From positions 1-57,585 of the forward strand of contig JADQBG010000018.1 of assembly GCA_016278725.1 (NCBI GenBank): a stretch of DNA of 57,585 nucleotides. The letters are read 5' to 3'. The notes beneath the pieces are model-generated. The model searched no databases, was not told where the DNA came from, and worked only from the letters and a program-made list of their open reading frames with translations. The position numbers and the translations under genes were made by a program. This DNA is from Actinomycetota bacterium. Lineage in GTDB: Bacteria; Actinomycetota; Thermoleophilia; RBG-16-64-13. Shown here one piece after another: positions 1-57,585 of the stretch (position 1 is the first letter of the stretch; the number at the start of each line of letters is the position of its first letter).

Positions 1-51
1 CTCTCGGAGACTCATCGGGGCTGCTCCTGATCGTCGATTATCAACGGCCTG

Positions 52-246
52 CTAGCCCTCCTTCATCTTGATCGCCTGGTGCGGACAGGCCGGCACGCAG
101 TCGCCGCAGCCCATGCAATCCCCCGTCTTGACGATCGCCGGCTCTCCGCGATCTAGTTGGATCAGCGCCTTGGTCCGGCAGGCTCGCCGGGAGGCGCATT
201 TGTCGCAGGAGCGGCAGAGAGCGTAGTCGACTTGGGCGAGCTTCAT
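52..246 (-). CDS. Small 2[4Fe-4S] ferredoxin
   Basis: A 64-residue ferredoxin-type protein, presumably a soluble electron carrier or a subunit-like electron conduit. Two cysteine groups are visible: C11-x2-C14-x2-C17-x5-C23, in which the last spacing is longer than the usual x3 and the following proline is missing, and a canonical C-x2-C-x2-C-x3-C-P near residues 44-55. The second group has the classical ferredoxin form; the first may bind a cluster with altered properties. I chose the ATG at 246 (protein starts MKLAQVDY) because the longer reading frame upstream is low in family character; a TTAGGGG stretch precedes this start. It is one of only two minus-strand genes and is divergent from the TPR/lgt genes. 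The inverted repeat at 245-260 overlaps its start, suggesting repression or induction of this gene. Function beyond electron transfer is not assignable. Confidence 0.8.
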   Translation of the reverse strand: MKLAQVDYALCRSCDKCASRRACRTKALIQLDRGEPAIVKTGDCMGCGDCVPACPHQAIKMKEG

Positions 247-260
247 ACCCCTAAGGGTAT
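245..260. promoter_or_regulatory. Inverted repeat ATACCC-CTAA-GGGTAT
   Basis: A perfect 6-bp inverted repeat with a 4-bp spacer, overlapping the start codon of the minus-strand ferredoxin. The same ATACCC-N4-GGGTAT architecture recurs at 15171-15186 before the Sec-TlpA gene and nowhere else that I found in the window. G/C tracts flanked by A/T like this resemble operators of CsoR/CstR/RcnR-family metal or persulfide sensors, but no such regulator is encoded in the window, so the assignment is inference. Confidence 0.5.
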
Positions 261-408
261 CATGCGAACGGTTCTCATTGTCCCCAAGAGAGCGGGCATA
301 GCCCCTACATGGGGCTGCGGCGGGGCTGCCCAGGGGCTCGACCCGGCCCGCCCTGCGAGCCGCCGGATTTATTAGTGAATTCTTTTGCAAAACCCCCCCG
401 GACCTTCC

Positions 409-437
409 TTGGCGCCGGGTGGGGGTTGCTGTACTAT
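409..437 (+). promoter_or_regulatory. Sigma-70-type promoter of the TPR/lgt genes
   Basis: TTGGCG at 409-414 and TACTAT at 432-437 are separated by 17 bp, a good housekeeping promoter. It lies about 60 bp before the TPR gene start. The preceding stretch from the ferredoxin start (247-408) shows no other gene. Confidence 0.6.
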
Positions 438-495
438 TCCACGTCGGAGATGAACCCTCGCTCGTTGCGGGAACTCACGAAAGGAAATCCGCCTA

Positions 496-1182
496 ATGAA
501 GAAGCAGAACCTGGTCATTCTCATCGCAGCGGCGGTGGCGGTGGTAGGACTCGTTGTTCTGATTCCGACGCTAACCGGGGACGATGAACCGGTCGCGGCC
601 GTCGCTCCTCAGGAAGCCTCGGACACCAATGCGCCGCCGATCGATCCCGACGCCGAACTGCCCGCCGAGCACCCCGACATCGCCGGGGGCGACGCCGCCG
701 CCGCGGCCCCCAGCGTGGAAGAGGTCGTGACTAAGGCCGAAGAGACCTACAAGGCGGACCCCAAGAACATCGACGCGGTACTGAACCTGGGCGCCGTATA
801 TGTTCAGGCGAACCGACTGGACGACGCCGCCGCCAAGTACAATGAAGCTCTGGCTCTGGAGGCCGATAACGACGAGGCCATAGCCGGTCTTGCGATGGTC
901 AAGCTGTCGCAGGGCGAGGCCGAGGCAGCGAAGGCCGACCTCGAGCAGCTGGTCGAAGCGCAGCCCGAAAGCCAGGTCGGCTACTACAACCTGGCCATCG
1001 TGAACTTCTCCAGCAACGACCGCGAGGCCGCAAAGGCCTCCTGGCAGAAGGCGGTCGACATCGACGCGAACAGCGACATCGGACTACTGTCCGCCGAGTT
1101 CGTCAAGATGATGGAAGGTTCTTCGGACGCCGCGAGCCCGCACGGCGCCACCTCGGAGCAGGCTCCGGCCGACGGTAAGTAG
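496..1182 (+). CDS. Membrane-anchored TPR protein
   Basis: A 228-residue protein with a short basic N-terminus and one hydrophobic segment (about residues 5-26), so it is either signal-anchored or exported. An Asp/Pro/Ala-rich linker follows, then two to three tetratricopeptide repeats at about residues 75-195 (for example the N-L-G-A-V-Y...A-A-A-K-Y-N-E-A-L stretch). The tail is low in complexity. TPRs mediate protein contacts; in the CcmI/NrfG proteins of cytochrome c maturation a TPR domain holds the apocytochrome, and a ccm operon lies 2.2 kb downstream, so an apocytochrome chaperone is a reasonable guess but no more. The ATG follows an AAAGGAAA ribosome-binding site. The gene lies 21 bp before lgt, likely co-transcribed. 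Confidence 0.75.
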   Translation: MKKQNLVILIAAAVAVVGLVVLIPTLTGDDEPVAAVAPQEASDTNAPPIDPDAELPAEHPDIAGGDAAAAAPSVEEVVTKAEETYKADPKNIDAVLNLGAVYVQANRLDDAAAKYNEALALEADNDEAIAGLAMVKLSQGEAEAAKADLEQLVEAQPESQVGYYNLAIVNFSSNDREAAKASWQKAVDIDANSDIGLLSAEFVKMMEGSSDAASPHGATSEQAPADGK

Positions 1183-1203
1183 GCCCGGGAAGCAGATTCC
1201 GAG

Positions 1204-2037
1204 ATGTATCCTGAGTTAGTAGATATCGGACCGGTCACCATCCACTCCTTCGGGTTGATGATGGCTCTCGCCTTCGTCACGGCGGGGTTGGTGACCGGCT
1301 GGCAGCTTGGCCGACGGGGAGTGGATCCGGATATCACCTACTCCCTGTTGATTGCGGCCATCATCGGCGGGGTGGTGGGGGCCAAGTTGCACTATCTGGC
1401 CATCCATCCGGACCAATTTGACACGGAAGCTTTCAGCGGCACCGGCCTGGTTTGGTACGGCGGTCTCTTTGGAGGAGCGCTGGCCGTGTCGGTGGTTGCC
1501 TACCTTTCCAAACCGCCGATCGCCCTGATCGCGGACGCCATCGCACCCGCGCTGGCGGCGGCGTACGCCGTGGGCAGGATCGGGTGCTTCTTGAATGGGG
1601 ACGACTACGGGGTGCCTACCAGTCTTCCCTGGGGCATGTCCTTCCCCGAGGGCTCACCCCCGACCACCCAGGTCGTTCATCCCACGCAACTCTACGAAAC
1701 CTTTGGCTCCCTCGTCATCCTGGCCCTGATCCTCTGGGTGCTGGCCCCGCGGCTGCACCGCTTGGGCTCGCTGTTTTGGTCTTATGTCTTCCTGGCAGGG
1801 GTGGAACGCTTTCTGGTGGAGTTCGTGCGCACCAACGACCCTGTTCTTGCCGGTCTCACCCAGCAGCAGTGGATTAGCGTCGCGCTGATCGTCATCGGAG
1901 GTGTGGCCGTGTGGTGGAACGAGAGCCGCGACGCCGAGTTGAGCAAAGGCCCGCGGGCAGAACGCCGGCGGCAACAGCGCAAGGCCGGCAAGAAGAGCTT
2001 GACCGGAGCCTCGGAGGGGGCCTCCGCCGGTAAGTAG
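1204..2037 (+). CDS. lgt: Prolipoprotein diacylglyceryl transferase
   Basis: Lgt transfers diacylglyceryl from phosphatidylglycerol to the lipobox cysteine of prolipoproteins, the first step of lipoprotein maturation in the cytoplasmic membrane. The 277-residue protein has the family's multi-span hydrophobic pattern, the G-L-V-W-Y-G-G-L-F-G-G stretch (about 81-91), the signature GRIGCFLNGDDYG at 124-136 with the essential Arg and Asn, and HPTQLYE at 159-165. The C-terminus (about 240-277) is a Lys/Arg-rich cytosolic tail beyond the usual end. Clients are visible in the window: the TlpA-type protein (lipobox Cys26) and DctP (Cys24). It follows the TPR gene by 21 bp. Confidence 0.95.
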   Translation: MYPELVDIGPVTIHSFGLMMALAFVTAGLVTGWQLGRRGVDPDITYSLLIAAIIGGVVGAKLHYLAIHPDQFDTEAFSGTGLVWYGGLFGGALAVSVVAYLSKPPIALIADAIAPALAAAYAVGRIGCFLNGDDYGVPTSLPWGMSFPEGSPPTTQVVHPTQLYETFGSLVILALILWVLAPRLHRLGSLFWSYVFLAGVERFLVEFVRTNDPVLAGLTQQQWISVALIVIGGVAVWWNESRDAELSKGPRAERRRQQRKAGKKSLTGASEGASAGK

Positions 2038-2110
2038 AACCGGGAATCTAATCTCTCGAGCTGCCGGCGGATTTCGGCGCTCGAATGAGCGCTATGGAAA
2101 CCTACCAACC

Positions 2111-3256
2111 ATGGATGGACGCATGACCAGGACTAAGCCCTCCAGAATTTCACGCCTGATCGCCGTATCGCTTGCGCGGCGGGAGTGGTACGTCGGCGCC
2201 GCGGCCTTCGCCCTCCTTGCCCTTGCCCTGACGGTGGGGGCCACGGGAGCGGCGTTCGCGCAGACGACCACCAGCGTTCCGGCGACCAGCACCTCCGAGG
2301 CACCGGCAACCGAATCCACAGAAGCGGCGACGGAGACCCCGGCGGGTGAAGCCGTCACAGGTCAGGCCTTCTCGACCGCTCTCTTGCCGGTTCCGGAAGG
2401 ATTCGCGGCGGCCAACTCGGGGATGTCCCTGGACTCGCTCGAACTGCAGGCCTGGCCCGAATACGATGCTTCCGAGGTTTTGGTCATGGCAGATCTGCAC
2501 CTGGCCGACAGTGTCGAGCTTCCCGCCCAGTTTCAGGTGGCCATCCCGCGGGGAGCCCGGCTCACCGGAGTGGCCGAGGTCACACCCCAGGGGCAGTTCG
2601 ACTACAGCCGTCCCGCCCCGGTCCCCAACCTGGAGGCGGGGAACGAGGAGTGGGACGTCTACGACCTGACCATCCCCAAGATCCGCGACGTGCGCGTCGA
2701 GTACTACTACAATCCGGGTATCAGTGGCTCCGGCCCTCGGTCCTTCCCCGTGCTCTTCCGCGTGCCCCTTGACACGGCGCAGCTAACGGTTTCCGTTCAG
2801 CAGCCGCTACGCTCGACTGAGTTCGCAATCACCCCGATGCCCTCTCAGAGCACCCAGGACGCCCAGGGATTCACCTACTACAGCGATAGCCTGGGCGCCG
2901 CTTCGGAGGGGCAGATCGTGAGCCTGCAGGTCGCCTACACGAAGCCCGATGCCGAACCGTCCCTCCAGGGCGATACGGAGGCGGGGGCGGCGGGCAACTC
3001 CAATCAGACCCTCCTGCTGGTGGTTCTCGGAGCCATGGTGGTGGCTATCGGCGGTTTCGTCGCCTACCGGCTTTTCCTGCGCCCGGCGCCGGCCGGCGGC
3101 AGTGCGCGCCGTGCGCGCAGCGACGCCGGGGCCCGCAAGGGCGCCGACCGCGGGAAGACCCGCCCCGGAGGCCCGTCCCGGTTCTGTACGAGTTGCGGTA
3201 CCCAGTTGGGCAAGCGTGACCGGTTCTGCCCTGAGTGCGGGCAGGAGCGCGATTAG
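2111..3256 (+). CDS. Exported-domain membrane protein with C-terminal zinc ribbon
   Basis: A 381-residue protein of no recognised family. In order it has an N-terminal signal or anchor segment (about 29-50, ending A-F-A-Q), a Thr/Ser/Ala/Glu-rich linker, a beta-rich extracytoplasmic domain (about 80-295), a second hydrophobic segment (about 302-323), a basic linker and a zinc ribbon C-T-S-C-G...C-P-E-C-G at the very end, which by topology would be cytosolic. This pairing of an outside domain with an inside zinc ribbon looks like a sensor or assembly factor. The start could be ATG 2111 or ATG 2123; neither has a strong ribosome-binding site. A strong terminator follows, which separates it from the ccm operon. 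Confidence 0.7.
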   Translation: MDGRMTRTKPSRISRLIAVSLARREWYVGAAAFALLALALTVGATGAAFAQTTTSVPATSTSEAPATESTEAATETPAGEAVTGQAFSTALLPVPEGFAAANSGMSLDSLELQAWPEYDASEVLVMADLHLADSVELPAQFQVAIPRGARLTGVAEVTPQGQFDYSRPAPVPNLEAGNEEWDVYDLTIPKIRDVRVEYYYNPGISGSGPRSFPVLFRVPLDTAQLTVSVQQPLRSTEFAITPMPSQSTQDAQGFTYYSDSLGAASEGQIVSLQVAYTKPDAEPSLQGDTEAGAAGNSNQTLLLVVLGAMVVAIGGFVAYRLFLRPAPAGGSARRARSDAGARKGADRGKTRPGGPSRFCTSCGTQLGKRDRFCPECGQERD

Positions 3257-3274
3257 GCGGAGGCTCGATTGCAG

Positions 3275-3305
3275 GCGGTGCGGCGCCGAGCCGCACCGCT
3301 TTTTT
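3275..3305 (+). terminator. Rho-independent terminator
   Basis: A perfect 10-bp stem (3275-3284 with 3290-3299), loop GCCGA, followed immediately by six T residues. It ends the transcript of the zinc-ribbon membrane protein and insulates the ccm promoter just downstream. Confidence 0.92.
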
Positions 3306-3328
3306 GCATCCGATTCTCCGATAGCGGA

Positions 3329-3357
3329 TTGACGGCTACTACACCCGGTAGTAAGAT
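3329..3357 (+). promoter_or_regulatory. ccm operon promoter with BlaI-type operator
   Basis: TTGACG (3329-3334) and TAAGAT (3352-3357) with a 17-bp spacer form a near-consensus sigma-70 promoter. The inverted repeat TACTAC-ACCCG-GTAGTA (3337-3353) fills the spacer and overlaps the -10 box, so a bound dimer would block RNA polymerase. The same TACTAC-N5-GTAGTA form occurs at 10373-10389 before blaI and at 11963-11979 before the permease operon. BlaI/MecI repressors bind TACTAC/GTAGTA-type dyads, and a blaI gene lies 7 kb downstream. Confidence 0.75.
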
Positions 3358-3413
3358 GCCAACCGGGCCTAGAGAACCAGTTCACAAGACTAACGGGAAG
3401 GCTAATAACGACC

Positions 3414-4124
3414 GTGACTGAGCAAGAGCACGAGCCGCGTCTGCCCGCCGAACCGGACCAACTACCCGACGATCCCGAGAGTGACCCCGAGCGACTAGCC
3501 CGCAAGAAGCGCGGCGAGAAGTTGTCGCGGTGGGCGCTCGCGATCGTGGTGGTCCTCTCGGTGATAACTCTGGCCGCCCGCACCTTCGACTCCGACGGCG
3601 GGGTTTTCGATTTCTCCGACGAGAAGGCCGAAAGAGCCGCGGCCGAAGCGGCCGAAGCGGCCGCCCTCAATCCCGTTCCCGAAAGCCTTGCCGGCCTTGC
3701 GCTGGTCGACGAGGTGACCGGTCCTCAGGCTCTGACCGAAGTGGAGCATCTTCACGGAAAGCCCCTGGGCGCCGGGCTGGATAGCGCCTGGATCGCCAGG
3801 TACGGCCAGCAAGGCGAAGCCACTCTCTGGATCTCGCGTTCGAACCGGGAAGAGGATGCCGTCGAGATGCTCGACCGGATGACGGTGCTGATCGCGGATG
3901 GCGGGACGCCGTTCACCGGGCTCGAGGACATCGGCGAGGACGCGGCTCCTGTCTATCAACTCGACGGCATGGGCCAGCGGCATTATTACTTCCGCTCTGG
4001 CACGGATCTCTACTGGTTGGCCGCTCCTCCGGCTCAGGCCGAGGCGGCTCTGCAGGAGCTTTTGACCTCTTCCGGGCAGGGCTCGACGGTTTCGAAATTA
4101 CCGCGGTTGGAGGAGGCGGCATGA
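3414..4124 (+). CDS. Single-span membrane protein, first gene of ccm operon
   Basis: A 236-residue protein I do not recognise. It has an acidic cytosolic N-terminus rich in Pro/Asp/Glu, a basic stretch, one hydrophobic segment (about 41-57), an Ala/Glu-rich linker and an extracytoplasmic domain of about 150 residues with alternating beta-like stretches. No cysteine is present, so it is unlikely to be the missing CcmH. The start is GTG 3414, with GGAAGG about 12 bp upstream. It overlaps the first ccmE by 4 bp and heads the operon behind the BlaI-type promoter, so a role in haem delivery or apocytochrome handling is suggested by position only. Confidence 0.7.
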   Translation: MTEQEHEPRLPAEPDQLPDDPESDPERLARKKRGEKLSRWALAIVVVLSVITLAARTFDSDGGVFDFSDEKAERAAAEAAEAAALNPVPESLAGLALVDEVTGPQALTEVEHLHGKPLGAGLDSAWIARYGQQGEATLWISRSNREEDAVEMLDRMTVLIADGGTPFTGLEDIGEDAAPVYQLDGMGQRHYYFRSGTDLYWLAAPPAQAEAALQELLTSSGQGSTVSKLPRLEEAA

Positions 4125-4612
4125 GCACGACCGGTGCCGAGCAAACCTGGCGCAAGGGCGAGGCTTCGGCCGAAGAGACCCAGGCTGGGGGGATGAGCCA
4201 TCGCCGTATGTGGTTGATAGGCGGCGCCGTCGCCGTTGTGGCTCTTTGGGCGGTGCTTTTCTTTGCGGTGGGTGGCGACTTCTACAAGACCGTGGAAGAG
4301 GCCAAGGCCGCGGGTGCGGGAGAGAACCTGCGCGTGGGAGGCCTGGTTTCCCCCGGATCCGTTCTGCAACAGGGCGAAGTGGTCACCTTCACTCTGGAGG
4401 GCGAGACCGGGGAGCTTCTGGACGTCCGCTACGTTGGGGTCTACCCCGAACGCTTGAAGGCGTACGAGCGCGTGGTGGCCACGGGTTCCCTGGGGGAAAG
4501 CAGTACCCTCGAAGCCAACCAGCTGTTGATACAATGCCCCGACAAACTCCTTCCCGAGAAGGTCGCGAACGGGATAGCCAAGGGAGCGGGACTAGAGAGG
4601 CTCCTCTATTGA
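4121..4612 (+). CDS. CcmE paralogue 1, haem-chaperone-like with CxxxL
   Basis: CcmE carries haem on the outer face of the membrane between CcmC and CcmF. This 163-residue copy has a membrane anchor (about 30-50), then the CcmE OB-fold signs: F-Y-K-T (54-57), R-V-G-G-L-V (71-76), V-x-F near 88-90 and Y-x-G-x-x-P-E near 104-110. The haem-binding position is Cys139 in Q-C-P-D-K-L, so the classical His is replaced by Cys and the usual partner Tyr of the C-x3-Y variant is Leu here. The gene is 42 bp before a second ccmE that keeps C-x3-Y. It may be a specialised or haem-binding-impaired partner. Its 30-residue N-terminal extension is unusual. Confidence 0.82.
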   Translation: MSTTGAEQTWRKGEASAEETQAGGMSHRRMWLIGGAVAVVALWAVLFFAVGGDFYKTVEEAKAAGAGENLRVGGLVSPGSVLQQGEVVTFTLEGETGELLDVRYVGVYPERLKAYERVVATGSLGESSTLEANQLLIQCPDKLLPEKVANGIAKGAGLERLLY

Positions 4613-4654
4613 TCGCGTATCGATTCATGCCGGCGGTAAACCAAGGAAGAGGGC

Positions 4655-5092
4655 ATGCACATGGGTAACAAACGCACGAAATTCGTGATCGGTGGGTTCG
4701 TCATCCTGGCCGCCATCGCCTCGTTGGGCTGGTACGCGATGTCTCAAAACGCGGTCTACTACTACGAGGTGGCCGAGGTCATGGACGGGGGCGCGGCGGA
4801 GAACGTCCGCGTTGCCGGCACTCTGGTCAACGGCACCGTCGAACAGGGCCAGGTGGGTGATCCGCTCAAATTCAAGATCCACGACAAGGGCGACGAGACC
4901 CAGGTCCTCTACGTGACCTACACGGGCGCGGTGCCCGACACCTTCAAAGACGAGCCCGATGTGGAAGTGGTCGTCGAGGGCGATTACTCCGGAAGCGGCA
5001 CCTTCGACGCCAACTTCCTGCTGGCCAAGTGCCCATCCAAGTATGAGGCAGCCGCCGAGAATGGCGAGCAGGCCCCCTCGGACAAGCAGTAG
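4655..5092 (+). CDS. ccmE: CcmE haem chaperone, CxxxY type
   Basis: A 145-residue haem chaperone with one N-terminal membrane segment (about 9-28) and an OB-fold domain: Y-Y-E-V-A-E-V (36-42), V-R-V-A-G-T-L-V (51-58), Y-T-G-A-V-P-D (89-95) and L-L-A-K-C-P-S-K-Y (122-130). Cys126 and Tyr130 form the C-x3-Y motif known from Desulfovibrio and archaea, where it replaces H-x3-Y and goes with loss of CcmH; no ccmH is seen here. Start ATG 4655 follows AAGGAAG; ATG 4661 is an alternative. The tail after Tyr130 is short and acidic. It is second in a tandem pair and 28 bp before ccmF. Confidence 0.9.
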   Translation: MHMGNKRTKFVIGGFVILAAIASLGWYAMSQNAVYYYEVAEVMDGGAAENVRVAGTLVNGTVEQGQVGDPLKFKIHDKGDETQVLYVTYTGAVPDTFKDEPDVEVVVEGDYSGSGTFDANFLLAKCPSKYEAAAENGEQAPSDKQ

Positions 5093-5120
5093 ACAAGAGC
5101 GGTAGGGAGGATCTAGCTTT

Positions 5121-7127
5121 ATGAATCAAGTCGGTTACACGGCCCTTCTGCTCGCGGTCATGCTGGCCGCTTATGGCGCCGTGATGCCCGTGGTCGGCGC
5201 GCGCCTGGGCCGGCGGGACCTGATCCAGAGCGGGCTGCACTCGGCCTATGCGCTCTCCGCCGTGGTCGGGGTGGCGGCGGTAGTCCTTTGGATCGCCTTG
5301 GTTACCCGGGATTACTCGAATTACTACGTTTGGCAGTACACGTCGAACGACCTCGGCGCCTTCTACACCTTCTCGGCATTCTGGGCCGGTAACGCAGGCT
5401 CGATGTTGCTGTGGCTGCTGTTGCTCAGCCTGTTCTCGGCCACGGTCGTCTACCAGAACCGCGTGAAGAACCGAGAACTGGTCCCGTACGTGGTCTCCAT
5501 CCTAATGGTGATCTCGCTCTTCTTCGGTCTGCTGCTGGTCGCCTTCGAGGGCTCGAATCCCTTCGAGGCCAACCCGATGGGCTCGCCGGCGCAGGGCAAC
5601 GGCCTCAATCCCATGCTGGAGAATCCGGGGATGGTGATCCATCCGGTCGCCACCTATCTTGGCTACGTCGGGTTCGCCGTGCCTTTCGCCTTTGCCATGG
5701 CAGCTCTGATCACCAAGCGGCTGGGGGACTTCTGGATCCGTTCCACCCGGCGCTGGACCCTCGCGGGCTGGTTCTTTCTCACGATCGGCAACCTGGTCGG
5801 GGCCTGGTGGGCTTATGTCACTCTCGGTTGGGGCGGCTTCTGGGCCTGGGACCCCGTCGAGAACGCCTCGTTCATGCCCTGGCTCACCGGTACCGCCTTC
5901 CTGCACTCGGTGATGATCCAGGAGAAGAAGGACATGCTGAAGGTGTGGAACATCGTCCTGATCATCATGACCTTCACGCTCACCATCTTCGGCACCTTCC
6001 TGACCCGCTCGGGGATCATCAATTCGGTGCACTCCTTCGGGCAGGCCAGCGTGGGTCCCTACTTCATCGGCTTCATGGCGCTGACCCTGGTCTTCAGCCT
6101 CAACCTGCTCTTCAGCCGGCTCGACCTGCTTAAGTCGCGTAACGAGTTGGATAGCCTGCTGTCGCGGGAGTCCAGCTTCCTGATGAACAACCTGCTGCTC
6201 GTGGGCATGGCCGGAACCGTCCTCTGGGGGGTGCTGTGGCCGATCCTCAGCGAGGCCATCACCGGTGACAAGCAGACCGTGGGTCCGCCCTTCTTCGATA
6301 CGGTCATCCGCCCGATCGGCCTGGTGTTCATGTTCCTCACGGGGGTCTGCCCGCTGATCGCCTGGCGCCGAGCGACCTTCGCCAACCTGCGTAAGAACTT
6401 CATGTATCCCGCCGGTTTCTCGCTGGTGGTGCTTGCTGCCCTCCTGGTTTTCGGGATGACTCACGTCTGGGCTTTGATTGCCTTTACCCTTTCGGCCTTC
6501 GTGCTGGCCTCGATCTTCATGGAGTTCGCCCGAGGAACCCTGGTGCGGCGGGAGATGTCCGGGGAGAATCTCTTCCGGGCGCTGGCCACGCTTACCTGGC
6601 GCAACAAGAGGCGTTACGGCGGCTACATCGTGCACACCGGCGTCATCCTCTTCCTGATTGGGGTCACCGGCCACTACTCCTTCCAGGAGAAGGCGCAGAA
6701 CGTGCAGTTGGCCAAAGGTGAGTCGGTTACCGTCGGTGACTACACCGTCACCTACGAGGAGTTCTCCAGCTTCAACACCGACGAGAAATCCGTGGGCCAA
6801 GCGATCTTCCGCCTCGAGGAGAACGGTAAGTTCCTGGGCACGGCGGAGCCGGTGCGGGAGTTCTACTTTGCCAAGGAACAGCCCTGGACCCGGGTCGACC
6901 GGCACAGCACCCTGCTGCGCGACGTGTACGTCTCTCTGATGGAGTACGAGGCTCCCGACGGAGGCACCATCACCGTCGACATCAACATCAACCCGCTGAC
7001 CAGCTGGCTCTGGATAGGCGGCGTGGTGGCGACCCTCGGCGGACTCATCGCGCTGTGGCCCGACCGGCGGGAGGAGCGGCGGCTGGCCGCCCGCTACGAG
7101 CGGCAGGCGCGCCTGCACGAGGTATAG
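5121..7127 (+). CDS. ccmF: Cytochrome c haem lyase subunit CcmF
   Basis: CcmF takes haem from holo-CcmE and attaches it to apocytochrome c. The 668-residue polytopic protein has the tryptophan-rich WWD haem-handling domain at about 237-255 (W-G-G-F-W-A-W-D-P-V-E-N), conserved His residues flanking it (for example H174 and H263), a downstream periplasmic-type domain (about 530-620) and a last transmembrane segment near 626-646. Length matches the family. In the E. coli system CcmF works with CcmH; with Cys-type CcmE the complex is thought to work without it. Start ATG 5121, 28 bp after ccmE; GGGAGG lies somewhat far upstream. Confidence 0.97.
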   Translation: MNQVGYTALLLAVMLAAYGAVMPVVGARLGRRDLIQSGLHSAYALSAVVGVAAVVLWIALVTRDYSNYYVWQYTSNDLGAFYTFSAFWAGNAGSMLLWLLLLSLFSATVVYQNRVKNRELVPYVVSILMVISLFFGLLLVAFEGSNPFEANPMGSPAQGNGLNPMLENPGMVIHPVATYLGYVGFAVPFAFAMAALITKRLGDFWIRSTRRWTLAGWFFLTIGNLVGAWWAYVTLGWGGFWAWDPVENASFMPWLTGTAFLHSVMIQEKKDMLKVWNIVLIIMTFTLTIFGTFLTRSGIINSVHSFGQASVGPYFIGFMALTLVFSLNLLFSRLDLLKSRNELDSLLSRESSFLMNNLLLVGMAGTVLWGVLWPILSEAITGDKQTVGPPFFDTVIRPIGLVFMFLTGVCPLIAWRRATFANLRKNFMYPAGFSLVVLAALLVFGMTHVWALIAFTLSAFVLASIFMEFARGTLVRREMSGENLFRALATLTWRNKRRYGGYIVHTGVILFLIGVTGHYSFQEKAQNVQLAKGESVTVGDYTVTYEEFSSFNTDEKSVGQAIFRLEENGKFLGTAEPVREFYFAKEQPWTRVDRHSTLLRDVYVSLMEYEAPDGGTITVDININPLTSWLWIGGVVATLGGLIALWPDRREERRLAARYERQARLHEV

Positions 7128-7200
7128 GCGTCGTGATTCGGCGCCGCCTGGACGACGAGCTCGACAAGTTCGGCTAGGCCCAGAGAGCGAGAAGGAGATC

Positions 7201-7776
7201 ATGGCTGCATTGGAATTACTGATCAAGATCGTTTTGGCCCTGGCCGTGGTGGCCTACGTCGGCCTTCCCCTCCTCAAGACTCAGTTCGAGGATGAAGAGG
7301 GGGTCATGTCCGAGGAGGCCGAGGACCTCTACCGGCGCAAGGAGTCGACCTACTCGGCGATCAAAGAGCTCGAATTCGACTACAAGACCGGCAAGCTCTC
7401 GGACCAGGACTACGCCGAACTGGACGCCAAGTACCGGGCCGATGCCATCGAGGTTCTGGAGACCATCGACCTGATGGAGCGCGGGGTGACCGAGCCGGCA
7501 AAGGCTCCCGCCGGAGAAGCCCCCAAGAAACGAGGCAAGGGTCTCAAGCCGCGCCCCGCCGCCGCCCTCGAGCGCTTCGTGTGCGTGGAGTGCGAACAGG
7601 AAAATCCACAGGGTGCTCAGTTCTGCGGAGGGTGTGGCTCCGAACTCGGCGCCGAGATCATGGTGAAATCAGGGAACGGGTCCCAGGCGCCCGGCTCCGA
7701 GTGCGCCGATTGCGGAAAGCCGGTCAAGGGTGACCATAAATTTTGTGCCTCGTGCGGGGCGGAGGTCCGTGTCTAG
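7201..7776 (+). CDS. CcmI-like protein with two C-terminal zinc ribbons
   Basis: A 191-residue protein. The N-terminus has one hydrophobic segment (about 5-25). A stretch at about 50-85 (Y-S-A-I-K-E-L-E-F-D-Y...K-L-S-D-Q-D-Y) is the CcmI/CycH-type signature seen in proteins lying after CcmF. A basic Pro/Ala linker follows, then two zinc ribbons, C-V-E-C...C-G-G-C-G (about 126-146) and C-A-D-C-G...C-A-S-C-G (about 165-188). Classical CcmI instead has periplasmic TPRs for apocytochrome binding; here the C-terminus is likely cytosolic. It ends inside the start of ccmA, so translation is coupled. Confidence 0.8.
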   Translation: MAALELLIKIVLALAVVAYVGLPLLKTQFEDEEGVMSEEAEDLYRRKESTYSAIKELEFDYKTGKLSDQDYAELDAKYRADAIEVLETIDLMERGVTEPAKAPAGEAPKKRGKGLKPRPAAALERFVCVECEQENPQGAQFCGGCGSELGAEIMVKSGNGSQAPGSECADCGKPVKGDHKFCASCGAEVRV

Positions 7777-8587
7777 CTCGGTCGTTCGGCCCACCGATTT
7801 GCCTCCCGCCGACGCATCCGCCGCTGGGCGAGAAGACGATCCCGAAAACTCGCGAACGGCCTCGACGGCGGCCATGCGGGTACGGCGTCTGTGGAAGTAC
7901 TATGGTCACTTCCCCGCCCTGCGCGGCCTGGACCTCGAACTGGAGAGAGGCCGCTTTCTCACGGTCTTTGGGCCCAACGGGGCGGGCAAGACCACGCTGA
8001 TCAAGGTGCTTTCCACCCAGATCAAGCCGTCTGAGGGGCTGGTGGAGGTGGGCGGGCACGACGTGATCGGTGCCGCCGACCGGGTGCGCAGCCAGATCGG
8101 GGTCATCTCGCACAACACCTACCTCTATCCCAGCCTGACCGCCTTCGAGAATCTCAAGTTCTACGGGCGGATGTACGGAGTGGGCGACCTGGAAGAGCGC
8201 TCGCGGGAGCTGCTCGAGAGGGTCGGCCTGCGGGGCCGCGAGGATGACCGGGTTTCCGAGTACTCCCGCGGCATGCAGCAGCGGCTATCGATCGCGCGCG
8301 CCCTCTTGCACGAGCCCGAGATCATGTTCCTGGACGAGCCCTACACCGGCCTGGACCAGCACGCCTCGCGCATGCTCCGCGGGGTCCTCGCCACGTTGCA
8401 CGACGGCCGCCGGACCATCTTCATGGTCACGCACAATCTGGAGGAAGGCCTGGAGATGTGCGACGAGGTGGCCATCCAGGTCGCGGGGCGCATTTGTTAC
8501 CGGGAGCCCATCGACCGCGTCGATCGCGAACACTTTGGCGACACGTACTTCGAGTGCGTGGGCGGCGGGCACAAATGGGATTCCTAG
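7769..8587 (+). CDS. ccmA: Haem exporter ATPase CcmA
   Basis: ATPase of the CcmABC(D) complex; ATP hydrolysis releases holo-CcmE from CcmC. Walker A is G-P-N-G-A-G-K-T-T, the ABC signature is S-R-G-M-Q-Q-R-L-S and Walker B is I-M-F-L-D-E-P, followed by the switch H in M-V-T-H-N. I use GTG 7769, which follows GGAGG and overlaps the previous stop; the first 35 residues are low-complexity, so ATG 7874 (M-R-V-R-R-L-W) is a plausible shorter start. The reading frame overlaps ccmB by 13 bp. The protein ends with a short C-H/W tail after the usual domain. Confidence 0.92.
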   Translation: MSSSVVRPTDLPPADASAAGREDDPENSRTASTAAMRVRRLWKYYGHFPALRGLDLELERGRFLTVFGPNGAGKTTLIKVLSTQIKPSEGLVEVGGHDVIGAADRVRSQIGVISHNTYLYPSLTAFENLKFYGRMYGVGDLEERSRELLERVGLRGREDDRVSEYSRGMQQRLSIARALLHEPEIMFLDEPYTGLDQHASRMLRGVLATLHDGRRTIFMVTHNLEEGLEMCDEVAIQVAGRICYREPIDRVDREHFGDTYFECVGGGHKWDS

Positions 8588-9252
8588 GCCAGGCCTGGAC
8601 CATCGCCTGGAAGGACATCCTGGGCGAACTGCGCACCCGGGAGATGGTCTTCTCCATGCTGCTCTTCGGATTCCTGGTGATCCTCATCTTCAACTTCGGC
8701 ATCGAACCGGGCCTTCGCGACGAGGCTCTGGTCAAGCCGGGCGTGCTCTGGGCGGCCTTTGTGTTTGCCGGGATTCTCGGCCTCAACCGCTCATTCAGCT
8801 CCGAGAAGGAGAACGACTGCCTGCAGGGCCTGTTGCTCTGTCCCGTCGACCGGGCCGTGATCTATCTGGGTAAGTTTCTCGGTAACTTCGTCTTCGTGCT
8901 GGCGATGTCGCTCGCGGTGTTGCTCTTCTTCAGCGTGCTCTACAATGTCGATGTGATCGCGGTGCTGCCGGGACTGCTCGTCATCCTGGGGCTCGCGACC
9001 GTTGGGTTCAGCGCGGTGGGCACGCTCTTTTCGGCGGTGTCGGTGGGCATCAAGACCCGTGACGTTCTCTTGGCCATCCTGCTGTTCCCCGTGCTGGTGC
9101 CGGTGATTTTGGCGGCGGCCAAATCCTCGGCCTTCGTAATGAACGGCGAAGGCCTGTTCGCGGGAGGGAGTTGGCTGGCGATGCTGGTAGTCTATGACGT
9201 CGTATTCTTGGCCGTCTCGGTCATGGTTTTCGATTACGTCCTCGAGGAGTAG
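8575..9252 (+). CDS. ccmB: Haem exporter permease CcmB
   Basis: A 225-residue membrane protein with six predicted spans, the membrane partner of CcmA. The N-terminus (W-K-D-I-L-G-E-L-R-T-R-E) and the stretch S-S-E-K-E-N-D-C-L-Q-G-L-L-L are typical CcmB features. The ATG at 8575 lies inside the end of ccmA, indicating tight translational coupling; longer upstream frames are only the shadow of ccmA. It works with CcmA, CcmC and CcmD in the cytoplasmic membrane. Confidence 0.93.
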   Translation: MGFLGQAWTIAWKDILGELRTREMVFSMLLFGFLVILIFNFGIEPGLRDEALVKPGVLWAAFVFAGILGLNRSFSSEKENDCLQGLLLCPVDRAVIYLGKFLGNFVFVLAMSLAVLLFFSVLYNVDVIAVLPGLLVILGLATVGFSAVGTLFSAVSVGIKTRDVLLAILLFPVLVPVILAAAKSSAFVMNGEGLFAGGSWLAMLVVYDVVFLAVSVMVFDYVLEE

Positions 9253-9260
9253 GGGCGCCA

Positions 9261-10022
9261 ATGGCTGAAGAACAAACTCTAAAGCGGGCCTTCGCGGAAG
9301 CGCCGCCGGCAGTTCTCGAGCGGCGCGGAGGCCGCGGAGGAGACCGGTCCCTCTGGGTGGACGTGCTGGGCGCGAGCAGTGTTCTCGCGATCCTCTTTGC
9401 GCTGTACCTCGCCCTCATTTGGGCGCCGACCGAAGCGGTCATGGGGGACATCCAGCGTCTCTTCTACTTTCACGTGGCCGCCGCCTGGCTGGCGCTGGGC
9501 CCCTCCTTTGGGGTGGTGGCTGCCTGCAGCGCTCTCTACCTGTGGAAGAAGGACCTGCGCTTCGACCGCATCGCCTCGGCTTCTGCGGAACTCGGGGTGA
9601 TGTTCACCACGATCACACTGGTCACCGGCCCCATCTGGGCACGGCCCATCTGGGGCGCTTACTGGACCTGGGATCCGCGGCTGACCACGACGCTCGTGCT
9701 CTGGTTCATCTTCGTGGCCTACCTGATGCTGCGGTCGGCCGTCGACGCGGGACATAAACGTGCCCGCCTTTCGGCCGTCTTCGGCATAGTGGGCTGGATC
9801 GACGTACCCATCGTATTCATGTCCATCCGCTGGTGGCGCACCATTCATCCCACCGTGATTGCCTCGGAGGGTGGTGGCCTCGCTCCCGATATGAGGCTGG
9901 CCCTGTTCGTGGCCATAGGCGCCTTTACTCTGCTCTACGCCTATCTGCTGGTGGTGCGTGTCCGGCAGGAAGATCTGGCCACCCGCTTGGATCGAGTCCG
10001 CCACCAACTCTACCTTCGTTAG
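9261..10022 (+). CDS. ccmC: Haem transporter CcmC
   Basis: CcmC loads haem onto CcmE. The 253-residue protein has six membrane spans and the WWD motif W-G-A-Y-W-T-W-D-P-R (about 133-142), with flanking histidines (H71 in F-Y-F-H-V and H193 in T-I-H-P-T) that ligate haem in the family. The N-terminal 35 residues are hydrophilic and longer than usual. It lies 8 bp after ccmB and 9 bp before ccmD. Confidence 0.95.
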   Translation: MAEEQTLKRAFAEAPPAVLERRGGRGGDRSLWVDVLGASSVLAILFALYLALIWAPTEAVMGDIQRLFYFHVAAAWLALGPSFGVVAACSALYLWKKDLRFDRIASASAELGVMFTTITLVTGPIWARPIWGAYWTWDPRLTTTLVLWFIFVAYLMLRSAVDAGHKRARLSAVFGIVGWIDVPIVFMSIRWWRTIHPTVIASEGGGLAPDMRLALFVAIGAFTLLYAYLLVVRVRQEDLATRLDRVRHQLYLR

Positions 10023-10031
10023 GAGGCAGCA

Positions 10032-10247
10032 GTGTCTAACCTGGGATTCCTGGCCGTCGGTTACGGCTTCATCTGGCTCGTCCTCGGCGGTTACCTCTTC
10101 TCTCTGGCGCGCCGCCAGAGTGGACTCAACCGCCAGGTCGACCGCTTGGAGCACGAGCTGGAACTGACTTCAGACCTTCTTTCTAGAGCTTCATCGCTTC
10201 CCGCACGTCCGAGCGATGGCCCGACCGGCGCCGCGTCGAGACCATAG
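10032..10247 (+). CDS. ccmD: CcmD-like small membrane protein
   Basis: A 71-residue protein with one transmembrane segment (Y-G-F-I-W-L-V-L-G-G-Y-L-F-S-L) followed by a basic, helical R-R-Q...L-E-H-E-L tail: the size, topology and position of CcmD, which helps release holo-CcmE from CcmABC. GTG start after AGGAGG. It is the last gene of the ccm operon. CcmD is poorly conserved, so the call rests on pattern and context. Confidence 0.8.
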   Translation: MSNLGFLAVGYGFIWLVLGGYLFSLARRQSGLNRQVDRLEHELELTSDLLSRASSLPARPSDGPTGAASRP

Positions 10248-10249
10248 GC

Positions 10250-10284
10250 GGTTGCGCTCGTACTAGCCCCGTCACGCAACCTTT
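10250..10284 (+). terminator. Weak terminator-like hairpin after ccmD
   Basis: GGTTGCG (10250-10256) pairs with CGCAACC (10275-10281) around an 18-nt loop, followed by only three T residues. Its position three bases after ccmD fits the operon end, but the short T run makes it a weak terminator. Confidence 0.4.
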
Positions 10285-10362
10285 GCCAGCGCCGAACGGC
10301 AAATCCGTGGTGCGATTTGGCCTTCCGCGCCCACTATTGACCGGATCTCCGCAGATTGACTA

Positions 10363-10390
10363 TTGCGGCCAGTACTACAGTTGATAGTAT
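10363..10390 (+). promoter_or_regulatory. blaI promoter with BlaI-type operator
   Basis: TTGCGG (10363-10368) and TAGTAT (10385-10390) are 16 bp apart. The dyad TACTAC-AGTTG-ATAGTA (10373-10389) carries one mismatch to TACTAC-N5-GTAGTA and overlaps the -10 box. This would give autorepression of blaI and the co-transcribed protease, as is usual for BlaI/BlaR pairs. Confidence 0.62.
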
Positions 10391-10416
10391 GGCCAGGGCC
10401 AACAAGGAGGAACGGG

Positions 10417-10848
10417 ATGGAGTCGCCCTTCAGCCTTAACCCCGCCAATCAGGGGTTGAAGCAGGTCCTGGGGGACCTGGAGGCGGAGATCATGGAGTGC
10501 ATGTGGGACCTCGACAAGGCCTCCGTGCGCGAGATGCACGAGTGCCTGCTCGAGCGCCGCGACATCGCCTACACGACGGTGATGACGGTGATGAGCCGCC
10601 TGGCCGAGAAGCACCTGCTCGAACGGCGGCAGGAGGGGCGCGCGTATATCTACTCGCCGGTGAAGACCCGCGATCACTTCTGCAAGGACATTCTCAGCTC
10701 GGTGATGACCGGTCTGTTTGGCGGGATCGACAAGCCGGTGCTCACCCACTTCGTCGAGAGCCTCTCCACGGATGACGAGGCCGAACTCGACGCCCTTGCC
10801 GAAATCATCGAGCGTAAGCGGCAGGAGCGAGGGACATCGACAGCCTGA
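10417..10848 (+). CDS. blaI: BlaI/MecI/CopY-family transcriptional repressor
   Basis: A 143-residue winged-helix repressor: helix-turn-helix at about 8-75 (L-G-D-L-E-A-E-I-M...A-Y-T-T-V-M-T-V-M-S-R-L...G-R-A-Y-I-Y-S-P-V), followed by a helical dimerisation region. Family members dimerise on TACTAC/GTAGTA-type dyads and are inactivated by proteolysis through a membrane M56 protease, which here is the next gene. The start is ATG 10417, preceded by AAGGAGG; a TTG upstream at 10363 would lie inside the promoter. Three candidate operators in the window suggest it controls the ccm operon, itself and the permease operon. The mycobacterial BlaI is also known to act outside beta-lactam resistance. Confidence 0.92.
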   Translation: MESPFSLNPANQGLKQVLGDLEAEIMECMWDLDKASVREMHECLLERRDIAYTTVMTVMSRLAEKHLLERRQEGRAYIYSPVKTRDHFCKDILSSVMTGLFGGIDKPVLTHFVESLSTDDEAELDALAEIIERKRQERGTSTA

Positions 10849-10850
10849 CC

Positions 10851-11879
10851 TTGATACTCACCTTCGCGCTCCTGCTGGCCTCTCCCTGGCTGGTGTCGCG
10901 CTTCCTCGAGTCGCGGCTGGCTCCGCGCGCTCTGGTGTGGGCGTACTTCGCGAGCCTGCTGGCCGCCGGGACGGCAGCCCTTTTGATGTTGGTGGCGCTC
11001 ACGCTGCGTTCGCTACCTCACCGCTACCTGGAGATGGCCGGGCTCGAGTGCACCGACGCCGAGAACTGCGTGGGGGTGCTGCCGATGTGGGCGGATGCCA
11101 CCTTCTCCTTCCTTGTCGGGGGGGTGGTCCTTGGGCTGCTGGCCTTTGCCGCCTACGCTTTCTTCGCGCAACTGGGCGCCTCGCGCCGCTGTGCGGGCGA
11201 ACTGGACCTTTGCGCCCAGGGGGTTCTGCTACCACTGCCGATGCGGCCCAATGCCCGGCTGCTGGTGATCGAAGACCCCGTTCCGACCTCCTACACCATC
11301 GGTTTCCTGCGCCCCTGCATCGTGATATCGACGGGACTCTACGACGCCCTGGACGAGGACGAACTCGAAGCGGTGCTCGCCCACGAGGAGGCCCACGTCG
11401 GCGGGCGGGACAATCTGCTGACCCTGGCGGCCCAGACCTTCGCCATGACTTTCGCGCTTATCCCGGGGTTCCGCTTCGCCTACTCCCGTTTCCGGCGCGC
11501 ACAGGAACTGGCGGCAGATGACTTCGCTCACGCGCTGACGGGCGACCCGCTGGTCGTGGCCTCCAGCCTGGAAAAATTCGCACGCAGCGTGTTGGCACGG
11601 GGCCGCGGAGCCGTCGGCGGCACGCCCGCCCCCGGAGTTGGATTCGCCGACGAGGGCAATGTGGGGGAGCGCATCCGCGGCCTCCTGGAAGACCGGGTTT
11701 TCCCCTTCTCTCGGCAGACGCTGATTGCGACGCTCCTTGGCATCGTGTTCATTTTCGGCGTGTTTTCCTCATCGGCATTGTCGATGACCGACGTGGCCTT
11801 GCCCGGGCCGATGGGCTCACCCACGTGTCACGCGGTCACCGCCGCCGAACCGCACGGCCAGTACTGCACGGGGCATTAA
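10851..11879 (+). CDS. M56/M48-type membrane zinc metalloprotease (BlaR-like)
   Basis: A 342-residue membrane protease. Three hydrophobic segments (about 3-18, 28-52 and 85-107) precede a cytosolic gluzincin domain with H-E-E-A-H (178-182) and the third zinc ligand in Q-E-L-A-A-D-D (E220), then a last span (about 278-298) and a short outside tail with two cysteines. It lacks the large penicillin-binding sensor domain of BlaR1, so its signal is not a beta-lactam bound at a PBP domain. In the family the protease is the anti-repressor that cleaves BlaI. Start TTG 10851, two bases after the blaI stop, so the two are coupled. Confidence 0.88.
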   Translation: MILTFALLLASPWLVSRFLESRLAPRALVWAYFASLLAAGTAALLMLVALTLRSLPHRYLEMAGLECTDAENCVGVLPMWADATFSFLVGGVVLGLLAFAAYAFFAQLGASRRCAGELDLCAQGVLLPLPMRPNARLLVIEDPVPTSYTIGFLRPCIVISTGLYDALDEDELEAVLAHEEAHVGGRDNLLTLAAQTFAMTFALIPGFRFAYSRFRRAQELAADDFAHALTGDPLVVASSLEKFARSVLARGRGAVGGTPAPGVGFADEGNVGERIRGLLEDRVFPFSRQTLIATLLGIVFIFGVFSSSALSMTDVALPGPMGSPTCHAVTAAEPHGQYCTGH

Positions 11880-11953
11880 GGGTCCATCTTTCTCAGAGCT
11901 CTTCGCTCTGCGCCCGCCGCTCTCGTGTCCTTCGAATGCCAAAGCAATCCCTG

Positions 11954-11983
11954 TTGCGAACCTACTACGGGCCGTAGTAGACT
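11954..11983 (+). promoter_or_regulatory. Permease operon promoter with perfect BlaI-type operator
   Basis: The palindrome CTACTACGGGCCGTAGTAG (11962-11980) has 9-bp perfect arms around one G and contains TACTAC-GGGCC-GTAGTA. TTGCGA (11954-11959) and TAGACT (11978-11983), 18 bp apart, are plausible -35 and -10 boxes that flank it. It lies about 100 bp before the first permease gene, giving a long 5' leader (11984-12080) in which I see no further feature. Confidence 0.65.
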
Positions 11984-12080
11984 GCTGAGCAGCGCGGGCT
12001 CCTTCATGCGGTAACGGTCCGCGCGCCGCCGGTATCGCCATACCACCGGCATCGCGGTAGTGATTGGAAGAAGGAGCGGC

Positions 12081-13238
12081 ATGCGACTGTCCAAGATCCC
12101 TTTGCGCAACGTGCGGAGGCACCCTTCGCGCGCACTGCTCTTGGGGCTCGTGATCGCGGTCACCGTGGCGGTTACGGCTACCCTCGCCCTGGTTAACCTC
12201 AGCGCTGAAGAGGACCTCGCCAGACAGGTGGATGAATACGGCGCCAACATAGTGGTCATTCCCCGGTCCGAGGAGCTGCCTCTGAGCTACGGGGGCGTCG
12301 ACCTGGGCGGCCTCACTTACGACGTGGAGCCGCTGCACATGTCGGACCTGGACAAGATCCGGGGGATCGAGGTGGCGGAGAACGTGAACCGGGTGGCGCC
12401 CAAACTGGTCGACGTGGCCGAGATCGACGGGACTCGGGTGCTGGCCGCGGGTGTCCAGTGGGAACAGGAGTTCGGGCTAAAACGCTGGTGGCATATCCGA
12501 GGAGAGAAACCCTCGGGGCCCTCCGACGTTCTGCTCGGAGCCGAGGCGGCTGAGTCCCTGGGACTGACTCCCGGAGATCAGGTGTCCTTGAAAGGGGAGA
12601 GCCTACGCGTCAAGGGGGTTCTCGAGGAGACCGGCACCGATGAGGACGGGATCTTGTTCCTGGATTTGGGCGTCGCTCAGCGTTTGTGGGATCGCGGCGA
12701 CGAGGTCAGCTTCATCGAGGTTTCCGCCTGGTGCAACACCTGTCCAATCGAAACGATCAACGCTCAGATTGCGGCGGAGATGCCCTACGCCAGGGTGTCC
12801 TCCGTGCTCAAGATGGCGGAGTCGCGTGAACTGCTCATCGGTCAGTTCCGCCTGTTTAGCATGGTGTTGTCCGGGCTGATGGCTGCGGTTGGCGTGCTCA
12901 TCGTGCTCAGCACCACCCTCGGGGCGGTCCGCGATCGCCGCCGGGAGATAGGGGTGTTCCGCTCGTTGGGCTACCGTCGCTACCACATCCTCGAGATAGT
13001 GCTCGCCGAGAACCTGGCGCTGGGAGGTGCCGCCGCCCTGATCGGAGTCGGGGTCGCCACCGCGGTGCAGGGGCCGCTCGCCCGGAGACTGGCCGGAGTG
13101 GTGAACCCGCTCGCACCGCCGCCGCTCGTGCTTGCGGCTGTGTTGGTGACCGCGCTCTTCGTGGTCCTGCTCGCCACGCTGTACCCGGCCTGGGCTGCCT
13201 CCCGGCTCAGCCCGTCTCTTGCGCTGAGGGAGGTGTAG
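12081..13238 (+). CDS. FtsX/MacB-type ABC permease with extracytoplasmic CxxC
   Basis: A 385-residue permease of the four-span type: span 1 at about 19-41, a large extracytoplasmic domain (about 42-255), then three spans (about 258-282, 312-331 and 348-371), ending L-Y-P-A-W-A-A-S-R. The extracytoplasmic domain has C218-N-T-C221-P, a possible redox or metal site. ATG 12081 follows AAGGAG. It is paralogous to the next gene (shared D-E-Y/S-S-Y-G-A-N and L-S-Y-G-G blocks). The order permease-permease-ATPase-TlpA recalls the iron-uptake clusters of Campylobacter (Cj1661-Cj1665) and the E. coli fet genes, though no FTR1, P19 or DUF2318 gene is present here. Confidence 0.82.
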   Translation: MRLSKIPLRNVRRHPSRALLLGLVIAVTVAVTATLALVNLSAEEDLARQVDEYGANIVVIPRSEELPLSYGGVDLGGLTYDVEPLHMSDLDKIRGIEVAENVNRVAPKLVDVAEIDGTRVLAAGVQWEQEFGLKRWWHIRGEKPSGPSDVLLGAEAAESLGLTPGDQVSLKGESLRVKGVLEETGTDEDGILFLDLGVAQRLWDRGDEVSFIEVSAWCNTCPIETINAQIAAEMPYARVSSVLKMAESRELLIGQFRLFSMVLSGLMAAVGVLIVLSTTLGAVRDRRREIGVFRSLGYRRYHILEIVLAENLALGGAAALIGVGVATAVQGPLARRLAGVVNPLAPPPLVLAAVLVTALFVVLLATLYPAWAASRLSPSLALREV

Positions 13239-13239
13239 C

Positions 13240-14394
13240 TTGACTCTCCGCGATATCGCGTTCGGCAACCTGCGCCGCCGCAAGGGCAAGGCTCTTCTGA
13301 TCACCATAGGGCTGACCACTGCCGTGGCTGCCTTCGTGCTGGTGCTCACGCTGATTCTCTCGCTGCGCCACAGTATGGACGAGCAGCTGAGCTCGTACGG
13401 CGCCAATCTGTTGGTCACCCCGCCGCAAAGCGACGTTACGCTCTCCTATGGGGGTGCGACCATCGAAGGGGCGGCGAGCGGGGAGGTCTCCTACCTCGGC
13501 GATGCCCAACTCCAGACCATACGCAGCCTGCCGCCGGACCAGGTAGTCGGGGTGCTTCCCATCCTCTTGGCTCCGCTCGAGGTGGAGGGGCGCCAATTCT
13601 TGGGGCTGGGTACGGATCTCGCCCAAGCCGAGCAGCGCAAAGCCTGGTGGAAGGTCGAAGGCCGCCTCCCCCAGAAGGACAACGAGGTGCTCCTCGGACT
13701 GAACGTGCGCAACGAGCTCGGCGTGCAAACGGGTGAATCCATCCGGGTGGCGGGGCAGGACTTCGTGGTCAGCGGCGTCCTCTGGGAAACCGGGGACCAG
13801 GAAGACAACCTCATCCTCCTCAACCTGCCGGTGCTTCAAAAGCTGACCGGCATCCAGGGCCGCTACCACCTGATCGAGGTGACCGCCGCCCGTTCCGATG
13901 CGGTCGAACCGCTGCTGGCGCAGATGACGAGCGAACTGCCGGAGGCAGAGGTCACCGCGCTGCGTAAGTCGATCGAGTTCACCAACCAATCGAACCAGGC
14001 GCTGGCGGACTTCGGTCTCGCGATCACCGCGCTGATCGTGATCGTGGCCGGATTCGTGGTGGCCACCACCATGTTGATGGCGGTCAAGGAGCGGCAAAAG
14101 GAGATCGGCATCTTCCGGGCGGTGGGCTACAAGCAGCGGCACGTGGCTTCGCTTGTGCTGATGGAAGCCGCCGCGCTCAGTGCGGTCGCCGCGGGCTTGG
14201 GCATCGCCTTGGGGGCGGCGGGCGCCTGGGCCACGCCCCAGCTGGCCCGGGGGTTGTCGCTCGTGTTCGTCTTCGACCCGCTGGTGTTGGTGTACGGCAC
14301 GCTGCTTGCCTTCGTTCTGGGGCTCACGGCCTCTCTCTACCCGGCCTGGCGGGCCGCCGGCCTCGAGCCGAGTCTGGCCCTCAAACGAATCTGA
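13240..14394 (+). CDS. FtsX/MacB-type ABC permease, second paralogue
   Basis: A 384-residue permease with the same four-span topology: span 1 about 15-38, extracytoplasmic domain about 40-250, three C-terminal spans and the L-Y-P-A-W-R-A-A end. The cytosolic loop E-R-Q-K-E-I-G-I-F-R-A-V-G-Y is the coupling-helix motif of the family. It lacks the C-x2-C of its paralogue, so the two halves of the transporter are not equivalent. TTG start one base after the previous stop; translation is coupled. Confidence 0.82.
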   Translation: MTLRDIAFGNLRRRKGKALLITIGLTTAVAAFVLVLTLILSLRHSMDEQLSSYGANLLVTPPQSDVTLSYGGATIEGAASGEVSYLGDAQLQTIRSLPPDQVVGVLPILLAPLEVEGRQFLGLGTDLAQAEQRKAWWKVEGRLPQKDNEVLLGLNVRNELGVQTGESIRVAGQDFVVSGVLWETGDQEDNLILLNLPVLQKLTGIQGRYHLIEVTAARSDAVEPLLAQMTSELPEAEVTALRKSIEFTNQSNQALADFGLAITALIVIVAGFVVATTMLMAVKERQKEIGIFRAVGYKQRHVASLVLMEAAALSAVAAGLGIALGAAGAWATPQLARGLSLVFVFDPLVLVYGTLLAFVLGLTASLYPAWRAAGLEPSLALKRI

Positions 14395-14422
14395 TCAAAG
14401 AATCGGCGGAGGAGGTATCCGC

Positions 14423-15181
14423 GTGGCGCTTCTCGAGATAAAAGGCATCAACAAGGTTTACGGTGGCCAGGGCCCCGGCGGGGTCACGGCGCTTCACGCT
14501 GTGGATCTGCGCATCGAGGCGGGGGAGTACGTGGCGGTAATGGGCCCCTCGGGTTCGGGCAAGACCACGCTGCTCTCCATTCTGGGCGCCATGAGCACCC
14601 CCAGCGCCGGTAGCCTGCTGATCGACGGTATCGACGTGTACGGCCTTTCTCAAGAGCGTCAGGCCGACCTGCGCCGCGAGTACCTGGGTTTCGTCTTTCA
14701 GGGGCTGGAACTGGTCCCATACTTGACCGCCCTGGAAAACGTGATGCTGCCGCTGGCCATTCTCAAAGAGAAGGGCAAGCCGGAGCGGGCCCTCGAGTCC
14801 CTGGAGCGCGTGGGTATCGACGAACGCAAGGCGCGCCGCGTGCCCGCGGAACTCTCGGGGGGCGAGCAGGGCCGGGTGGCAATAGCCCGCGCCATCGTGA
14901 ACGATCCGCCCATCATCATGGCCGATGAGCCCGTCGGCAGCTTGGACTCGGCCACGGGCCGGCAGATCCTCGACCTCCTGCGGGAACTGGCGGACGAGGG
15001 ACGGGCCGTGGTGATGGTGACCCACAATCCCGAGTCCACGGAGGATGTGGACCGGATCATCCGCATCCGCGACGGCCGGGTGGAACAAGACTCGCGTCAA
15101 GACGCTCGTCAAGATGCGCGTCAGGACGCTCGTCTGCTGCCGGTCGAGGTGCAGCCGATGGCGTCTCTGCATACCCGCTAG
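14423..15181 (+). CDS. ABC transporter ATPase (LolD/MacB type)
   Basis: A 252-residue ATPase with Walker A G-P-S-G-S-G-K-T-T, Q-loop F-V-F-Q-G-L-E-L, signature L-S-G-G-E-Q-G-R-V-A-I-A-R-A, Walker B I-I-M-A-D-E-P and switch H in M-V-T-H-N. It powers the two preceding permeases. GTG 14423 follows GGAGGAGG; longer frames upstream overlap the permease and are not supported. The C-terminus has three tandem R-Q-D-A units after the ATPase fold, encoded by an imperfect 12-bp repeat (about 15094-15132), an odd low-complexity tail. Confidence 0.93.
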   Translation: MALLEIKGINKVYGGQGPGGVTALHAVDLRIEAGEYVAVMGPSGSGKTTLLSILGAMSTPSAGSLLIDGIDVYGLSQERQADLRREYLGFVFQGLELVPYLTALENVMLPLAILKEKGKPERALESLERVGIDERKARRVPAELSGGEQGRVAIARAIVNDPPIIMADEPVGSLDSATGRQILDLLRELADEGRAVVMVTHNPESTEDVDRIIRIRDGRVEQDSRQDARQDARQDARLLPVEVQPMASLHTR

Positions 15182-15203
15182 GGTATTCAACATCTGCTAG
15201 AAT
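15171..15203 (+). promoter_or_regulatory. Internal promoter with ATACCC-N4-GGGTAT dyad
   Basis: ATACCC-GCTA-GGGTAT (15171-15186) overlaps the end of the ATPase gene and lies over the expected -35 region of an extended -10 promoter, TGC-TAGAAT (15195-15203). The thioredoxin-CcdA pair could therefore be switched separately from the upstream transporter. The dyad matches the one at 245-260 in arm sequence and spacer length. Confidence 0.58.
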
Positions 15204-15237
15204 GGCGGCATCCGCGAGCGTCGCTAAGGAGCCGTGC

Positions 15238-15762
15238 ATGACCCGATCGAGGACCCTGCTGCCTATCATCTCGTTGTTGTTGGTGGCCGTTTTCTCCCTT
15301 GCCCTGGCCGGTTGTGGAGGCGACGATCCTTCAACCGGCGCGCAGAACCCGGACGCCACCGCCTCTGCGGCCGCCGGCGGCGCCAACCTCGTGCGCGAGG
15401 ATTTCTCGCTGGAGTCCTATCGCGGCAAGCCTCTGCTGCTCAACTTCTGGGCCTCCTGGTGACCGACCTGCGTGGAGGAATCTCCCGAACTCGATAGGTT
15501 CTATCGGGAAAGCTCGGAAGTAGCGAATCTTCTGGTGGTTGCGGTGCAGGACACGGAGGAGGACGTCACCAACTTCCTTCAGTCGAACGGCTATCAGTTC
15601 CCGGTGATGCTCGACCTCGATGGACAGTTGGCCAAGGAATATCGGATTCAAGGCGTGCCGACGCTGGTCGTAATCGACTCCCAGGGCGAGATCAGCCGCA
15701 CCCTGGTGGGAGTGAAGCCGACGGCTGAGGATCTGGTGACCTTGGCCAAGGAGGCCGGGTAG
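15238..15762 (+). CDS. TlpA-type thioredoxin lipoprotein with probable selenocysteine (UPTC)
   Basis: Extracytoplasmic thiol reductase of the TlpA/ResA/CcmG type, read as 174 residues through an in-frame TGA at 15460-15462. A lipoprotein signal ends L-A-L-A-G-C26. The thioredoxin fold begins at E-D-F-S-L-E-S-Y-R-G-K-P-L-L-L-N-F-W and the active site is W-A-S-W-U75-P-T-C78, with Sec exactly where the N-terminal catalytic Cys of C-P-x-C belongs. The frame continues without fault to cis-Pro G-V-P141-T and the end of the fold. TGA is an ordinary stop elsewhere in the window. A small hairpin follows at 15471-15487. Start ATG 15238 follows TAAGGAG. The next gene is ccdA, its likely electron donor. 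A TGC-to-TGA mutation or read error is the alternative. Confidence 0.8.
15471..15487 (+). promoter_or_regulatory. Candidate bacterial SECIS hairpin
   Basis: Eight bases after the in-frame TGA, the RNA can form CG-(U bulge)-GGAG-[GAAU]-CUCC-CG. A short stem with a bulged U at this distance resembles the minimal SelB-binding hairpin, although the apical loop has G-A rather than the G-U of E. coli fdhF. The stem is short and was folded by eye. Confidence 0.4.
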
Positions 15763-15767
15763 TTCAC

Positions 15768-16490
15768 TTGGGCGGCGTCGAGGAAGTCACGCTAACGGCT
15801 TTCCTCTTGGCGTTTGCGGCCGGCGCGGCCAGTTTTCTCAGTCCCTGCGTGCTGCCGCTCTTGCCCGGCTATCTGTCTTTCGTTTCCGGGGTTGGCCTGG
15901 ACGAGCTCCAGGCCGACACCCGCAGGGTGTTCCTGAGCACTTTGTCGTTCGTGCTGGGATTCTCTCTGGTCTTCACCTTGAGCGGTGCAGGAGCGGGCTT
16001 CATCGGGAGCCTGCTTCTGGCCAACCGGCGCTCCCTGACCATCGTCGGGGGTGTGCTCATGGTGTTGATGGGGCTGTACGTGGCCGGCGCGGGGGGCCGC
16101 TTCTTCCAACGCGAGCGCCGCCTGCTGCCCTTCAAGCCGCCCCAGGGAGTCCTCGGCGCCGGGGTCGTGGGGGTGGCCTTCGCCATCGGTTGGGTGCCCT
16201 GCGTGGGCCCGATTCTCGGCTCTATCCTAACCCTGGCCGCTTCAGGGCAAAATCCGGCCGGAGGCGCCCTCCTGCTCTTCGTCTATTCTCTGGGCATGGG
16301 GATCCCTTTCTTGCTCTCCGGCCTATTTCTAGCCCGCGCTCTCTCGGCGGTATCCTGGATCAAACGCCACTTCACCGCAGTCAAGTTGGTCTCCGGGGGT
16401 CTGCTGATCGGCTACGGCGTGCTCATGATCACAGGGGGCTTCACCGACCTGGCCCGTTTCTTGGCTCCGTACCAACTGTTCGAATTTTAG
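15768..16490 (+). CDS. ccdA: Thiol:disulfide interchange protein CcdA
   Basis: CcdA carries reducing equivalents from cytosolic thioredoxin across the membrane to extracytoplasmic TlpA/CcmG-type proteins. The 240-residue, six-span protein has both conserved cysteine sites, S-P-C-V-L-P (about 25-30) and G-W-V-P-C-V-G-P (about 142-149), one each in spans 1 and 4. TTG 15768 starts five bases after the TlpA stop, with AAGGAGG 13 bp upstream. With the Sec-type TlpA it forms a complete reductive relay that could serve cytochrome c maturation or the adjacent transporter. Confidence 0.93.
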   Translation: MGGVEEVTLTAFLLAFAAGAASFLSPCVLPLLPGYLSFVSGVGLDELQADTRRVFLSTLSFVLGFSLVFTLSGAGAGFIGSLLLANRRSLTIVGGVLMVLMGLYVAGAGGRFFQRERRLLPFKPPQGVLGAGVVGVAFAIGWVPCVGPILGSILTLAASGQNPAGGALLLFVYSLGMGIPFLLSGLFLARALSAVSWIKRHFTAVKLVSGGLLIGYGVLMITGGFTDLARFLAPYQLFEF

Positions 16491-16568
16491 AGAGTTGGGC
16501 ATGCGCGGTTTAGCCGAAGTGATAGTTTTGGGACAAGACGAGTGGGACCCACAACACGGGAGACGATC

Positions 16569-16706
16569 ATGGCCGAGTGTTTCAATTGCCACCGTGAAAT
16601 CGAACCGAACGCCGAGGAGTGCCCGCATTGCGGAGCCGACCTGACCGAGCCCCCGTTCGAAAAGAAACCCCACTGCGGAACCCCTCAAAGCCCTCCCGGC
16701 AAGTAG
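16569..16706 (+). CDS. Small zinc-ribbon protein (45 aa)
   Basis: A 45-residue protein with C-F-N-C (4-7), C-P-H-C-G (18-22) and a third P-H-C-G site near the end. The first two pairs make one complete zinc ribbon; the protein is then Pro/Lys-rich. It is one of four zinc-ribbon-bearing proteins in the window. ATG 16569 has only a weak GGGAGA-like site upstream. A strong terminator follows within 30 bp, so it may be a single-gene unit. Function unknown. Confidence 0.65.
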   Translation: MAECFNCHREIEPNAEECPHCGADLTEPPFEKKPHCGTPQSPPGK

Positions 16707-16734
16707 GATCACCGCAAGAACCTGTCTTTGACCG

Positions 16735-16765
16735 GGGACCGGCCGCCGTTTGGCCGGTCCCTTTT
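16735..16765 (+). terminator. Rho-independent terminator before fdhD
   Basis: GGGACCGGCC (16735-16744) pairs perfectly with GGCCGGTCCC (16752-16761), followed by TTTT. It ends the small zinc-ribbon transcript only 22 bp before the fdhD start, so fdhD must either be read through this terminator or be initiated in the hairpin region; attenuation is possible. Confidence 0.85.
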
Positions 16766-16786
16766 GTTCTGCGCTGAAGGAGGAAT

Positions 16787-17731
16787 ATGCCAGAAGAGCC
16801 GCTGACCCCGCAAAGCGAGGAGGCCGCGGCCGGCGCGAGCCTGCTGCCCGCATTCTTCTTCGACGAGGGTGAAGGATGGCGGGAGGCGCCGGAACCCCTG
16901 CCCGAGGAGGAACCCGTCACGCTCAACCTGAACGGACGTGAGTTGGTGACGATGCTGGCCAGCCCGGGAATGCGGCGGGAATTGGCCGTGGGTTTTCTCT
17001 ACGGCGAGGGGATCCTCGACAAGTTGGAGCAGCTCAAGTCGCTCGAGGAGGACGAGGCCGGCGTGCGCATCGAGGCCGAGGACGTCGATCTGGGCGCTCG
17101 GCTGTTCGAGAGGCGGATACTGGGCTCGGGCTGCGGCAAGGGAGTGACCTTTCTCTCGGGGCTGGACGCTTTCGCCGAATCGGGCCGGCCGCCGGTCGCC
17201 GAGCTTCCGCGATTTCCGGCCGCCACCATCTTTGCCGCGGCCGCTCAGGTCTACGGTGGAGGGCCGCTCTACCGGCGGACCCGGGGAACTCACGCGGCCG
17301 CGCTGTACACGGTGGGCGGGGAAGCCCTGGCCTTCGCGGAGGATATCGGGCGCCACAACGCCGTCGACAAGGTGGTGGGGAGCGCCCTCTTGGCGGGCCA
17401 AGCCTTGAGGGAGACCTTCCTCGTGGTCACCGGCCGCATCAGCTCGGAAATGGTTTCGAAGACGGCGAAGACGCCGATCCCGCTCATCGTTTCCAAGAGC
17501 GTGCCCACCGCGATGGCGGTGCGGCATGCGGAGCGGCTAAGGCTCGGAGTCGTGGGCCGGGTCCGCCGCGGATCGTTGGTGGCCTTTACCCTGCCCGAAC
17601 TGATTCAGCCGGCCCCATCGGAAGGCGCGGACGCGGAGGTCCCGGCCGCCCACGTCGGAGCCCTCGATCCCGCTTCAGCCGGCGCCGCGGACGCGGATGA
17701 CGACCGGCCCGGCCCCGCGAGGGACGCCTGA
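16787..17731 (+). CDS. fdhD: Formate dehydrogenase sulfur carrier FdhD
   Basis: FdhD passes sulfur from a cysteine desulfurase to the molybdenum/tungsten cofactor, which activates formate dehydrogenase. The 314-residue protein has family motifs V-G-F-L-Y-G-E-G-I (68-76), the loop cysteine in G-S-G-C116-G-K-G, R-G-T-H-A-A-A and E-D-I-G-R-H-N-A-V-D-K. In E. coli this loop has C-x2-C; here only one Cys is present, a common variant. ATG follows AAGGAGGA. The C-terminal 45 residues are Ala/Asp/Pro-rich and not part of the fold. It implies a formate dehydrogenase elsewhere, often itself a selenoprotein. Confidence 0.95.
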   Translation: MPEEPLTPQSEEAAAGASLLPAFFFDEGEGWREAPEPLPEEEPVTLNLNGRELVTMLASPGMRRELAVGFLYGEGILDKLEQLKSLEEDEAGVRIEAEDVDLGARLFERRILGSGCGKGVTFLSGLDAFAESGRPPVAELPRFPAATIFAAAAQVYGGGPLYRRTRGTHAAALYTVGGEALAFAEDIGRHNAVDKVVGSALLAGQALRETFLVVTGRISSEMVSKTAKTPIPLIVSKSVPTAMAVRHAERLRLGVVGRVRRGSLVAFTLPELIQPAPSEGADAEVPAAHVGALDPASAGAADADDDRPGPARDA

Positions 17732-17745
17732 GCCCGGAGCGGCAG

Positions 17746-18813
17746 ATGACCCGCGGCGACGGGCCGGTCCTCTGCCTGGACGTGGGCATGGGCACCAACG
17801 ACCTCCTGCTGTGGCAGCCGGAGGAGCGGGGAGAAAATCAAATCCACCTGGTGCTCCCCTCGACGACGCGCATTCTGGCCCGGGAGATCGGCGAGGCCAC
17901 CCGCCGCGGCCTGGGCCTGGTGCTCCGCGGGGAACTGATGGGCGGCGGTCCCAGCGCGAAGGCGGTGCGGCGGCACCTCGAGGCCGGCTTGGCGGTCCAT
18001 GCGGAGCCCCTCGCCGCACAGACTCTGGACGACGACCTCGAGGAAGTGCAGGCCCTGGGGGTGAGCTTGGTCGACGAGAGCGAGGCCGTCCGGCTGGTGA
18101 GACAAGGGCACGCCGAGGTCCGCATGGGCGACCTGCGCCTTCCGGAACTGCTGGACGGCCTCGAGAAGCTGGGGGCCCCTCGGCCGGAGGGGCTCGCCGT
18201 CGCCGTGCAGGACCACGGCCAGGCTCCCGCGGGAGTCAGCGACCGCGTCTTCCGCTTCCAGTTGTGGGCGAAGCTGCTCGAGCAGTCGCGGCGCCTGGTC
18301 GATCTCTTTTACCCGTCCGAAGAGGTGCCTCCCGAGCTCACCCGCATGCAGGCCGTGGTTCGGCTCGTGAATGGGCGGCTGCCCCTGGTGGTGGCGGACA
18401 CCGGCCCCCCGGCGCTCTGGGGCGCCCGCCTCGCGGCCGCGGCTCCGCGGGTCTTGGCGGTCAACTACGGCAACGGCCACACCTTGGCCTCTTTGGTAGA
18501 AGAGGGCGAGCTTTCCGGCCTTTTCGAGCATCACACCCGGAGGCTTTCTCCCCAGGGGATGGAGGCGTACCTGCGGCGCTTCGCCGCCGGTGAACTCCTC
18601 GGCCAGGACGTCTTCCGCGACGGCGGCCATGGTGCGCTACCCGTGGTCGCGCCTTTTGCCTTGGAGGAGGTCGCCCTCTCGGTGACGGGCCCAGGCCGGG
18701 CCCGCTTCCGGGAGCTGAGGCTGGAGCAGCACGAAGCCTCGATACACGGCGACATGATGATCACCGGTTGCTGGGGTCTCCTGGAAGGCTACAAAGCTCG
18801 GCTTCTCGTGTAG
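17746..18813 (+). CDS. DUF1786-family protein
   Basis: A 355-residue protein resembling DUF1786, a family found mainly in anaerobes and sometimes labelled as related to pyruvate formate-lyase activation without proof. The start L-C-L-D-V-G-M-G-T-N-D-L-L-L is a phosphate-binding-loop-like stretch as in ASKHA-fold proteins, and A-V-N-Y-G-N-G-H-T-L (about 245-254) and the I-T-G-C-W-G-L-L end are further conserved-looking blocks. There are no iron-sulfur motifs. It follows fdhD by 14 bp, so it may serve the same anaerobic C1 metabolism. Biochemical role unknown. Confidence 0.75.
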   Translation: MTRGDGPVLCLDVGMGTNDLLLWQPEERGENQIHLVLPSTTRILAREIGEATRRGLGLVLRGELMGGGPSAKAVRRHLEAGLAVHAEPLAAQTLDDDLEEVQALGVSLVDESEAVRLVRQGHAEVRMGDLRLPELLDGLEKLGAPRPEGLAVAVQDHGQAPAGVSDRVFRFQLWAKLLEQSRRLVDLFYPSEEVPPELTRMQAVVRLVNGRLPLVVADTGPPALWGARLAAAAPRVLAVNYGNGHTLASLVEEGELSGLFEHHTRRLSPQGMEAYLRRFAAGELLGQDVFRDGGHGALPVVAPFALEEVALSVTGPGRARFRELRLEQHEASIHGDMMITGCWGLLEGYKARLLV

Positions 18814-18846
18814 GGCGGCGGCGGCGCGGGCGGGGAGATTGGCGCA

Positions 18847-18855
18847 TGCTAGTAT
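18847..18855 (+). promoter_or_regulatory. Extended -10 promoter giving a leaderless mRNA
   Basis: TGC-TAGTAT (18847-18855) is an extended -10 element. Transcription would start about 7 bp downstream, at or next to the ATG 18863/18866 of the acyltransferase gene, and no ribosome-binding site precedes that ATG. A leaderless transcript is therefore likely. Confidence 0.5.
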
Positions 18856-18862
18856 CCCGCCG

Positions 18863-19402
18863 ATGATGGAGCCCGGAAACTCCGAATCTTCCCCTCCGGC
18901 CGCCCGCCCCCGCGGAGAACGGCTGACGCGCGTTCCGGTGAGCGGAGCCAACTCTCTCTGGGGGTGGGAGCGGCGGGTGCCCATGCGCAAAGTGATCCGC
19001 AACTTCCTCTACGTCTACACCGCACGCTACCTGCCTTATCTCGGCTGGAAGAACGCGCTCTACCGCCGGATGGGGATGCGGGTCGGCCGGCAGGTGTCGC
19101 CTGCGCTCAGCGCCACCATGGACATCTTCTTCCCGGAGCTGATCTCCATCGGGGACAACAGCATCATCGGCTACCACACGGTGATCCTGGCTCACGAGTT
19201 TCTGCTGGACGAGTTGCGGACCGGCCCCGTGGTGATCGGCAGGGACGTCGTGATCGGGGCGAACTGCACGGTTCTGCCCGGGGTGGTCATCGGCGATGGA
19301 GCGGTGGTGGCGGCGCACAGCCTGGTCAACCGCGACGTGCCGCCGGCGGCGACTGTGGGCGGGGTCCCGGCGCGGCCGCTCGAGATTGGCGGCCGGTTCT
19401 AG
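18863..19402 (+). CDS. Left-handed beta-helix (hexapeptide) acyltransferase
   Basis: A 179-residue protein of the acetyltransferase hexapeptide family. A Pro/Arg-rich leader and a basic-aromatic helix (K-V-I-R-N-F-L-Y-V-Y-T-A-R) precede the repeats: I-S-I-G-D-N-S-I-I-G-Y-H-T-V-I, P-V-V-I-G-R-D-V-V-I-G-A-N-C-T-V-L-P-G-V-V-I-G-D-G-A-V and the typical closing G-V-P-A-R-P. His in G-Y-H and A-H-E could be catalytic. The acceptor (sugar, serine or other) cannot be told. I start at ATG 18863 because of the extended -10 element just upstream; 18866 is equally possible. The stop is directly adjacent to the next ATG. Confidence 0.8.
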   Translation: MMEPGNSESSPPAARPRGERLTRVPVSGANSLWGWERRVPMRKVIRNFLYVYTARYLPYLGWKNALYRRMGMRVGRQVSPALSATMDIFFPELISIGDNSIIGYHTVILAHEFLLDELRTGPVVIGRDVVIGANCTVLPGVVIGDGAVVAAHSLVNRDVPPAATVGGVPARPLEIGGRF

Positions 19403-20677
19403 ATGGCGCTCGAAGGCAAGGTGCGCGATCTCGCCCTGCCCGAGGTCTTTCGCCTGATTCAGATCAGCGCGAAGACGGGGGTCCTTCGGGTGCGGGCCGG
19501 AAGCCGCAAGGGCAGCGTTCATTTCCGCTCCGGTCAGATCCACTACGCATTCTCCTCTCCGAGCGGAGCTCCCTTTGCCGAGAGGCTCATCCGGGCGGGG
19601 AAACTCCGTCCCTCTCAGCTGAAGGCCGCTCAGGCCGAACTCGGTGCAGCGCAAGCAGTATCTCCAGACCCGGGTTTCGCCGAGGCCGGCCTCTCCCCCG
19701 ACGAGGGTCTTCTGCCCGCCCTTCTGCCCGCGCTCCTTCTTCGGCGGGAACTGGTGTCCGAAGCCGAGCTGGTCAGTTACCTGCGGGACCAGATCGAGGA
19801 CTCGGTGTTCAACCTTTTCAGCTGGCCGGATGCGGAATTCGAGTTCATCCTGGGTGAAGAACCCGACGGGGAGGGCCTGCTGCTCACCCTGGACGCCGAA
19901 GCGGTGATCATGGAGGGAGTCCGCCGGGTGGATGAGTGGCCCCCGGTCATCGCCAGGCTGGGGTCGCTCGAGAAGGTGCCCCACCTCGAGCCCAGTGTCC
20001 GCGAGGTCTCCCTCAAACCCCAGGAGTGGGCGCTGATATGCCTGATGGACGGCAGGCGCGATGGCAACACCATCGTCGCGCAGACCGCCGCCGATCGCTT
20101 CCATGCCGCCAAGGCTCTGGCCAATCTCGTGGCCGCCGGTCTGGTGACCATGCGGGACCCCACGCTGGAACTCCTGGGCAAGAAGATAGCGGTAGCGCTC
20201 CAAGGACCCATCGACATCTACAACCTGACGCTGCTGGCTTCGCTCTGCGATTCCGAGGTGACCTCGCACCGGCGCACCGAGCCGGCGGGCGAGGAAGAGA
20301 TCGAGGTGCAGTTCACCGCCGGCGTGCGCGAGGACGACCGCGGCGGGGAGCTTCTGGTCTACTTCCCGGAGAGCCGCACTCCCCCCGACGTGATCCGGCG
20401 GATGGCGCTGGAAACCTCGGGCTTCATCGTGCTGGTGAACATCAACAGCCGGGACTCGGTCGCGGCGTCCCGGCGGGACGTCGCCCTGATGCAGTCCATC
20501 AAGGAGCGGCCCTGGGTGGTCGCGGCGTATGCTTCCATGGTGGATGAGGCCGTATATGAGGAGGAGATCCGGCAGATCCTTTCGCTCCCGGAAGGCGTCC
20601 CCGTGGTCTACTGCAACATTCGCGATCCTGAGGATTCGGCGGGCGTGCTCGACGCCGTGCTCTCCCGGCTGCCGTGA
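19403..20677 (+). CDS. DUF4388 (PATAN) protein with degenerate GTPase-like C-terminus
   Basis: A 424-residue cytosolic protein. Residues 1-60 match the DUF4388/PATAN domain (L-A-L-P-E-V-F-R-L-I-Q...K-T-G-V-L-R-V...G-S-V-H-F-R-S-G-Q-I-H-Y-A), found in signalling proteins. A second PATAN-like helical region extends to about 240. The C-terminal 150 residues have the alternating beta/alpha pattern of a small GTPase-like fold (ending V-P-V-V-Y-C-N-I-R-D-P...V-L-D-A-V-L) but no P-loop, so it is probably a non-GTPase partner or scaffold. It abuts the acyltransferase gene with no gap. Role unknown; polarity or motility regulation is known for PATAN proteins elsewhere. Confidence 0.7.
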   Translation: MALEGKVRDLALPEVFRLIQISAKTGVLRVRAGSRKGSVHFRSGQIHYAFSSPSGAPFAERLIRAGKLRPSQLKAAQAELGAAQAVSPDPGFAEAGLSPDEGLLPALLPALLLRRELVSEAELVSYLRDQIEDSVFNLFSWPDAEFEFILGEEPDGEGLLLTLDAEAVIMEGVRRVDEWPPVIARLGSLEKVPHLEPSVREVSLKPQEWALICLMDGRRDGNTIVAQTAADRFHAAKALANLVAAGLVTMRDPTLELLGKKIAVALQGPIDIYNLTLLASLCDSEVTSHRRTEPAGEEEIEVQFTAGVREDDRGGELLVYFPESRTPPDVIRRMALETSGFIVLVNINSRDSVAASRRDVALMQSIKERPWVVAAYASMVDEAVYEEEIRQILSLPEGVPVVYCNIRDPEDSAGVLDAVLSRLP

Positions 20678-20687
20678 GGAGGGTCGG

Positions 20688-20918
20688 GTGAAACGGGGGG
20701 GACCCCTGCGGGCTCCCCTGGGATTCATCCTCATGGCCCTGATCGCTGGGGGGCTGGGGCTCGTGCTGGCCAAGTCCGACTTGCCCCTCGCCCTGCAGGT
20801 GGCCGCCCTGGGCCTGCTCACCCTGGCGGCCGTGGGGCTCCTCTTTGGGCTGGGGGGACTGTTTTCCTTCGCCTTTCTCGCATTGTTCCGTGACCGAGAC
20901 GGGAAGGACCAGAGTTAG
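20688..20918 (+). CDS. Small two-span membrane protein
   Basis: A 76-residue protein with two hydrophobic segments (about 9-27 and 31-66) and charged ends. GTG 20688 follows GAGGAGGGT, 10 bp after the DUF4388 gene stop, so it is probably in the same transcript. No family recognised. Confidence 0.6.
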   Translation: MKRGGPLRAPLGFILMALIAGGLGLVLAKSDLPLALQVAALGLLTLAAVGLLFGLGGLFSFAFLALFRDRDGKDQS

Positions 20919-20968
20919 ACCCCGGCAAGACCGGACGCTCACTACCAAGAAATTCAAGGGGGACAGAT

Positions 20969-21757
20969 ATGAAGCTCGCGATCACAGGCAAAGGCGGGGT
21001 GGGCAAGACCACGCTTGCCGGAACCATCGCGCGCATCCTTGCCGAGGACGGCTTCACCGTGCTGGCGGTGGATGCCGATCCGGATGCCAACCTGGCGAGC
21101 GCCTTGGGCGTGCCGCCCGAAGAGGCGCGCGGGATCGTCCCCATCGCCGAAATGAGCGACCTCATCGCCGAGAGAACCGGAGCCCAGCCGGGAACCATGG
21201 GCGGCTTTTTCAAGATCAACCCTCGGGTGGATGATATCCCCGACGAACTCAGCTACAAGATGGACGGCATCCGCCTGATGGTTATGGGCACGGTCAAGGA
21301 GGGCGCCGGCGGTTGCATCTGCCCCGAATCCGTCCTTCTCCGCTCATTGATGCGTCACCTTCTGGTGCGGCGCAAGGAAGCCGTGATCCTCGACATGGAG
21401 GCGGGCATCGAGCACCTCGGCCGGGGCACGTCCGAGAGCGTGGATGCGATGCTGGTCGTGGTCGAGCCCGGGGCCCGCAGCGTGAGAACGGCCGAGTCCA
21501 TCCGCAAGCTCGCGCAGGATCTGGGCATCCGCCATCTCTTCGTGGTGCTCAACAAGGTGCCGGATGAGGATATGGCGGCCGTGATGGCCTATCTTAAGGA
21601 TTTCGAGGTGCTGGGCTCGCTCCCGTATTCGGATCAGGTGCGCCGCGCCGATCTGGACGAGGCTCCGCCGTTCGAGCGGGCGGATGCTTACGTGGAGGCG
21701 GTTCGCGGTGTGGTTGCCGAACTGCGTTCCCGGCTGGACCTGACAGAAGAGGCCTGA
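20969..21757 (+). CDS. cooC: CO dehydrogenase nickel-insertion ATPase CooC
   Basis: CooC/AcsF is a MinD-like ATPase that inserts nickel into the C-cluster of CO dehydrogenase. The 262-residue protein has the deviant Walker A G-K-G-G-V-G-K-T-T (7-15), the switch V-D-A-D-P-D-A-N-L (34-42) and the nickel/zinc-binding C116-x-C118 in G-G-C-I-C-P-E. These three together are diagnostic. Start ATG 20969. The CODH gene itself is not in the window. It is followed three bases later by the LOR/SDH-like gene. It points to carbon monoxide or acetyl-CoA metabolism. Confidence 0.93.
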   Translation: MKLAITGKGGVGKTTLAGTIARILAEDGFTVLAVDADPDANLASALGVPPEEARGIVPIAEMSDLIAERTGAQPGTMGGFFKINPRVDDIPDELSYKMDGIRLMVMGTVKEGAGGCICPESVLLRSLMRHLLVRRKEAVILDMEAGIEHLGRGTSESVDAMLVVVEPGARSVRTAESIRKLAQDLGIRHLFVVLNKVPDEDMAAVMAYLKDFEVLGSLPYSDQVRRADLDEAPPFERADAYVEAVRGVVAELRSRLDLTEEA

Positions 21758-21760
21758 GCC

Positions 21761-22984
21761 GTGCCCGTCTTCGAGGACGTGGTGCTCGAGGGGCACCTGA
21801 TCGATTCGCTCATCCTGCCCCAGGTGCTGGACGACATCCTGGCTTCCGAGGGGACCCACCAGATCGTATCGCTCGAGATCGGGCATGGACGCGAGGATGT
21901 CTCGCGGGCCACCATCCGTATTGCGGCGGAGACGGACCGCCAACTCGAACAGATACTTTCGATGGTGCAGCGCCACGGGGCCGCCCCCGCCCAGGCCGGT
22001 GACGCGCGGACCGAGACCGTGCAACGCGATGGGGTCTTGCCCCTGGATTTCTATTCGACCACCAACCTGGAGTCGTACGTCCGTCTGCACGGCCGGTGGG
22101 TCGGCGTGGCGGCCCCGGAGATGGATTGCGCCATCCTGGTCGACCCCGAAGCGATGACGGCCCGGACCGTTCCCATGATCGAGGCGCGGCGGGGCGATCA
22201 GATCGTGGTCGGGCGCAGCGGGATTCGGGTGGTTCCCCTGGAGCGCGACCGCCGCGGCCGCAACTTCGAGTTCATGACATCGACGGTTTCGTCCGAGAAA
22301 CCCAAGGCTCTGGTGGTGGGCGAGGTCTCGCGGCTCATGCGTAGCACCCGGGAAGCCGGGCAGAAGATCATCGCCGTCGCCGGTCCGGCCGTGGTTCACA
22401 CCGGCTCCGCGCCGGCCCTTGCCCGGCTGGCTCGCGAGGGTTGGGTGGACGTGGTTTTTGGGGGCAACGCCATTGCGGCCCACGACATCGAGGTGGCCCT
22501 GTTCGGCACCTCTCTGGGCGTGAGCGTGACCGAGGGGACGCCCGTCCATGGAGGACACGAACACCACCTGCGGGCGATCAACCGCATCCGGGCCGAAGGT
22601 GGGATCAGCCAGGCGGTGCAGGCGGGAGTGCTTCGCGAGGGGTTGTTCTACGAGCTGGTCAAGGCCGAAGTGCCCTTCGTGCTCGCCGGATCCGTACGCG
22701 ATGACGGTCCCCTGCCCGAAGTGATCACGGACGTGATCGAAGCCCAGAGCGCCATGCGCGCCCACGTGGGCGACGCCGGTCTCTGCCTGATGCTCTCGAC
22801 CATGCTGCATTCGATCGCCACGGGCAATCTGCTGCCCGCCCGGGTGCACACCGTCTGCGTGGACATCAATCCGGCGGTGGTGACCAAGCTGGCCGACCGG
22901 GGCAGCTTCCAGGCGATCGGGGTGGTCACCGACGTGGGCCTCTTCCTCGACGAGCTCGCGGACCGGCTGGCCGAGGAGGGCTGA
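21761..22984 (+). CDS. LOR/SDH bifunctional-enzyme family protein (TIGR00300-like)
   Basis: A 407-residue protein of the LOR/SDH-type family known from archaea, some anaerobes and cyanobacterial ArgZ/AgrE. The N-terminus (F-E-D-V-V-L-E-G-H-L-I-D-S-L-I-L-P) is the domain of unknown function; the C-terminal half (P-A-V-V-H-T-G...G-W-V-D-V-V-F-G-G-N-A...D-I-E) is a Rossmann-like domain. Members have been shown to act as ornithine cyclodeaminase (ornithine to proline and ammonia) in a methanogen and a cyanobacterium; this is the best guess but not proven here. GTG 21761 starts just after cooC. Confidence 0.78.
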   Translation: MPVFEDVVLEGHLIDSLILPQVLDDILASEGTHQIVSLEIGHGREDVSRATIRIAAETDRQLEQILSMVQRHGAAPAQAGDARTETVQRDGVLPLDFYSTTNLESYVRLHGRWVGVAAPEMDCAILVDPEAMTARTVPMIEARRGDQIVVGRSGIRVVPLERDRRGRNFEFMTSTVSSEKPKALVVGEVSRLMRSTREAGQKIIAVAGPAVVHTGSAPALARLAREGWVDVVFGGNAIAAHDIEVALFGTSLGVSVTEGTPVHGGHEHHLRAINRIRAEGGISQAVQAGVLREGLFYELVKAEVPFVLAGSVRDDGPLPEVITDVIEAQSAMRAHVGDAGLCLMLSTMLHSIATGNLLPARVHTVCVDINPAVVTKLADRGSFQAIGVVTDVGLFLDELADRLAEEG

Positions 22985-23208
22985 GGCTCCCGGAACCGGG
23001 GGCCGCGCGAGGACCTGGGCCCGCCGCCGGCTGCGCGAGGACCGGGGAACCCGGCTCGCTTCTCGCACCACTCCACACATGTCTGGGAACCGCGCCGCCC
23101 TCTCTTCCGTCGTACCGGCAGACAACCACGACGGTGCGGGGATTGGCCCACAGACGCTTCCCCGCCGGTAGCCGGCCCGCCGTTTTTCCGGCGGAGAAGG
23201 AGGCGGTC

Positions 23209-24288
23209 ATGAGACGCATCAAGGCGTACGCGAAGTCATTGGGGAGGGGAGGGGGCCGGCTGCCCGCTCTTCTTCTGCTCTTGGGGGTCGTCGCCGTCCT
23301 GGCGCTGGCCGGTTACGGAGATTCGGCGGACAGGCTGTTTGGAGGCGGTTCCGACGAGAGCGCCGAGTCCCGCGAGATCAAAGAAGGCGACGCCAACTCC
23401 TCACCGTCGGGGAAGACTCCGGCAGTCGGTGCTTTCGAGGACGGAAGGACTTTCGGCGGCGCCGAGGGGGAGGCCGCGGAGGCAAACCTGGCGACGGCAT
23501 CGCCGGCGGCCGGCTCAGCGGCCGACCAAGCCGCCGCGACCGCCGCGGCTGGCGCGACTGGGGTCGAGCCGCTCCCGGCCACTCTCGAGCAGTCCTTCCT
23601 GGGCCGCAAGGTGATCAGCAACGCCGAGATGCAGGTAGAGGTTGCCGAGGGCGAATTCGCTGCCGTGTTTGCCCGCCTGGCCGAGCTTCCCCTTCGGTTC
23701 GGCGGCTATCTGGTCTCGAGCGAGACCAGCGCTTCCGAGGAGCAGGACGCGCCGCGCAGCGGCTCGGTCTCCCTGCGGGTTCCTGCCGAACGGCTCCCCG
23801 AGGTGCTCGAGGCGGCTGGCGGATTGGGCGAAGTCAAGGCGCGGAGCGTCAGCAGCCAGGACGTGACCGAGGAGTTCGTCGATCTGGAGGCACGGCTGAA
23901 GAACGCCCGCGCCCAGGAGCAGTCGCTGCGGGAACTGCTTGCCCGCGCCACCAAGGTGGAAGAGATCCTCCAGGTGAGAAACGTGCTCTCGTCCATCCAG
24001 ATGGAGATCGAACAGCTCGAAGGCCGGTTGCGTTATCTCGAGGAGCATTCGGATTTCGCCACGCTCACCGTCTACGCGTTCGAGCCCGGGGTCCAGGTCG
24101 CGCTCACCCGAGATTGGGGCTTCCTGCGGGCCCTGGAGGAGGCGGGACTTGCCTTCGTCGATACCATCAACGGGATCATCGTGTTCGCCGGTGGCTTCCT
24201 GCCCATCGCGATCCTGGCGCTGGCCGCCTTCTGGGCCGTCGGCCGGGTCTGGTCCCGCCACTCCGCCGAGAGCCGCAAGGACGGTTGA
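23209..24288 (+). CDS. DUF4349 membrane protein with coiled coil
   Basis: A 359-residue protein: N-terminal anchor (about 18-35), Ala/Ser/Glu-rich linker to about 135, the DUF4349 extracytoplasmic domain (I-S-N-A-E-M-Q-V-E-V...F-G-G-Y-L-V-S-S-E-T...S-V-S-L-R-V-P-A-E-R-L), then a coiled coil (about 220-280, D-L-E-A-R-L-K-N-A-R-A-Q-E-Q-S-L), and a C-terminal membrane span (about 322-345). ATG 23209 follows AAGGAGG. The 224-bp stretch before it (22985-23208) is GC-rich with short hairpins; I see no gene in it. Function unknown; surface or envelope protein. Confidence 0.8.
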   Translation: MRRIKAYAKSLGRGGGRLPALLLLLGVVAVLALAGYGDSADRLFGGGSDESAESREIKEGDANSSPSGKTPAVGAFEDGRTFGGAEGEAAEANLATASPAAGSAADQAAATAAAGATGVEPLPATLEQSFLGRKVISNAEMQVEVAEGEFAAVFARLAELPLRFGGYLVSSETSASEEQDAPRSGSVSLRVPAERLPEVLEAAGGLGEVKARSVSSQDVTEEFVDLEARLKNARAQEQSLRELLARATKVEEILQVRNVLSSIQMEIEQLEGRLRYLEEHSDFATLTVYAFEPGVQVALTRDWGFLRALEEAGLAFVDTINGIIVFAGGFLPIAILALAAFWAVGRVWSRHSAESRKDG

Positions 24289-24380
24289 GCAGGCCGCTTT
24301 CTGTCCGCCGGGGCCGCTATCCTCTAATCAGGTTGTGGGAGAAGCGGCCCCTTATCGCGGCCGGGGAGCACCCTGATCGG

Positions 24381-24389
24381 TGCTATACT
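24381..24389 (+). promoter_or_regulatory. Extended -10 promoter of the rpsF operon
   Basis: TGC-TATACT is a strong extended -10 element about 105 bp before rpsF. The leader that follows (24396-24493) contains a GGGC-CGCTTTA-GCCC hairpin next to the ribosome-binding site; many rpsF leaders bind the S6:S18 pair for autoregulation, but I cannot confirm the motif here. Confidence 0.6.
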
Positions 24390-24493
24390 TCGATCTCCTT
24401 TGGCCCATGTGTGCCGAAGGAATCACATCTCGAATACCCACCCCTGCTCCGGTGAGATTCCGGGGCCGCTTTAGCCCGAAGGAGGTGAATTGC

Positions 24494-24829
24494 TTGAATA
24501 GCTACGAAATGATGCTCATCCTGCGCCATGACGCCACCGAAGAGGCGCGCGCAGCCGTTCTGGATCGCATCCGCGAAATCGTCACGTCGTCCGGCGGAGA
24601 ACTCACTAAGGAAGACGAGTGGGGCAAACGGCGTTTTGCCTACGAGATCGACCACATGAACGAAGGCTACTACCACGTGCTTCTGTTCGACTCGAACACC
24701 GAGACTCTGGACGAGGTGACCCGCGTGCTCGGAATCACCGACGAAGTGGTGCGTTACATGCCCATCCGTCTGGAGCACGAGGCGGTCGCGGCTCCCCTGG
24801 GAGGCGCGGAAGAAGGCGGAGAGGAGTAA
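24494..24829 (+). CDS. rpsF: 30S ribosomal protein S6
   Basis: Ribosomal protein S6, which pairs with S18 on the platform of the small subunit. The 111-residue sequence shows N-S-Y-E-M-M-L-I-L at the start, W-G-K-R-R-F-A-Y-E-I near 49-58 and G-Y-Y-H-V-L-L-F near 65-72. TTG 24494 is chosen because it gives the standard N-terminus and sits 6 bp after AAGGAGGTG. The acidic C-terminal tail is usual. First gene of rpsF-ssb-rpsR. Confidence 0.96.
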   Translation: MNSYEMMLILRHDATEEARAAVLDRIREIVTSSGGELTKEDEWGKRRFAYEIDHMNEGYYHVLLFDSNTETLDEVTRVLGITDEVVRYMPIRLEHEAVAAPLGGAEEGGEE

Positions 24830-24832
24830 ACG

Positions 24833-25288
24833 ATGGCACGAAGCTTCGCCAAGGCGCAGCTCGTAGGCAACCTGACCCGGGACCCGGAGTTGAAGCAACT
24901 GCCCAGCGGTAACTCGCTCTGTCAGTTGGGGGTCGCCGTCAACACCCGCCAGAAGGACGCCTCGGGGCAGTGGGTCGACAAACCCAACTACTTCGACGTC
25001 GTGGTCTGGGGCGCTCAGGGCGAAGCCTGCGCCCGCTATCTGACCAAAGGCCAGCAGGTGGCCGTCGATGGGCGCTTGAGTTACCGCTCCTGGGAGAGCC
25101 AGGACGGCAGCAAGCGGAGCAAGATCGAGATCGTGGCGGACGAGGTCGTGTTCATGGGCGGGGGCCAAGGCGGTCAGGGTGGCGGTTCCGACCGCGGCTC
25201 TCACGCTCCCTCGCAAAAGAGCGACGTCGCGCCCGCCGACGATTTTCAGGACATCGACTTCGGCGACGAGGACGATATCCCCTTTTAA
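24833..25288 (+). CDS. ssb: Single-stranded DNA-binding protein
   Basis: A 151-residue SSB with an OB fold (A-Q-L-V-G-N-L-T-R-D-P-E-L, N-Y-F-D-V-V-V-W-G, Y-L-T-K-G-Q-Q-V-A-V-D-G-R-L-S-Y-R-S-W), a Gly/Ser-rich linker and the acidic tip D-D-I-P-F that recruits replication and repair proteins. It is three bases after rpsF and 29 bp before rpsR, the standard order. Confidence 0.97.
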   Translation: MARSFAKAQLVGNLTRDPELKQLPSGNSLCQLGVAVNTRQKDASGQWVDKPNYFDVVVWGAQGEACARYLTKGQQVAVDGRLSYRSWESQDGSKRSKIEIVADEVVFMGGGQGGQGGGSDRGSHAPSQKSDVAPADDFQDIDFGDEDDIPF

Positions 25289-25317
25289 AGAGATCCAAGT
25301 AGGAGGAAATTAGCCAA

Positions 25318-25572
25318 GTGGCGTTCAAGCAGCAGCGTAAGCGCACTCGCCCGGGGGGCGGCTCCCGGCGGCGCAAATATTGCTTTTTCTGCAAAGAGAA
25401 AGTCGAGCACGTCGATTACAAAGACTTCACGACTCTCCGCCGGTTCATGTCGGAGCGAGGCAAGATCCGCTCGCGGCGTACCACCGGAGCCTGCCGTAAG
25501 CATCAGAATCAGGTTTCCAACGCGGTCAAGCGGGCCCGCGAGATGGCCCTGCTTCCCTACAGCAACCGTTAG
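25318..25572 (+). CDS. rpsR: 30S ribosomal protein S18 (cysteine-containing form)
   Basis: An 84-residue S18 with [17 protein letters not shown] and the basic [11 protein letters not shown] block. C-F-F-C with the later C-R-K-H makes a zinc-type (C+) S18. GTG 25318 follows AGGAGGAAA. The protein binds S6 in the 30S platform. Confidence 0.96.
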
Positions 25573-25617
25573 AACGGAAGACGCGGGAACGGAGCAGACC
25601 GGAGTTCGGAGGCGTAA

Positions 25618-26631
25618 ATGAAGGAACTAGAGGCCTCCGGGGTCACCGAGGCGGGCAAGGCAATCGCCCTTGCCGTCGTCCTCACTGTGGCCACCGTTTA
25701 CGTGCCCCTGGTTTCCGCCGGGCTCATCTTTCTGCTTCCCCTGCCGATCGCCTACGTCACCAAGCGCCGCGGAGTGCAGACCGGGATCGCGGCCGCGATC
25801 GGCACCGGCATTCTCACCGGCCTGCTGACCGGTCCGCTGAACGGACTGCTGGCGGCCTTTTTGGCCGGCCTCGCGGGGGTCATGCTCGGCACCGCGCTGG
25901 CCCGGGGATGGCGTTCGTCCACCAGCCTGCTGTCCCTGACGGCTGTGGTGTCGGTGGGCCTCGCCGGGATCGGCGGAGCCACCTGGGTGCTGACCGGAAT
26001 GGATACGGAGCAGGTGCGCGAGATGGTCGACCGCTCTTTGGCCTCGGCCTCGGACCTCTACGTGGCGGCCGGCATGGACCAGGCTTCCGTGGACGCGGCG
26101 GCCGAGCAGGTGCGGGAGGTGGTCGAGCTTGTGCCCTATCTCCTCCCGAGCATTCTCGGAGTGATCGCACTGCTGTTCGCGGGCGCGGCCCTCGCCTTGG
26201 CGGGGCTGGTGTTCCCGCGGTTGGGCGAGGAAACGCGGGCGGGAGGTTCGTTCTCGGCCTTCAGGTTGCACTGGGGTGCCGCGTACGGCTTCATCATCGG
26301 GCTCGGTATGTTGGTGGGCTCGAGTTGGGCCGGCAGCGCGGCCGGCACGGTGGAGCTCATCGGACTCAACCTCTTTCTCTTCTTCCAGATGCTCTACTTC
26401 GTGCAGGGTCTGGCGGTGGTTCACTGGTACGTGCTGAATAGGAAGATGACCGGTTTCGGACGCGCCGCGGTCTACGGGGTGGCGGTTCTCGGGCAGTTCC
26501 TCCTGACGCTCACCAGTTGGGCAGGATTGCTGGACACATGGTTCGATTACAGAAAACGACTGGCCGCCAGGAAGCCCGCGAGCGAGATCTCGCGGCCGCC
26601 CGGAGGCCGTGACGACGAATGGAAGGAATGA
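25618..26631 (+). CDS. DUF2232 (YybS-like) membrane protein
   Basis: A 337-residue polytopic protein with about eight hydrophobic segments and a cytosolic C-terminus rich in Arg/Lys. The position between rpsR and rplI and the pattern match the DUF2232/YybS family of Firmicutes and Actinobacteria. YybS-like proteins are suggested to be S components or transport-related but have no proven role. In Bacillus, gdpP (yybT) follows; it is absent here. It ends three bases before rplI. Confidence 0.85.
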   Translation: MKELEASGVTEAGKAIALAVVLTVATVYVPLVSAGLIFLLPLPIAYVTKRRGVQTGIAAAIGTGILTGLLTGPLNGLLAAFLAGLAGVMLGTALARGWRSSTSLLSLTAVVSVGLAGIGGATWVLTGMDTEQVREMVDRSLASASDLYVAAGMDQASVDAAAEQVREVVELVPYLLPSILGVIALLFAGAALALAGLVFPRLGEETRAGGSFSAFRLHWGAAYGFIIGLGMLVGSSWAGSAAGTVELIGLNLFLFFQMLYFVQGLAVVHWYVLNRKMTGFGRAAVYGVAVLGQFLLTLTSWAGLLDTWFDYRKRLAARKPASEISRPPGGRDDEWKE

Positions 26632-26634
26632 CGA

Positions 26635-27099
26635 ATGGAAGTCGTTCTCTTGAAGGATGTAGACAAACTGGGCCAGAAGGGGGCGGTTGCCAACGTTTCC
26701 GAGGGCTACGCCCGCAACTATCTGCTTCCCCGCAAACTCGCGGAGGTCGCGACCCCGGCCAAGGTGGAGTCGCTGCGCCGGGCCATGGAAGAGAAGGAAG
26801 CCCGCGAAAAGCGCGAAGCCGAGCAGGCGGTCGAGGTGCAGGAGTTGCTCTCGCGCACCGTACTCACCATCGCCGCCCAGGCCGGTCAGGGTGAGCGCCT
26901 CTTCGGCTCGGTCACCAGCCAGGACATCGTTTCCGCGATATACGCGGCGCGCCGCCTGCGCATCGATAAGCGGAAGATCCAACTCGGGGAGCCTATTCGC
27001 ACCCTGGGTCCGCACATCATCAAGGTGGACGTGCACTCGAGCGTGGAGCCCGCCGACGTCAAGGTGATCGTGGTCCCCGAGGGCGGTTCGAGCTCCTAA
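26635..27099 (+). CDS. rplI: 50S ribosomal protein L9
   Basis: A 154-residue L9. The N-terminal domain has the signature M-E-V-V-L-L-K-D-V-D-K-L-G-Q-K-G and G-Y-A-R-N-Y-L-L-P-R-K-L-A; a long connecting helix (about 45-75) and the C-terminal domain (L-F-G-S-V-T-S-Q-D-I, and H-I-I-K-V-D-V-H) follow. It binds 23S rRNA at the base of L1. It is 14 bp before dnaB. Confidence 0.97.
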   Translation: MEVVLLKDVDKLGQKGAVANVSEGYARNYLLPRKLAEVATPAKVESLRRAMEEKEAREKREAEQAVEVQELLSRTVLTIAAQAGQGERLFGSVTSQDIVSAIYAARRLRIDKRKIQLGEPIRTLGPHIIKVDVHSSVEPADVKVIVVPEGGSSS

Positions 27100-27112
27100 G
27101 GGGGCTTCGGTT

Positions 27113-28513
27113 TTGGCGGAGAACGGACAGCGCGGCCCGTCCGGCGACGGCGGAAGGGAGGGCAGGACTCCCGGCCAGGATTACCTGCCCCCTCAGAACC
27201 TTGACGCGGAGGTATCGGTCCTTGGCGCCATGATGGTGGCCAACAACATGATTCCCGCGGTGACCGAGGTCCTGCAGCCGAAGCAGTTCTACCGGCGGAC
27301 CCACCGGCTGATCTACGAGTCGATCGAGGAGATCTATTCGCGGGGAGAGCCGGTCGACCCCATCACCGTCAGCGAGCAGCTGAGCAACAAGGGCGTCCTC
27401 AAAGAGGTCGGGGACAAGGCCTACATCCACAGCCTGACTTCGGCCGTGCCCGCGGCGGCCAACGCCCGCCACTACGCGGACATCATCCGCGAGAACTACA
27501 TGCTGCGCTCGCTGATCGAGGTGGGCAGCAAGATCGCCGACCTGGGCTACCGCCGCGAGGGCGAGCCCGTCGATCTCATCGACCGGGCCGAGCAACTGGT
27601 CTTCGATATCTCTCAGACCCGGGTTTCCGGCGAATTCGCGCCGATAAGTGAGGTGATCTCCGACAGCTTCTTCCAGTTGGAGAAGATCATGTCCGAGGGC
27701 CGGCGCACCGACGGCGTGGAGACGGGATTTCGCCAGGTAGACGACGTGATCACCGGTTTTCAGCCGGCCCAACTCGCGATCCTGGCCGCGCGGCCGTCGA
27801 TGGGCAAAACCGCGTTCGCGCTCAACGTCGCCCGCAACGTGGCCGTGGATCAGGGCAAGGGCGTCGCCCTATTCAGCCTCGAGATGTCCAAGATGGAATT
27901 GGTCCAGCGGATGATGTGCTCGGAGGCGCGCGTCGACAGCCAGAAACTGCGGCACGGTCAGCTGCAATCGCAGGAATGGACCAAGCTGACCACCGCCTGC
28001 ACCCCGCTGTTCACCGCGCCCATCTATATCGACGACACCGCATCGGTCAACCTGATGGAGATACGGGCCAAGGCCCGCCGGCTGAAGGCCAAGGAAAAGA
28101 ACCTGGGTCTCATAATCGTGGACTACCTGCAGTTGATGGTGGGTGATTCGGGCATCGAGAACCGGCAGCAGGAGATCTCCCGGATTTCGCGCGGACTGAA
28201 GATCCTGGCTCGTGACCTGAGCGTGCCCGTGCTGGCCCTGTCGCAGCTCTCCCGGCAGGTCGAACAGCGGGCGGGCAACCGGCCGGTGCTCTCCGACCTA
28301 AGGGAGTCCGGCGCGATCGAACAGGACGCGGACGTGGTCATGTTCATCTACCGCGACGAGGTCTACAACCGGGAGAGCCCCGACAAGGGAGTGGCGGAGA
28401 TCATCGTCGGCAAGCAGCGGAACGGCCCCATCGGCGACGCCAAGCTGGCCTTCATCCAGAACTACACCCGCTTTCAGGACCTTCCCGGGGACGCCCGCCC
28501 GGCCAACCGCTAG
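27113..28513 (+). CDS. dnaB: Replicative DNA helicase DnaB
   Basis: A 466-residue hexameric helicase. The N-terminal scaffold domain begins P-P-Q-N-L-D-A-E-V-S-V-L-G-A-M-M. The RecA-like domain has Walker A A-R-P-S-M-G-K-T, F-S-L-E-M-S, Walker B L-I-I-V-D-Y-L-Q-L-M and S-D-L-R-E-S-G-A-I-E-Q-D-A-D. No intein is seen. TTG 27113 is the chosen start; the first 25 residues are Gly/Arg-rich and variable. The order rplI-dnaB is typical of Gram-positives. Confidence 0.97.
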   Translation: MAENGQRGPSGDGGREGRTPGQDYLPPQNLDAEVSVLGAMMVANNMIPAVTEVLQPKQFYRRTHRLIYESIEEIYSRGEPVDPITVSEQLSNKGVLKEVGDKAYIHSLTSAVPAAANARHYADIIRENYMLRSLIEVGSKIADLGYRREGEPVDLIDRAEQLVFDISQTRVSGEFAPISEVISDSFFQLEKIMSEGRRTDGVETGFRQVDDVITGFQPAQLAILAARPSMGKTAFALNVARNVAVDQGKGVALFSLEMSKMELVQRMMCSEARVDSQKLRHGQLQSQEWTKLTTACTPLFTAPIYIDDTASVNLMEIRAKARRLKAKEKNLGLIIVDYLQLMVGDSGIENRQQEISRISRGLKILARDLSVPVLALSQLSRQVEQRAGNRPVLSDLRESGAIEQDADVVMFIYRDEVYNRESPDKGVAEIIVGKQRNGPIGDAKLAFIQNYTRFQDLPGDARPANR

Positions 28514-28518
28514 GGCTC

Positions 28519-30099
28519 ATGTCCATCCCGGAACCTCTCTTCGGCCGCGTACTCGGCCCCTATGCCTGGCGCCCGGTTGCCCTTCTTCGGCAGCTCGGCC
28601 TGATCGGCCTGGAGGGATCGGGCCTGCCCGAACGCCCGGGGGAACCCCCGGCCGACCCCTCCGGTCTGGCCGTGCTCCTGGACAGCGCCGGAGGCAGCCG
28701 GCGCCTGGCGCAGCAATCGATGTTGGCCTGGCGGCCGGAGGCCCATCTCTGGGCCAAAGACCGACGGATAAGCTGGGCCGAGCGGAAGCCGCCGGCCGAA
28801 GCAGGCGATGCCGCCGACACGGACTCCGGCGGCGAACCCGCCGCCCTCGCAGAGACCTGGCAACCGCGCCAATCCGAGGGGGACCCGTTCCTCGAGCTTC
28901 GCCGCCGGCTCCACGAGCGCCGACCGGAGGTGCGCTGGCTCGGGGGCCGGTCACCCCAGGCGGCGTGGGTGGGTGCCTACGGCATGGTTTCCTACGATGC
29001 CGGACGCTACATCGAAAGGCTTCCGGACACCACGCGGGATGATCTGCAGCTTCCTGATCTCGACATCATCTTTCCCACCCGCTGGCTGTGCGTGGATCAC
29101 GGGGCGGGCGGCGCCATCACCGCGGTGGCGGAGTCTCCCGAGGCGCTCGAAGAGATCGAAGAAGCCCTCTCCCGTGCCGCCCGTGCCCCGGAGCCAAACC
29201 TCGACCTGGAGGTGTCCGGCCACAGCCGGGAAGAGAGCCTGCGCACCGGTTCCAACATGGCGCGCGAGGAATTCGAGACCATCGTCAGCCGCGCGCGCGA
29301 GTACGTATGGGCGGGAGATGTGTTTCAAACGAACCTGTCTCAACGCCTGCAGATGCCGTACGAGCACTCGAGCGAACTGCTCTACCGTGTGCTCCGCGCC
29401 GTCAACCCCTCTCCCTTCGCCGGCTACTTGCGGCTCTCTGGGTACGAGCTCTTCTCCAGTTCCCCGGAGAGGCTGGTCCGGCTGCACGGCGCGGTGGCCG
29501 ACACCCGTCCCATCGCCGGGACCCGTCGCCGCGGCCGGGACTTCAACGAGGACGGATTGCTCGCCGACGACCTCAACCTCGATCCCAAGGAACGGGCCGA
29601 GCACATCATGCTGGTGGACCTCGAGCGCAACGATCTGGGCCGGGTGTGCGCCTACGGCTCGGTGCACGTCGACGAGTTGATGGTGAACGAGCGCTACAGC
29701 CACGTGATCCACATCGTGAGCAATGTTGCCGGCCGGCTGCTCGAGGGAAGGGACGCGGTCGATCTGCTGCGGGCCATGTTCCCCGGGGGAACCATCACCG
29801 GCTGCCCCAAAGTGCGCTGCATGGAGATCATCGACGAGCTGGAGAACGTGCGCCGGGGCGCCTACACTGGTTCCTTCGGCTGGTTCGGTTACGGCGGCGA
29901 CATGGACGTCAACATCATCATCCGCACCCTGGTGCGGTTGGAGGACACCGTCTACGGCCAAGCGGGGGCGGGCATCGTGGCCGACTCGGTTCCCGAGAAC
30001 GAGTACCTGGAGACCCTGAGCAAGGCCGAGGCGATGGTGCGGGCCGTAATCCAAGCAAGGGCCCATGCAGAACTGCTGGCAGAGCGGGGCTCGGCATGA
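28519..30099 (+). CDS. pabB: Aminodeoxychorismate/anthranilate synthase component I
   Basis: Chorismate-using enzyme of the TrpE/PabB family, 526 residues. The catalytic domain has V-F-Q-T-N-L-S-Q-R, F-S-S-S-P-E-R-L-V-R, P-I-A-G-T-R-R-R-G, D-L-E-R-N-D-L-G-R-V and F-P-G-G-T-I-T-G-C-P-K. E. coli PabB has Lys in P-I-K-G-T, whereas Ala as here is TrpE-like but also occurs in many PabB proteins. The neighbouring class IV aminotransferase (pabC-type) argues for p-aminobenzoate and folate synthesis. The N-terminal 120 residues contain a Pro/Ala-rich insert. Its stop overlaps the pabC start (ATGA). Confidence 0.85.
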   Translation: MSIPEPLFGRVLGPYAWRPVALLRQLGLIGLEGSGLPERPGEPPADPSGLAVLLDSAGGSRRLAQQSMLAWRPEAHLWAKDRRISWAERKPPAEAGDAADTDSGGEPAALAETWQPRQSEGDPFLELRRRLHERRPEVRWLGGRSPQAAWVGAYGMVSYDAGRYIERLPDTTRDDLQLPDLDIIFPTRWLCVDHGAGGAITAVAESPEALEEIEEALSRAARAPEPNLDLEVSGHSREESLRTGSNMAREEFETIVSRAREYVWAGDVFQTNLSQRLQMPYEHSSELLYRVLRAVNPSPFAGYLRLSGYELFSSSPERLVRLHGAVADTRPIAGTRRRGRDFNEDGLLADDLNLDPKERAEHIMLVDLERNDLGRVCAYGSVHVDELMVNERYSHVIHIVSNVAGRLLEGRDAVDLLRAMFPGGTITGCPKVRCMEIIDELENVRRGAYTGSFGWFGYGGDMDVNIIIRTLVRLEDTVYGQAGAGIVADSVPENEYLETLSKAEAMVRAVIQARAHAELLAERGSA

Positions 30100-30986
30100 G
30101 TCTGGTCCTGCTGGACGGAGAATTGGTGGCGGCGGAGGAGGCCAGACTCTCGGTCTTCGACCGCTCCGTCCTTTACGGGGAGAGCCTTTTCGAGACGCTG
30201 AAGGTGGTTGACCAGGCTCCCTGTCTCTGGGAACCGCACCTCGCGCGCCTCACCGCTTCCGCGGCGGCCCTCGGCCTGCCGTTCGAGCCCGGCGCGGTGG
30301 AGAAAGGCGTGCGCCTGCTGCTGGATGCGGAGGGGCCGGCTCACGGCGTTCTGCGTATGCAGTTGACCGGTGGCACTCAACCGGGAGGACGCGGCCTGGT
30401 TGCCCCCTCCTCCCGCCAACCCCACTTCGTCGCATCGGTCTCGGCGGCCGCGCCGCTCGACCCGGCTTTTTACAGCGAGGGAGTCGGGGTCATCGTTGCT
30501 CCCGATCTCGCCCGATCCCTTCCCCGACACAAGTCCGGGAGCTATCTGGCCGGCGTCGAGGGCAAGCGCCGAGCCGAGCGTGCCGGCGCATTCGAGTGCC
30601 TGCTCGCGCGCGGCGAAGAGTTGCTCGAGGGGGCTTTCAGCAATTTGCTGCTGGTCACCGAGGCGGGCCTGCGGCGGGTGCCCTCCGGTTCGGCGCTCGA
30701 GGGCGTGACCATGGTCACGGTGCTGGAGGAGGCGGTGGGTCTCGGTCACGCGGCGGAGGAGGCTCCCGTGAGCGTCCCGGATGCCCGCGTGGGGGGCCTT
30801 CTGCTCACCGGGAGCCTCGTCGGGGTCCTGCCCGTTAGTACTTTGGACGGGGCGCCGCTGCCCTCGACCACCCAGACGGCCCGAAGCCTGATGGACCGGC
30901 TGCGTCAGCGGGAAGAAGCGTCGGTGCGCGAGTGGCGCGAATCTTCCGGCGGAACCGCACCAATAACGCGAGAGAGGCAAGACTAA
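30096..30986 (+). CDS. pabC: Aminodeoxychorismate lyase / class IV aminotransferase
   Basis: A 296-residue PLP enzyme of fold type IV. Signs are F-D-R-S-V-L-Y-G-E-S-L-F-E-T-L (20-34), the PLP lysine in H-K-S-G-S-Y-L-A-G, E-G-A-F-S-N-L-L-L and the phosphate-binding G-V-T-M-V-T-V-L. It would convert 4-amino-4-deoxychorismate to p-aminobenzoate with the upstream PabB; a branched-chain or D-amino-acid aminotransferase is the alternative. Coupled to pabB by ATGA. The last 55 bp overlap the next gene, or that gene starts later. Confidence 0.85.
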   Translation: MSLVLLDGELVAAEEARLSVFDRSVLYGESLFETLKVVDQAPCLWEPHLARLTASAAALGLPFEPGAVEKGVRLLLDAEGPAHGVLRMQLTGGTQPGGRGLVAPSSRQPHFVASVSAAAPLDPAFYSEGVGVIVAPDLARSLPRHKSGSYLAGVEGKRRAERAGAFECLLARGEELLEGAFSNLLLVTEAGLRRVPSGSALEGVTMVTVLEEAVGLGHAAEEAPVSVPDARVGGLLLTGSLVGVLPVSTLDGAPLPSTTQTARSLMDRLRQREEASVREWRESSGGTAPITRERQD

Positions 30987-32476
30987 TCAAAGAAGCGAAA
31001 CCGAAAGCTCCCAAACACAAGGCCCACAGCTATGACGCCATCATCGTCGGAGCGGGTCCCGCGGGCATCTTTGCCGCCCTCGAGTTGGCGGAGCAGAACG
31101 CGGATGTCCTGCTGCTGGAGAAGGGCTGCGATATCCGGGCCCGCGGCTGCCCGGCCCGCAGGACGGGCCGGTGCGTGCACTGCGACCCCTGTGACATCAC
31201 CTGCGGTTGGGGCGGGGCCGGGGCCTTCTCCGACGGCAAACTGACCCTCAGCCCCGAGGTGGGGGGTTGGCTCGAGGACTACGTGGGGCGTGAGACCCTG
31301 GAAGGCCTGATTGCGGATGCAGACGCCGTCTATCGAAGGTACGGGGCGCCCGAGCGTCTCTTCGGTAACGATGCCGATGCCGTATCCAAGTGGCGCCTGC
31401 GCGCCTTGCGGCAGGGACTCAAGCTGGTGGCCTCGCCCATCCGGCACATGGGCACGGAGCGCTGCACCGAGGTGCTCACGCGGATGCGCGATGCGCTCGA
31501 AGGCCGCGTGCAGGTGCTGACCGACACCCTGGTGGACAGCCTGCTGGTCGCGGATGAAGGCAACGGCTCCGAGGGCCGGCGGGTTACCGGGGTGCGCACG
31601 GTCGACGGCGAGGAGTTCCGGGCGGCCGCGGTGGTGGTGGCTCCCGGGCGCGAAGGTGCCGGCTGGTTCCTGGCCGAGGCCCGGCGGCTCCAGATTCCGG
31701 TGGCCAACAACGCGGTGGACATCGGCGTCCGCGTGGAGGTTCCGGCGGTGGTGCTCGAAGAGGTAACCGCCCAGCTGTACGAGCCCAAGTTGCTCTACAC
31801 CTCGCGCACCTTCGAGGATCAGGTGCGCACTTTCTGCATGAACCCGCAGGGCGAGGTCAGCAAGGAGAACTACGGGGACGTGGTCACGGTCAACGGCCAC
31901 AGCTACTCCGACCCCTCCCGCCAGACGCTCTTCACCAACTTTGCCCTGCTGGTGTCGACCCGCTTCACCGAGCCCTTCGACGAACCCATCATCTACGGCA
32001 AGTCGATTGCCCGGCTGGCCAACGTGCTCGGCGAGGACATCATCGTGCAGCGCCTGGGAGATCTGCGGGACGGCCGCCGCAGCACCAAACAGCGCCTGGA
32101 TAGGGGAGTGGTCCGGCCCACGCTCAGGGACGCCACCCCCGGGGATCTCAGTTTCGTCATGCCCTACCGGCACCTGTCGGACATCGTCGAGATGCTGGAC
32201 GCGATGGACAAGCTGCTGCCGGGAGTTGCCGGGAGAGACACGCTGCTCTACGGGGTGGAGGTCAAGTTCTACTCCTCACGGCCGCTCCTCGACCGCGGTC
32301 TGCAGACACCGGTGAAAGGTTTGTACTCCATCGGGGACGGGGCCGGAGTAACCCGAGGCGTCATCCAGGCATCGGCCTCCGGCCTGATCGCGGCGCGCTC
32401 GATCTTGGCAAACGGAAACGGCCGGGCGCCTGAGGAGGAGCCCTCGCCGTTGCCGTATGCCGGTGGTGTAGACTAA
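30932..32476 (+). CDS. FAD-dependent dehydrogenase (COG2509-like)
   Basis: A 514-residue flavoprotein. The FAD-binding G-A-G-P-A-G-I-F-A-A-L-E-L starts near residue 41. A cysteine-rich stretch follows (C-P-A-R...C-V-H-C-D-P-C-D-I-T-C-G-W-G-G-A-G-A-F-S-D-G-K-L), which is characteristic of the family; the C-terminus has Y-S-I-G-D-G-A-G-V-T-R-G-V. Substrate unknown. GTG 30932 overlaps pabC by 55 bp; the basic N-terminal 30 residues are not conserved, so a start near 31031 is possible. It is 43 bp before purA. Confidence 0.82.
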   Translation: MARIFRRNRTNNAREARLIKEAKPKAPKHKAHSYDAIIVGAGPAGIFAALELAEQNADVLLLEKGCDIRARGCPARRTGRCVHCDPCDITCGWGGAGAFSDGKLTLSPEVGGWLEDYVGRETLEGLIADADAVYRRYGAPERLFGNDADAVSKWRLRALRQGLKLVASPIRHMGTERCTEVLTRMRDALEGRVQVLTDTLVDSLLVADEGNGSEGRRVTGVRTVDGEEFRAAAVVVAPGREGAGWFLAEARRLQIPVANNAVDIGVRVEVPAVVLEEVTAQLYEPKLLYTSRTFEDQVRTFCMNPQGEVSKENYGDVVTVNGHSYSDPSRQTLFTNFALLVSTRFTEPFDEPIIYGKSIARLANVLGEDIIVQRLGDLRDGRRSTKQRLDRGVVRPTLRDATPGDLSFVMPYRHLSDIVEMLDAMDKLLPGVAGRDTLLYGVEVKFYSSRPLLDRGLQTPVKGLYSIGDGAGVTRGVIQASASGLIAARSILANGNGRAPEEEPSPLPYAGGVD

Positions 32477-32507
32477 GGCGCCCCTGAAGCCCGAGTTCAG
32501 CGATTGA

Positions 32508-33797
<1,290 letters not shown>

Positions 33798-33861
33798 ACG
33801 GTCGCGGGCGGTCCCCGGCGGACGGGGCCCGGCGGCGGGAGACACTCCGGGAGGGATGACG

Positions 33862-35199
33862 ATGTCGATCGATGTCCTCGTGATAGGCGGAGGGGGGCGC
33901 GAGCACGCCCTGATCAAGGCGCTCCGTCGCAGCCCCCGGTTGGGCCGGCTGTACTGCGCGCCCGGGAACGCGGGAATCGGACGGGACGCCGAACTGCTCG
34001 ACATTCCGGGGGACGATCTGGAGGCCCTGGCGGATTTTGCCGAAGCCAACCAGGTCGATCTCACCGTCGTCGGCCCGGAAGCTCCCCTCGTCGCGGGCAT
34101 CGCCGACATCTTTCGCGCGCGGAACCTGCGGATCTTCGGGCCCGAGCGCGAGGCGGCGCTGCTCGAGGGTTCCAAGGCCTTCGCCAAAGAAGTGATGGCC
34201 TCCGCCGGCATTCCCACCGCCGAAGCCTTTCTTTTCGAGGAGCACGAGGCGGCGCTCCGCTTCCTCGGGGAGAGGGAAGGACCCGTGGTGGTCAAGGCGG
34301 ACGGGCTGGCGGCGGGCAAAGGGGTTTCCGTCTGCCGAACCCGGCAAGAGGCGGAGGAGGCGCTCGATGAGATCTTCCGGCAGCGGCGCTTCGGGCCGGC
34401 GGGGGACCGGGTGCTGATCGAGGAAGTCCTCGAAGGGGAAGAGCTTTCGCTGCTCGCCATAGTCAGCGGCGAGCAGATACTCCCCCTGGCCCCGGCTCAG
34501 GACTACAAGCGGATCTTCGACCTGGACGAAGGGCCCAACACCGGCGGTATGGGCTCCTACTCGCCGGTTCCCGGGGTGAATGCGGAGGCGGAGGAGAGCA
34601 TCGTCAACACGATTCTCAAGCCCGTCGTCACCGAGCTCGGCCTGCGCGGCATCGGCTTTCGCGGCGTGCTCTACGCGGGGCTGATGCTGACCGACGAAGG
34701 CCCCAAGGTGCTCGAGTTCAACTGTCGCTTTGGGGATCCCGAGACTCAGGCCCTCCTACCGCGGCTGCGTTCGGATCTGCTCGAGATCCTGGATGCGGCG
34801 GCGCGGGGCCAGGAGCTGCCTGCGCGGGCGGAATGGGAGGAAGGGGCCTGTGTCAGCGTGGTCATGGCCTCCAAGGGCTATCCGGCCTCCAGTTCCAAGG
34901 GTGACGTCATCCGCGGTCTGGAGGACGCCGAGGCGGAGGACGGTGTCAGCGTCTTTCATGCCGGCACCGCCTGGTCGGGGGACGAGGTGGTCACCGACGG
35001 CGGACGGGTGCTGGCGGTCAGCGCGGTCGCTCCAAGCTTCGCAGCCGCGCGCGAACGCGCCTACGCCGCGGTGGGCAAGATCTACTTCGAAGGGGCTCAA
35101 TTCCGCATGGACATCGCCCTGCGGGCCGAGGAACGTGAGGCGGCAAGACAACCGAGGAGGCATGACGATGGAAGCGCAGGTCCCGGAACCGGCCGTTGA
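33862..35199 (+). CDS. purD: Phosphoribosylamine-glycine ligase
   Basis: PurD makes glycinamide ribonucleotide from phosphoribosylamine, glycine and ATP. The 445-residue ATP-grasp protein has V-I-G-G-G-G-R-E-H-A-L, G-P-E-A-P-L-V-A-G, K-A-D-G-L-A-A-G-K-G-V and E-F-N-C-R-F-G-D-P-E-T-Q. I prefer ATG 33862 because GGGAGGG ends six bases before it; ATG 33856 abuts that site. The last 32 bp overlap purE. Confidence 0.97.
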   Translation: MSIDVLVIGGGGREHALIKALRRSPRLGRLYCAPGNAGIGRDAELLDIPGDDLEALADFAEANQVDLTVVGPEAPLVAGIADIFRARNLRIFGPEREAALLEGSKAFAKEVMASAGIPTAEAFLFEEHEAALRFLGEREGPVVVKADGLAAGKGVSVCRTRQEAEEALDEIFRQRRFGPAGDRVLIEEVLEGEELSLLAIVSGEQILPLAPAQDYKRIFDLDEGPNTGGMGSYSPVPGVNAEAEESIVNTILKPVVTELGLRGIGFRGVLYAGLMLTDEGPKVLEFNCRFGDPETQALLPRLRSDLLEILDAAARGQELPARAEWEEGACVSVVMASKGYPASSSKGDVIRGLEDAEAEDGVSVFHAGTAWSGDEVVTDGGRVLAVSAVAPSFAAARERAYAAVGKIYFEGAQFRMDIALRAEEREAARQPRRHDDGSAGPGTGR

Positions 35200-35665
35200 C
35201 GAGATGCTCGAGGAAATCGAGCAGGAGGCGCCTCTGGTCGGCATCCTCATGGGCTCGGAGTCCGATCGGGAGATCATGAGCGGCGCTTCCGCCGAACTCG
35301 AGCAACGGGGCATCCGCTGCGAGGTGAACGTCCTCTCGGCTCACCGTGATCCCGATGGTGTCCGTAACTACGTGCTCGGGGCAAAAGACCGGGGCATCAA
35401 GGTTCTCATCGCCGGCGCGGGCAAGGCCGCGGCCCTGCCCGGGGTGGTGGCCTCCTACACCGATCTGCCCGTGATCGGCGTGCCCATCCGCACTTCGGAC
35501 CTCGGGGGGATGGACTCGCTCCTCTCAATCGTGCAAATGCCGAGCGGCGTTCCCGTCGCCTGCGTGGCCATCAACGGCGCGCGCAACGCCGGCATTCTCG
35601 CTGCGCAGATCCTCAAGCTCTGCTTCGATACCGGACCGGCCAAGCCCGCCACCGCGACCGAGTAG
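35168..35665 (+). CDS. purE: N5-carboxyaminoimidazole ribonucleotide mutase
   Basis: PurE converts N5-CAIR to CAIR. The 165-residue protein has G-S-E-S-D-R-E-I-M, S-A-H-R-D-P-D, G-A-G-K-A-A-A-L-P-G-V-V-A and L-S-I-V-Q-M-P-S-G-V-P-V, a class I pattern, although G-A-G-K-A-A-A replaces the usual G-A-G-G-A-A-H. Class I enzymes need PurK, which is missing from the cluster and must be elsewhere. ATG 35168 (7 bp after GAGGAGG) is preferred to ATG 35162; the first 25 residues are an acidic extension. Confidence 0.94.
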   Translation: MEAQVPEPAVDEMLEEIEQEAPLVGILMGSESDREIMSGASAELEQRGIRCEVNVLSAHRDPDGVRNYVLGAKDRGIKVLIAGAGKAAALPGVVASYTDLPVIGVPIRTSDLGGMDSLLSIVQMPSGVPVACVAINGARNAGILAAQILKLCFDTGPAKPATATE

Positions 35666-35677
35666 GAGCCGCGCAAA

Positions 35678-36979
35678 GTGATCGAGAGATACTCCACCCC
35701 CCAAATGGCAGCCCTGTGGACCGAAGAGGCCAAGCTGGGCGCGTGGCTCGAGGTGCAACTGACGGTGGTCGATGTGCGGGCCGAGCGAGGCGAAATTCCG
35801 GCCGAAGCCGCTCAGGAACTCCACCACAAGGCCAGGTACGACGTCGAGCGCGTCCGGGAGATCGAGGAGACCACCCACCACGACGTGATCGCCTTCCTCA
35901 CCAACCTGGGCGAGAACGTGGGGGAAGCATCGAAGTACCTGCACCACGGCATGACCTCATCCGACATGCTGGATACCGCCCTCGCCATTCAACTCAAGCG
36001 CGCCGGCGCGCTGCTCGTCGAATCGGTGCGCGAACTGGGCTCCGTGCTGCAGCGCCGCAGCCTGGAGCATCGCGAGACGGTGATGGCCGGGCGGAGTCAC
36101 GGGGTGCACGCTGAGCCCATCTCCTTCGGCCAGGTGCTCGGCGTCTGGGCGATGGAAACTCATCGCAATCTGGAACGCCTGCAGCATGCCACCGAGCAGG
36201 TCGCGGTGGGCAAGCTATCGGGGGCGGTGGGCACCTACGCGACCATCGATCCGCAGATCGAGAGCGCCGTGATGGCCAAGCTCGGCCTGGGGATCGAGCC
36301 GGTCGCCACGCAGGTGGTCCAACGTGACCGCCACGCGGAGTTCATGAGCGCCTTGGCGCTGACGGCCACCACAATCGAGAAGATCGCGACCGCGGTGCGC
36401 CACTTCCAGCGCACCGAGGTGCTCGAGGCCGAAGAGTATTTCGCTCCCGGGCAGAAGGGCTCTTCGGCCATGCCGCACAAAAGGAATCCCATCATCTCCG
36501 AGCGTTTGTCCGGCCAGGCCCGCGTGATCAGGGGAAACATGGTCGCCGCCTTCGAAAACGTGCCTTTGTGGCACGAGCGCGACATCAGCCATTCCAGTGT
36601 GGAGCGGGTGATCCTGCCCGACAGCACCGTGCTGCTGCACTACATGCTCGAGAAATGCATTGCCCTGGTCGACCGGCTGCTGGTCTATCCCGAACGCATG
36701 CTCGAGAACCTGGACCGCAGCTACGGGTTGGTATTCAGTCAGCGGGTGCTCTTGGCTCTGGTCGAAGGCGGTATGCTGCGCGAAGACGCCTACCAGGTGG
36801 TTCAGCGGAACGCGATGCTGGCCTGGCAGGAGCGCCGTCCTTTCCGCGAGTTCCTCGAGAACGACGCCGAGGTAACGGAGCGGCTGGACCCGGAGCAGCT
36901 CGAGGAGCTTTTCGATCCCGCCTTTCACCTGAGGAACACCGGTTCTATCTTCGCCCGGGTGGAGGCTCTCGAGTGGTAA
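35678..36979 (+). CDS. purB: Adenylosuccinate lyase
   Basis: PurB splits SAICAR and adenylosuccinate, releasing fumarate. The 433-residue protein has [18 protein letters not shown], the catalytic-loop signature [11 protein letters not shown] and [13 protein letters not shown] 35678, 13 bp after purE. In many Gram-positive pur operons purC follows directly; here purC is 13.5 kb away, beyond the catabolic island. Confidence 0.97.
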
Positions 36980-37005
36980 GGCGTCTGGTCTTTTAGTCAG
37001 ACCTT

Positions 37006-37014
37006 TGTTACGAT
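37006..37014 (+). promoter_or_regulatory. Extended -10 promoter of the FrhB/TRAP leader
   Basis: TGT-TACGAT is an extended -10 element of the same form as TGT-TACTAT at 42200 and TGT-TATGAT at 50447. It starts the structured leader that follows. Just upstream, GGTCT/AGACC (36987-37003) could be a weak terminator for purB. Confidence 0.5.
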
Positions 37015-37020
37015 TCACGC

Positions 37021-37203
37021 CACCTCGGTACCCCCGCGAGGCGCTCACGGTCTAACCGTTCTCGCCGGCTCCGAGGGAACGGACCTGGGGAGGTCCGTGG
37101 GTTTTCGTCACCGGGAGCTGCAGACCATGCGGCTTCGGAAGGTGGCGCGCTCGGACCCGGTGAGCTGGAGCCGTAAGGGCTCCGCGCGCTAGGTCCTTTT
37201 TTT
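37021..37203 (+). ncRNA. Structured attenuator-like leader RNA (unclassified)
   Basis: The 311-bp gap 36980-37290 holds no ORF but strong RNA structure: hairpins CCTCG/CGAGG (37023-37041) and ACGGT-CTA-ACCGT (37047-37059); a nested helix GCTCC...GGAGC (37068-37118) enclosing CGGACCT-GGGG-AGGTCCG (37080-37097); and a terminator (37153-37203). The layout of promoter, folded region, terminator and gene suggests a riboswitch or attenuator controlling the FrhB/TRAP genes. I could not match it to a known class; GGTGGCGCG at 37141 only faintly recalls a T-box. Confidence 0.5.
37153..37203 (+). terminator. Intrinsic terminator at end of the 37-kb leader
   Basis: GGACC (37153-37157) pairs with GGTCC (37192-37196), with an inner GGAGCC/GGCTCC hairpin (37167-37183), followed by seven T residues. 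It lies 88 bp before the FrhB-like gene, so readthrough would set expression. Confidence 0.7.
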
Positions 37204-37290
37204 GTTGGACGCGTTGTCAGGAAATCAGGGGACGCGCAGATGGGGGGGTCCAGGGGGATCCGGTCTGATTTGCGCGCAAGGGGAAGGCTG

Positions 37291-38481
37291 ATGTCGGACC
37301 AAGGGGCTGGGACTAGAGCCGAGGCTCGGGGGGCGCCGGTGCGCGCATTGCGCCGTGGCGTGATCAATCCCGGTCTCTGCGCTGTCTGCGGCACCTGCGC
37401 CGCCGTCTGCCCCGACGGCTCCTGGGACTTCTCCAGAGGCGAACCTGAATACAGGGGCGGTTGTTCCGGATGCGGTCACTGTCTCGAAGCCTGTCCGGGA
37501 GCCGACCTGCCTATGGCCGAACTGGAGCGGTTCGCTTTCGGTCGAGAGCGACCTGAGGGCGACGAACTTGGCCTCCACCGTTCTCTCCACACCGGCTACG
37601 CTCTGGACGAGGAGCTCCGCGCCGCGGGCACCGCGGGCGGTTGGGTCACCGCCTTGCTCTGCGGATTGCTCGAAAGCGGGCGGATAACGGGGGCGGTGGT
37701 CACCGGTTTCTCGCGGGAGGAGCCCTGGCGGCCGGAGGCCTTTATCGCCCGCACCCCCGAGGAGATCCGCGCGGCGGCGCAATCCAAATACGCACTTACC
37801 CCGCAAAACCTTGCCCTGCTCGATGCTCGGCAGGAGGACAGGCTGGCCGTGGTGGCCCTTCCCTGTCAGGTGGCCGGGATCCGCAAGGCTCAAGCCGTGG
37901 GAGCCCGGCTTCCCCAGATCGAACTGCTCGTGGGCCTCTACTGTCTATCTAACTTCCTTATAGATGCCACCGTCTATATTATAGAAGGGGTATTCGGCGT
38001 CTCTATGGAGGAGGTGTCGAGGGTGGCCTATCGTGAAGGCGAATTCCCTGGCAACTTCCGAGTGGTCACCCGGAGGGGAGTTCAGCGGGATCTCGCCTAC
38101 CCGGAAGCCAAGCAGCATCTACGGATGTACCGTCCCTACCGCTGCACGGTTTGTTACGACTGGTCCGCCGAGTTGGCCGACATATCCGTCGGCGATCTGT
38201 GGTCGGATCCGTCCCGGGAGGCCTACTCCAGCATCGTCGTCCGCTCCGTCAAAGGAGAGGAGACGGCGGTTTGGGCGGCGGCCGAGGGTTTGATTCACCT
38301 GGAATCTCTGGAAGCGGCTCTGGTCACGGACAACCCGGGCTTTCGCTATAAGAAGCGGGGGAACGCGGTTACCATCCGTGAAGCGCGCCGCCACCGCCTG
38401 CCGACTCCGACCTATCCCGATAACTCAATGCTGCCAACGAGGGGGCGTTACGACGAAGAGGGGGTGAGGCCGAACACGTAA
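37291..38481 (+). CDS. Coenzyme F420 hydrogenase/dehydrogenase beta-subunit family protein
   Basis: A 396-residue flavin/iron-sulfur protein of the FrhB family. The N-terminus holds two ferredoxin-type groups (C-A-V-C-G-T-C-A-A-V-C-P and C-S-G-C-G-H-C-L-E-A-C-P). The family core follows: A-G-T-A-G-G-W-V-T-A-L-L, S-K-Y-A-L-T-P, A-L-P-C-Q-V-A-G-I-R-K-A, C-T-V-C-Y-D-W-S-A-E-L-A-D-I-S-V-G-D. Members pass electrons between F420, ferredoxin or NAD(P)H and partner subunits; no FrhA/G or glutamate-synthase-like partner lies beside it, so its role is open. ATG 37291 follows AAGGGGAAGG. Confidence 0.88.
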   Translation: MSDQGAGTRAEARGAPVRALRRGVINPGLCAVCGTCAAVCPDGSWDFSRGEPEYRGGCSGCGHCLEACPGADLPMAELERFAFGRERPEGDELGLHRSLHTGYALDEELRAAGTAGGWVTALLCGLLESGRITGAVVTGFSREEPWRPEAFIARTPEEIRAAAQSKYALTPQNLALLDARQEDRLAVVALPCQVAGIRKAQAVGARLPQIELLVGLYCLSNFLIDATVYIIEGVFGVSMEEVSRVAYREGEFPGNFRVVTRRGVQRDLAYPEAKQHLRMYRPYRCTVCYDWSAELADISVGDLWSDPSREAYSSIVVRSVKGEETAVWAAAEGLIHLESLEAALVTDNPGFRYKKRGNAVTIREARRHRLPTPTYPDNSMLPTRGRYDEEGVRPNT

Positions 38482-38532
38482 CGTCTGCGGGGAAGTCAAG
38501 CTTTTGTCTGTACTGTGAATTAGGAGGAATCC

Positions 38533-39630
38533 TTGAACAAGAAGTTACTGTCTCTTTTGTTGGTCGGTCTGCTTACCGTATTCGGGCTGATGCTCGTGGG
38601 CTGTGGCGGCGATGACACCACCACCGACACCACTACCGAAGACACGATGACCGAAGATACCACCACCGAAGACACCATGACCGAGGACACCGCGGCGGCG
38701 ACCAGCGGCGATGTCGAATACACGATCAAGTTCGCCCACGTGGTGGCCGAGAACACCCCGAAGGGTCAGGCCGCCCTCGAGTTCGCTCGACTGGCGAGCG
38801 AAAAGACCAACGGCCGCGTCGAGGTCGAGGTGTACCCCAACTCGCAGCTGTACAACGATGACGAGGCCATCGAGGCCCTCCAGCTGGGCACCATCCACAT
38901 GGCGGCCCCCTCGTTCTCCAAGTTCACCGGTTTCGTGCCCGAGATGCAGGTCGTGGACCTTCCCTTCCTGTTCGAGTCCGTCGAGCAGAGCCGCGAGGCC
39001 TTCGCGGGCCCCATGGGCGAATACTTGAACGGAAAGCTGGCCGACAGCAACATCATGCTGCTCGCCGCTTGGGACAACGGCTTCAAGCAGTTGACCAATA
39101 ACCGCGGCCCCGTCAACGCTCCCGCGGACGTTGAGAACCTGAAGTTCCGGGTCCAGGAGTCGGACGTGCTGGTGTCGCAGATGCAGGCCTGGGGCGCCTC
39201 GGCTGAGCCGATGGCCTTCTCCGAGGTCTACAACGCGCTCGAGCAGGGCGTTATCGATGCCCAGGAGAACACCTACTCCAACATCTACAGCCAGAACTAC
39301 CAGGATGTGCAGGACTACCTGACCGAGTCCAATCACGGCCTGATTGCCTACGCTGTGGTGACCAACCCGGAATTCTGGAACGGTCTGCCCGAAGACATCC
39401 GTACCGCTCTGGATGAGGCGATGGCGGAAGCCACCGAGTACAACTCGACGGTCGCCGGCCAGATCAACGATGAGAACAAGCAGCAGCTCATCGATGCCGG
39501 CATGGAGTTCAACGAGCTCGACGAAGCCGGCCTCCAGGCCTTCCGCGACGCGTCCTACCCCGTGTGGGATGAGTACGCGGACGTTTTCGGCGAGGAGCTC
39601 ATGACCATCCTCGAGGACTACCGCCAGTAG
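38533..39630 (+). CDS. dctP: TRAP transporter substrate-binding lipoprotein DctP
   Basis: Extracytoplasmic receptor of a TRAP transporter for carboxylic acids. The 365-residue protein has a lipobox L-V-G-C24, a linker with two T-T-T-E-D-T-M-T-E-D units (about 33-52), and the DctP fold: I-K-F-A-H-V-V-A-E-N-T-P-K-G, V-E-V-Y-P-N-S-Q-L-Y-N-D-D-E-A-I-E-A-L, the carboxylate-binding Arg in L-K-F-R-V-Q, and G-V-I-D-A-Q-E-N-T-Y-S-N. The residues around that Arg fit a C4-dicarboxylate-like ligand but do not fix it. TTG 38533 follows AGGAGG. Gene order P-Q-M is standard. Confidence 0.95.
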   Translation: MNKKLLSLLLVGLLTVFGLMLVGCGGDDTTTDTTTEDTMTEDTTTEDTMTEDTAAATSGDVEYTIKFAHVVAENTPKGQAALEFARLASEKTNGRVEVEVYPNSQLYNDDEAIEALQLGTIHMAAPSFSKFTGFVPEMQVVDLPFLFESVEQSREAFAGPMGEYLNGKLADSNIMLLAAWDNGFKQLTNNRGPVNAPADVENLKFRVQESDVLVSQMQAWGASAEPMAFSEVYNALEQGVIDAQENTYSNIYSQNYQDVQDYLTESNHGLIAYAVVTNPEFWNGLPEDIRTALDEAMAEATEYNSTVAGQINDENKQQLIDAGMEFNELDEAGLQAFRDASYPVWDEYADVFGEELMTILEDYRQ

Positions 39631-39653
39631 TCTCGATTCGGCTCAACTGATCA

Positions 39654-39684
39654 TGGCGGCGGCGCGCCCTTGGCGCCGCCGCCA
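39654..39684 (+). terminator. Strong intercistronic hairpin between dctP and dctQ
   Basis: TGGCGGCGGCGC (39654-39665) pairs perfectly with 39673-39684 around a 7-nt loop. There is no T run, so it is more likely an mRNA-stabilising or partly terminating element that lets the binding protein be made in excess over the membrane subunits. Confidence 0.6.
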
Positions 39685-39743
39685 CCATAAGCAGGACCGG
39701 TTAGCAACGATCGACACCACCCGGGCCCGGGGGGGGAGGTTAG

Positions 39744-40442
39744 ATGTACGTATTCAATCGCGGCCTGAGTTTCATCGAGGCTCTAATTGCCTCGAGTACG
39801 CTCGCCGTCGCCTCGGTGATCGTCTTCGCCAACGTCGTCATGCGCTACGTCTTTCATGACGCGCTTCCCTGGGCGGAAGAGGTGGTCCGCTATTCCCTGA
39901 TCTGGAGCTCTTTCATTGGCGCCAGCATCGCCATGCGCTACGGCCTGCACATCGGCGTCGAGGTGGTGGTCGACAACCTGCCGCCACGACCGCGACGGAT
40001 CATGATCATCACGGGTTTCTTCTTCGTTCTCCTCTACTGCGCGCTGATCGCGGTGTACGGAGCCGACTTCATCTATGAGGCCTACCAGCGCTGGGCCGAG
40101 GGCACCGGGCGCGTGGCCAGCACCACCAAGGTTCCCTTCTTCTATATCCAGGCCTCGGTCCCGGTGGGCGTAACGCTGATGGGCCTCCGCCAACTGCAGG
40201 TCCTCATCATGTTCTGGCGCGGCAACGATCACCCCTTCCAGCGGCACGAGCAGCCCGGTGGCGAGGACGAGCACTACCACGAGGCCCTGGACCACGAAGG
40301 CGACGTCCTGCAGAGCGAAGCCTCGGCTACCGCTCCGGTGGAGGCACCCGAAGAGACCGGCGTGTTGGACGAGCGGGTGGACGAGAAGCCGTCCGACTCC
40401 AGCCTGTTCGATGATCCCAGCCGAAAGGAGGAGGGCGAGTAA
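39744..40442 (+). CDS. dctQ: TRAP transporter small permease DctQ
   Basis: A 232-residue protein with four membrane spans (about 10-32, 48-65, 88-110 and 130-152) and the DctQ motifs V-V-M-R-Y-V-F, P-W-A-E-E-V-V-R-Y and R-Y-G-L-H-I-G-V-E. The C-terminal 65 residues form a long acidic cytosolic tail not usual in the family. ATG 39744. It shares a one-base overlap with dctM. Confidence 0.93.
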   Translation: MYVFNRGLSFIEALIASSTLAVASVIVFANVVMRYVFHDALPWAEEVVRYSLIWSSFIGASIAMRYGLHIGVEVVVDNLPPRPRRIMIITGFFFVLLYCALIAVYGADFIYEAYQRWAEGTGRVASTTKVPFFYIQASVPVGVTLMGLRQLQVLIMFWRGNDHPFQRHEQPGGEDEHYHEALDHEGDVLQSEASATAPVEAPEETGVLDERVDEKPSDSSLFDDPSRKEEGE

Positions 40443-41737
40443 TGGCTTACGGACTTTTCGCCATCTTCTTCTTCCTGTTGATCTTCCGCGTACCGATTGC
40501 GGTGGCCCTCGGCCTATCGGTGCTGTCGGCCTTCTGGATTTTCGGACCGGAGCCTTTTGCCTTTGATCAGCCTCTGCTGATATCCAACACTCAGCAGCTC
40601 TTCACGGCGCTGGACAAGTTCCCGCTCATGGCCATCCCGTTCTTCGTCCTGGCCGCCAACATCATGACGGCCGGCGGCCTATCCCGGCGCCTCACGGATG
40701 CGGCCAATGCGGTAGTGGGGGGCATGTTCGGCGGCCTGGGGATAACCACGGTCGTCTCCTGCATGTTCTTTGCCGCCATCTCGGGCTCGAGCCCGGCAAC
40801 CGTGGTGGCCATCGGCTCCATCATGATTCCCTCGATGATCCGGAATGGGTACGGCAAGCGCTACTCGACCGGCCTGGTCGCTTCGGCCGGCTCGCTGGGT
40901 ATCCTGATTCCCCCGTCGATCCCGCTGATCGTTTACGGAGTGGCCACCGAGGAATCGGTCGGTCAGCTCTTCATGGCCGGCTTCCTGCCCGGCATTCTGG
41001 TCGGCAGCATCCTGCTGGTGGTGGTCTACATAGTCGCCCGTCGAGCCGGATTCAGAAGCGATGTGGAGATGACCTGGGGGGAGAAGGCCGCCTCCATCGG
41101 GCGCGCCACTTGGTCCCTGGTCCTGCCCGTGATCGTGCTCGGTGGTATCTACGGCGGGTTCTTCACCCCGACGGAGGCCGCGGCGGTGGCGGTGGTATAC
41201 GCCTTCCTGGTTGCGGTGTTCGTCTACCGGGACCTCAGCCTGAAGGACCTGCCGCAGGTGCTGGTCAACTCCGCGTCCATGTCGGCAATGATCATGTTCA
41301 TCATCGCGAACGCCATGATGTTCGCCTTCCTGCTGACGACCGAGCGCATTCCCGTACACATCGCCGACTGGATCATCGCTCAGGATCTGGCTCCCTGGCT
41401 CTTCCTGATCGCGGTCAACATTCTCCTACTGGTCGTTGGTATGTTCATGGAGCCAAGCGCCGCCATCCTGATCCTGGCGCCCTTGCTGTTGCCTGCGGCT
41501 CTGGATCTGGGCGTGGATCCCATCCACCTAGGCATCATCATGGTCATGAACCTGGAAGTGGGGATGATCACGCCACCCATGGGACTCAACCTCTTTGTGG
41601 CGGCGGGTATCTCCCGATTACCGATGGGGGAGGTCATCCGTGGGGTGTTGCCGTTCTCGGCGGTGCTACTGGCCTCCTTGTTCTTAGTGACGTACGTTCC
41701 CCAGATCAGTCTTTTCCTGGTCGACCTGCTGAAATAG
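40442..41737 (+). CDS. dctM: TRAP transporter large permease DctM
   Basis: A 431-residue, about twelve-span permease that uses the ion gradient to move the DctP ligand. Family motifs are V-P-I-A-V-A-L-G-L-S, P-F-F-V-L-A-A-N-I-M, A-A-I-S-G-S-S-P-A-T-V-V-A-I-G, G-S-L-G-I-L-I-P-P-S-I-P-L-I-V-Y and P-P-M-G-L-N-L-F-V. Full length. Start ATG 40442, overlapping the dctQ stop. Confidence 0.97.
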   Translation: MAYGLFAIFFFLLIFRVPIAVALGLSVLSAFWIFGPEPFAFDQPLLISNTQQLFTALDKFPLMAIPFFVLAANIMTAGGLSRRLTDAANAVVGGMFGGLGITTVVSCMFFAAISGSSPATVVAIGSIMIPSMIRNGYGKRYSTGLVASAGSLGILIPPSIPLIVYGVATEESVGQLFMAGFLPGILVGSILLVVVYIVARRAGFRSDVEMTWGEKAASIGRATWSLVLPVIVLGGIYGGFFTPTEAAAVAVVYAFLVAVFVYRDLSLKDLPQVLVNSASMSAMIMFIIANAMMFAFLLTTERIPVHIADWIIAQDLAPWLFLIAVNILLLVVGMFMEPSAAILILAPLLLPAALDLGVDPIHLGIIMVMNLEVGMITPPMGLNLFVAAGISRLPMGEVIRGVLPFSAVLLASLFLVTYVPQISLFLVDLLK

Positions 41738-41762
41738 GTTGCCGGTAGGCTGACTGGGGCTC

Positions 41763-41794
41763 GGGTGTGGGCCCGCTCCGGCGGGCCCACACCC
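41763..41794 (+). terminator. 14-bp hairpin after dctM
   Basis: GGGTGTGGGCCCGC (41763-41776) pairs perfectly with 41781-41794 around a TCCG loop. No T run follows. It could be a factor-dependent terminator or a 3'-end protector of the TRAP message. Confidence 0.55.
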
Positions 41795-41814
41795 TACACC
41801 GATGCGGAGGTGCC

Positions 41815-42162
41815 GTGGCCGCCGAGTACGATGAGCACGTGGTGATCGCGGTGGGTTACGGCCTGCTGCCGTCGAGCACCGCGGCCTCGCAGCTCTACCA
41901 TACGCTGACCATCGCGGCGGAAGTCGACTCGCGGCGCCATGTGATTCTGGACGCCTCCATCGCGCTTTTGACCGATGTTTCCAGCCGTTGGCTGCGGGAG
42001 CGTCTGGTGGGCCTCGACCTGGCCTCCGATTCTGAGGTCGAGCGCTTTGCCCGGGTGGTGGAGAAGGACTTCTTGGGCAATTCTCAGCGGGCCATTCTTC
42101 ACGCCTTCCGCGATCTGACCCTGCGCTACCGCGAGCACATCCGGACATTCCCGCGGGAATGA
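41815..42162 (+). CDS. DUF3870 protein
   Basis: A 115-residue cytosolic protein matching DUF3870 (V-V-I-A-V-G-Y-G-L-L-P-S-S-T-A-A-S-Q-L-Y, then D-A-S-I-A-L-L-T-D-V and W-L-R-E-R-L-V-G-L-D-L). The pattern suggests a small alpha/beta domain. GTG 41815 follows GGAGG at four bases. It lies between the TRAP genes and the CoA-ligase leader, so it may be a regulator or accessory of this carboxylate system. Function unknown. Confidence 0.78.
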   Translation: MAAEYDEHVVIAVGYGLLPSSTAASQLYHTLTIAAEVDSRRHVILDASIALLTDVSSRWLRERLVGLDLASDSEVERFARVVEKDFLGNSQRAILHAFRDLTLRYREHIRTFPRE

Positions 42163-42199
42163 GAGCTTAAGGCTCGGTCTTCGTTCCCCGGGTGACGTC

Positions 42200-42208
42200 T
42201 GTTACTAT
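42200..42208 (+). promoter_or_regulatory. Extended -10 promoter of the CoA-ligase leader
   Basis: TGT-TACTAT (42200-42208) is an extended -10 element, with TTCGTT at 42180-42185 17 bp before TACTAT as a weak -35 box. Confidence 0.55.
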
Positions 42209-42214
42209 GAGAGG

Positions 42215-42368
42215 GAACTGAGGGTGGACCCGGCCGACGTCGCAAGGCGAGCCGTTTCCCCCGACGTCCGAGGATTTGCTCCGCCAGCCCGGCTCTTGGC
42301 CGGGGGTCCGTGGAGCACGCTAATCCAGTCCAGGTAGCCCGTGGGGCTCCTCGCGGCTGGATTTTTTT
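42215..42368 (+). ncRNA. Structured attenuator-like leader RNA (second copy type)
   Basis: The gap 42163-42434 contains no ORF. The RNA can form a GACGTC...GACGTC helix, then a nested helix GCTCC (42278-42282)/GGAGC (42312-42316) enclosing CCCGGC-TCTTG-GCCGGG (42288-42304), then a terminator. The outer GCTCC/GGAGC helix, the sequence GGTCCGTGG and the promoter-fold-terminator layout are shared with the leader at 37021-37203. Control of the CoA-ligase operon by attenuation is inferred; class unknown. Confidence 0.5.
42322..42368 (+). terminator. Intrinsic terminator before the CoA-ligase operon
   Basis: AATCCAG (42322-42328) pairs with CTGGATT (42357-42363), with inner AGCCC-GTG-GGGCT (42336-42348), followed by a run of seven T residues. 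It is 66 bp upstream of the ligase start. Confidence 0.7.
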
Positions 42369-42434
42369 GTAGAGGAATCCGCCTTTCCCCACAAATGCGG
42401 AAAAGACGGGCGATTCAAAGATTGGGAGGTAGGG

Positions 42435-43631
42435 GTGCGGCTTTACGAGCATGAAGGCAAGACCTTGCTCGAGCAGGCGGGAATCACGGTGCCGAAGGGA
42501 ACGCTGGTGAGCAGCGGGTCCGCCGCAGACGCGGAGTCGGCAGCCGGTGCGGCTACCTTCCCGGCCGCGGTGAAGAGCCAGGTGCTGACCGGTGGCCGGA
42601 TGAAGGCCGGAGGCATCGCTTTCGCGGAAGATGCGGATCAACTGAACTCCGAACTGACCCGGCTCCTCGGCAGCGAGATCAGGGGTCACCGGGTGGAGAC
42701 GGTGCTGGTCGAGCCCAGAACCCAGTTCGACCGGGAGTTCTATCTGGGCATTACCTACGACTCCGCGGCCAAGTCCGCGGTTGCCGTGTTCAGCCAGGCC
42801 GGAGGAATCGACGTGGAGCAGGCCGGAGCCGCGGTCAAGGCCGAGATTCCCTTGCTGCTCCCGGCGAGTGGCTTCCGCTTCAAGGAACTGCTGGCCTCGG
42901 CGGGACTCCAGGGCCGCTTGCTCTCGGGCATGACCGGGGTTTTCACCAAGCTCGCCGGTCTCTTCCGCGACTATGACTGCATCCTCGCCGAGATCAACCC
43001 CCTGGTTTTGACGCCCGAAGGCAAACTCGTGGCGCTCGACGTCCACGTCGAACTCGACGACGACGCTCTCTACCGCCACGCGGACCTGGTCAAGCAGTTC
43101 GGCCTGGAGGGCCGCGACGCCGATGCCCGCGAACGGAGCCCCTTGGAACGCAAGGCCGAGGAGATCGATTCGGCCGACCACCGGGGGGTGGCCGGACGCA
43201 TGGTCGAGTTTCCCGGGAACCTGGGGCTGCTGATCGGCGGCGGAGGAGCCAGCCTGACCGCCTTCGACGCCGTCCAGCGCCACGGAGGCAAGCCCGCCAA
43301 CTACTGCGAGATCGGCGGCAACCCCTCGGTCTGGAAGGTCAAGGAGCTGACCAAGCTGCTGCTCTCGCGGGAAGACGTGGAGCGCATCGCCGTCATCATG
43401 AACGTGGTCTCGAACACTCGAGTTGACCTGGTCGCCCGCGGGGTGGTCAAGGGGATCCTCGAGCTGGGCTTGGATCCCGCGGAGAAGATCGCCATCTTCC
43501 GCATTCCCGGCGCTTGGGAAGAGGACGGCTTTGCCCTGCTTCGCAAGTACGGAGTGCCGTACGCGGACCGCACCGTTTCGATCGATCAGGCCGCGAAGAT
43601 GGCGGTCGCGGGCGCAGGAGGTGAGCGCTGA
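42435..43631 (+). CDS. SucC-like acid-CoA ligase, ATP-grasp beta subunit
   Basis: A 398-residue protein of the succinyl-CoA/malate-CoA ligase beta family: M-R-L-Y-E-H-E-G-K-T-L-L-E start, nucleotide-binding K-S-Q-V-L-T-G-G-R-M-K-A-G-G, A-E-I-N-P-L-V-L-T (metal ligand Asn) and G-G-G-G-A-S-L. It would form acyl-CoA and ADP or GDP with the next gene's product. The CitE-like lyase downstream makes a malyl- or citramalyl-CoA ligase more likely than the TCA enzyme. GTG 42435 after GGGAGG. Confidence 0.88.
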   Translation: MRLYEHEGKTLLEQAGITVPKGTLVSSGSAADAESAAGAATFPAAVKSQVLTGGRMKAGGIAFAEDADQLNSELTRLLGSEIRGHRVETVLVEPRTQFDREFYLGITYDSAAKSAVAVFSQAGGIDVEQAGAAVKAEIPLLLPASGFRFKELLASAGLQGRLLSGMTGVFTKLAGLFRDYDCILAEINPLVLTPEGKLVALDVHVELDDDALYRHADLVKQFGLEGRDADARERSPLERKAEEIDSADHRGVAGRMVEFPGNLGLLIGGGGASLTAFDAVQRHGGKPANYCEIGGNPSVWKVKELTKLLLSREDVERIAVIMNVVSNTRVDLVARGVVKGILELGLDPAEKIAIFRIPGAWEEDGFALLRKYGVPYADRTVSIDQAAKMAVAGAGGER

Positions 43632-44530
43632 TGGCCATACTCGTGGACAAGGACACCAGCATCATCGTGCAGGGGATCACCGGCCGGGAGGCCGCCTCCT
43701 TCACCAAGGATTCGCTCGACTACGGCGCCCGCATCGTCGGCGGCGTCACTCCGGGCAAGGGGGGCCAGGAGGTCTTCGGCCTGCCCGTGACCGACACCGT
43801 GCGCGAACTGACCGAAAGGTTTCGGGTCGACGCCACCATCATCTCGGTGCCGCCGCCCTTCGTCAAAGACGCAGCTTTCGAGGCGATCGAGAACGGCATC
43901 CGGCTGCTGCTGGTGGTTACCGAGCGGGTGCCCCGGCGGGACGTCGTCGAGATCGTGGAGCTCTGCCGCCTGCGCGGAGCGCGGATGATCGGTCCGAACT
44001 CCCTGGGCGTGATCAGCCCCGGCAAGAGCCGGCTGGGCATGGTGGGCGGTCCCGCCGAGGACGTGCGCAAGAGCTACGTGCCCGGCAACGTGGGGGTCAT
44101 GAGCCGCTCCGGAGGCATGACCACCGAGATCGCCAATCTGCTGACCGTGAACGGGCTCGGCCAGTCCACCTGCGTAAGCGTGGGCGGCGACCCCATCGTG
44201 GGCTCGCAGTTCGCCGACCTGATCGACGTCTTCGAAGCCGATCCCGAGACCCACGCCCTGGTGCTCTTCACCGAGCCCGGGGGCGCCATGGAATCTGCCC
44301 TGGCCGCTCGGCTTCGCGAGCGGCCCTCTCGCCTTCCCCTGTTCATCTTCATCGCCGGCAAGTTCGTGGATCAGATGCGGGGAGTGCGCTTCGGGCACGC
44401 CGCCACTCTGGTGCAGAGCGAAGCCGATACCACCGAAGCCAAGGCGCGCATCCTCTCCGAGGCGGGAGTCACCGTCGTGGAGGAGTTGTCCGCGCTGCCC
44501 GGACTCGTGAAGGAGGCCCTCAATGGGTGA
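43631..44530 (+). CDS. SucD-like acid-CoA ligase, alpha subunit
   Basis: A 299-residue alpha subunit with the CoA-binding G-I-T-G-R-E-A-A-S-F, G-G-V-T-P-G-K-G-G, P-N-S-L-G-V-I and the phosphorylated-His region R-F-G-H-A-A-T-L (H within about 255-260). It overlaps the beta subunit by one base (shared A). Together they are an ATP- or GTP-dependent acid-CoA ligase. S-G-G-M-T-T-E-I replaces the commoner S-G-T-L-T-Y-E, as in divergent members. Confidence 0.9.
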   Translation: MAILVDKDTSIIVQGITGREAASFTKDSLDYGARIVGGVTPGKGGQEVFGLPVTDTVRELTERFRVDATIISVPPPFVKDAAFEAIENGIRLLLVVTERVPRRDVVEIVELCRLRGARMIGPNSLGVISPGKSRLGMVGGPAEDVRKSYVPGNVGVMSRSGGMTTEIANLLTVNGLGQSTCVSVGGDPIVGSQFADLIDVFEADPETHALVLFTEPGGAMESALAARLRERPSRLPLFIFIAGKFVDQMRGVRFGHAATLVQSEADTTEAKARILSEAGVTVVEELSALPGLVKEALNG

Positions 44531-44756
44531 GTTCATCGCGGTCTACCTCAAGGACGAGGAGTGCGCGGCGCACGAAGGTTGCCGCCGGTTGATCTCACTT
44601 TGCCCGGTGGACATTTTCGTCGAGGGCGAAGGCGGCGCCGCGGTCGACGAGGAGCAGGTCGACGAATGCACGCTCTGCGGCCTATGCTGGGAGGCACTGC
44701 CGGACGCCGTCGAGGTGCGCCGGCTCTATATCGATGAAGCGGAGGCTCGGGCATAG
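44523..44756 (+). CDS. Single-cluster ferredoxin-like protein
   Basis: A 77-residue acidic protein with C13-x4-C18-x7-C26-P-V-D-I-F and C49-T-L-C-G-L-C55-W-E-A-L-P. It is a 2[4Fe-4S] ferredoxin scaffold in which one site is damaged; one cluster could be held by the C-x2-C-x2-C group with C26. It overlaps the ligase alpha gene by 8 bp. It may carry electrons for the SdhA-like flavoprotein 3.4 kb downstream, which has no iron-sulfur subunit beside it. Confidence 0.72.
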   Translation: MGEFIAVYLKDEECAAHEGCRRLISLCPVDIFVEGEGGAAVDEEQVDECTLCGLCWEALPDAVEVRRLYIDEAEARA

Positions 44757-44788
44757 GAGGGCCTCACTCCCCGAGCGACAGGAGTCCG

Positions 44789-45646
44789 ATGATGGATCTG
44801 AGGCTGCGCAGTTGGATGTTCGTGCCGGGCCACAGCCACAAGATGGTGGCCAAGGTGCCGACCCTCGGGGCGGACGCGATCATCCTCGATCTGCAGGACG
44901 CGGTGCCTCCGGACGAGAAGGATCAGGCCCGCGGCCTGGTCTCTCGGACCTTGGGAGGGGACACCGGCAAGGCCCGCATCTTCGTGCGCATCAACGATCT
45001 GGACACCGGCGGCGGCGAGCGGGATCTGGCCAACGTGGTCAAGCCCGGCCTGGACGGGGTGATGCTCCCGCTCACGGTGGAGCCGGAGCAGCTCTGGGCA
45101 CTCGACGATGCCTTGGGACGGGCCGAGCAGGCGACGGGTCTCAAGCTCGGATCGATCGTGGTGGTTCCTCAGCTGGAATCGCCTCGCGGGATCCTGAACG
45201 CCTTGGAATTGGCCGAGGGGCCGCGGGTCGTGGCGCTGGCCTTTGGCGGCGAGGACTACGCTCTTTCTCTGGGCACCGAGCGCACGCAGGCCGGGACCGA
45301 GCTCTTCTTCGCCCGGGCGATGATGGCGAACGCCGCTTCGGCCGCCGGAGTGCAGGCGGTCGACACGGTCTACCGCGATTTCCGCGACGATGAGGGTCTG
45401 GCCGAGGAGTGCACCGCCGTGCGCACCCTGGGGATGACCGGCAAGCTGGCCATCCACCCGGCCCAGTTGGACGTGATCAATCGCGCCTTCGCTCCCACGG
45501 AGGCAGAGATAGAGCGCGCTCGGGAGATCGTCGCCGCTTTTGACCAGGCCGGCGGCGGGGTCGTGACCGTGGACGGCCTGATGGTCGATGCGCCCGTGGT
45601 GGAGAGGGCCCGCCGCGTCCTGGAGACGGCAGAAGGTAAGGAGTAG
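44789..45646 (+). CDS. CitE/HpcH-type acyl-CoA lyase
   Basis: A 285-residue protein of the HpcH/HpaI aldolase-citrate lyase beta family: R-S-W-M-F-V-P-G-H-S (start), I-I-L-D-L-Q-D-A-V-P (Mg-binding Asp), F-V-R-I-N, V-P-Q-L-E-S-P-R-G (Glu), A-F-G-G-E-D-Y and A-I-H-P-A-Q. This family cleaves malyl-CoA, citramalyl-CoA or similar esters to acetyl-CoA (or propionyl-CoA) and an oxo acid. The ligase genes beside it would supply its CoA ester. Citrate lyase alpha and gamma subunits are absent. Confidence 0.88.
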   Translation: MMDLRLRSWMFVPGHSHKMVAKVPTLGADAIILDLQDAVPPDEKDQARGLVSRTLGGDTGKARIFVRINDLDTGGGERDLANVVKPGLDGVMLPLTVEPEQLWALDDALGRAEQATGLKLGSIVVVPQLESPRGILNALELAEGPRVVALAFGGEDYALSLGTERTQAGTELFFARAMMANAASAAGVQAVDTVYRDFRDDEGLAEECTAVRTLGMTGKLAIHPAQLDVINRAFAPTEAEIERAREIVAAFDQAGGGVVTVDGLMVDAPVVERARRVLETAEGKE

Positions 45647-45649
45647 GAA

Positions 45650-46420
45650 TTGGCTCTGAAGCGAGACAGCAAGGTCTACTGCGCGGTCTGCGACCTGGGC
45701 CAGCGCTGCTACGAAGGCGACCCCGACTGCCGCGTGAGCCGGCGGGCGCTTCGCGAAGAGGTACGGGAGCGCTACGCCGAGCCCGGGCTCAAGGAGATGT
45801 CCCGCCAGGCGGCCTTTGTCGAGCACTACGGCTACCGCATCTGGGACCGCGCCTACGAAACCGTGGCTTTCGCCAAGCGCATGGGCTACGAGCACTTGGG
45901 ACTGGCCTTCTGCGTGACCGTGCGCGACGAGGCCGAGATGTACCATCGTTATCTGGAGGAGCAGGGATTCCGTGTGACGTCGGTGATGTGCAAGACCGGT
46001 TCCATTGCCAAGGAGGAACTGCTCGGACTTGCCGATGAGGACAAGGTGCGGCCGGGTGGTTTTGAGCCCATGTGCAACCCGGTCGCCCAGGCCAAGCTCT
46101 TGAACGAGGCCCCGGTCGATCTGGCCATTCTGATGGCCCTCTGCGTGGGGCACGACACGGTGATGATCCAGCACCTGGAGGTGCCGGTCACCGTGCTGGT
46201 CGCGAAAGACCGCGCCTTCGACCACAAACCCATCGAGGCCATTCGCCTGCGCGCCGCCGGGGAGATCCCGCAGGAGCCTGCGGCCGAGCGCACCCCGGAA
46301 CAGGTGGCGGCGCACGTGGCCGAGCGGGACGGGACCGCGAGTTCCAGCGCAGGCGCCGGCCGCGGCAGCGATGGCGCAGCCGGCGGCGCCGATACCGCCG
46401 ACGAGGAGACGAACGAATGA
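45650..46420 (+). CDS. DUF1847 protein (metal-binding type)
   Basis: A 256-residue protein with Cys-rich start Y-C-A-V-C-D-L-G-Q-R-C-Y...D-C and later C-F-C-V-like and C-N-P-V-A-Q-A-K-L-L-N-E, and G-L-C-V-G-H-D-like blocks (A-L-C-V-G-H-D-T), which fit DUF1847, a predicted metal or Fe-S protein of anaerobes. The final 60 residues are Ala/Gly/Glu low-complexity. TTG 45650 starts three bases after the lyase stop. No enzyme activity is known. Confidence 0.8.
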   Translation: MALKRDSKVYCAVCDLGQRCYEGDPDCRVSRRALREEVRERYAEPGLKEMSRQAAFVEHYGYRIWDRAYETVAFAKRMGYEHLGLAFCVTVRDEAEMYHRYLEEQGFRVTSVMCKTGSIAKEELLGLADEDKVRPGGFEPMCNPVAQAKLLNEAPVDLAILMALCVGHDTVMIQHLEVPVTVLVAKDRAFDHKPIEAIRLRAAGEIPQEPAAERTPEQVAAHVAERDGTASSSAGAGRGSDGAAGGADTADEETNE

Positions 46421-47958
46421 CGAACACGCCCCCCGAAGCTCAGCTCGCCCGCGCCGCACTGGCGCTGCGCTGGGAGAACGCGTCCCCCGAGGCGCGCAAG
46501 CAGATCAAGGATCTCTTCCTGGATTGGGTGGCCTCGGCCCTCGCCGGATCCCGGTCGAAGCAGGCGAGCACCCTGGACCGGGTGTCCCGGGTGTATGGCG
46601 GCGCCACCGGCGTGCCCGGTCGCACCGACGCCGAAGCGGGGCACGCCTGGGGTGCAGACGGGGTGGGCACGATATTTACCGACTTCCGGCGGGCCCCCGC
46701 GCTCGCTGTCGCCCTGGTCAATGCGGCGGCCAGCCATGTGGTGGAGATGGACGACCTGCACAACGGTTCCATCTACCACCCGGCGACCTGCGTCTTTCCC
46801 GCGGCGCTGGCCCTCGCGGAGGCGCTCGATGCCACCGAGGAGGAACTGCTGACCGCCTGCTTGGCCGGTTACGAGGTCTCGCTTCGGATCGGTGAGGCCC
46901 TGGGTCCCGAGCACTACGTGTACTTCCACACCACGGGGACGGCCGGCGCCTTCGGCGCCGCCGTCGCCGCCGGGGTTCTCCTGGGCTTGGATGAAGAGGC
47001 GTTGCTCTGGGCCATGGGCAATGCGGGCTCTCAGGCGGCCGGCCTGTGGCAGTTCCTGGAAGAGGGCACCATGACCAAGCAGCTCCACACGGCGAAGGCC
47101 GCGCAAAACGGGCTGCTGGCCGCCCTGCTCGCCTCGCAGGGGTTCACCGGCCCCACCGAGGTGCTCCTGGGTGATAAGTCGCTGATCCCGGCGACCACGC
47201 TGGCAGGCGCCTACCGCGACGGCGGCCGCAGACTCGAGCCCGCGGACTGGGACCGTCTCGAGCGCCGCTGGCGCGAGAAACTGCTCGAGGGGATGGGCGG
47301 GGACGGCGCGGCAGCGGACGGCGCGGCCGGCTTCACCCGGTTCAAGACGCCGGAGGTATCCTTCAAATATCACGCTTCCTGCCGGCACACCCATCCGGCA
47401 GTCGACGCCCTGCTGCAGGTGATGCGCGAACACCGCCTCACCGCCGGGGATCTGGAAGCGGTCCATGCTTTCCTCTACACCGGGGGTTACGAACGGCTCA
47501 AGGACGTCCTGCCCACCTCGCCCTGGGCGGCCAAGTTCAACCTGCCCTTCTGCCTGGCCCAGGCGGCGCTTCGGGGCCGGCTGGACCTGGGGGCTTTCAC
47601 CGAGGAAACTCTGGAGGATCCCCAGGTCCTCGCCCTGGCCGAGCGGATGGATTTCTCGGCCGACCCGGCGCTGGACGAGCTCTACCCCCGCCGGTGGGCC
47701 TCGCGGGTCGAGGTTCTCACCGTTGACGGGCGCCGGCTGGAGGGGCGGATCGACTTTCCCAAAGGGGACCCGGAGAATCCCCTGACCGATGAGGAACTGC
47801 GCGACAAATTCACCGTCCTTGCCCAAACCCGGCTGCCGGAGGCAGAGGCGGCGGTGCTGCTCGAGCGGCTGTGGCCCATGCCGGTGGCGGGACAAAAGGT
47901 GCGCGCGCTGCTTGCCGACGTGGGCTCTCCGTCGTCCGCCGCCAACTCCGGAGCTTAG
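46417..47958 (+). CDS. MmgE/PrpD-family protein
   Basis: A 513-residue protein of the MmgE/PrpD family, whose members include 2-methylcitrate dehydratase and cis-aconitate decarboxylase (itaconate synthesis). Signs are D-W-V-A-S-A-L-A-G, A-A-S-H-V-V-E-M-D-D-L-H-N-G-S-I-Y-H-P, Y-E-V-S-L-R-I-G-E-A-L-G, and K-Y-H-A-S-C-R-H-T-H-P-A-V-D-A. The E-M-D-D-x-H and H-P pattern is the active-site region. Here a hydratase/dehydratase acting on a di- or tricarboxylate is likely. ATG 46417 overlaps the DUF1847 stop by ATGA. Confidence 0.88.
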   Translation: MTNTPPEAQLARAALALRWENASPEARKQIKDLFLDWVASALAGSRSKQASTLDRVSRVYGGATGVPGRTDAEAGHAWGADGVGTIFTDFRRAPALAVALVNAAASHVVEMDDLHNGSIYHPATCVFPAALALAEALDATEEELLTACLAGYEVSLRIGEALGPEHYVYFHTTGTAGAFGAAVAAGVLLGLDEEALLWAMGNAGSQAAGLWQFLEEGTMTKQLHTAKAAQNGLLAALLASQGFTGPTEVLLGDKSLIPATTLAGAYRDGGRRLEPADWDRLERRWREKLLEGMGGDGAAADGAAGFTRFKTPEVSFKYHASCRHTHPAVDALLQVMREHRLTAGDLEAVHAFLYTGGYERLKDVLPTSPWAAKFNLPFCLAQAALRGRLDLGAFTEETLEDPQVLALAERMDFSADPALDELYPRRWASRVEVLTVDGRRLEGRIDFPKGDPENPLTDEELRDKFTVLAQTRLPEAEAAVLLERLWPMPVAGQKVRALLADVGSPSSAANSGA

Positions 47959-47983
47959 AGACCAGTCAGATCAGGAGGCCTGA

Positions 47984-49693
47984 GTGCACCGTCATCAAAT
48001 CGTGATCGTGGGAGGAGGCCTCGCCGGGCTGCGCGCCGCGGTCGAGGCCACCTCACTGGGCGCCGATTGTGCCGTGGTTTCGCTGGTGCATCCGGTCCGC
48101 TCTCACTCCGGGGCGGCCCAGGGCGGCATCAACGCCAGCCTGGGCAATCACCCCGAAGGCCGCGACGATAATCCGGATCTGCATGCCTTCGACACGGTCA
48201 AAGGCTCGGACTACCTGGGCGACCAGGACGCGATCAGAATCATGTGCCAGGACGCGCCCGGCCGGATCTACGAGATGGAGCACTGGGGTACGCCCTTCAG
48301 CCGCTTCGATGACGGCACCATCGCTCAGCGCGCCCTGGGCGGGGCCGGCTATCCGCGCGCCTGCTACGGTGCGGACAAGACCGGCCACTACCTGCTCCAC
48401 ACCATGTTTCAGCAGGCAATCGCCCGCGGTCTTACCATCTACGACGAGTACTACGTGCAGGACCTGGTGGTCGAGGGCGGAGCCTGCCGGGGTATCGTCG
48501 CCTACAACCTGAGGCGGGGGACGCTCGAAGGCTTTCTCGGCGACGCGGTGATCTTCGCCACGGGAGGTTCGGGCCGGGTGTACGGCCGCTCGACCAGCGC
48601 CCTGATCAATACCGGCACCGGGGTGGGCCTGGCCTACCAGGCCGGGGTGCCCATCCTCGACATGGAGTTCGTCCAGTTCCATCCCACCACGCTTTACGGC
48701 ACCAACATCCTGATGACCGAGGGCTGCCGGGGCGAGGGCGGTTACCTGGTGAACGGCCAGGGCGAACGCTTCATGTCCAAGTACGCGCCCAACTTCATGG
48801 AATTGGCCCCGCGCGATCTGGTGGCCCGCTCGATCCAGACCGAGATCAACGAGGGCAGGGGCATCGAGGGCAAGCCCTACGTAGACCTCGATCTGCGTCA
48901 TCTGGGCGAACAGGTGATCGAGGAGCGGTTGCCCGGCATCCGCGACATCTGCCTGCACTTCGCCGGCATCGATCCGGTGGAGACGCCGATTCCCATCCAG
49001 CCGGGCCAGCATTACTCCATGGGCGGCATCGACGCGGACTACGACGGCCACACGCAACTGGAGGGCTTCTTTGCCGCCGGAGAGTGTGCCTGCGTGTCGG
49101 TTCACGGCGCCAACCGGCTGGGCGGCAACTCCCTGCTCGAAACCATCGTCTTTGGCAAGCGGGTGGGAGAGACGGCCGGCAAGTACGTGCTGGGTCTGGA
49201 GCCGCGGTCCGAAGAGATCGGGTCCCGGGCGGTGGCCGACGGGGTGCGTGCCTTGGAGAGGCGCATAGAGGAGCTGACCCGGCGCACCAGCACGGAAGAT
49301 CCCTATGAGATCCGGCGGCTGGTCACCGAGACCATGGACGACTACGTGCAGGTGTATCGTAGCGGGGACGGGCTGGAACGGGCGGTCGCCCTCCTGCGTG
49401 AATTGCGGGAGCGCTACCCGAAGGTCGGAGTGCGGGCAACCGGCCTGGTCTTCAACCTGGACGTGCTGCGCGTGCTGGAACTGGAGCGTATGCTTGATGT
49501 GGCGCTCGCAGGAGCCGAGGGGGCCCTGGCCCGCGAGGAATCCCGGGGGGCCCACACCCGCCTGGACTTCCCCCAGCGCGACGATGAGCGTTGGTTGCAG
49601 CACACGCTGGCCTTCTGGACGCCGGAGGGTCCGCGGCTCGACTACAAACCGGTGGTAATCGACCAGTTCGAACCTCAGGTACGGGCTTATTGA
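47984..49693 (+). CDS. Succinate dehydrogenase/fumarate reductase-type flavoprotein
   Basis: A 569-residue SdhA/FrdA-type flavoprotein. The FAD loop is I-V-G-G-G-L-A-G-L (8-16); H41 in [10 protein letters not shown] is the likely covalent FAD site; catalytic-region motifs are [31 protein letters not shown] and [12 protein letters not shown]. Thus the full substrate site is kept. No iron-sulfur (SdhB) or membrane (SdhC/D) gene follows, unlike respiratory complexes; electrons may pass to the operon's ferredoxin or QueG-like protein. GTG 47984 after AGGAGG. Confidence 0.92.
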
Positions 49694-49707
49694 GTAGGAG
49701 GCTCCGG

Positions 49708-50454
49708 ATGAGCGAACAGTCGCTGGAGATGTTGGAAAAGGAGATCTACGGCCTGGCCATCAGCGCCGGCGCCTGCGATCTGGGAGTCGCCGATCTGTCG
49801 CAGCCGAAGGCTCGTGCCCTGGTGGAGGCGCAGGGGGGACCTCGTCTCTCCCGCTTCCCCCGCGCGGTCTCCTTCGCCATGAGGCTGCAGGACGCTTTGG
49901 TGGATGATCTACCCGAAGGCCACCGGGAGCCCGTGACCGCCCGGCTTTACGACGCCCACATATACAAGACCGTGAACGGCAGCCTCGACCAGATAGGGCT
50001 GGAGATTGCCCGGCTGCTCCAGGACGAGGGGCATTCGGCGGTGTCCATCCCCGCGTCGCTCTACGTCGACGGCGACGAGTTCCTGGGACCGTTGCCCCAC
50101 AAGCTGGCCGCGAGACTTGCGGGGATCGGCTGGATCGGGAAGAGCGCCCTTTTGGTCACGCGCAACTTCGGTCCGCGGGTGCGGTTGGGAACGGTGCTCA
50201 CCGATGCGCTTCTTACCGCGGGAGAACCCCCGCGGGACTACTGCGGGAGCTGCGAGAAATGCGTAGAGGCCTGTCCTCCGGGAGCGCTTCTGGGGCGCAG
50301 CTTCTCCGAAGACGAACCGGTAGGCTCGAGAATGGACGTAAGGGCCTGCCGCGACTACCGCCACGGATTGAAAGAAACCACGGGCGCCCAGACCTGCGGA
50401 GTCTGCGTCTCCGTCTGCCCTCAGGGCTCGCGGCGGCGAAACCGGCTGTTATGA
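49708..50454 (+). CDS. QueG-like 2[4Fe-4S] protein
   Basis: A 248-residue protein resembling epoxyqueuosine reductase without its full length: N-terminal S-A-G-A-C-D-L-G-V-A-D-L, K-L-A-A-R-L-A-G-I-G-W-I-G-K-S-A-L-L-V-T, then two iron-sulfur sites, C-G-S-C-E-K-C-V-E-A-C-P-P-G-A-L and C-G-V-C-V-S-V-C-P. The longer frame upstream is not used because TAGGAGG lies 9 bp before ATG 49708. In this operon it is better seen as a corrinoid- or Fe-S-dependent electron-transfer protein for the flavoprotein than as a tRNA enzyme. Certain only to superfamily. Confidence 0.75.
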   Translation: MSEQSLEMLEKEIYGLAISAGACDLGVADLSQPKARALVEAQGGPRLSRFPRAVSFAMRLQDALVDDLPEGHREPVTARLYDAHIYKTVNGSLDQIGLEIARLLQDEGHSAVSIPASLYVDGDEFLGPLPHKLAARLAGIGWIGKSALLVTRNFGPRVRLGTVLTDALLTAGEPPRDYCGSCEKCVEACPPGALLGRSFSEDEPVGSRMDVRACRDYRHGLKETTGAQTCGVCVSVCPQGSRRRNRLL

Positions 50455-50455
50455 T
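50447..50455 (+). promoter_or_regulatory. Extended -10 promoter of purC operon
   Basis: TGT-TATGAT (50447-50455) overlaps the end of the QueG-like gene, 54 bp before purC. It would let the pur operon run separately from the catabolic island. Confidence 0.5.
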
Positions 50456-50508
50456 GGGATTCTCTGGCACCATTTCTTGGCACCACATGGTTAGGAGAGC
50501 GGATCGAC

Positions 50509-51216
50509 ATGACCCGAGGCGAGAAACTCTACGAGGGTAAGGCCAAGGTGGTCTACGCCACCGACGACCCCGATGTCTACATCCAGGATTTCAAGGACTC
50601 GGCCACGGCCTTCGACGGCAAGAAGAAGGGCACCATCCAGGAAAAGGGCCGTCTGAACAACGCCATTTCGACCAGACTCTTTTCTCTGCTCGAAGAGAAC
50701 GGGGTCCAGACCCACTTCTTGGGCAAGGATTCCGAGACCGCCATGCGGATCAACCGTCTGGACATGTTCCAGGTGGAGTTCGTGGTGCGGAACGTCGCCG
50801 CCGGCTCGCTTTCCAAGCGCATCGGTTATCCCGAGGGGACGCCCCTCAAGAACCCGCCAATCGTCGAGTACTACTACAAAGACGATGCCCTGGGCGATCC
50901 GCTCCTGTGCATGGCGCACCTCGACGAACTCGGGGTGATCAGCCGCGAGGACTTGGAAAAGGCCACCGCCGCGGCGGTGAAGATCAACAGCGTGCTCAAG
51001 GGCTTCTTCGCGGAGCGGGGGCTCACGCTGGTCGACTTCAAGCTCGAGTTCGGTAAGGATGCGGACGGGGTCATCCGCTTGGGCGACGAGATCTCTCCGG
51101 ACACCTGCCGCTTCTGGGACTCCGAGACGGGGGAGAAGCTCGACAAGGACCGGTTCCGCCGGGATTTGGGCGGGGTAGAGGACGCCTACGAGGAAGTTCT
51201 CAGACGCATCTCCTAA
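50509..51216 (+). CDS. purC: SAICAR synthetase
   Basis: PurC joins CAIR and aspartate. The 235-residue protein has L-Y-E-G-K-A-K-V-V-Y, F-K-D-S-A-T-A-F-D, E-F-V-V-R-N-V-A-A-G-S, V-D-F-K-L-E-F-G and G-D-E-I-S-P-D-T-C-R-F-W-D. ATG 50509. First gene of the purC-purS-purQ-purL-purF run. Confidence 0.98.
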   Translation: MTRGEKLYEGKAKVVYATDDPDVYIQDFKDSATAFDGKKKGTIQEKGRLNNAISTRLFSLLEENGVQTHFLGKDSETAMRINRLDMFQVEFVVRNVAAGSLSKRIGYPEGTPLKNPPIVEYYYKDDALGDPLLCMAHLDELGVISREDLEKATAAAVKINSVLKGFFAERGLTLVDFKLEFGKDADGVIRLGDEISPDTCRFWDSETGEKLDKDRFRRDLGGVEDAYEEVLRRIS

Positions 51217-51238
51217 CCCACGAGCGGGAGAGAACCAG

Positions 51239-51811
51239 ATGGCGAGAGTAGCGGTATATGTCACTCCGAAGGCGGGCATTTTGGATCCCCAGGGGGTGAC
51301 CATCGAGCGGGCCTTGCCCGCGCTGGGCTTCGAGGGAGTCTCCCAGGTGCGCGTGGGCCGCTACATCACCCTGGAGGTCGAGGGCGCCGAGGGCGAGGAA
51401 CTCAACGCCCAGATAGAGTCGATGTCCCGTCGCCTGCTGGCCAATCCGATCATCGAGGACTTCTTCGTGGAAATCGTGGACGACCGGGAGTATCCGCACG
51501 AGAGCTGCGGCGGCTCCGAGGAGGTAATCGTGGGCGAAGAGAACACACCGCGCAAAGCCGGCGAGCACGCGGCCAGTCCCTGGACGGCTGCGGATCCCTA
51601 CGCCTCCGGCGAGGAGGCGGCCGAAGGCGGCGAGCCTGAGGCCGAGGGCGACGAGGACTTCGAGAAGGGTAAAGAGGGCGTGATCACGTCGGAAGACAAG
51701 CCCCCCAGCAAGGCCGGCGAGCACGCGGCCAGTCCCTGGACCGCGGCCGATCCTTTCGCCTCGGGAAAAGAAGAGGTCGCCAAGGAAGACCGTGAGGCCG
51801 GCAAAGAGTGA
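51239..51811 (+). CDS. purS: FGAM synthase subunit PurS with repeat-bearing extension
   Basis: PurS bridges PurQ and PurL in the three-part formylglycinamidine ribonucleotide synthase. Residues 1-84 are the whole normal PurS (V-A-V-Y-V-T-P-K-x-G-I-L-D-P-Q-G, F-E-G-V-S-Q-V-R-V-G-R, L-L-A-N-P-I-I-E-D). Residues 85-190 are an unusual acidic tail with two near-identical 21-residue units at 106-126 and 158-178. The start follows a GGGAGAG site. Overlaps purQ by 4 bp. Confidence 0.93.
   Translation: MARVAVYVTPKAGILDPQGVTIERALPALGFEGVSQVRVGRYITLEVEGAEGEELNAQIESMSRRLLANPIIEDFFVEIVDDREYPHESCGGSEEVIVGEENTPRKAGEHAASPWTAADPYASGEEAAEGGEPEAEGDEDFEKGKEGVITSEDKPPSKAGEHAASPWTAADPFASGKEEVAKEDREAGKE
51554..51772 (+). 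repeat. Direct repeat in the purS tail
   Basis: The 63-bp segments 51554-51616 and 51710-51772 encode K-A-G-E-H-A-A-S-P-W-T-A-A-D-P-Y/F-A-S-G and are almost identical at the DNA level, with a 29-bp identical core. The spacer is a Glu/Gly-rich stretch. Recent internal duplication is the simplest reading. Confidence 0.9.
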
Positions 51812-52569
51812 CGGCGAAAACCGTCAGCGGGGCCGCCTCCGCTGAACCAGGGGCAGAGGCCCCCCGGCGTATGGTCAATTTTGGGATCGTGGTGTTTCCC
51901 GGTTCCAACTGCGAGTACGACGCCCACCACGCCCTCTCCACCTTTCCGGAGGCGGCGCCGCACTATCTGTGGCACAAGGACCACGACCTGGACGGTGCGG
52001 ACGTGGTGGTGCTCCCCGGCGGTTTTTCTTACGGCGACTATCTGCGGACGGGGGCCATCGCGCGCTTTAGTCCCATCATGCGGGAAGTGGCGGCATTTGC
52101 CCGCGCGGGAGGTCCGGTGCTGGGTATCTGCAACGGCTTTCAGATCCTTGCGGAGGCGCACCTGGTCCATGGCGCGCTGCTGCAGAACCGGGGGCTCAAG
52201 TTCATCTGCCATCCGCAGTATCTGAAGGTGGAGCGTAACGACACGCCGTTCACGCGGCGGTTCGAGGTGGGCCAGGTCATCCAAGTCCCGGTCAACCACA
52301 ACGAGGGTAACTGGACCGCCGGTTCGGAGAGTCTTCGCCAGATCGAGGAGCAGGGCTTGGTGGTTTTTCGCTACTGCGACGAGCAGGGGAACGTCACCGC
52401 CGAGGCCAACCCCAACGGCGCGGTGGACAACGTGGCGGGCATTGTCAACGAGACCGGCAACGTCCTGGGGATGATGCCTCACCCGGAGCGGGTGTGCGAG
52501 GACCAAGTGGGCGGGACCGACGGCCGCGGCGTCTTCGGCTCGCTGATCGACCACATTCTCGAACGATGA
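51808..52569 (+). CDS. purQ: FGAM synthase glutaminase subunit PurQ
   Basis: PurQ releases ammonia from glutamine for PurL. The class I amidotransferase motifs are V-V-L-P-G-G-F-S-Y-G-D-Y, G-I-C-N-G-F-Q-I-L (nucleophile Cys) and M-P-H-P-E-R (catalytic His/Glu). GTG 51808 overlaps the purS stop (GTGA) and gives 253 residues with a 21-residue low-complexity leader; the ATG 51871 (M-V-N-F-G-I-V-V-F-P-G-S-N) matches the usual family start but lacks a ribosome-binding site. Confidence 0.96.
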   Translation: MTAKTVSGAASAEPGAEAPRRMVNFGIVVFPGSNCEYDAHHALSTFPEAAPHYLWHKDHDLDGADVVVLPGGFSYGDYLRTGAIARFSPIMREVAAFARAGGPVLGICNGFQILAEAHLVHGALLQNRGLKFICHPQYLKVERNDTPFTRRFEVGQVIQVPVNHNEGNWTAGSESLRQIEEQGLVVFRYCDEQGNVTAEANPNGAVDNVAGIVNETGNVLGMMPHPERVCEDQVGGTDGRGVFGSLIDHILER

Positions 52570-52757
52570 CCGATACCATCTGTCCGCGCTGCGGCTTCCA
52601 AAATAGTTTCCGGCCGAGCCACCTGCCGGGCACCTGCGAATGCCGGGTCTGCCAGAGCCAACTCGAGTGGCGCGACATCCCCAACTGCGGACCGGACTGC
52701 CGGCCGTTGCCGGAAGAAACCACGGAAACGGAGGAGCAGGAGACCTTGAATGCCTGA
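52566..52757 (+). CDS. Small zinc-ribbon protein between purQ and purL
   Basis: A 63-residue protein with C-P-R-C-G, a second C-E-C-R-V-C group and C-G-P-D-C, enough for a zinc ribbon, then an acidic Thr/Glu tail. It overlaps purQ (ATGA) and purL (8 bp), so it is translated as part of the pur operon and may be a subunit or regulator of the FGAM synthase complex. I know of no standard member of the operon that matches. Confidence 0.7.
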   Translation: MTDTICPRCGFQNSFRPSHLPGTCECRVCQSQLEWRDIPNCGPDCRPLPEETTETEEQETLNA

Positions 52758-55065
52758 ACTCTACGAGGAACTGGGTCTTAGCGGCCGCGAGTACCAGCAG
52801 ATCCGGCAGATTCAAGAGGCGGAGCCCACCCACGTGGAGCTGGCCGTCTACTCGTTGATGTGGAGCGAGCACTGCGGCTACAAGCACTCCCGCCCTCTGC
52901 TCAAGCGCTTCCCCACCGGCGGCGAGCGGGTGCTGCAGGGACCCGGCGAGAACGCGGGCATCGTCGATATCGGCGACGGACTGGCGATCGCGATGAAGAT
53001 CGAGAGCCACAACCACCCCTCCGCGGTCGAGCCCTATCAGGGGGCTGCTACGGGAGTGGGCGGGATCCTGCGCGACATCTTCACCATGGGCGCGCGCCCC
53101 ATCTGCAACCTGAACTCGCTCCGCTTTGGAGAGATCGCCCCGCTGCCGGCCCGAGCCGCGGCGGCCCCGAGCGCGGCGGGACCAAGCGCGGCGGCCGACG
53201 CCGGTCCGGCCGACGGCACCGCGAGGCAGCGCTACCTTTTTGAGCAGGTGGTCGCCGGGATCGGAGGCTACGGCAACTGCATGGGCATTCCCACGGTGGG
53301 AGGCGAGGTCCACTTCGAGGAGGCCTATCAGGGCAACTGCCTGGTGAACGCCATGACCGTGGGCGTGGTTTCGCACGACCAGATCATCCGCAGCACGGCG
53401 GCGGGCCCGGGCAACCATGTGGTGCTGATCGGCTCGAAGACGGGCCGCGACGGCATCGGCGGCGCCAGTGTGCTGGCCAGTCAGGAGTTCGACGAGAAGC
53501 TCGAGGAGAAGCGGCCGAGCGTCCAGGTGGGCGATCCTTTCACCGAGAAGAAACTGCTGGAGGCCTGTCTCGAGTTGCTTCAGGCGGGTCGTTTCGTGGC
53601 CCTGCAGGACCTGGGAGCGGCGGGGATCACCTCTTCGGCCAGCGAGATGGCGGCCAAGGGGGAGGTGGGCATTGACATCCACACCGACCGGGTGCCCCTG
53701 AGGGAGCCGGACATGGCCCCATGGGAGATCATGATCTCCGAGAGTCAGGAGCGCATGCTGACGATCGTCGAACCGGCTCAGTGGGAGGCCGTGCGCGAGA
53801 CGTGCGAACGCTGGGATCTGGACGCAACCATCGTGGGCGCGGTCACCGGCAGTCAGCGCCTGCGCGTGTACCACGAGGGCGAGCGCTTGGCCGACATGCC
53901 CGCCTTGGCCCTGGCCGAGGCTCCCACCTACGATGTGGAGCAGGAGCGCCCCGCCCACGAGCGGGATGAGCCCGTCGAACTCGCGGAGTATCCCCGGCCG
54001 CATAGTTCCTGCGCCGAGATCTTGCTGGACCTCTTGGGCTCGCCCAACATCGCCAGCCGGCGCTGGATCTGGGAACAGTACGACCACCAGGTTCAGCTGA
54101 ACACGGTGGAGGGCCCCGGCGGCGACGCGGCCGTGCTGCGCATCAAACGGAGCGGAGCCGGCATCGCCGTGTGCACGGACGGCAACGGGCGTCACTGCTA
54201 CCTCGATCCTTACCGGGGAGGCAAAGCGGCGGTCGCCGAGGCCGCGCGCAACGTTTCCTGCACGGGCGCCGAGCCCATAGCCATCACCAACTGTCTCAAC
54301 TTCGGCAACCCGGAGAAGCCCCCCATCGCCTCTCAGTTCGCCCGCGCCATCAAGGGCATGTCCGAAGCCTGCGAGGCCTTCGGCACACCGGTGATCTCGG
54401 GAAACGTCTCCTTTTACAACGAGAGTTTTGGCGAAGCCATCTATCCCACGCCGGTGGTGGGCATGTTGGGCGTCATGCCCCAATTCGAGCGCCGGGCGGA
54501 GATCCGCTTTCGGGAACAGGGCGACGTCGTCTTACTCCTGGGCGACGGGGCTCCCGCGCTGGACGGCTCCGAATACCAGAAGCGCTGGTTCGGTAAGGCC
54601 GAGGGCCGCATCCCCGACGTGGAGCTCCGGGCCGAACTGGCTCTGCAGGAGGCCGTGCGCGGCTCCATCCGTGAGGGGATCGTGCGCTCCGCCCACGACT
54701 GCGCGGACGGCGGACTGGCCGTGGCTCTGGCCGAGTGCTGCGTGGCCGGCGGAATCGGGGCGCGGATCGACCTAAGCCGGGTACCGGGACGGGTCAGCGG
54801 GCGGCAGGACCTGACCCTATTTGGCGAGGCGCCCACCCGCGTGGTGGTCAGCGTGCCGGTGGAGCAGGTGGAGAGTCTGCGCTCGCGCCTGCAGACTCTG
54901 GGCGTCCCTTCCGTCCGCCTGGGCACCGTGGGCGGCGAGGCCCTCAGCCTGGAGATCGCAGGCGAAGAATTGGAGGTCTCGCTCGCCGCTCTGGCCGACG
55001 CATATCAGCACGGAATTCCCCGCGCCCTTGAAGAATCCCCTGGGAGTGGTTCAATAGACAAGTGA
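52750..55065 (+). CDS. purL: FGAM synthase large subunit PurL
   Basis: The 771-residue ATP-dependent synthase subunit of small-PurL type. Motifs: M-W-S-E-H-C-G-Y-K-H-S, G-P-G-E-N-A-G, K-I-E-S-H-N-H-P-S-A-V-E-P-Y-Q-G-A-A-T-G-V-G-G, D-L-G-A-A-G-I-T-S-S and D-C-A-D-G-G-L-A-V-A-L-A-E. An Ala/Pro/Gly-rich insert at about 135-157 (A-A-A-A-P-S-A-A-G) breaks the usual sequence, probably a surface loop. Start ATG 52750. Confidence 0.97.
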   Translation: MPELYEELGLSGREYQQIRQIQEAEPTHVELAVYSLMWSEHCGYKHSRPLLKRFPTGGERVLQGPGENAGIVDIGDGLAIAMKIESHNHPSAVEPYQGAATGVGGILRDIFTMGARPICNLNSLRFGEIAPLPARAAAAPSAAGPSAAADAGPADGTARQRYLFEQVVAGIGGYGNCMGIPTVGGEVHFEEAYQGNCLVNAMTVGVVSHDQIIRSTAAGPGNHVVLIGSKTGRDGIGGASVLASQEFDEKLEEKRPSVQVGDPFTEKKLLEACLELLQAGRFVALQDLGAAGITSSASEMAAKGEVGIDIHTDRVPLREPDMAPWEIMISESQERMLTIVEPAQWEAVRETCERWDLDATIVGAVTGSQRLRVYHEGERLADMPALALAEAPTYDVEQERPAHERDEPVELAEYPRPHSSCAEILLDLLGSPNIASRRWIWEQYDHQVQLNTVEGPGGDAAVLRIKRSGAGIAVCTDGNGRHCYLDPYRGGKAAVAEAARNVSCTGAEPIAITNCLNFGNPEKPPIASQFARAIKGMSEACEAFGTPVISGNVSFYNESFGEAIYPTPVVGMLGVMPQFERRAEIRFREQGDVVLLLGDGAPALDGSEYQKRWFGKAEGRIPDVELRAELALQEAVRGSIREGIVRSAHDCADGGLAVALAECCVAGGIGARIDLSRVPGRVSGRQDLTLFGEAPTRVVVSVPVEQVESLRSRLQTLGVPSVRLGTVGGEALSLEIAGEELEVSLAALADAYQHGIPRALEESPGSGSIDK

Positions 55066-56558
55066 TACCCCAAGGAGACAGCCTGCCTGCTCTCCGCCCC
55101 GATCACGATCGGGACGAGGAACTGCTCGACAACCACCCGGCAATGGATTCGCCGCGCGAAGAGTGCGGTGTCTTTGGTATCTACGCCCCCGAGCGCGACG
55201 TTGCCCGTCTAACTTTTTTCGGCCTCTTCGCCCTTCAACACCGCGGGCAGGAGTCCGCCGGCATCGCCGTCAGCGACCAGTCGCACATCATGGTGTACCG
55301 GGAGATGGGACTGGTGAGCCAGGTCTTCAACGAGCAGACCCTGCGCTCTTTGCCCGGGCAATTGGCCATCGGGCACGTGCGTTACTCCACCACCGGCTCC
55401 AGTGAGTGGCGCAATGCTCAGCCGCTGCACCGCTGCCGCGACCACGCCGCCATCGCCCTGGCCCACAACGGCAATTTGGTGAACACCGACGAATTGCGCG
55501 AGCAGTTGGCCGACCGGGGCGCCGGCCTGGAGACCACCTCCGACACCGAAGTCATCGCCGCCCTGCTGGCCGAGCATCCGGCCGAGGACGTCAAGGATGC
55601 CCTGCGCTCCGTGATCCCCCAACTGCGGGGAGCCTTCAGCGCGGTGCTCCTCACCGAGAACGAGGTGATCGGCTTCCGCGACCCCTACGGGGTGCGCCCG
55701 CTGGTGCTGGGCGAAACCGAGGGCCGCTATGTCCTGGCCAGCGAAACCTCCGCCCTGGATATCATCGGGGCCCGGTTGGTGCGCGAGATCGAACCCGGGG
55801 AGCTGTGCTGGCTGAACGAGGAGGGCTACCACGTGGAGCAGGTGGTCGGCCGGCGCCAGGAGTCGCTTTGCGTATTCGAGTTCATCTACTTCGCCCGCCC
55901 GGATTCGGTGGTCAAGGGACAAACGCTTTACGCGGCCCGCAGCCGGATGGGGGAGATCCTCGCGGAAGAGTCGCCCGCGGAGGCGGATCTGGTGATTCCC
56001 GTGCCCGATACCGGGATATCCGCGGCCATCGGCTACTCCGCCCGCAGCGGCATCACCTACGGTGAGGGGCTGATCAAGAACCGCTACATCGGCCGCACCT
56101 TCATTGACCCCAGCGACGAGCTCCGCAAGCTGGGCATCCGCATGAAGCTCAACCCGCTGGTGAGTGCCATCCGGGGGAAGAAACTCGTGGTGGTGGACGA
56201 CTCCATCGTGCGGGGAAACACCACGCGCAAGCTCGTGCAGATGCTCTTCGATGCGGGCGCCGCCGAGATCCACCTGCGGATCAGCTCGCCTCCGATCCTC
56301 TTTCCCTGCTTCTATGGGATCGACATGGCGAGCCAGGACGAGTTCATCGCGTTCGAGCGCAGCGTGGACCAAGTGGCTGCCGAGATTGGGGCCACGAGCC
56401 TGGCCTACCTCTCGCTGGAGGGTTTGCTGAAGGCGACGGGCGTTCCCCAAGGTTCGTTCTGTACCGCCTGCTTCAGCGGGGACTATCCCTGCGAGGTGCC
56501 GGATAGCCTGAAGGCCGCCAAGTTCCGGTTCGAGAAGGCCGGCGCCGCCGCCAAGTAG
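55062..56558 (+). CDS. purF: Amidophosphoribosyltransferase
   Basis: PurF makes phosphoribosylamine from PRPP and glutamine. The N-terminal Ntn glutaminase starts at Cys in E-E-C-G-V-F-G-I-Y, after a 34-residue leader (from GTG 55062) that is presumably a propeptide to be removed. PRPP-binding V-V-V-D-D-S-I-V-R-G-N-T-T and three later Cys residues (C-F-Y-G-I-D, C-T-A-C-F-S-G-D-Y-P-C) suggest the Bacillus-type [4Fe-4S] form. GTGA overlap with purL. Confidence 0.97.
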   Translation: MIPQGDSLPALRPDHDRDEELLDNHPAMDSPREECGVFGIYAPERDVARLTFFGLFALQHRGQESAGIAVSDQSHIMVYREMGLVSQVFNEQTLRSLPGQLAIGHVRYSTTGSSEWRNAQPLHRCRDHAAIALAHNGNLVNTDELREQLADRGAGLETTSDTEVIAALLAEHPAEDVKDALRSVIPQLRGAFSAVLLTENEVIGFRDPYGVRPLVLGETEGRYVLASETSALDIIGARLVREIEPGELCWLNEEGYHVEQVVGRRQESLCVFEFIYFARPDSVVKGQTLYAARSRMGEILAEESPAEADLVIPVPDTGISAAIGYSARSGITYGEGLIKNRYIGRTFIDPSDELRKLGIRMKLNPLVSAIRGKKLVVVDDSIVRGNTTRKLVQMLFDAGAAEIHLRISSPPILFPCFYGIDMASQDEFIAFERSVDQVAAEIGATSLAYLSLEGLLKATGVPQGSFCTACFSGDYPCEVPDSLKAAKFRFEKAGAAAK

Positions 56559-56559
56559 A

Positions 56560-56598
56560 GGCGCCTCCGAGTAGACGGGGCCGCAGAGTAGAGGCGCC
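56560..56598. terminator. Hairpin in the purF 3' region
   Basis: GGCGCCTC (56560-56567) pairs with GAGGCGCC (56591-56598) across a 23-nt loop, in the gap between the convergent purF and minus-strand gene. There is no T run. A direct repeat GTAGAGGCGCC (56555, 56588) accounts for it. Bidirectional termination is only a guess. Confidence 0.35.
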
Positions 56599-56626
56599 CG
56601 CCCGCGCCGGTCGACCCAAAAGTGCG

Positions 56627-57046
56627 TCAACCCCTCTTGCGCATGCACCTAAGCGCGAGCAATACCAGCCCCACCTGAACGAGGATCCCCTTCTTCATGC
56701 CCGCACGTCCGTGGGGAAAGCCCCGCAGATGGCTGGGGAAGAGCCGCGGGCTATCGGGAACGGGCAGCACCGCCCCCAATACGTCCAGGTCGGGAAGCGC
56801 GCCCGCCAAGCCCCCCACCGCCTGCTTTGGGCCGATCCGCCCCGTCCCCAAGAGACCCACCAACGCGACCGTGGTCACGGCGACGTCGAGAGCCGCCCAG
56901 TAGCGGCGCCGGGAATCGCGGGTGTAGTCCCAGTGGGGCACGGCGTCCAGGACCGCGTGCGAGGCCATACCCACCCAGGGCGCCCGCCGCGGGCGGACGG
57001 CCCCGGCCAGCGCCGCTCCGGCAAAGAAATGCGTTGTGACCCACAT
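56627..57046 (-). CDS. Small membrane protein (YdjM/DUF457-like start)
   Basis: A 139-residue protein with T-T-H-F-F-A-G-A-A-L-A-G-A at the N-terminus and S-H-A-V-L-D-A-V-P-H-W-D-Y (about 29-41), the His/Asp pattern of YdjM/DUF457-type membrane-bound metal-dependent hydrolases, though it is short and later motifs are weak. One or two further hydrophobic segments follow. ATG at 57046 follows AGGAGG on the minus strand; the longer frame upstream only runs through the tandem repeat. Convergent with purF. Function unknown. Confidence 0.65.
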   Translation of the reverse strand: MWVTTHFFAGAALAGAVRPRRAPWVGMASHAVLDAVPHWDYTRDSRRRYWAALDVAVTTVALVGLLGTGRIGPKQAVGGLAGALPDLDVLGAVLPVPDSPRLFPSHLRGFPHGRAGMKKGILVQVGLVLLALRCMRKRG

Positions 57047-57083
57047 CGTCCGAACCTCCTGCCCTGCCTGTGAAACGGCCCCC

Positions 57084-57173
57084 GCCCCCAGAACTGGCCC
57101 TGCCCCCAGAATTGGCCTGTGCCCCCAGAACTGGCCCTGCCCCCAGAATTGGCCTGTGCCCCCAGAACTAGCC
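57084..57173. repeat. Tandem repeat, alternating 18/19-bp units
   Basis: Five units of GCCCCCAGAAYTGGCC plus CT or TGT: C-type and T-type units alternate (18 + 19 bp), and the last is partial (57158-57173). It lies just upstream of the minus-strand membrane gene. A 37-bp higher unit is therefore present about 2.4 times. Possibly regulatory or simply a minisatellite. Confidence 0.88.
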
Positions 57174-57330
57174 ATATGACCGGTGAGAAAAGCCCCCCTC
57201 CCGGCTGATGTTGGGCGACGGCTGCTCTCGTAGAGTACTAGATGTAAGCGAGAACCAGACCAAGGGGAGACGCCCGGCCGGTTCTCGAAGCTGCCCGCCA
57301 AGCGGGTTTGGCTCCGGAAGGAGGATCGAG

Positions 57331-57531
57331 ATGAGTAGCCTGCTCCTCAGTCTCCTGCTCTACCTATTGTTGAGCGGTTTCCTTCTGGCCTTCTTCCTGG
57401 CGGCTCTGGAACGCCGAGCCGATCTGGCTTATATCGGGATCATTCTCCTGCTTGGCGCGGCAGGTTCGGTCGCGCTCTGGAGCGAACCGCAGCTTCCGGC
57501 GTTTCTGTCGAACCTCAGCCTGCAGCTGTAG
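57331..57531 (+). CDS. Small two-span membrane protein
   Basis: A 66-residue protein with two hydrophobic segments (about 3-24 and 32-48). ATG 57331 sits 5 bp after AAGGAGG, which supports translation. No family recognised. A GC-rich palindrome (57547-57562) lies after its stop. Confidence 0.6.
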   Translation: MSSLLLSLLLYLLLSGFLLAFFLAALERRADLAYIGIILLLGAAGSVALWSEPQLPAFLSNLSLQL

Positions 57532-57585
57532 GCAGCGCCACGGCCGCCGGCGGCGCCGCCGGCCGGCAGCGCCCCAGCCGGCGCC

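Follow-up and report, generated by a model that had tools for sequence, protein, structure and literature searches.

A conserved in-frame UGA, predicted to encode selenocysteine, in the gene for a ResA-like lipoprotein thioredoxin of the actinomycetotal order RBG-16-64-13

The window analyzed here, the whole stretch of 57,585 nucleotides, is contig 11 of a 2.73-Mb genome that is 99.65% complete. It carries a thioredoxin-like gene whose reading frame is interrupted by a TGA codon, which raises the question of whether the gene has decayed or whether the codon directs the insertion of selenocysteine (Sec), and, in the latter case, how the codon would be recoded and what the protein would reduce. 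The gene and the codon are the following:

15238–15762, forward strand: gene for a TlpA/ResA-like lipoprotein thioredoxin, predicted to contain Sec (translation with TGA as U; Pfam Redoxin/AhpC-TSA; ResA nearest by sequence and by fold)
15460–15462, forward strand: UGA codon, predicted Sec, in place of the N-terminal Cys of the CxxC site (TGA in 16 of 16 homologues of the order; selA, selB, selC, and selD present)

Translation confirmed the preliminary description of this DNA, according to which the frame is interrupted only at this codon, the N-terminal catalytic position of the CxxC site, while the lipobox and the NFWASW, PTC, and GVPT motifs are intact. The single internal stop is the TGA at 15460–15462, in frame with an ATG at 15238 that follows a Shine-Dalgarno-like taaggag (15225–15231). 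With TGA read as U, the product has 174 residues, with Sec as U75, and the frame ends at a TAG (15760–15762). The active site reads NFWASW-U75-P-T-C78 (WASW-U-PTC), the GVPT motif contains Pro141, and an N-terminal hydrophobic stretch followed by the lipobox LAGC at residues 23–26, recognized by eye, is that of a bacterial lipoprotein. The lipobox Cys is aligned in 14 of the 16 sequences of the family, and position 75, C78, E81, and P141 are invariant; E81 occupies the position of Glu80 in ResA. Both Redoxin and AhpC-TSA scored over their Pfam cut-offs, the former (PF08534) with 81.9 bits against a gathering score of 26.6.

The conservation of the codon was examined in a sample of 18 genomes of the order and in a wider set of 61 genomes of relatives. 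Profile search of the 18 detected the gene in 16, which belong to ten genera (all genera of the order in which the gene was found), with no match in the remaining two, G009 and G010. Each of the 16 homologues contains a single in-frame TGA, always at this codon, after which come xxC and the rest of the frame, undamaged, the copy of G017 being cut off by the end of its contig; a Cys version (TGC or TGT at codon 75) was not found in the order by this search. Thus, the alignment of homologues proposed earlier gave TGA, not TGC, in the relatives. Outside the order, the 23 homologues read at site 75 have Cys, as is expected at the Sec position of a bacterial selenoprotein, and among the matches listed from beyond the order in a sample of the phylum, no stop was present except one TAG (G253) and one TGA (G271). 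A protein search of the contigs gave homologues of 28–44% identity, close records lying outside the scope of that search, which thus says little on the TGA. Compared with G001, the closest genome and one of the same genus, the window gene has, in the 99 codons after the TGA, 21 codons that differ synonymously and 5 that differ non-synonymously, and 8 and 0, respectively, in the 25 codons before it. Because these changes are mostly synonymous, the region past the TGA is under protein-level selection, and the comparison indicates purifying selection on both sides of the codon.

The machinery for Sec is complete in the same genome. The genes for SelB (C18:19606–21501; 344 bits, including the C-terminal domain) and SelA (C18:21560–22930; 556 bits) adjoin each other and are both over the curated cut-offs. 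The tRNA-Sec is at C14:2172–2264 (74.9 bits against a cut-off of 47), and ARAGORN also reported a tRNA-SeC with the anticodon tca. SelD, over its cut-off as well, has one in-frame TGA (C26:106754–107677, L193) at GSG-U-ACK, a recognized Sec site of this enzyme, and two formate dehydrogenase alpha subunits have TGA at the canonical (C/H)AR-x-U-H (C19:43428–45479, L189, and C6:50283–53192, L190). SelD and these two subunits are probable further selenoproteins of the genome. The suggestion that the nearby fdhD fits a Sec-using lineage was therefore borne out: selA, selB, selC, and selD were all found when searched for, as had been proposed, and since they are accompanied by TGA-containing genes for SelD and formate dehydrogenases, the lineage uses Sec. 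Among the carriers of the thioredoxin gene, selA is present in 14 of 16, the two without it being genomes of 64% and 76% completeness; as for the two non-carriers in the order, G009 has selA and G010 does not.

Three other readings of the codon have to be weighed against these data. A recent TGC-to-TGA nonsense mutation or a sequencing error, which the preliminary description held to be the main alternative, would make the locus a young pseudogene of an ordinary CxxC TlpA. One base change is indeed enough to give TGA from TGC, and homologues from outside the order have Cys as a rule, but the relatives already contradict it, as the same TGA is found in 16 genomes of ten genera, in frames free of frameshifts or decay on both sides and under purifying selection. 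We give this reading practically no credence, and the TGA, as judged from the alignments, can be taken as neither decay nor sequencing error. The UGA might also be read as another amino acid, following a reassignment to Trp or Gly, or be passed by unspecific read-through. The codon does stand within a normally translated frame, and nothing specific favors such decoding; TGA is a normal stop here, ending 9 of the 25 window genes chosen for codon counting, the position is that of the catalytic Cys of the fold, the sel machinery is complete, and in-frame TGA elsewhere falls on the canonical Sec positions of formate dehydrogenase and SelD, all of which makes it very improbable. Hardly more credible is the production of two proteins, a lipoprotein cut short after residue 74 and a fragment started internally at GTG 15472. 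ORF prediction does give a GTG-started frame at 15472–15762, but both halves would lack an active site and a complete fold, the codons on the two sides of the TGA are kept together as a single thioredoxin motif, and the columns of the GTG vary in the relatives, with no conservation of the start. Insertion of Sec at codon 75 is very probable, and that it is inserted into a ResA-like reductase can be stated with high confidence. Since standard gene callers split the gene or omit it, the only well-matched ResA-like reductase found in the genome would go unnoticed.

Recoding by SelB would be expected to involve an RNA structure downstream from the UGA, and two hairpins are conserved there:

15473–15486, forward strand: hairpin 1, a stem of variable sequence with a loop starting with GA (15478–15481), the loop lying 15 nt after the UGA (alignment columns 17–30)
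15490–15508, forward strand: hairpin 2, the proposed SelB-binding bSECIS, its loop lying 34 nt after the UGA (pairing, frozen codons, and published limits)

The 16 sequences, anchored at the UGA, could be aligned without gaps. In hairpin 1, 85% of the cells are paired, and three of the five pairs are changed on both sides. Hairpin 2 is the near-invariant CUCGAUA-GGUUC-UAUCGAG, common to all 16, with a 7-bp stem (UAUCGRG on the 3′ side) and the loop at 15497–15501; 99% of its cells are paired, and five of the seven pairs never vary. When the partners were slid against each other, pairing and covariation of the whole two-hairpin structure dropped sharply. Because hairpin 2 hardly varies, its pairing is not proven by covariation. 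Its codons (GAA CTC GAT AGG TTC TAT CGA) are identical in 94% of the comparisons in which the amino acid is the same, against 54% in hairpin 1 and 42% in the rest of the gene, which serves as the control, the 16 sequences being related and not independent samples. This is so even though three of these codons, AGG, CGA, and TAT, account for only 5.6%, 3.1%, and 16.7%, respectively, of the codons for their amino acids in the window genes. A covariance model of the hairpins matched exactly the 16 carriers among the 61 genomes, with 63–86 bits. One extra weak match in a carrier (G006 L146, E = 4e-4), at the end of a gene for an ABC transporter substrate-binding protein, was taken as chance. The Cys homologues of other groups have mostly one to four of the seven pairs of hairpin 2 (six in one case) and score at most 24 bits, a value reached because part of the signal of the model is shared coding sequence.

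The limits stated for bSECIS elements in PMC13188914 are a loop of 3–9 nt, an upper stem of 4–16 bp, a G in the first two loop positions, 16–37 nt from the UGA to the apical loop, and an energy at or below −7.5 kcal/mol. The loop of hairpin 2 is GGUUC or AGUUC (GGUAC in one genome), with an invariant second G, and in all 16 genomes the loop, the stem, and the G are within these limits, as is the spacing of 34 nt; at 15 nt, hairpin 1 is just outside. The energy of both hairpins together, −15.5 kcal/mol, is also within the limit, with no greater stability than that of shuffled sequence (z = −0.41). Since folding energy of a single sequence is not distinctive here, the argument for recoding rests on conservation. 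A stem with a bulged U, eight nt after the TGA, had been described before, with the proposal of a bSECIS folding search in this region. The stem does appear in the single-sequence fold, with U 15473 bulged, but it is not more stable than shuffled sequence and is only a part of the two-hairpin element; in most relatives the column of the bulged U holds a G able to pair with the partner C. It is hairpin 2, at 15490–15508 and absent from the earlier account, that agrees with the published model. As hairpin 2 is within the spacing limit and hairpin 1 just misses it, we infer that hairpin 2 is the SelB target and that hairpin 1 may be an accessory or spacer stem. Nothing meaningful was matched in Rfam around the site, either at the gathering cut-off or at E ≤ 10. 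A search of the genome for GATAGGTTCTATC, with one mismatch allowed, gave no site beyond the present one, which rules out hairpin 2 as a general SECIS of this genome. The frozen hairpin would be a ready probe for recognition by SelB outside the E. coli model.

The predicted structure of the window protein has a pLDDT of about 95 over the domain, with low values over the signal and the linker. With this model, Foldseek gave ResA as the best match (E from 4e-11 to 1e-10, rmsd about 1.5 Å), with CcmG somewhat lower, and the family profile also retrieved ResA structures first (4nmu, 2e-28); the model and the top match both indicate a thioredoxin fold with the cis-Pro. The nearest curated families are StoA and ResA, with scores below both family cut-offs. 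The ResA of Bacillus, a CcdA-dependent reductase of cytochrome c maturation, is alike in its fold (NF002854; PDB 1st9, 4nmu), in the Glu three residues after the second Cys, and in the cis-Pro loop (P141). It has C-E-P-C in place of U-P-T-C, where Sec takes the first Cys position, and at 82.9 bits against a cut-off of 170 the window protein resembles ResA and is not filed as ResA. CcmG/DsbE (TIGR00385; PDB 1kng, 2b1k) shares the fold and presumably the role in cytochrome c maturation, but it has Cys instead of Sec, the score is 56.5 bits against a cut-off of 123.15, and the window gene is outside the ccm operon, about 5 kb downstream. The ResA-like WAxxUGC protein (NF041054) has a similar domain, whose Sec is located at the equivalent tryptophan-alanine motif; its motif is U-G-C and its model has 354 positions, to which the window protein gave 41.6 bits against a cut-off of 300.

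Selenoproteins with UxxC of the thiol-disulfide isomerase-like or TlpA-like (cd02966) and Redoxin (PF08534) types have been catalogued (PMC1088965, PMC13188914). Compared by description only, these have the same thioredoxin fold with U first in UxxC, and the Sec ResA-like lipoprotein belongs to this known TlpA-like kind. What distinguishes it is its fixation among the carriers of the order, the frozen distal hairpin, and the linkage to CcdA, ccm, and lgt; in the catalogue descriptions the groups are named as families, with no mention of order-wide fixation, a two-hairpin element, or such a gene context.

The neighborhood of the gene includes:

4121–10022, forward strand: System I ccm genes, for two CcmE-domain proteins, CcmF, and CcmA-like, CcmB-like, and CcmC proteins (CcmE, CcmF_C, Cytochrom_C_asm, ccmC, and CcmA-like matches; CcmB-like by position and ORF only)
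15768–16490, forward strand: CcdA (DsbD transmembrane-domain protein), the likely electron donor (Pfam DsbD_TM, 65.5 bits)
16787–17731, forward strand: FdhD, formate dehydrogenase accessory sulfurtransferase, given as context outside the system (TIGR00129, 168.8 bits against a cut-off of 140.9)

CcdA begins just past the end of the thioredoxin gene and is directly downstream in 11 of the 13 genomes with enough flank, with the exception of G005 and G011, in which it does not adjoin. The System I ccm set is found a few kilobases upstream in the window and in G001, G004, G006, G012, and G013. The remaining genera with upstream flank (G002, G003, G005, G008, G011, G015, G016, and G017) have lgt as the neighbor, and in the window it is lgt that comes first in the ccm cluster. 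No CcmG or CcmH was recognized among the ccm genes at 4121–10022, and the single further match in a protein search of the genome (C24) is without CxxC, which leaves the window protein as the only one of TlpA/ResA type found with an active-site motif.

The surroundings hold further genes of some regularity. Two tandem CcmE-domain proteins (4121–4612 and 4655–5092) are encoded in one ccm cluster, likewise in G012. Between the ccm genes and those for the ABC transporter and the thioredoxin are genes for a putative BlaI/MecI-type regulator and a BlaR1-like M56 peptidase (10363–11879), names that come from our reading of the sequence; the order is the same in G001, G004, G006, and G013, and in G012 the ABC permeases are missing. 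A DUF1786 protein (17746–18813; 240.9 bits) adjoins fdhD and is kept near the thioredoxin gene in several genera.

In the mechanism that we propose, the UGA at 15460–15462 would be decoded as Sec by SelA, SelB, SelC, and SelD under the direction of the downstream hairpin element; the conservation of the element is seen in the alignment, and its action is deduced from it. The product would be a membrane-anchored, extracytoplasmic lipoprotein of ResA-like thioredoxin fold with Sec75-Pro-Thr-Cys78, most likely supplied with cytoplasmic electrons by the CcdA next to it. Its selenolate would attack disulfides of extracytoplasmic substrates and be released as an Se-S bond with Cys78, to be reduced again by CcdA. 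Because the ccm set is without a recognized CcmG and the protein search found the active-site motif in no second TlpA/ResA-type protein of the genome, apocytochrome c, with its CXXCH disulfide, appears as the likeliest client, an assignment that we make tentatively and regard as close to evenly balanced. Perhaps the CcdA-reduced, ResA-like selenothioredoxin is the missing CcmG. That it is a very fast reductase for apocytochrome or metal chemistry, as the preliminary description suggested, is a conjecture.

A different substrate for the same Sec protein, such as the disulfides of lipoproteins or cell-wall proteins, or the repair of peroxide or methionine-sulfoxide damage, as in Etrx/SdbA-like lipoproteins, is a possibility of real weight, if somewhat short of an even balance. 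About half of the genera have lgt instead of ccm beside the gene, the Etrx lipoproteins of pneumococcus come close in fold as well, and CcdA is able to feed several clients. On the other hand, lgt stands at the head of the window's ccm cluster, which otherwise has no CcmG, and ResA, the family closest to the protein, is a reductase of cytochrome c maturation. Because G005 and G011 do not have CcdA beside the gene, and only some genera have ccm there, the context does not fix a role in cytochrome c maturation. Going further with apocytochrome c as the client, one could imagine an unusual tandem in which the variable hairpin 1, stacking below, brings the near-invariant distal hairpin 2, at the outer limit of the permitted spacing, within reach of SelB. 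The RNA would in turn have constrained the peptide that follows the active site to ELDRFYR, and the protein would be an obligate Sec substitute for CcmG, of which the order retains no Cys version; as a whole, we consider this rather unlikely. The fixation of Sec across the order, with no Cys counterparts, makes this a clean case in which to ask why a disulfide reductase outside the cytoplasm should retain selenium.

Other genes with UxxC were noticed in the relatives. Thioredoxin-like genes of the class or phylum have TGA at the first CxxC position in L178 and L179 (G045, G060), L180 (G035), L181 (G022), L182 (G027), and L177 (G271), with the motifs WSSWUSTC, FFASWUGPC, FGSSWUASC, FYRDTUPFC, and FWESWUTVC, and they look like independent acquisitions of Sec or distinct families. 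The presence of several such genes in the same class suggests a selenoproteome larger than standard annotation would show. Also, a 544-aa gene with one in-frame TGA (L183 and L184, of G042 and G032, and likely also in G037, G047, G052, and G057) encodes an N-terminal ResA-like domain with FWKGQ-U-QGC, fused to an FAD oxidoreductase resembling sulfide:quinone reductase. This second part scored 251 bits with NF049943 (Sec type III SQR), below the cut-off of 525, and the fusion of a UxxC thioredoxin with an SQR-like part looks unusual.
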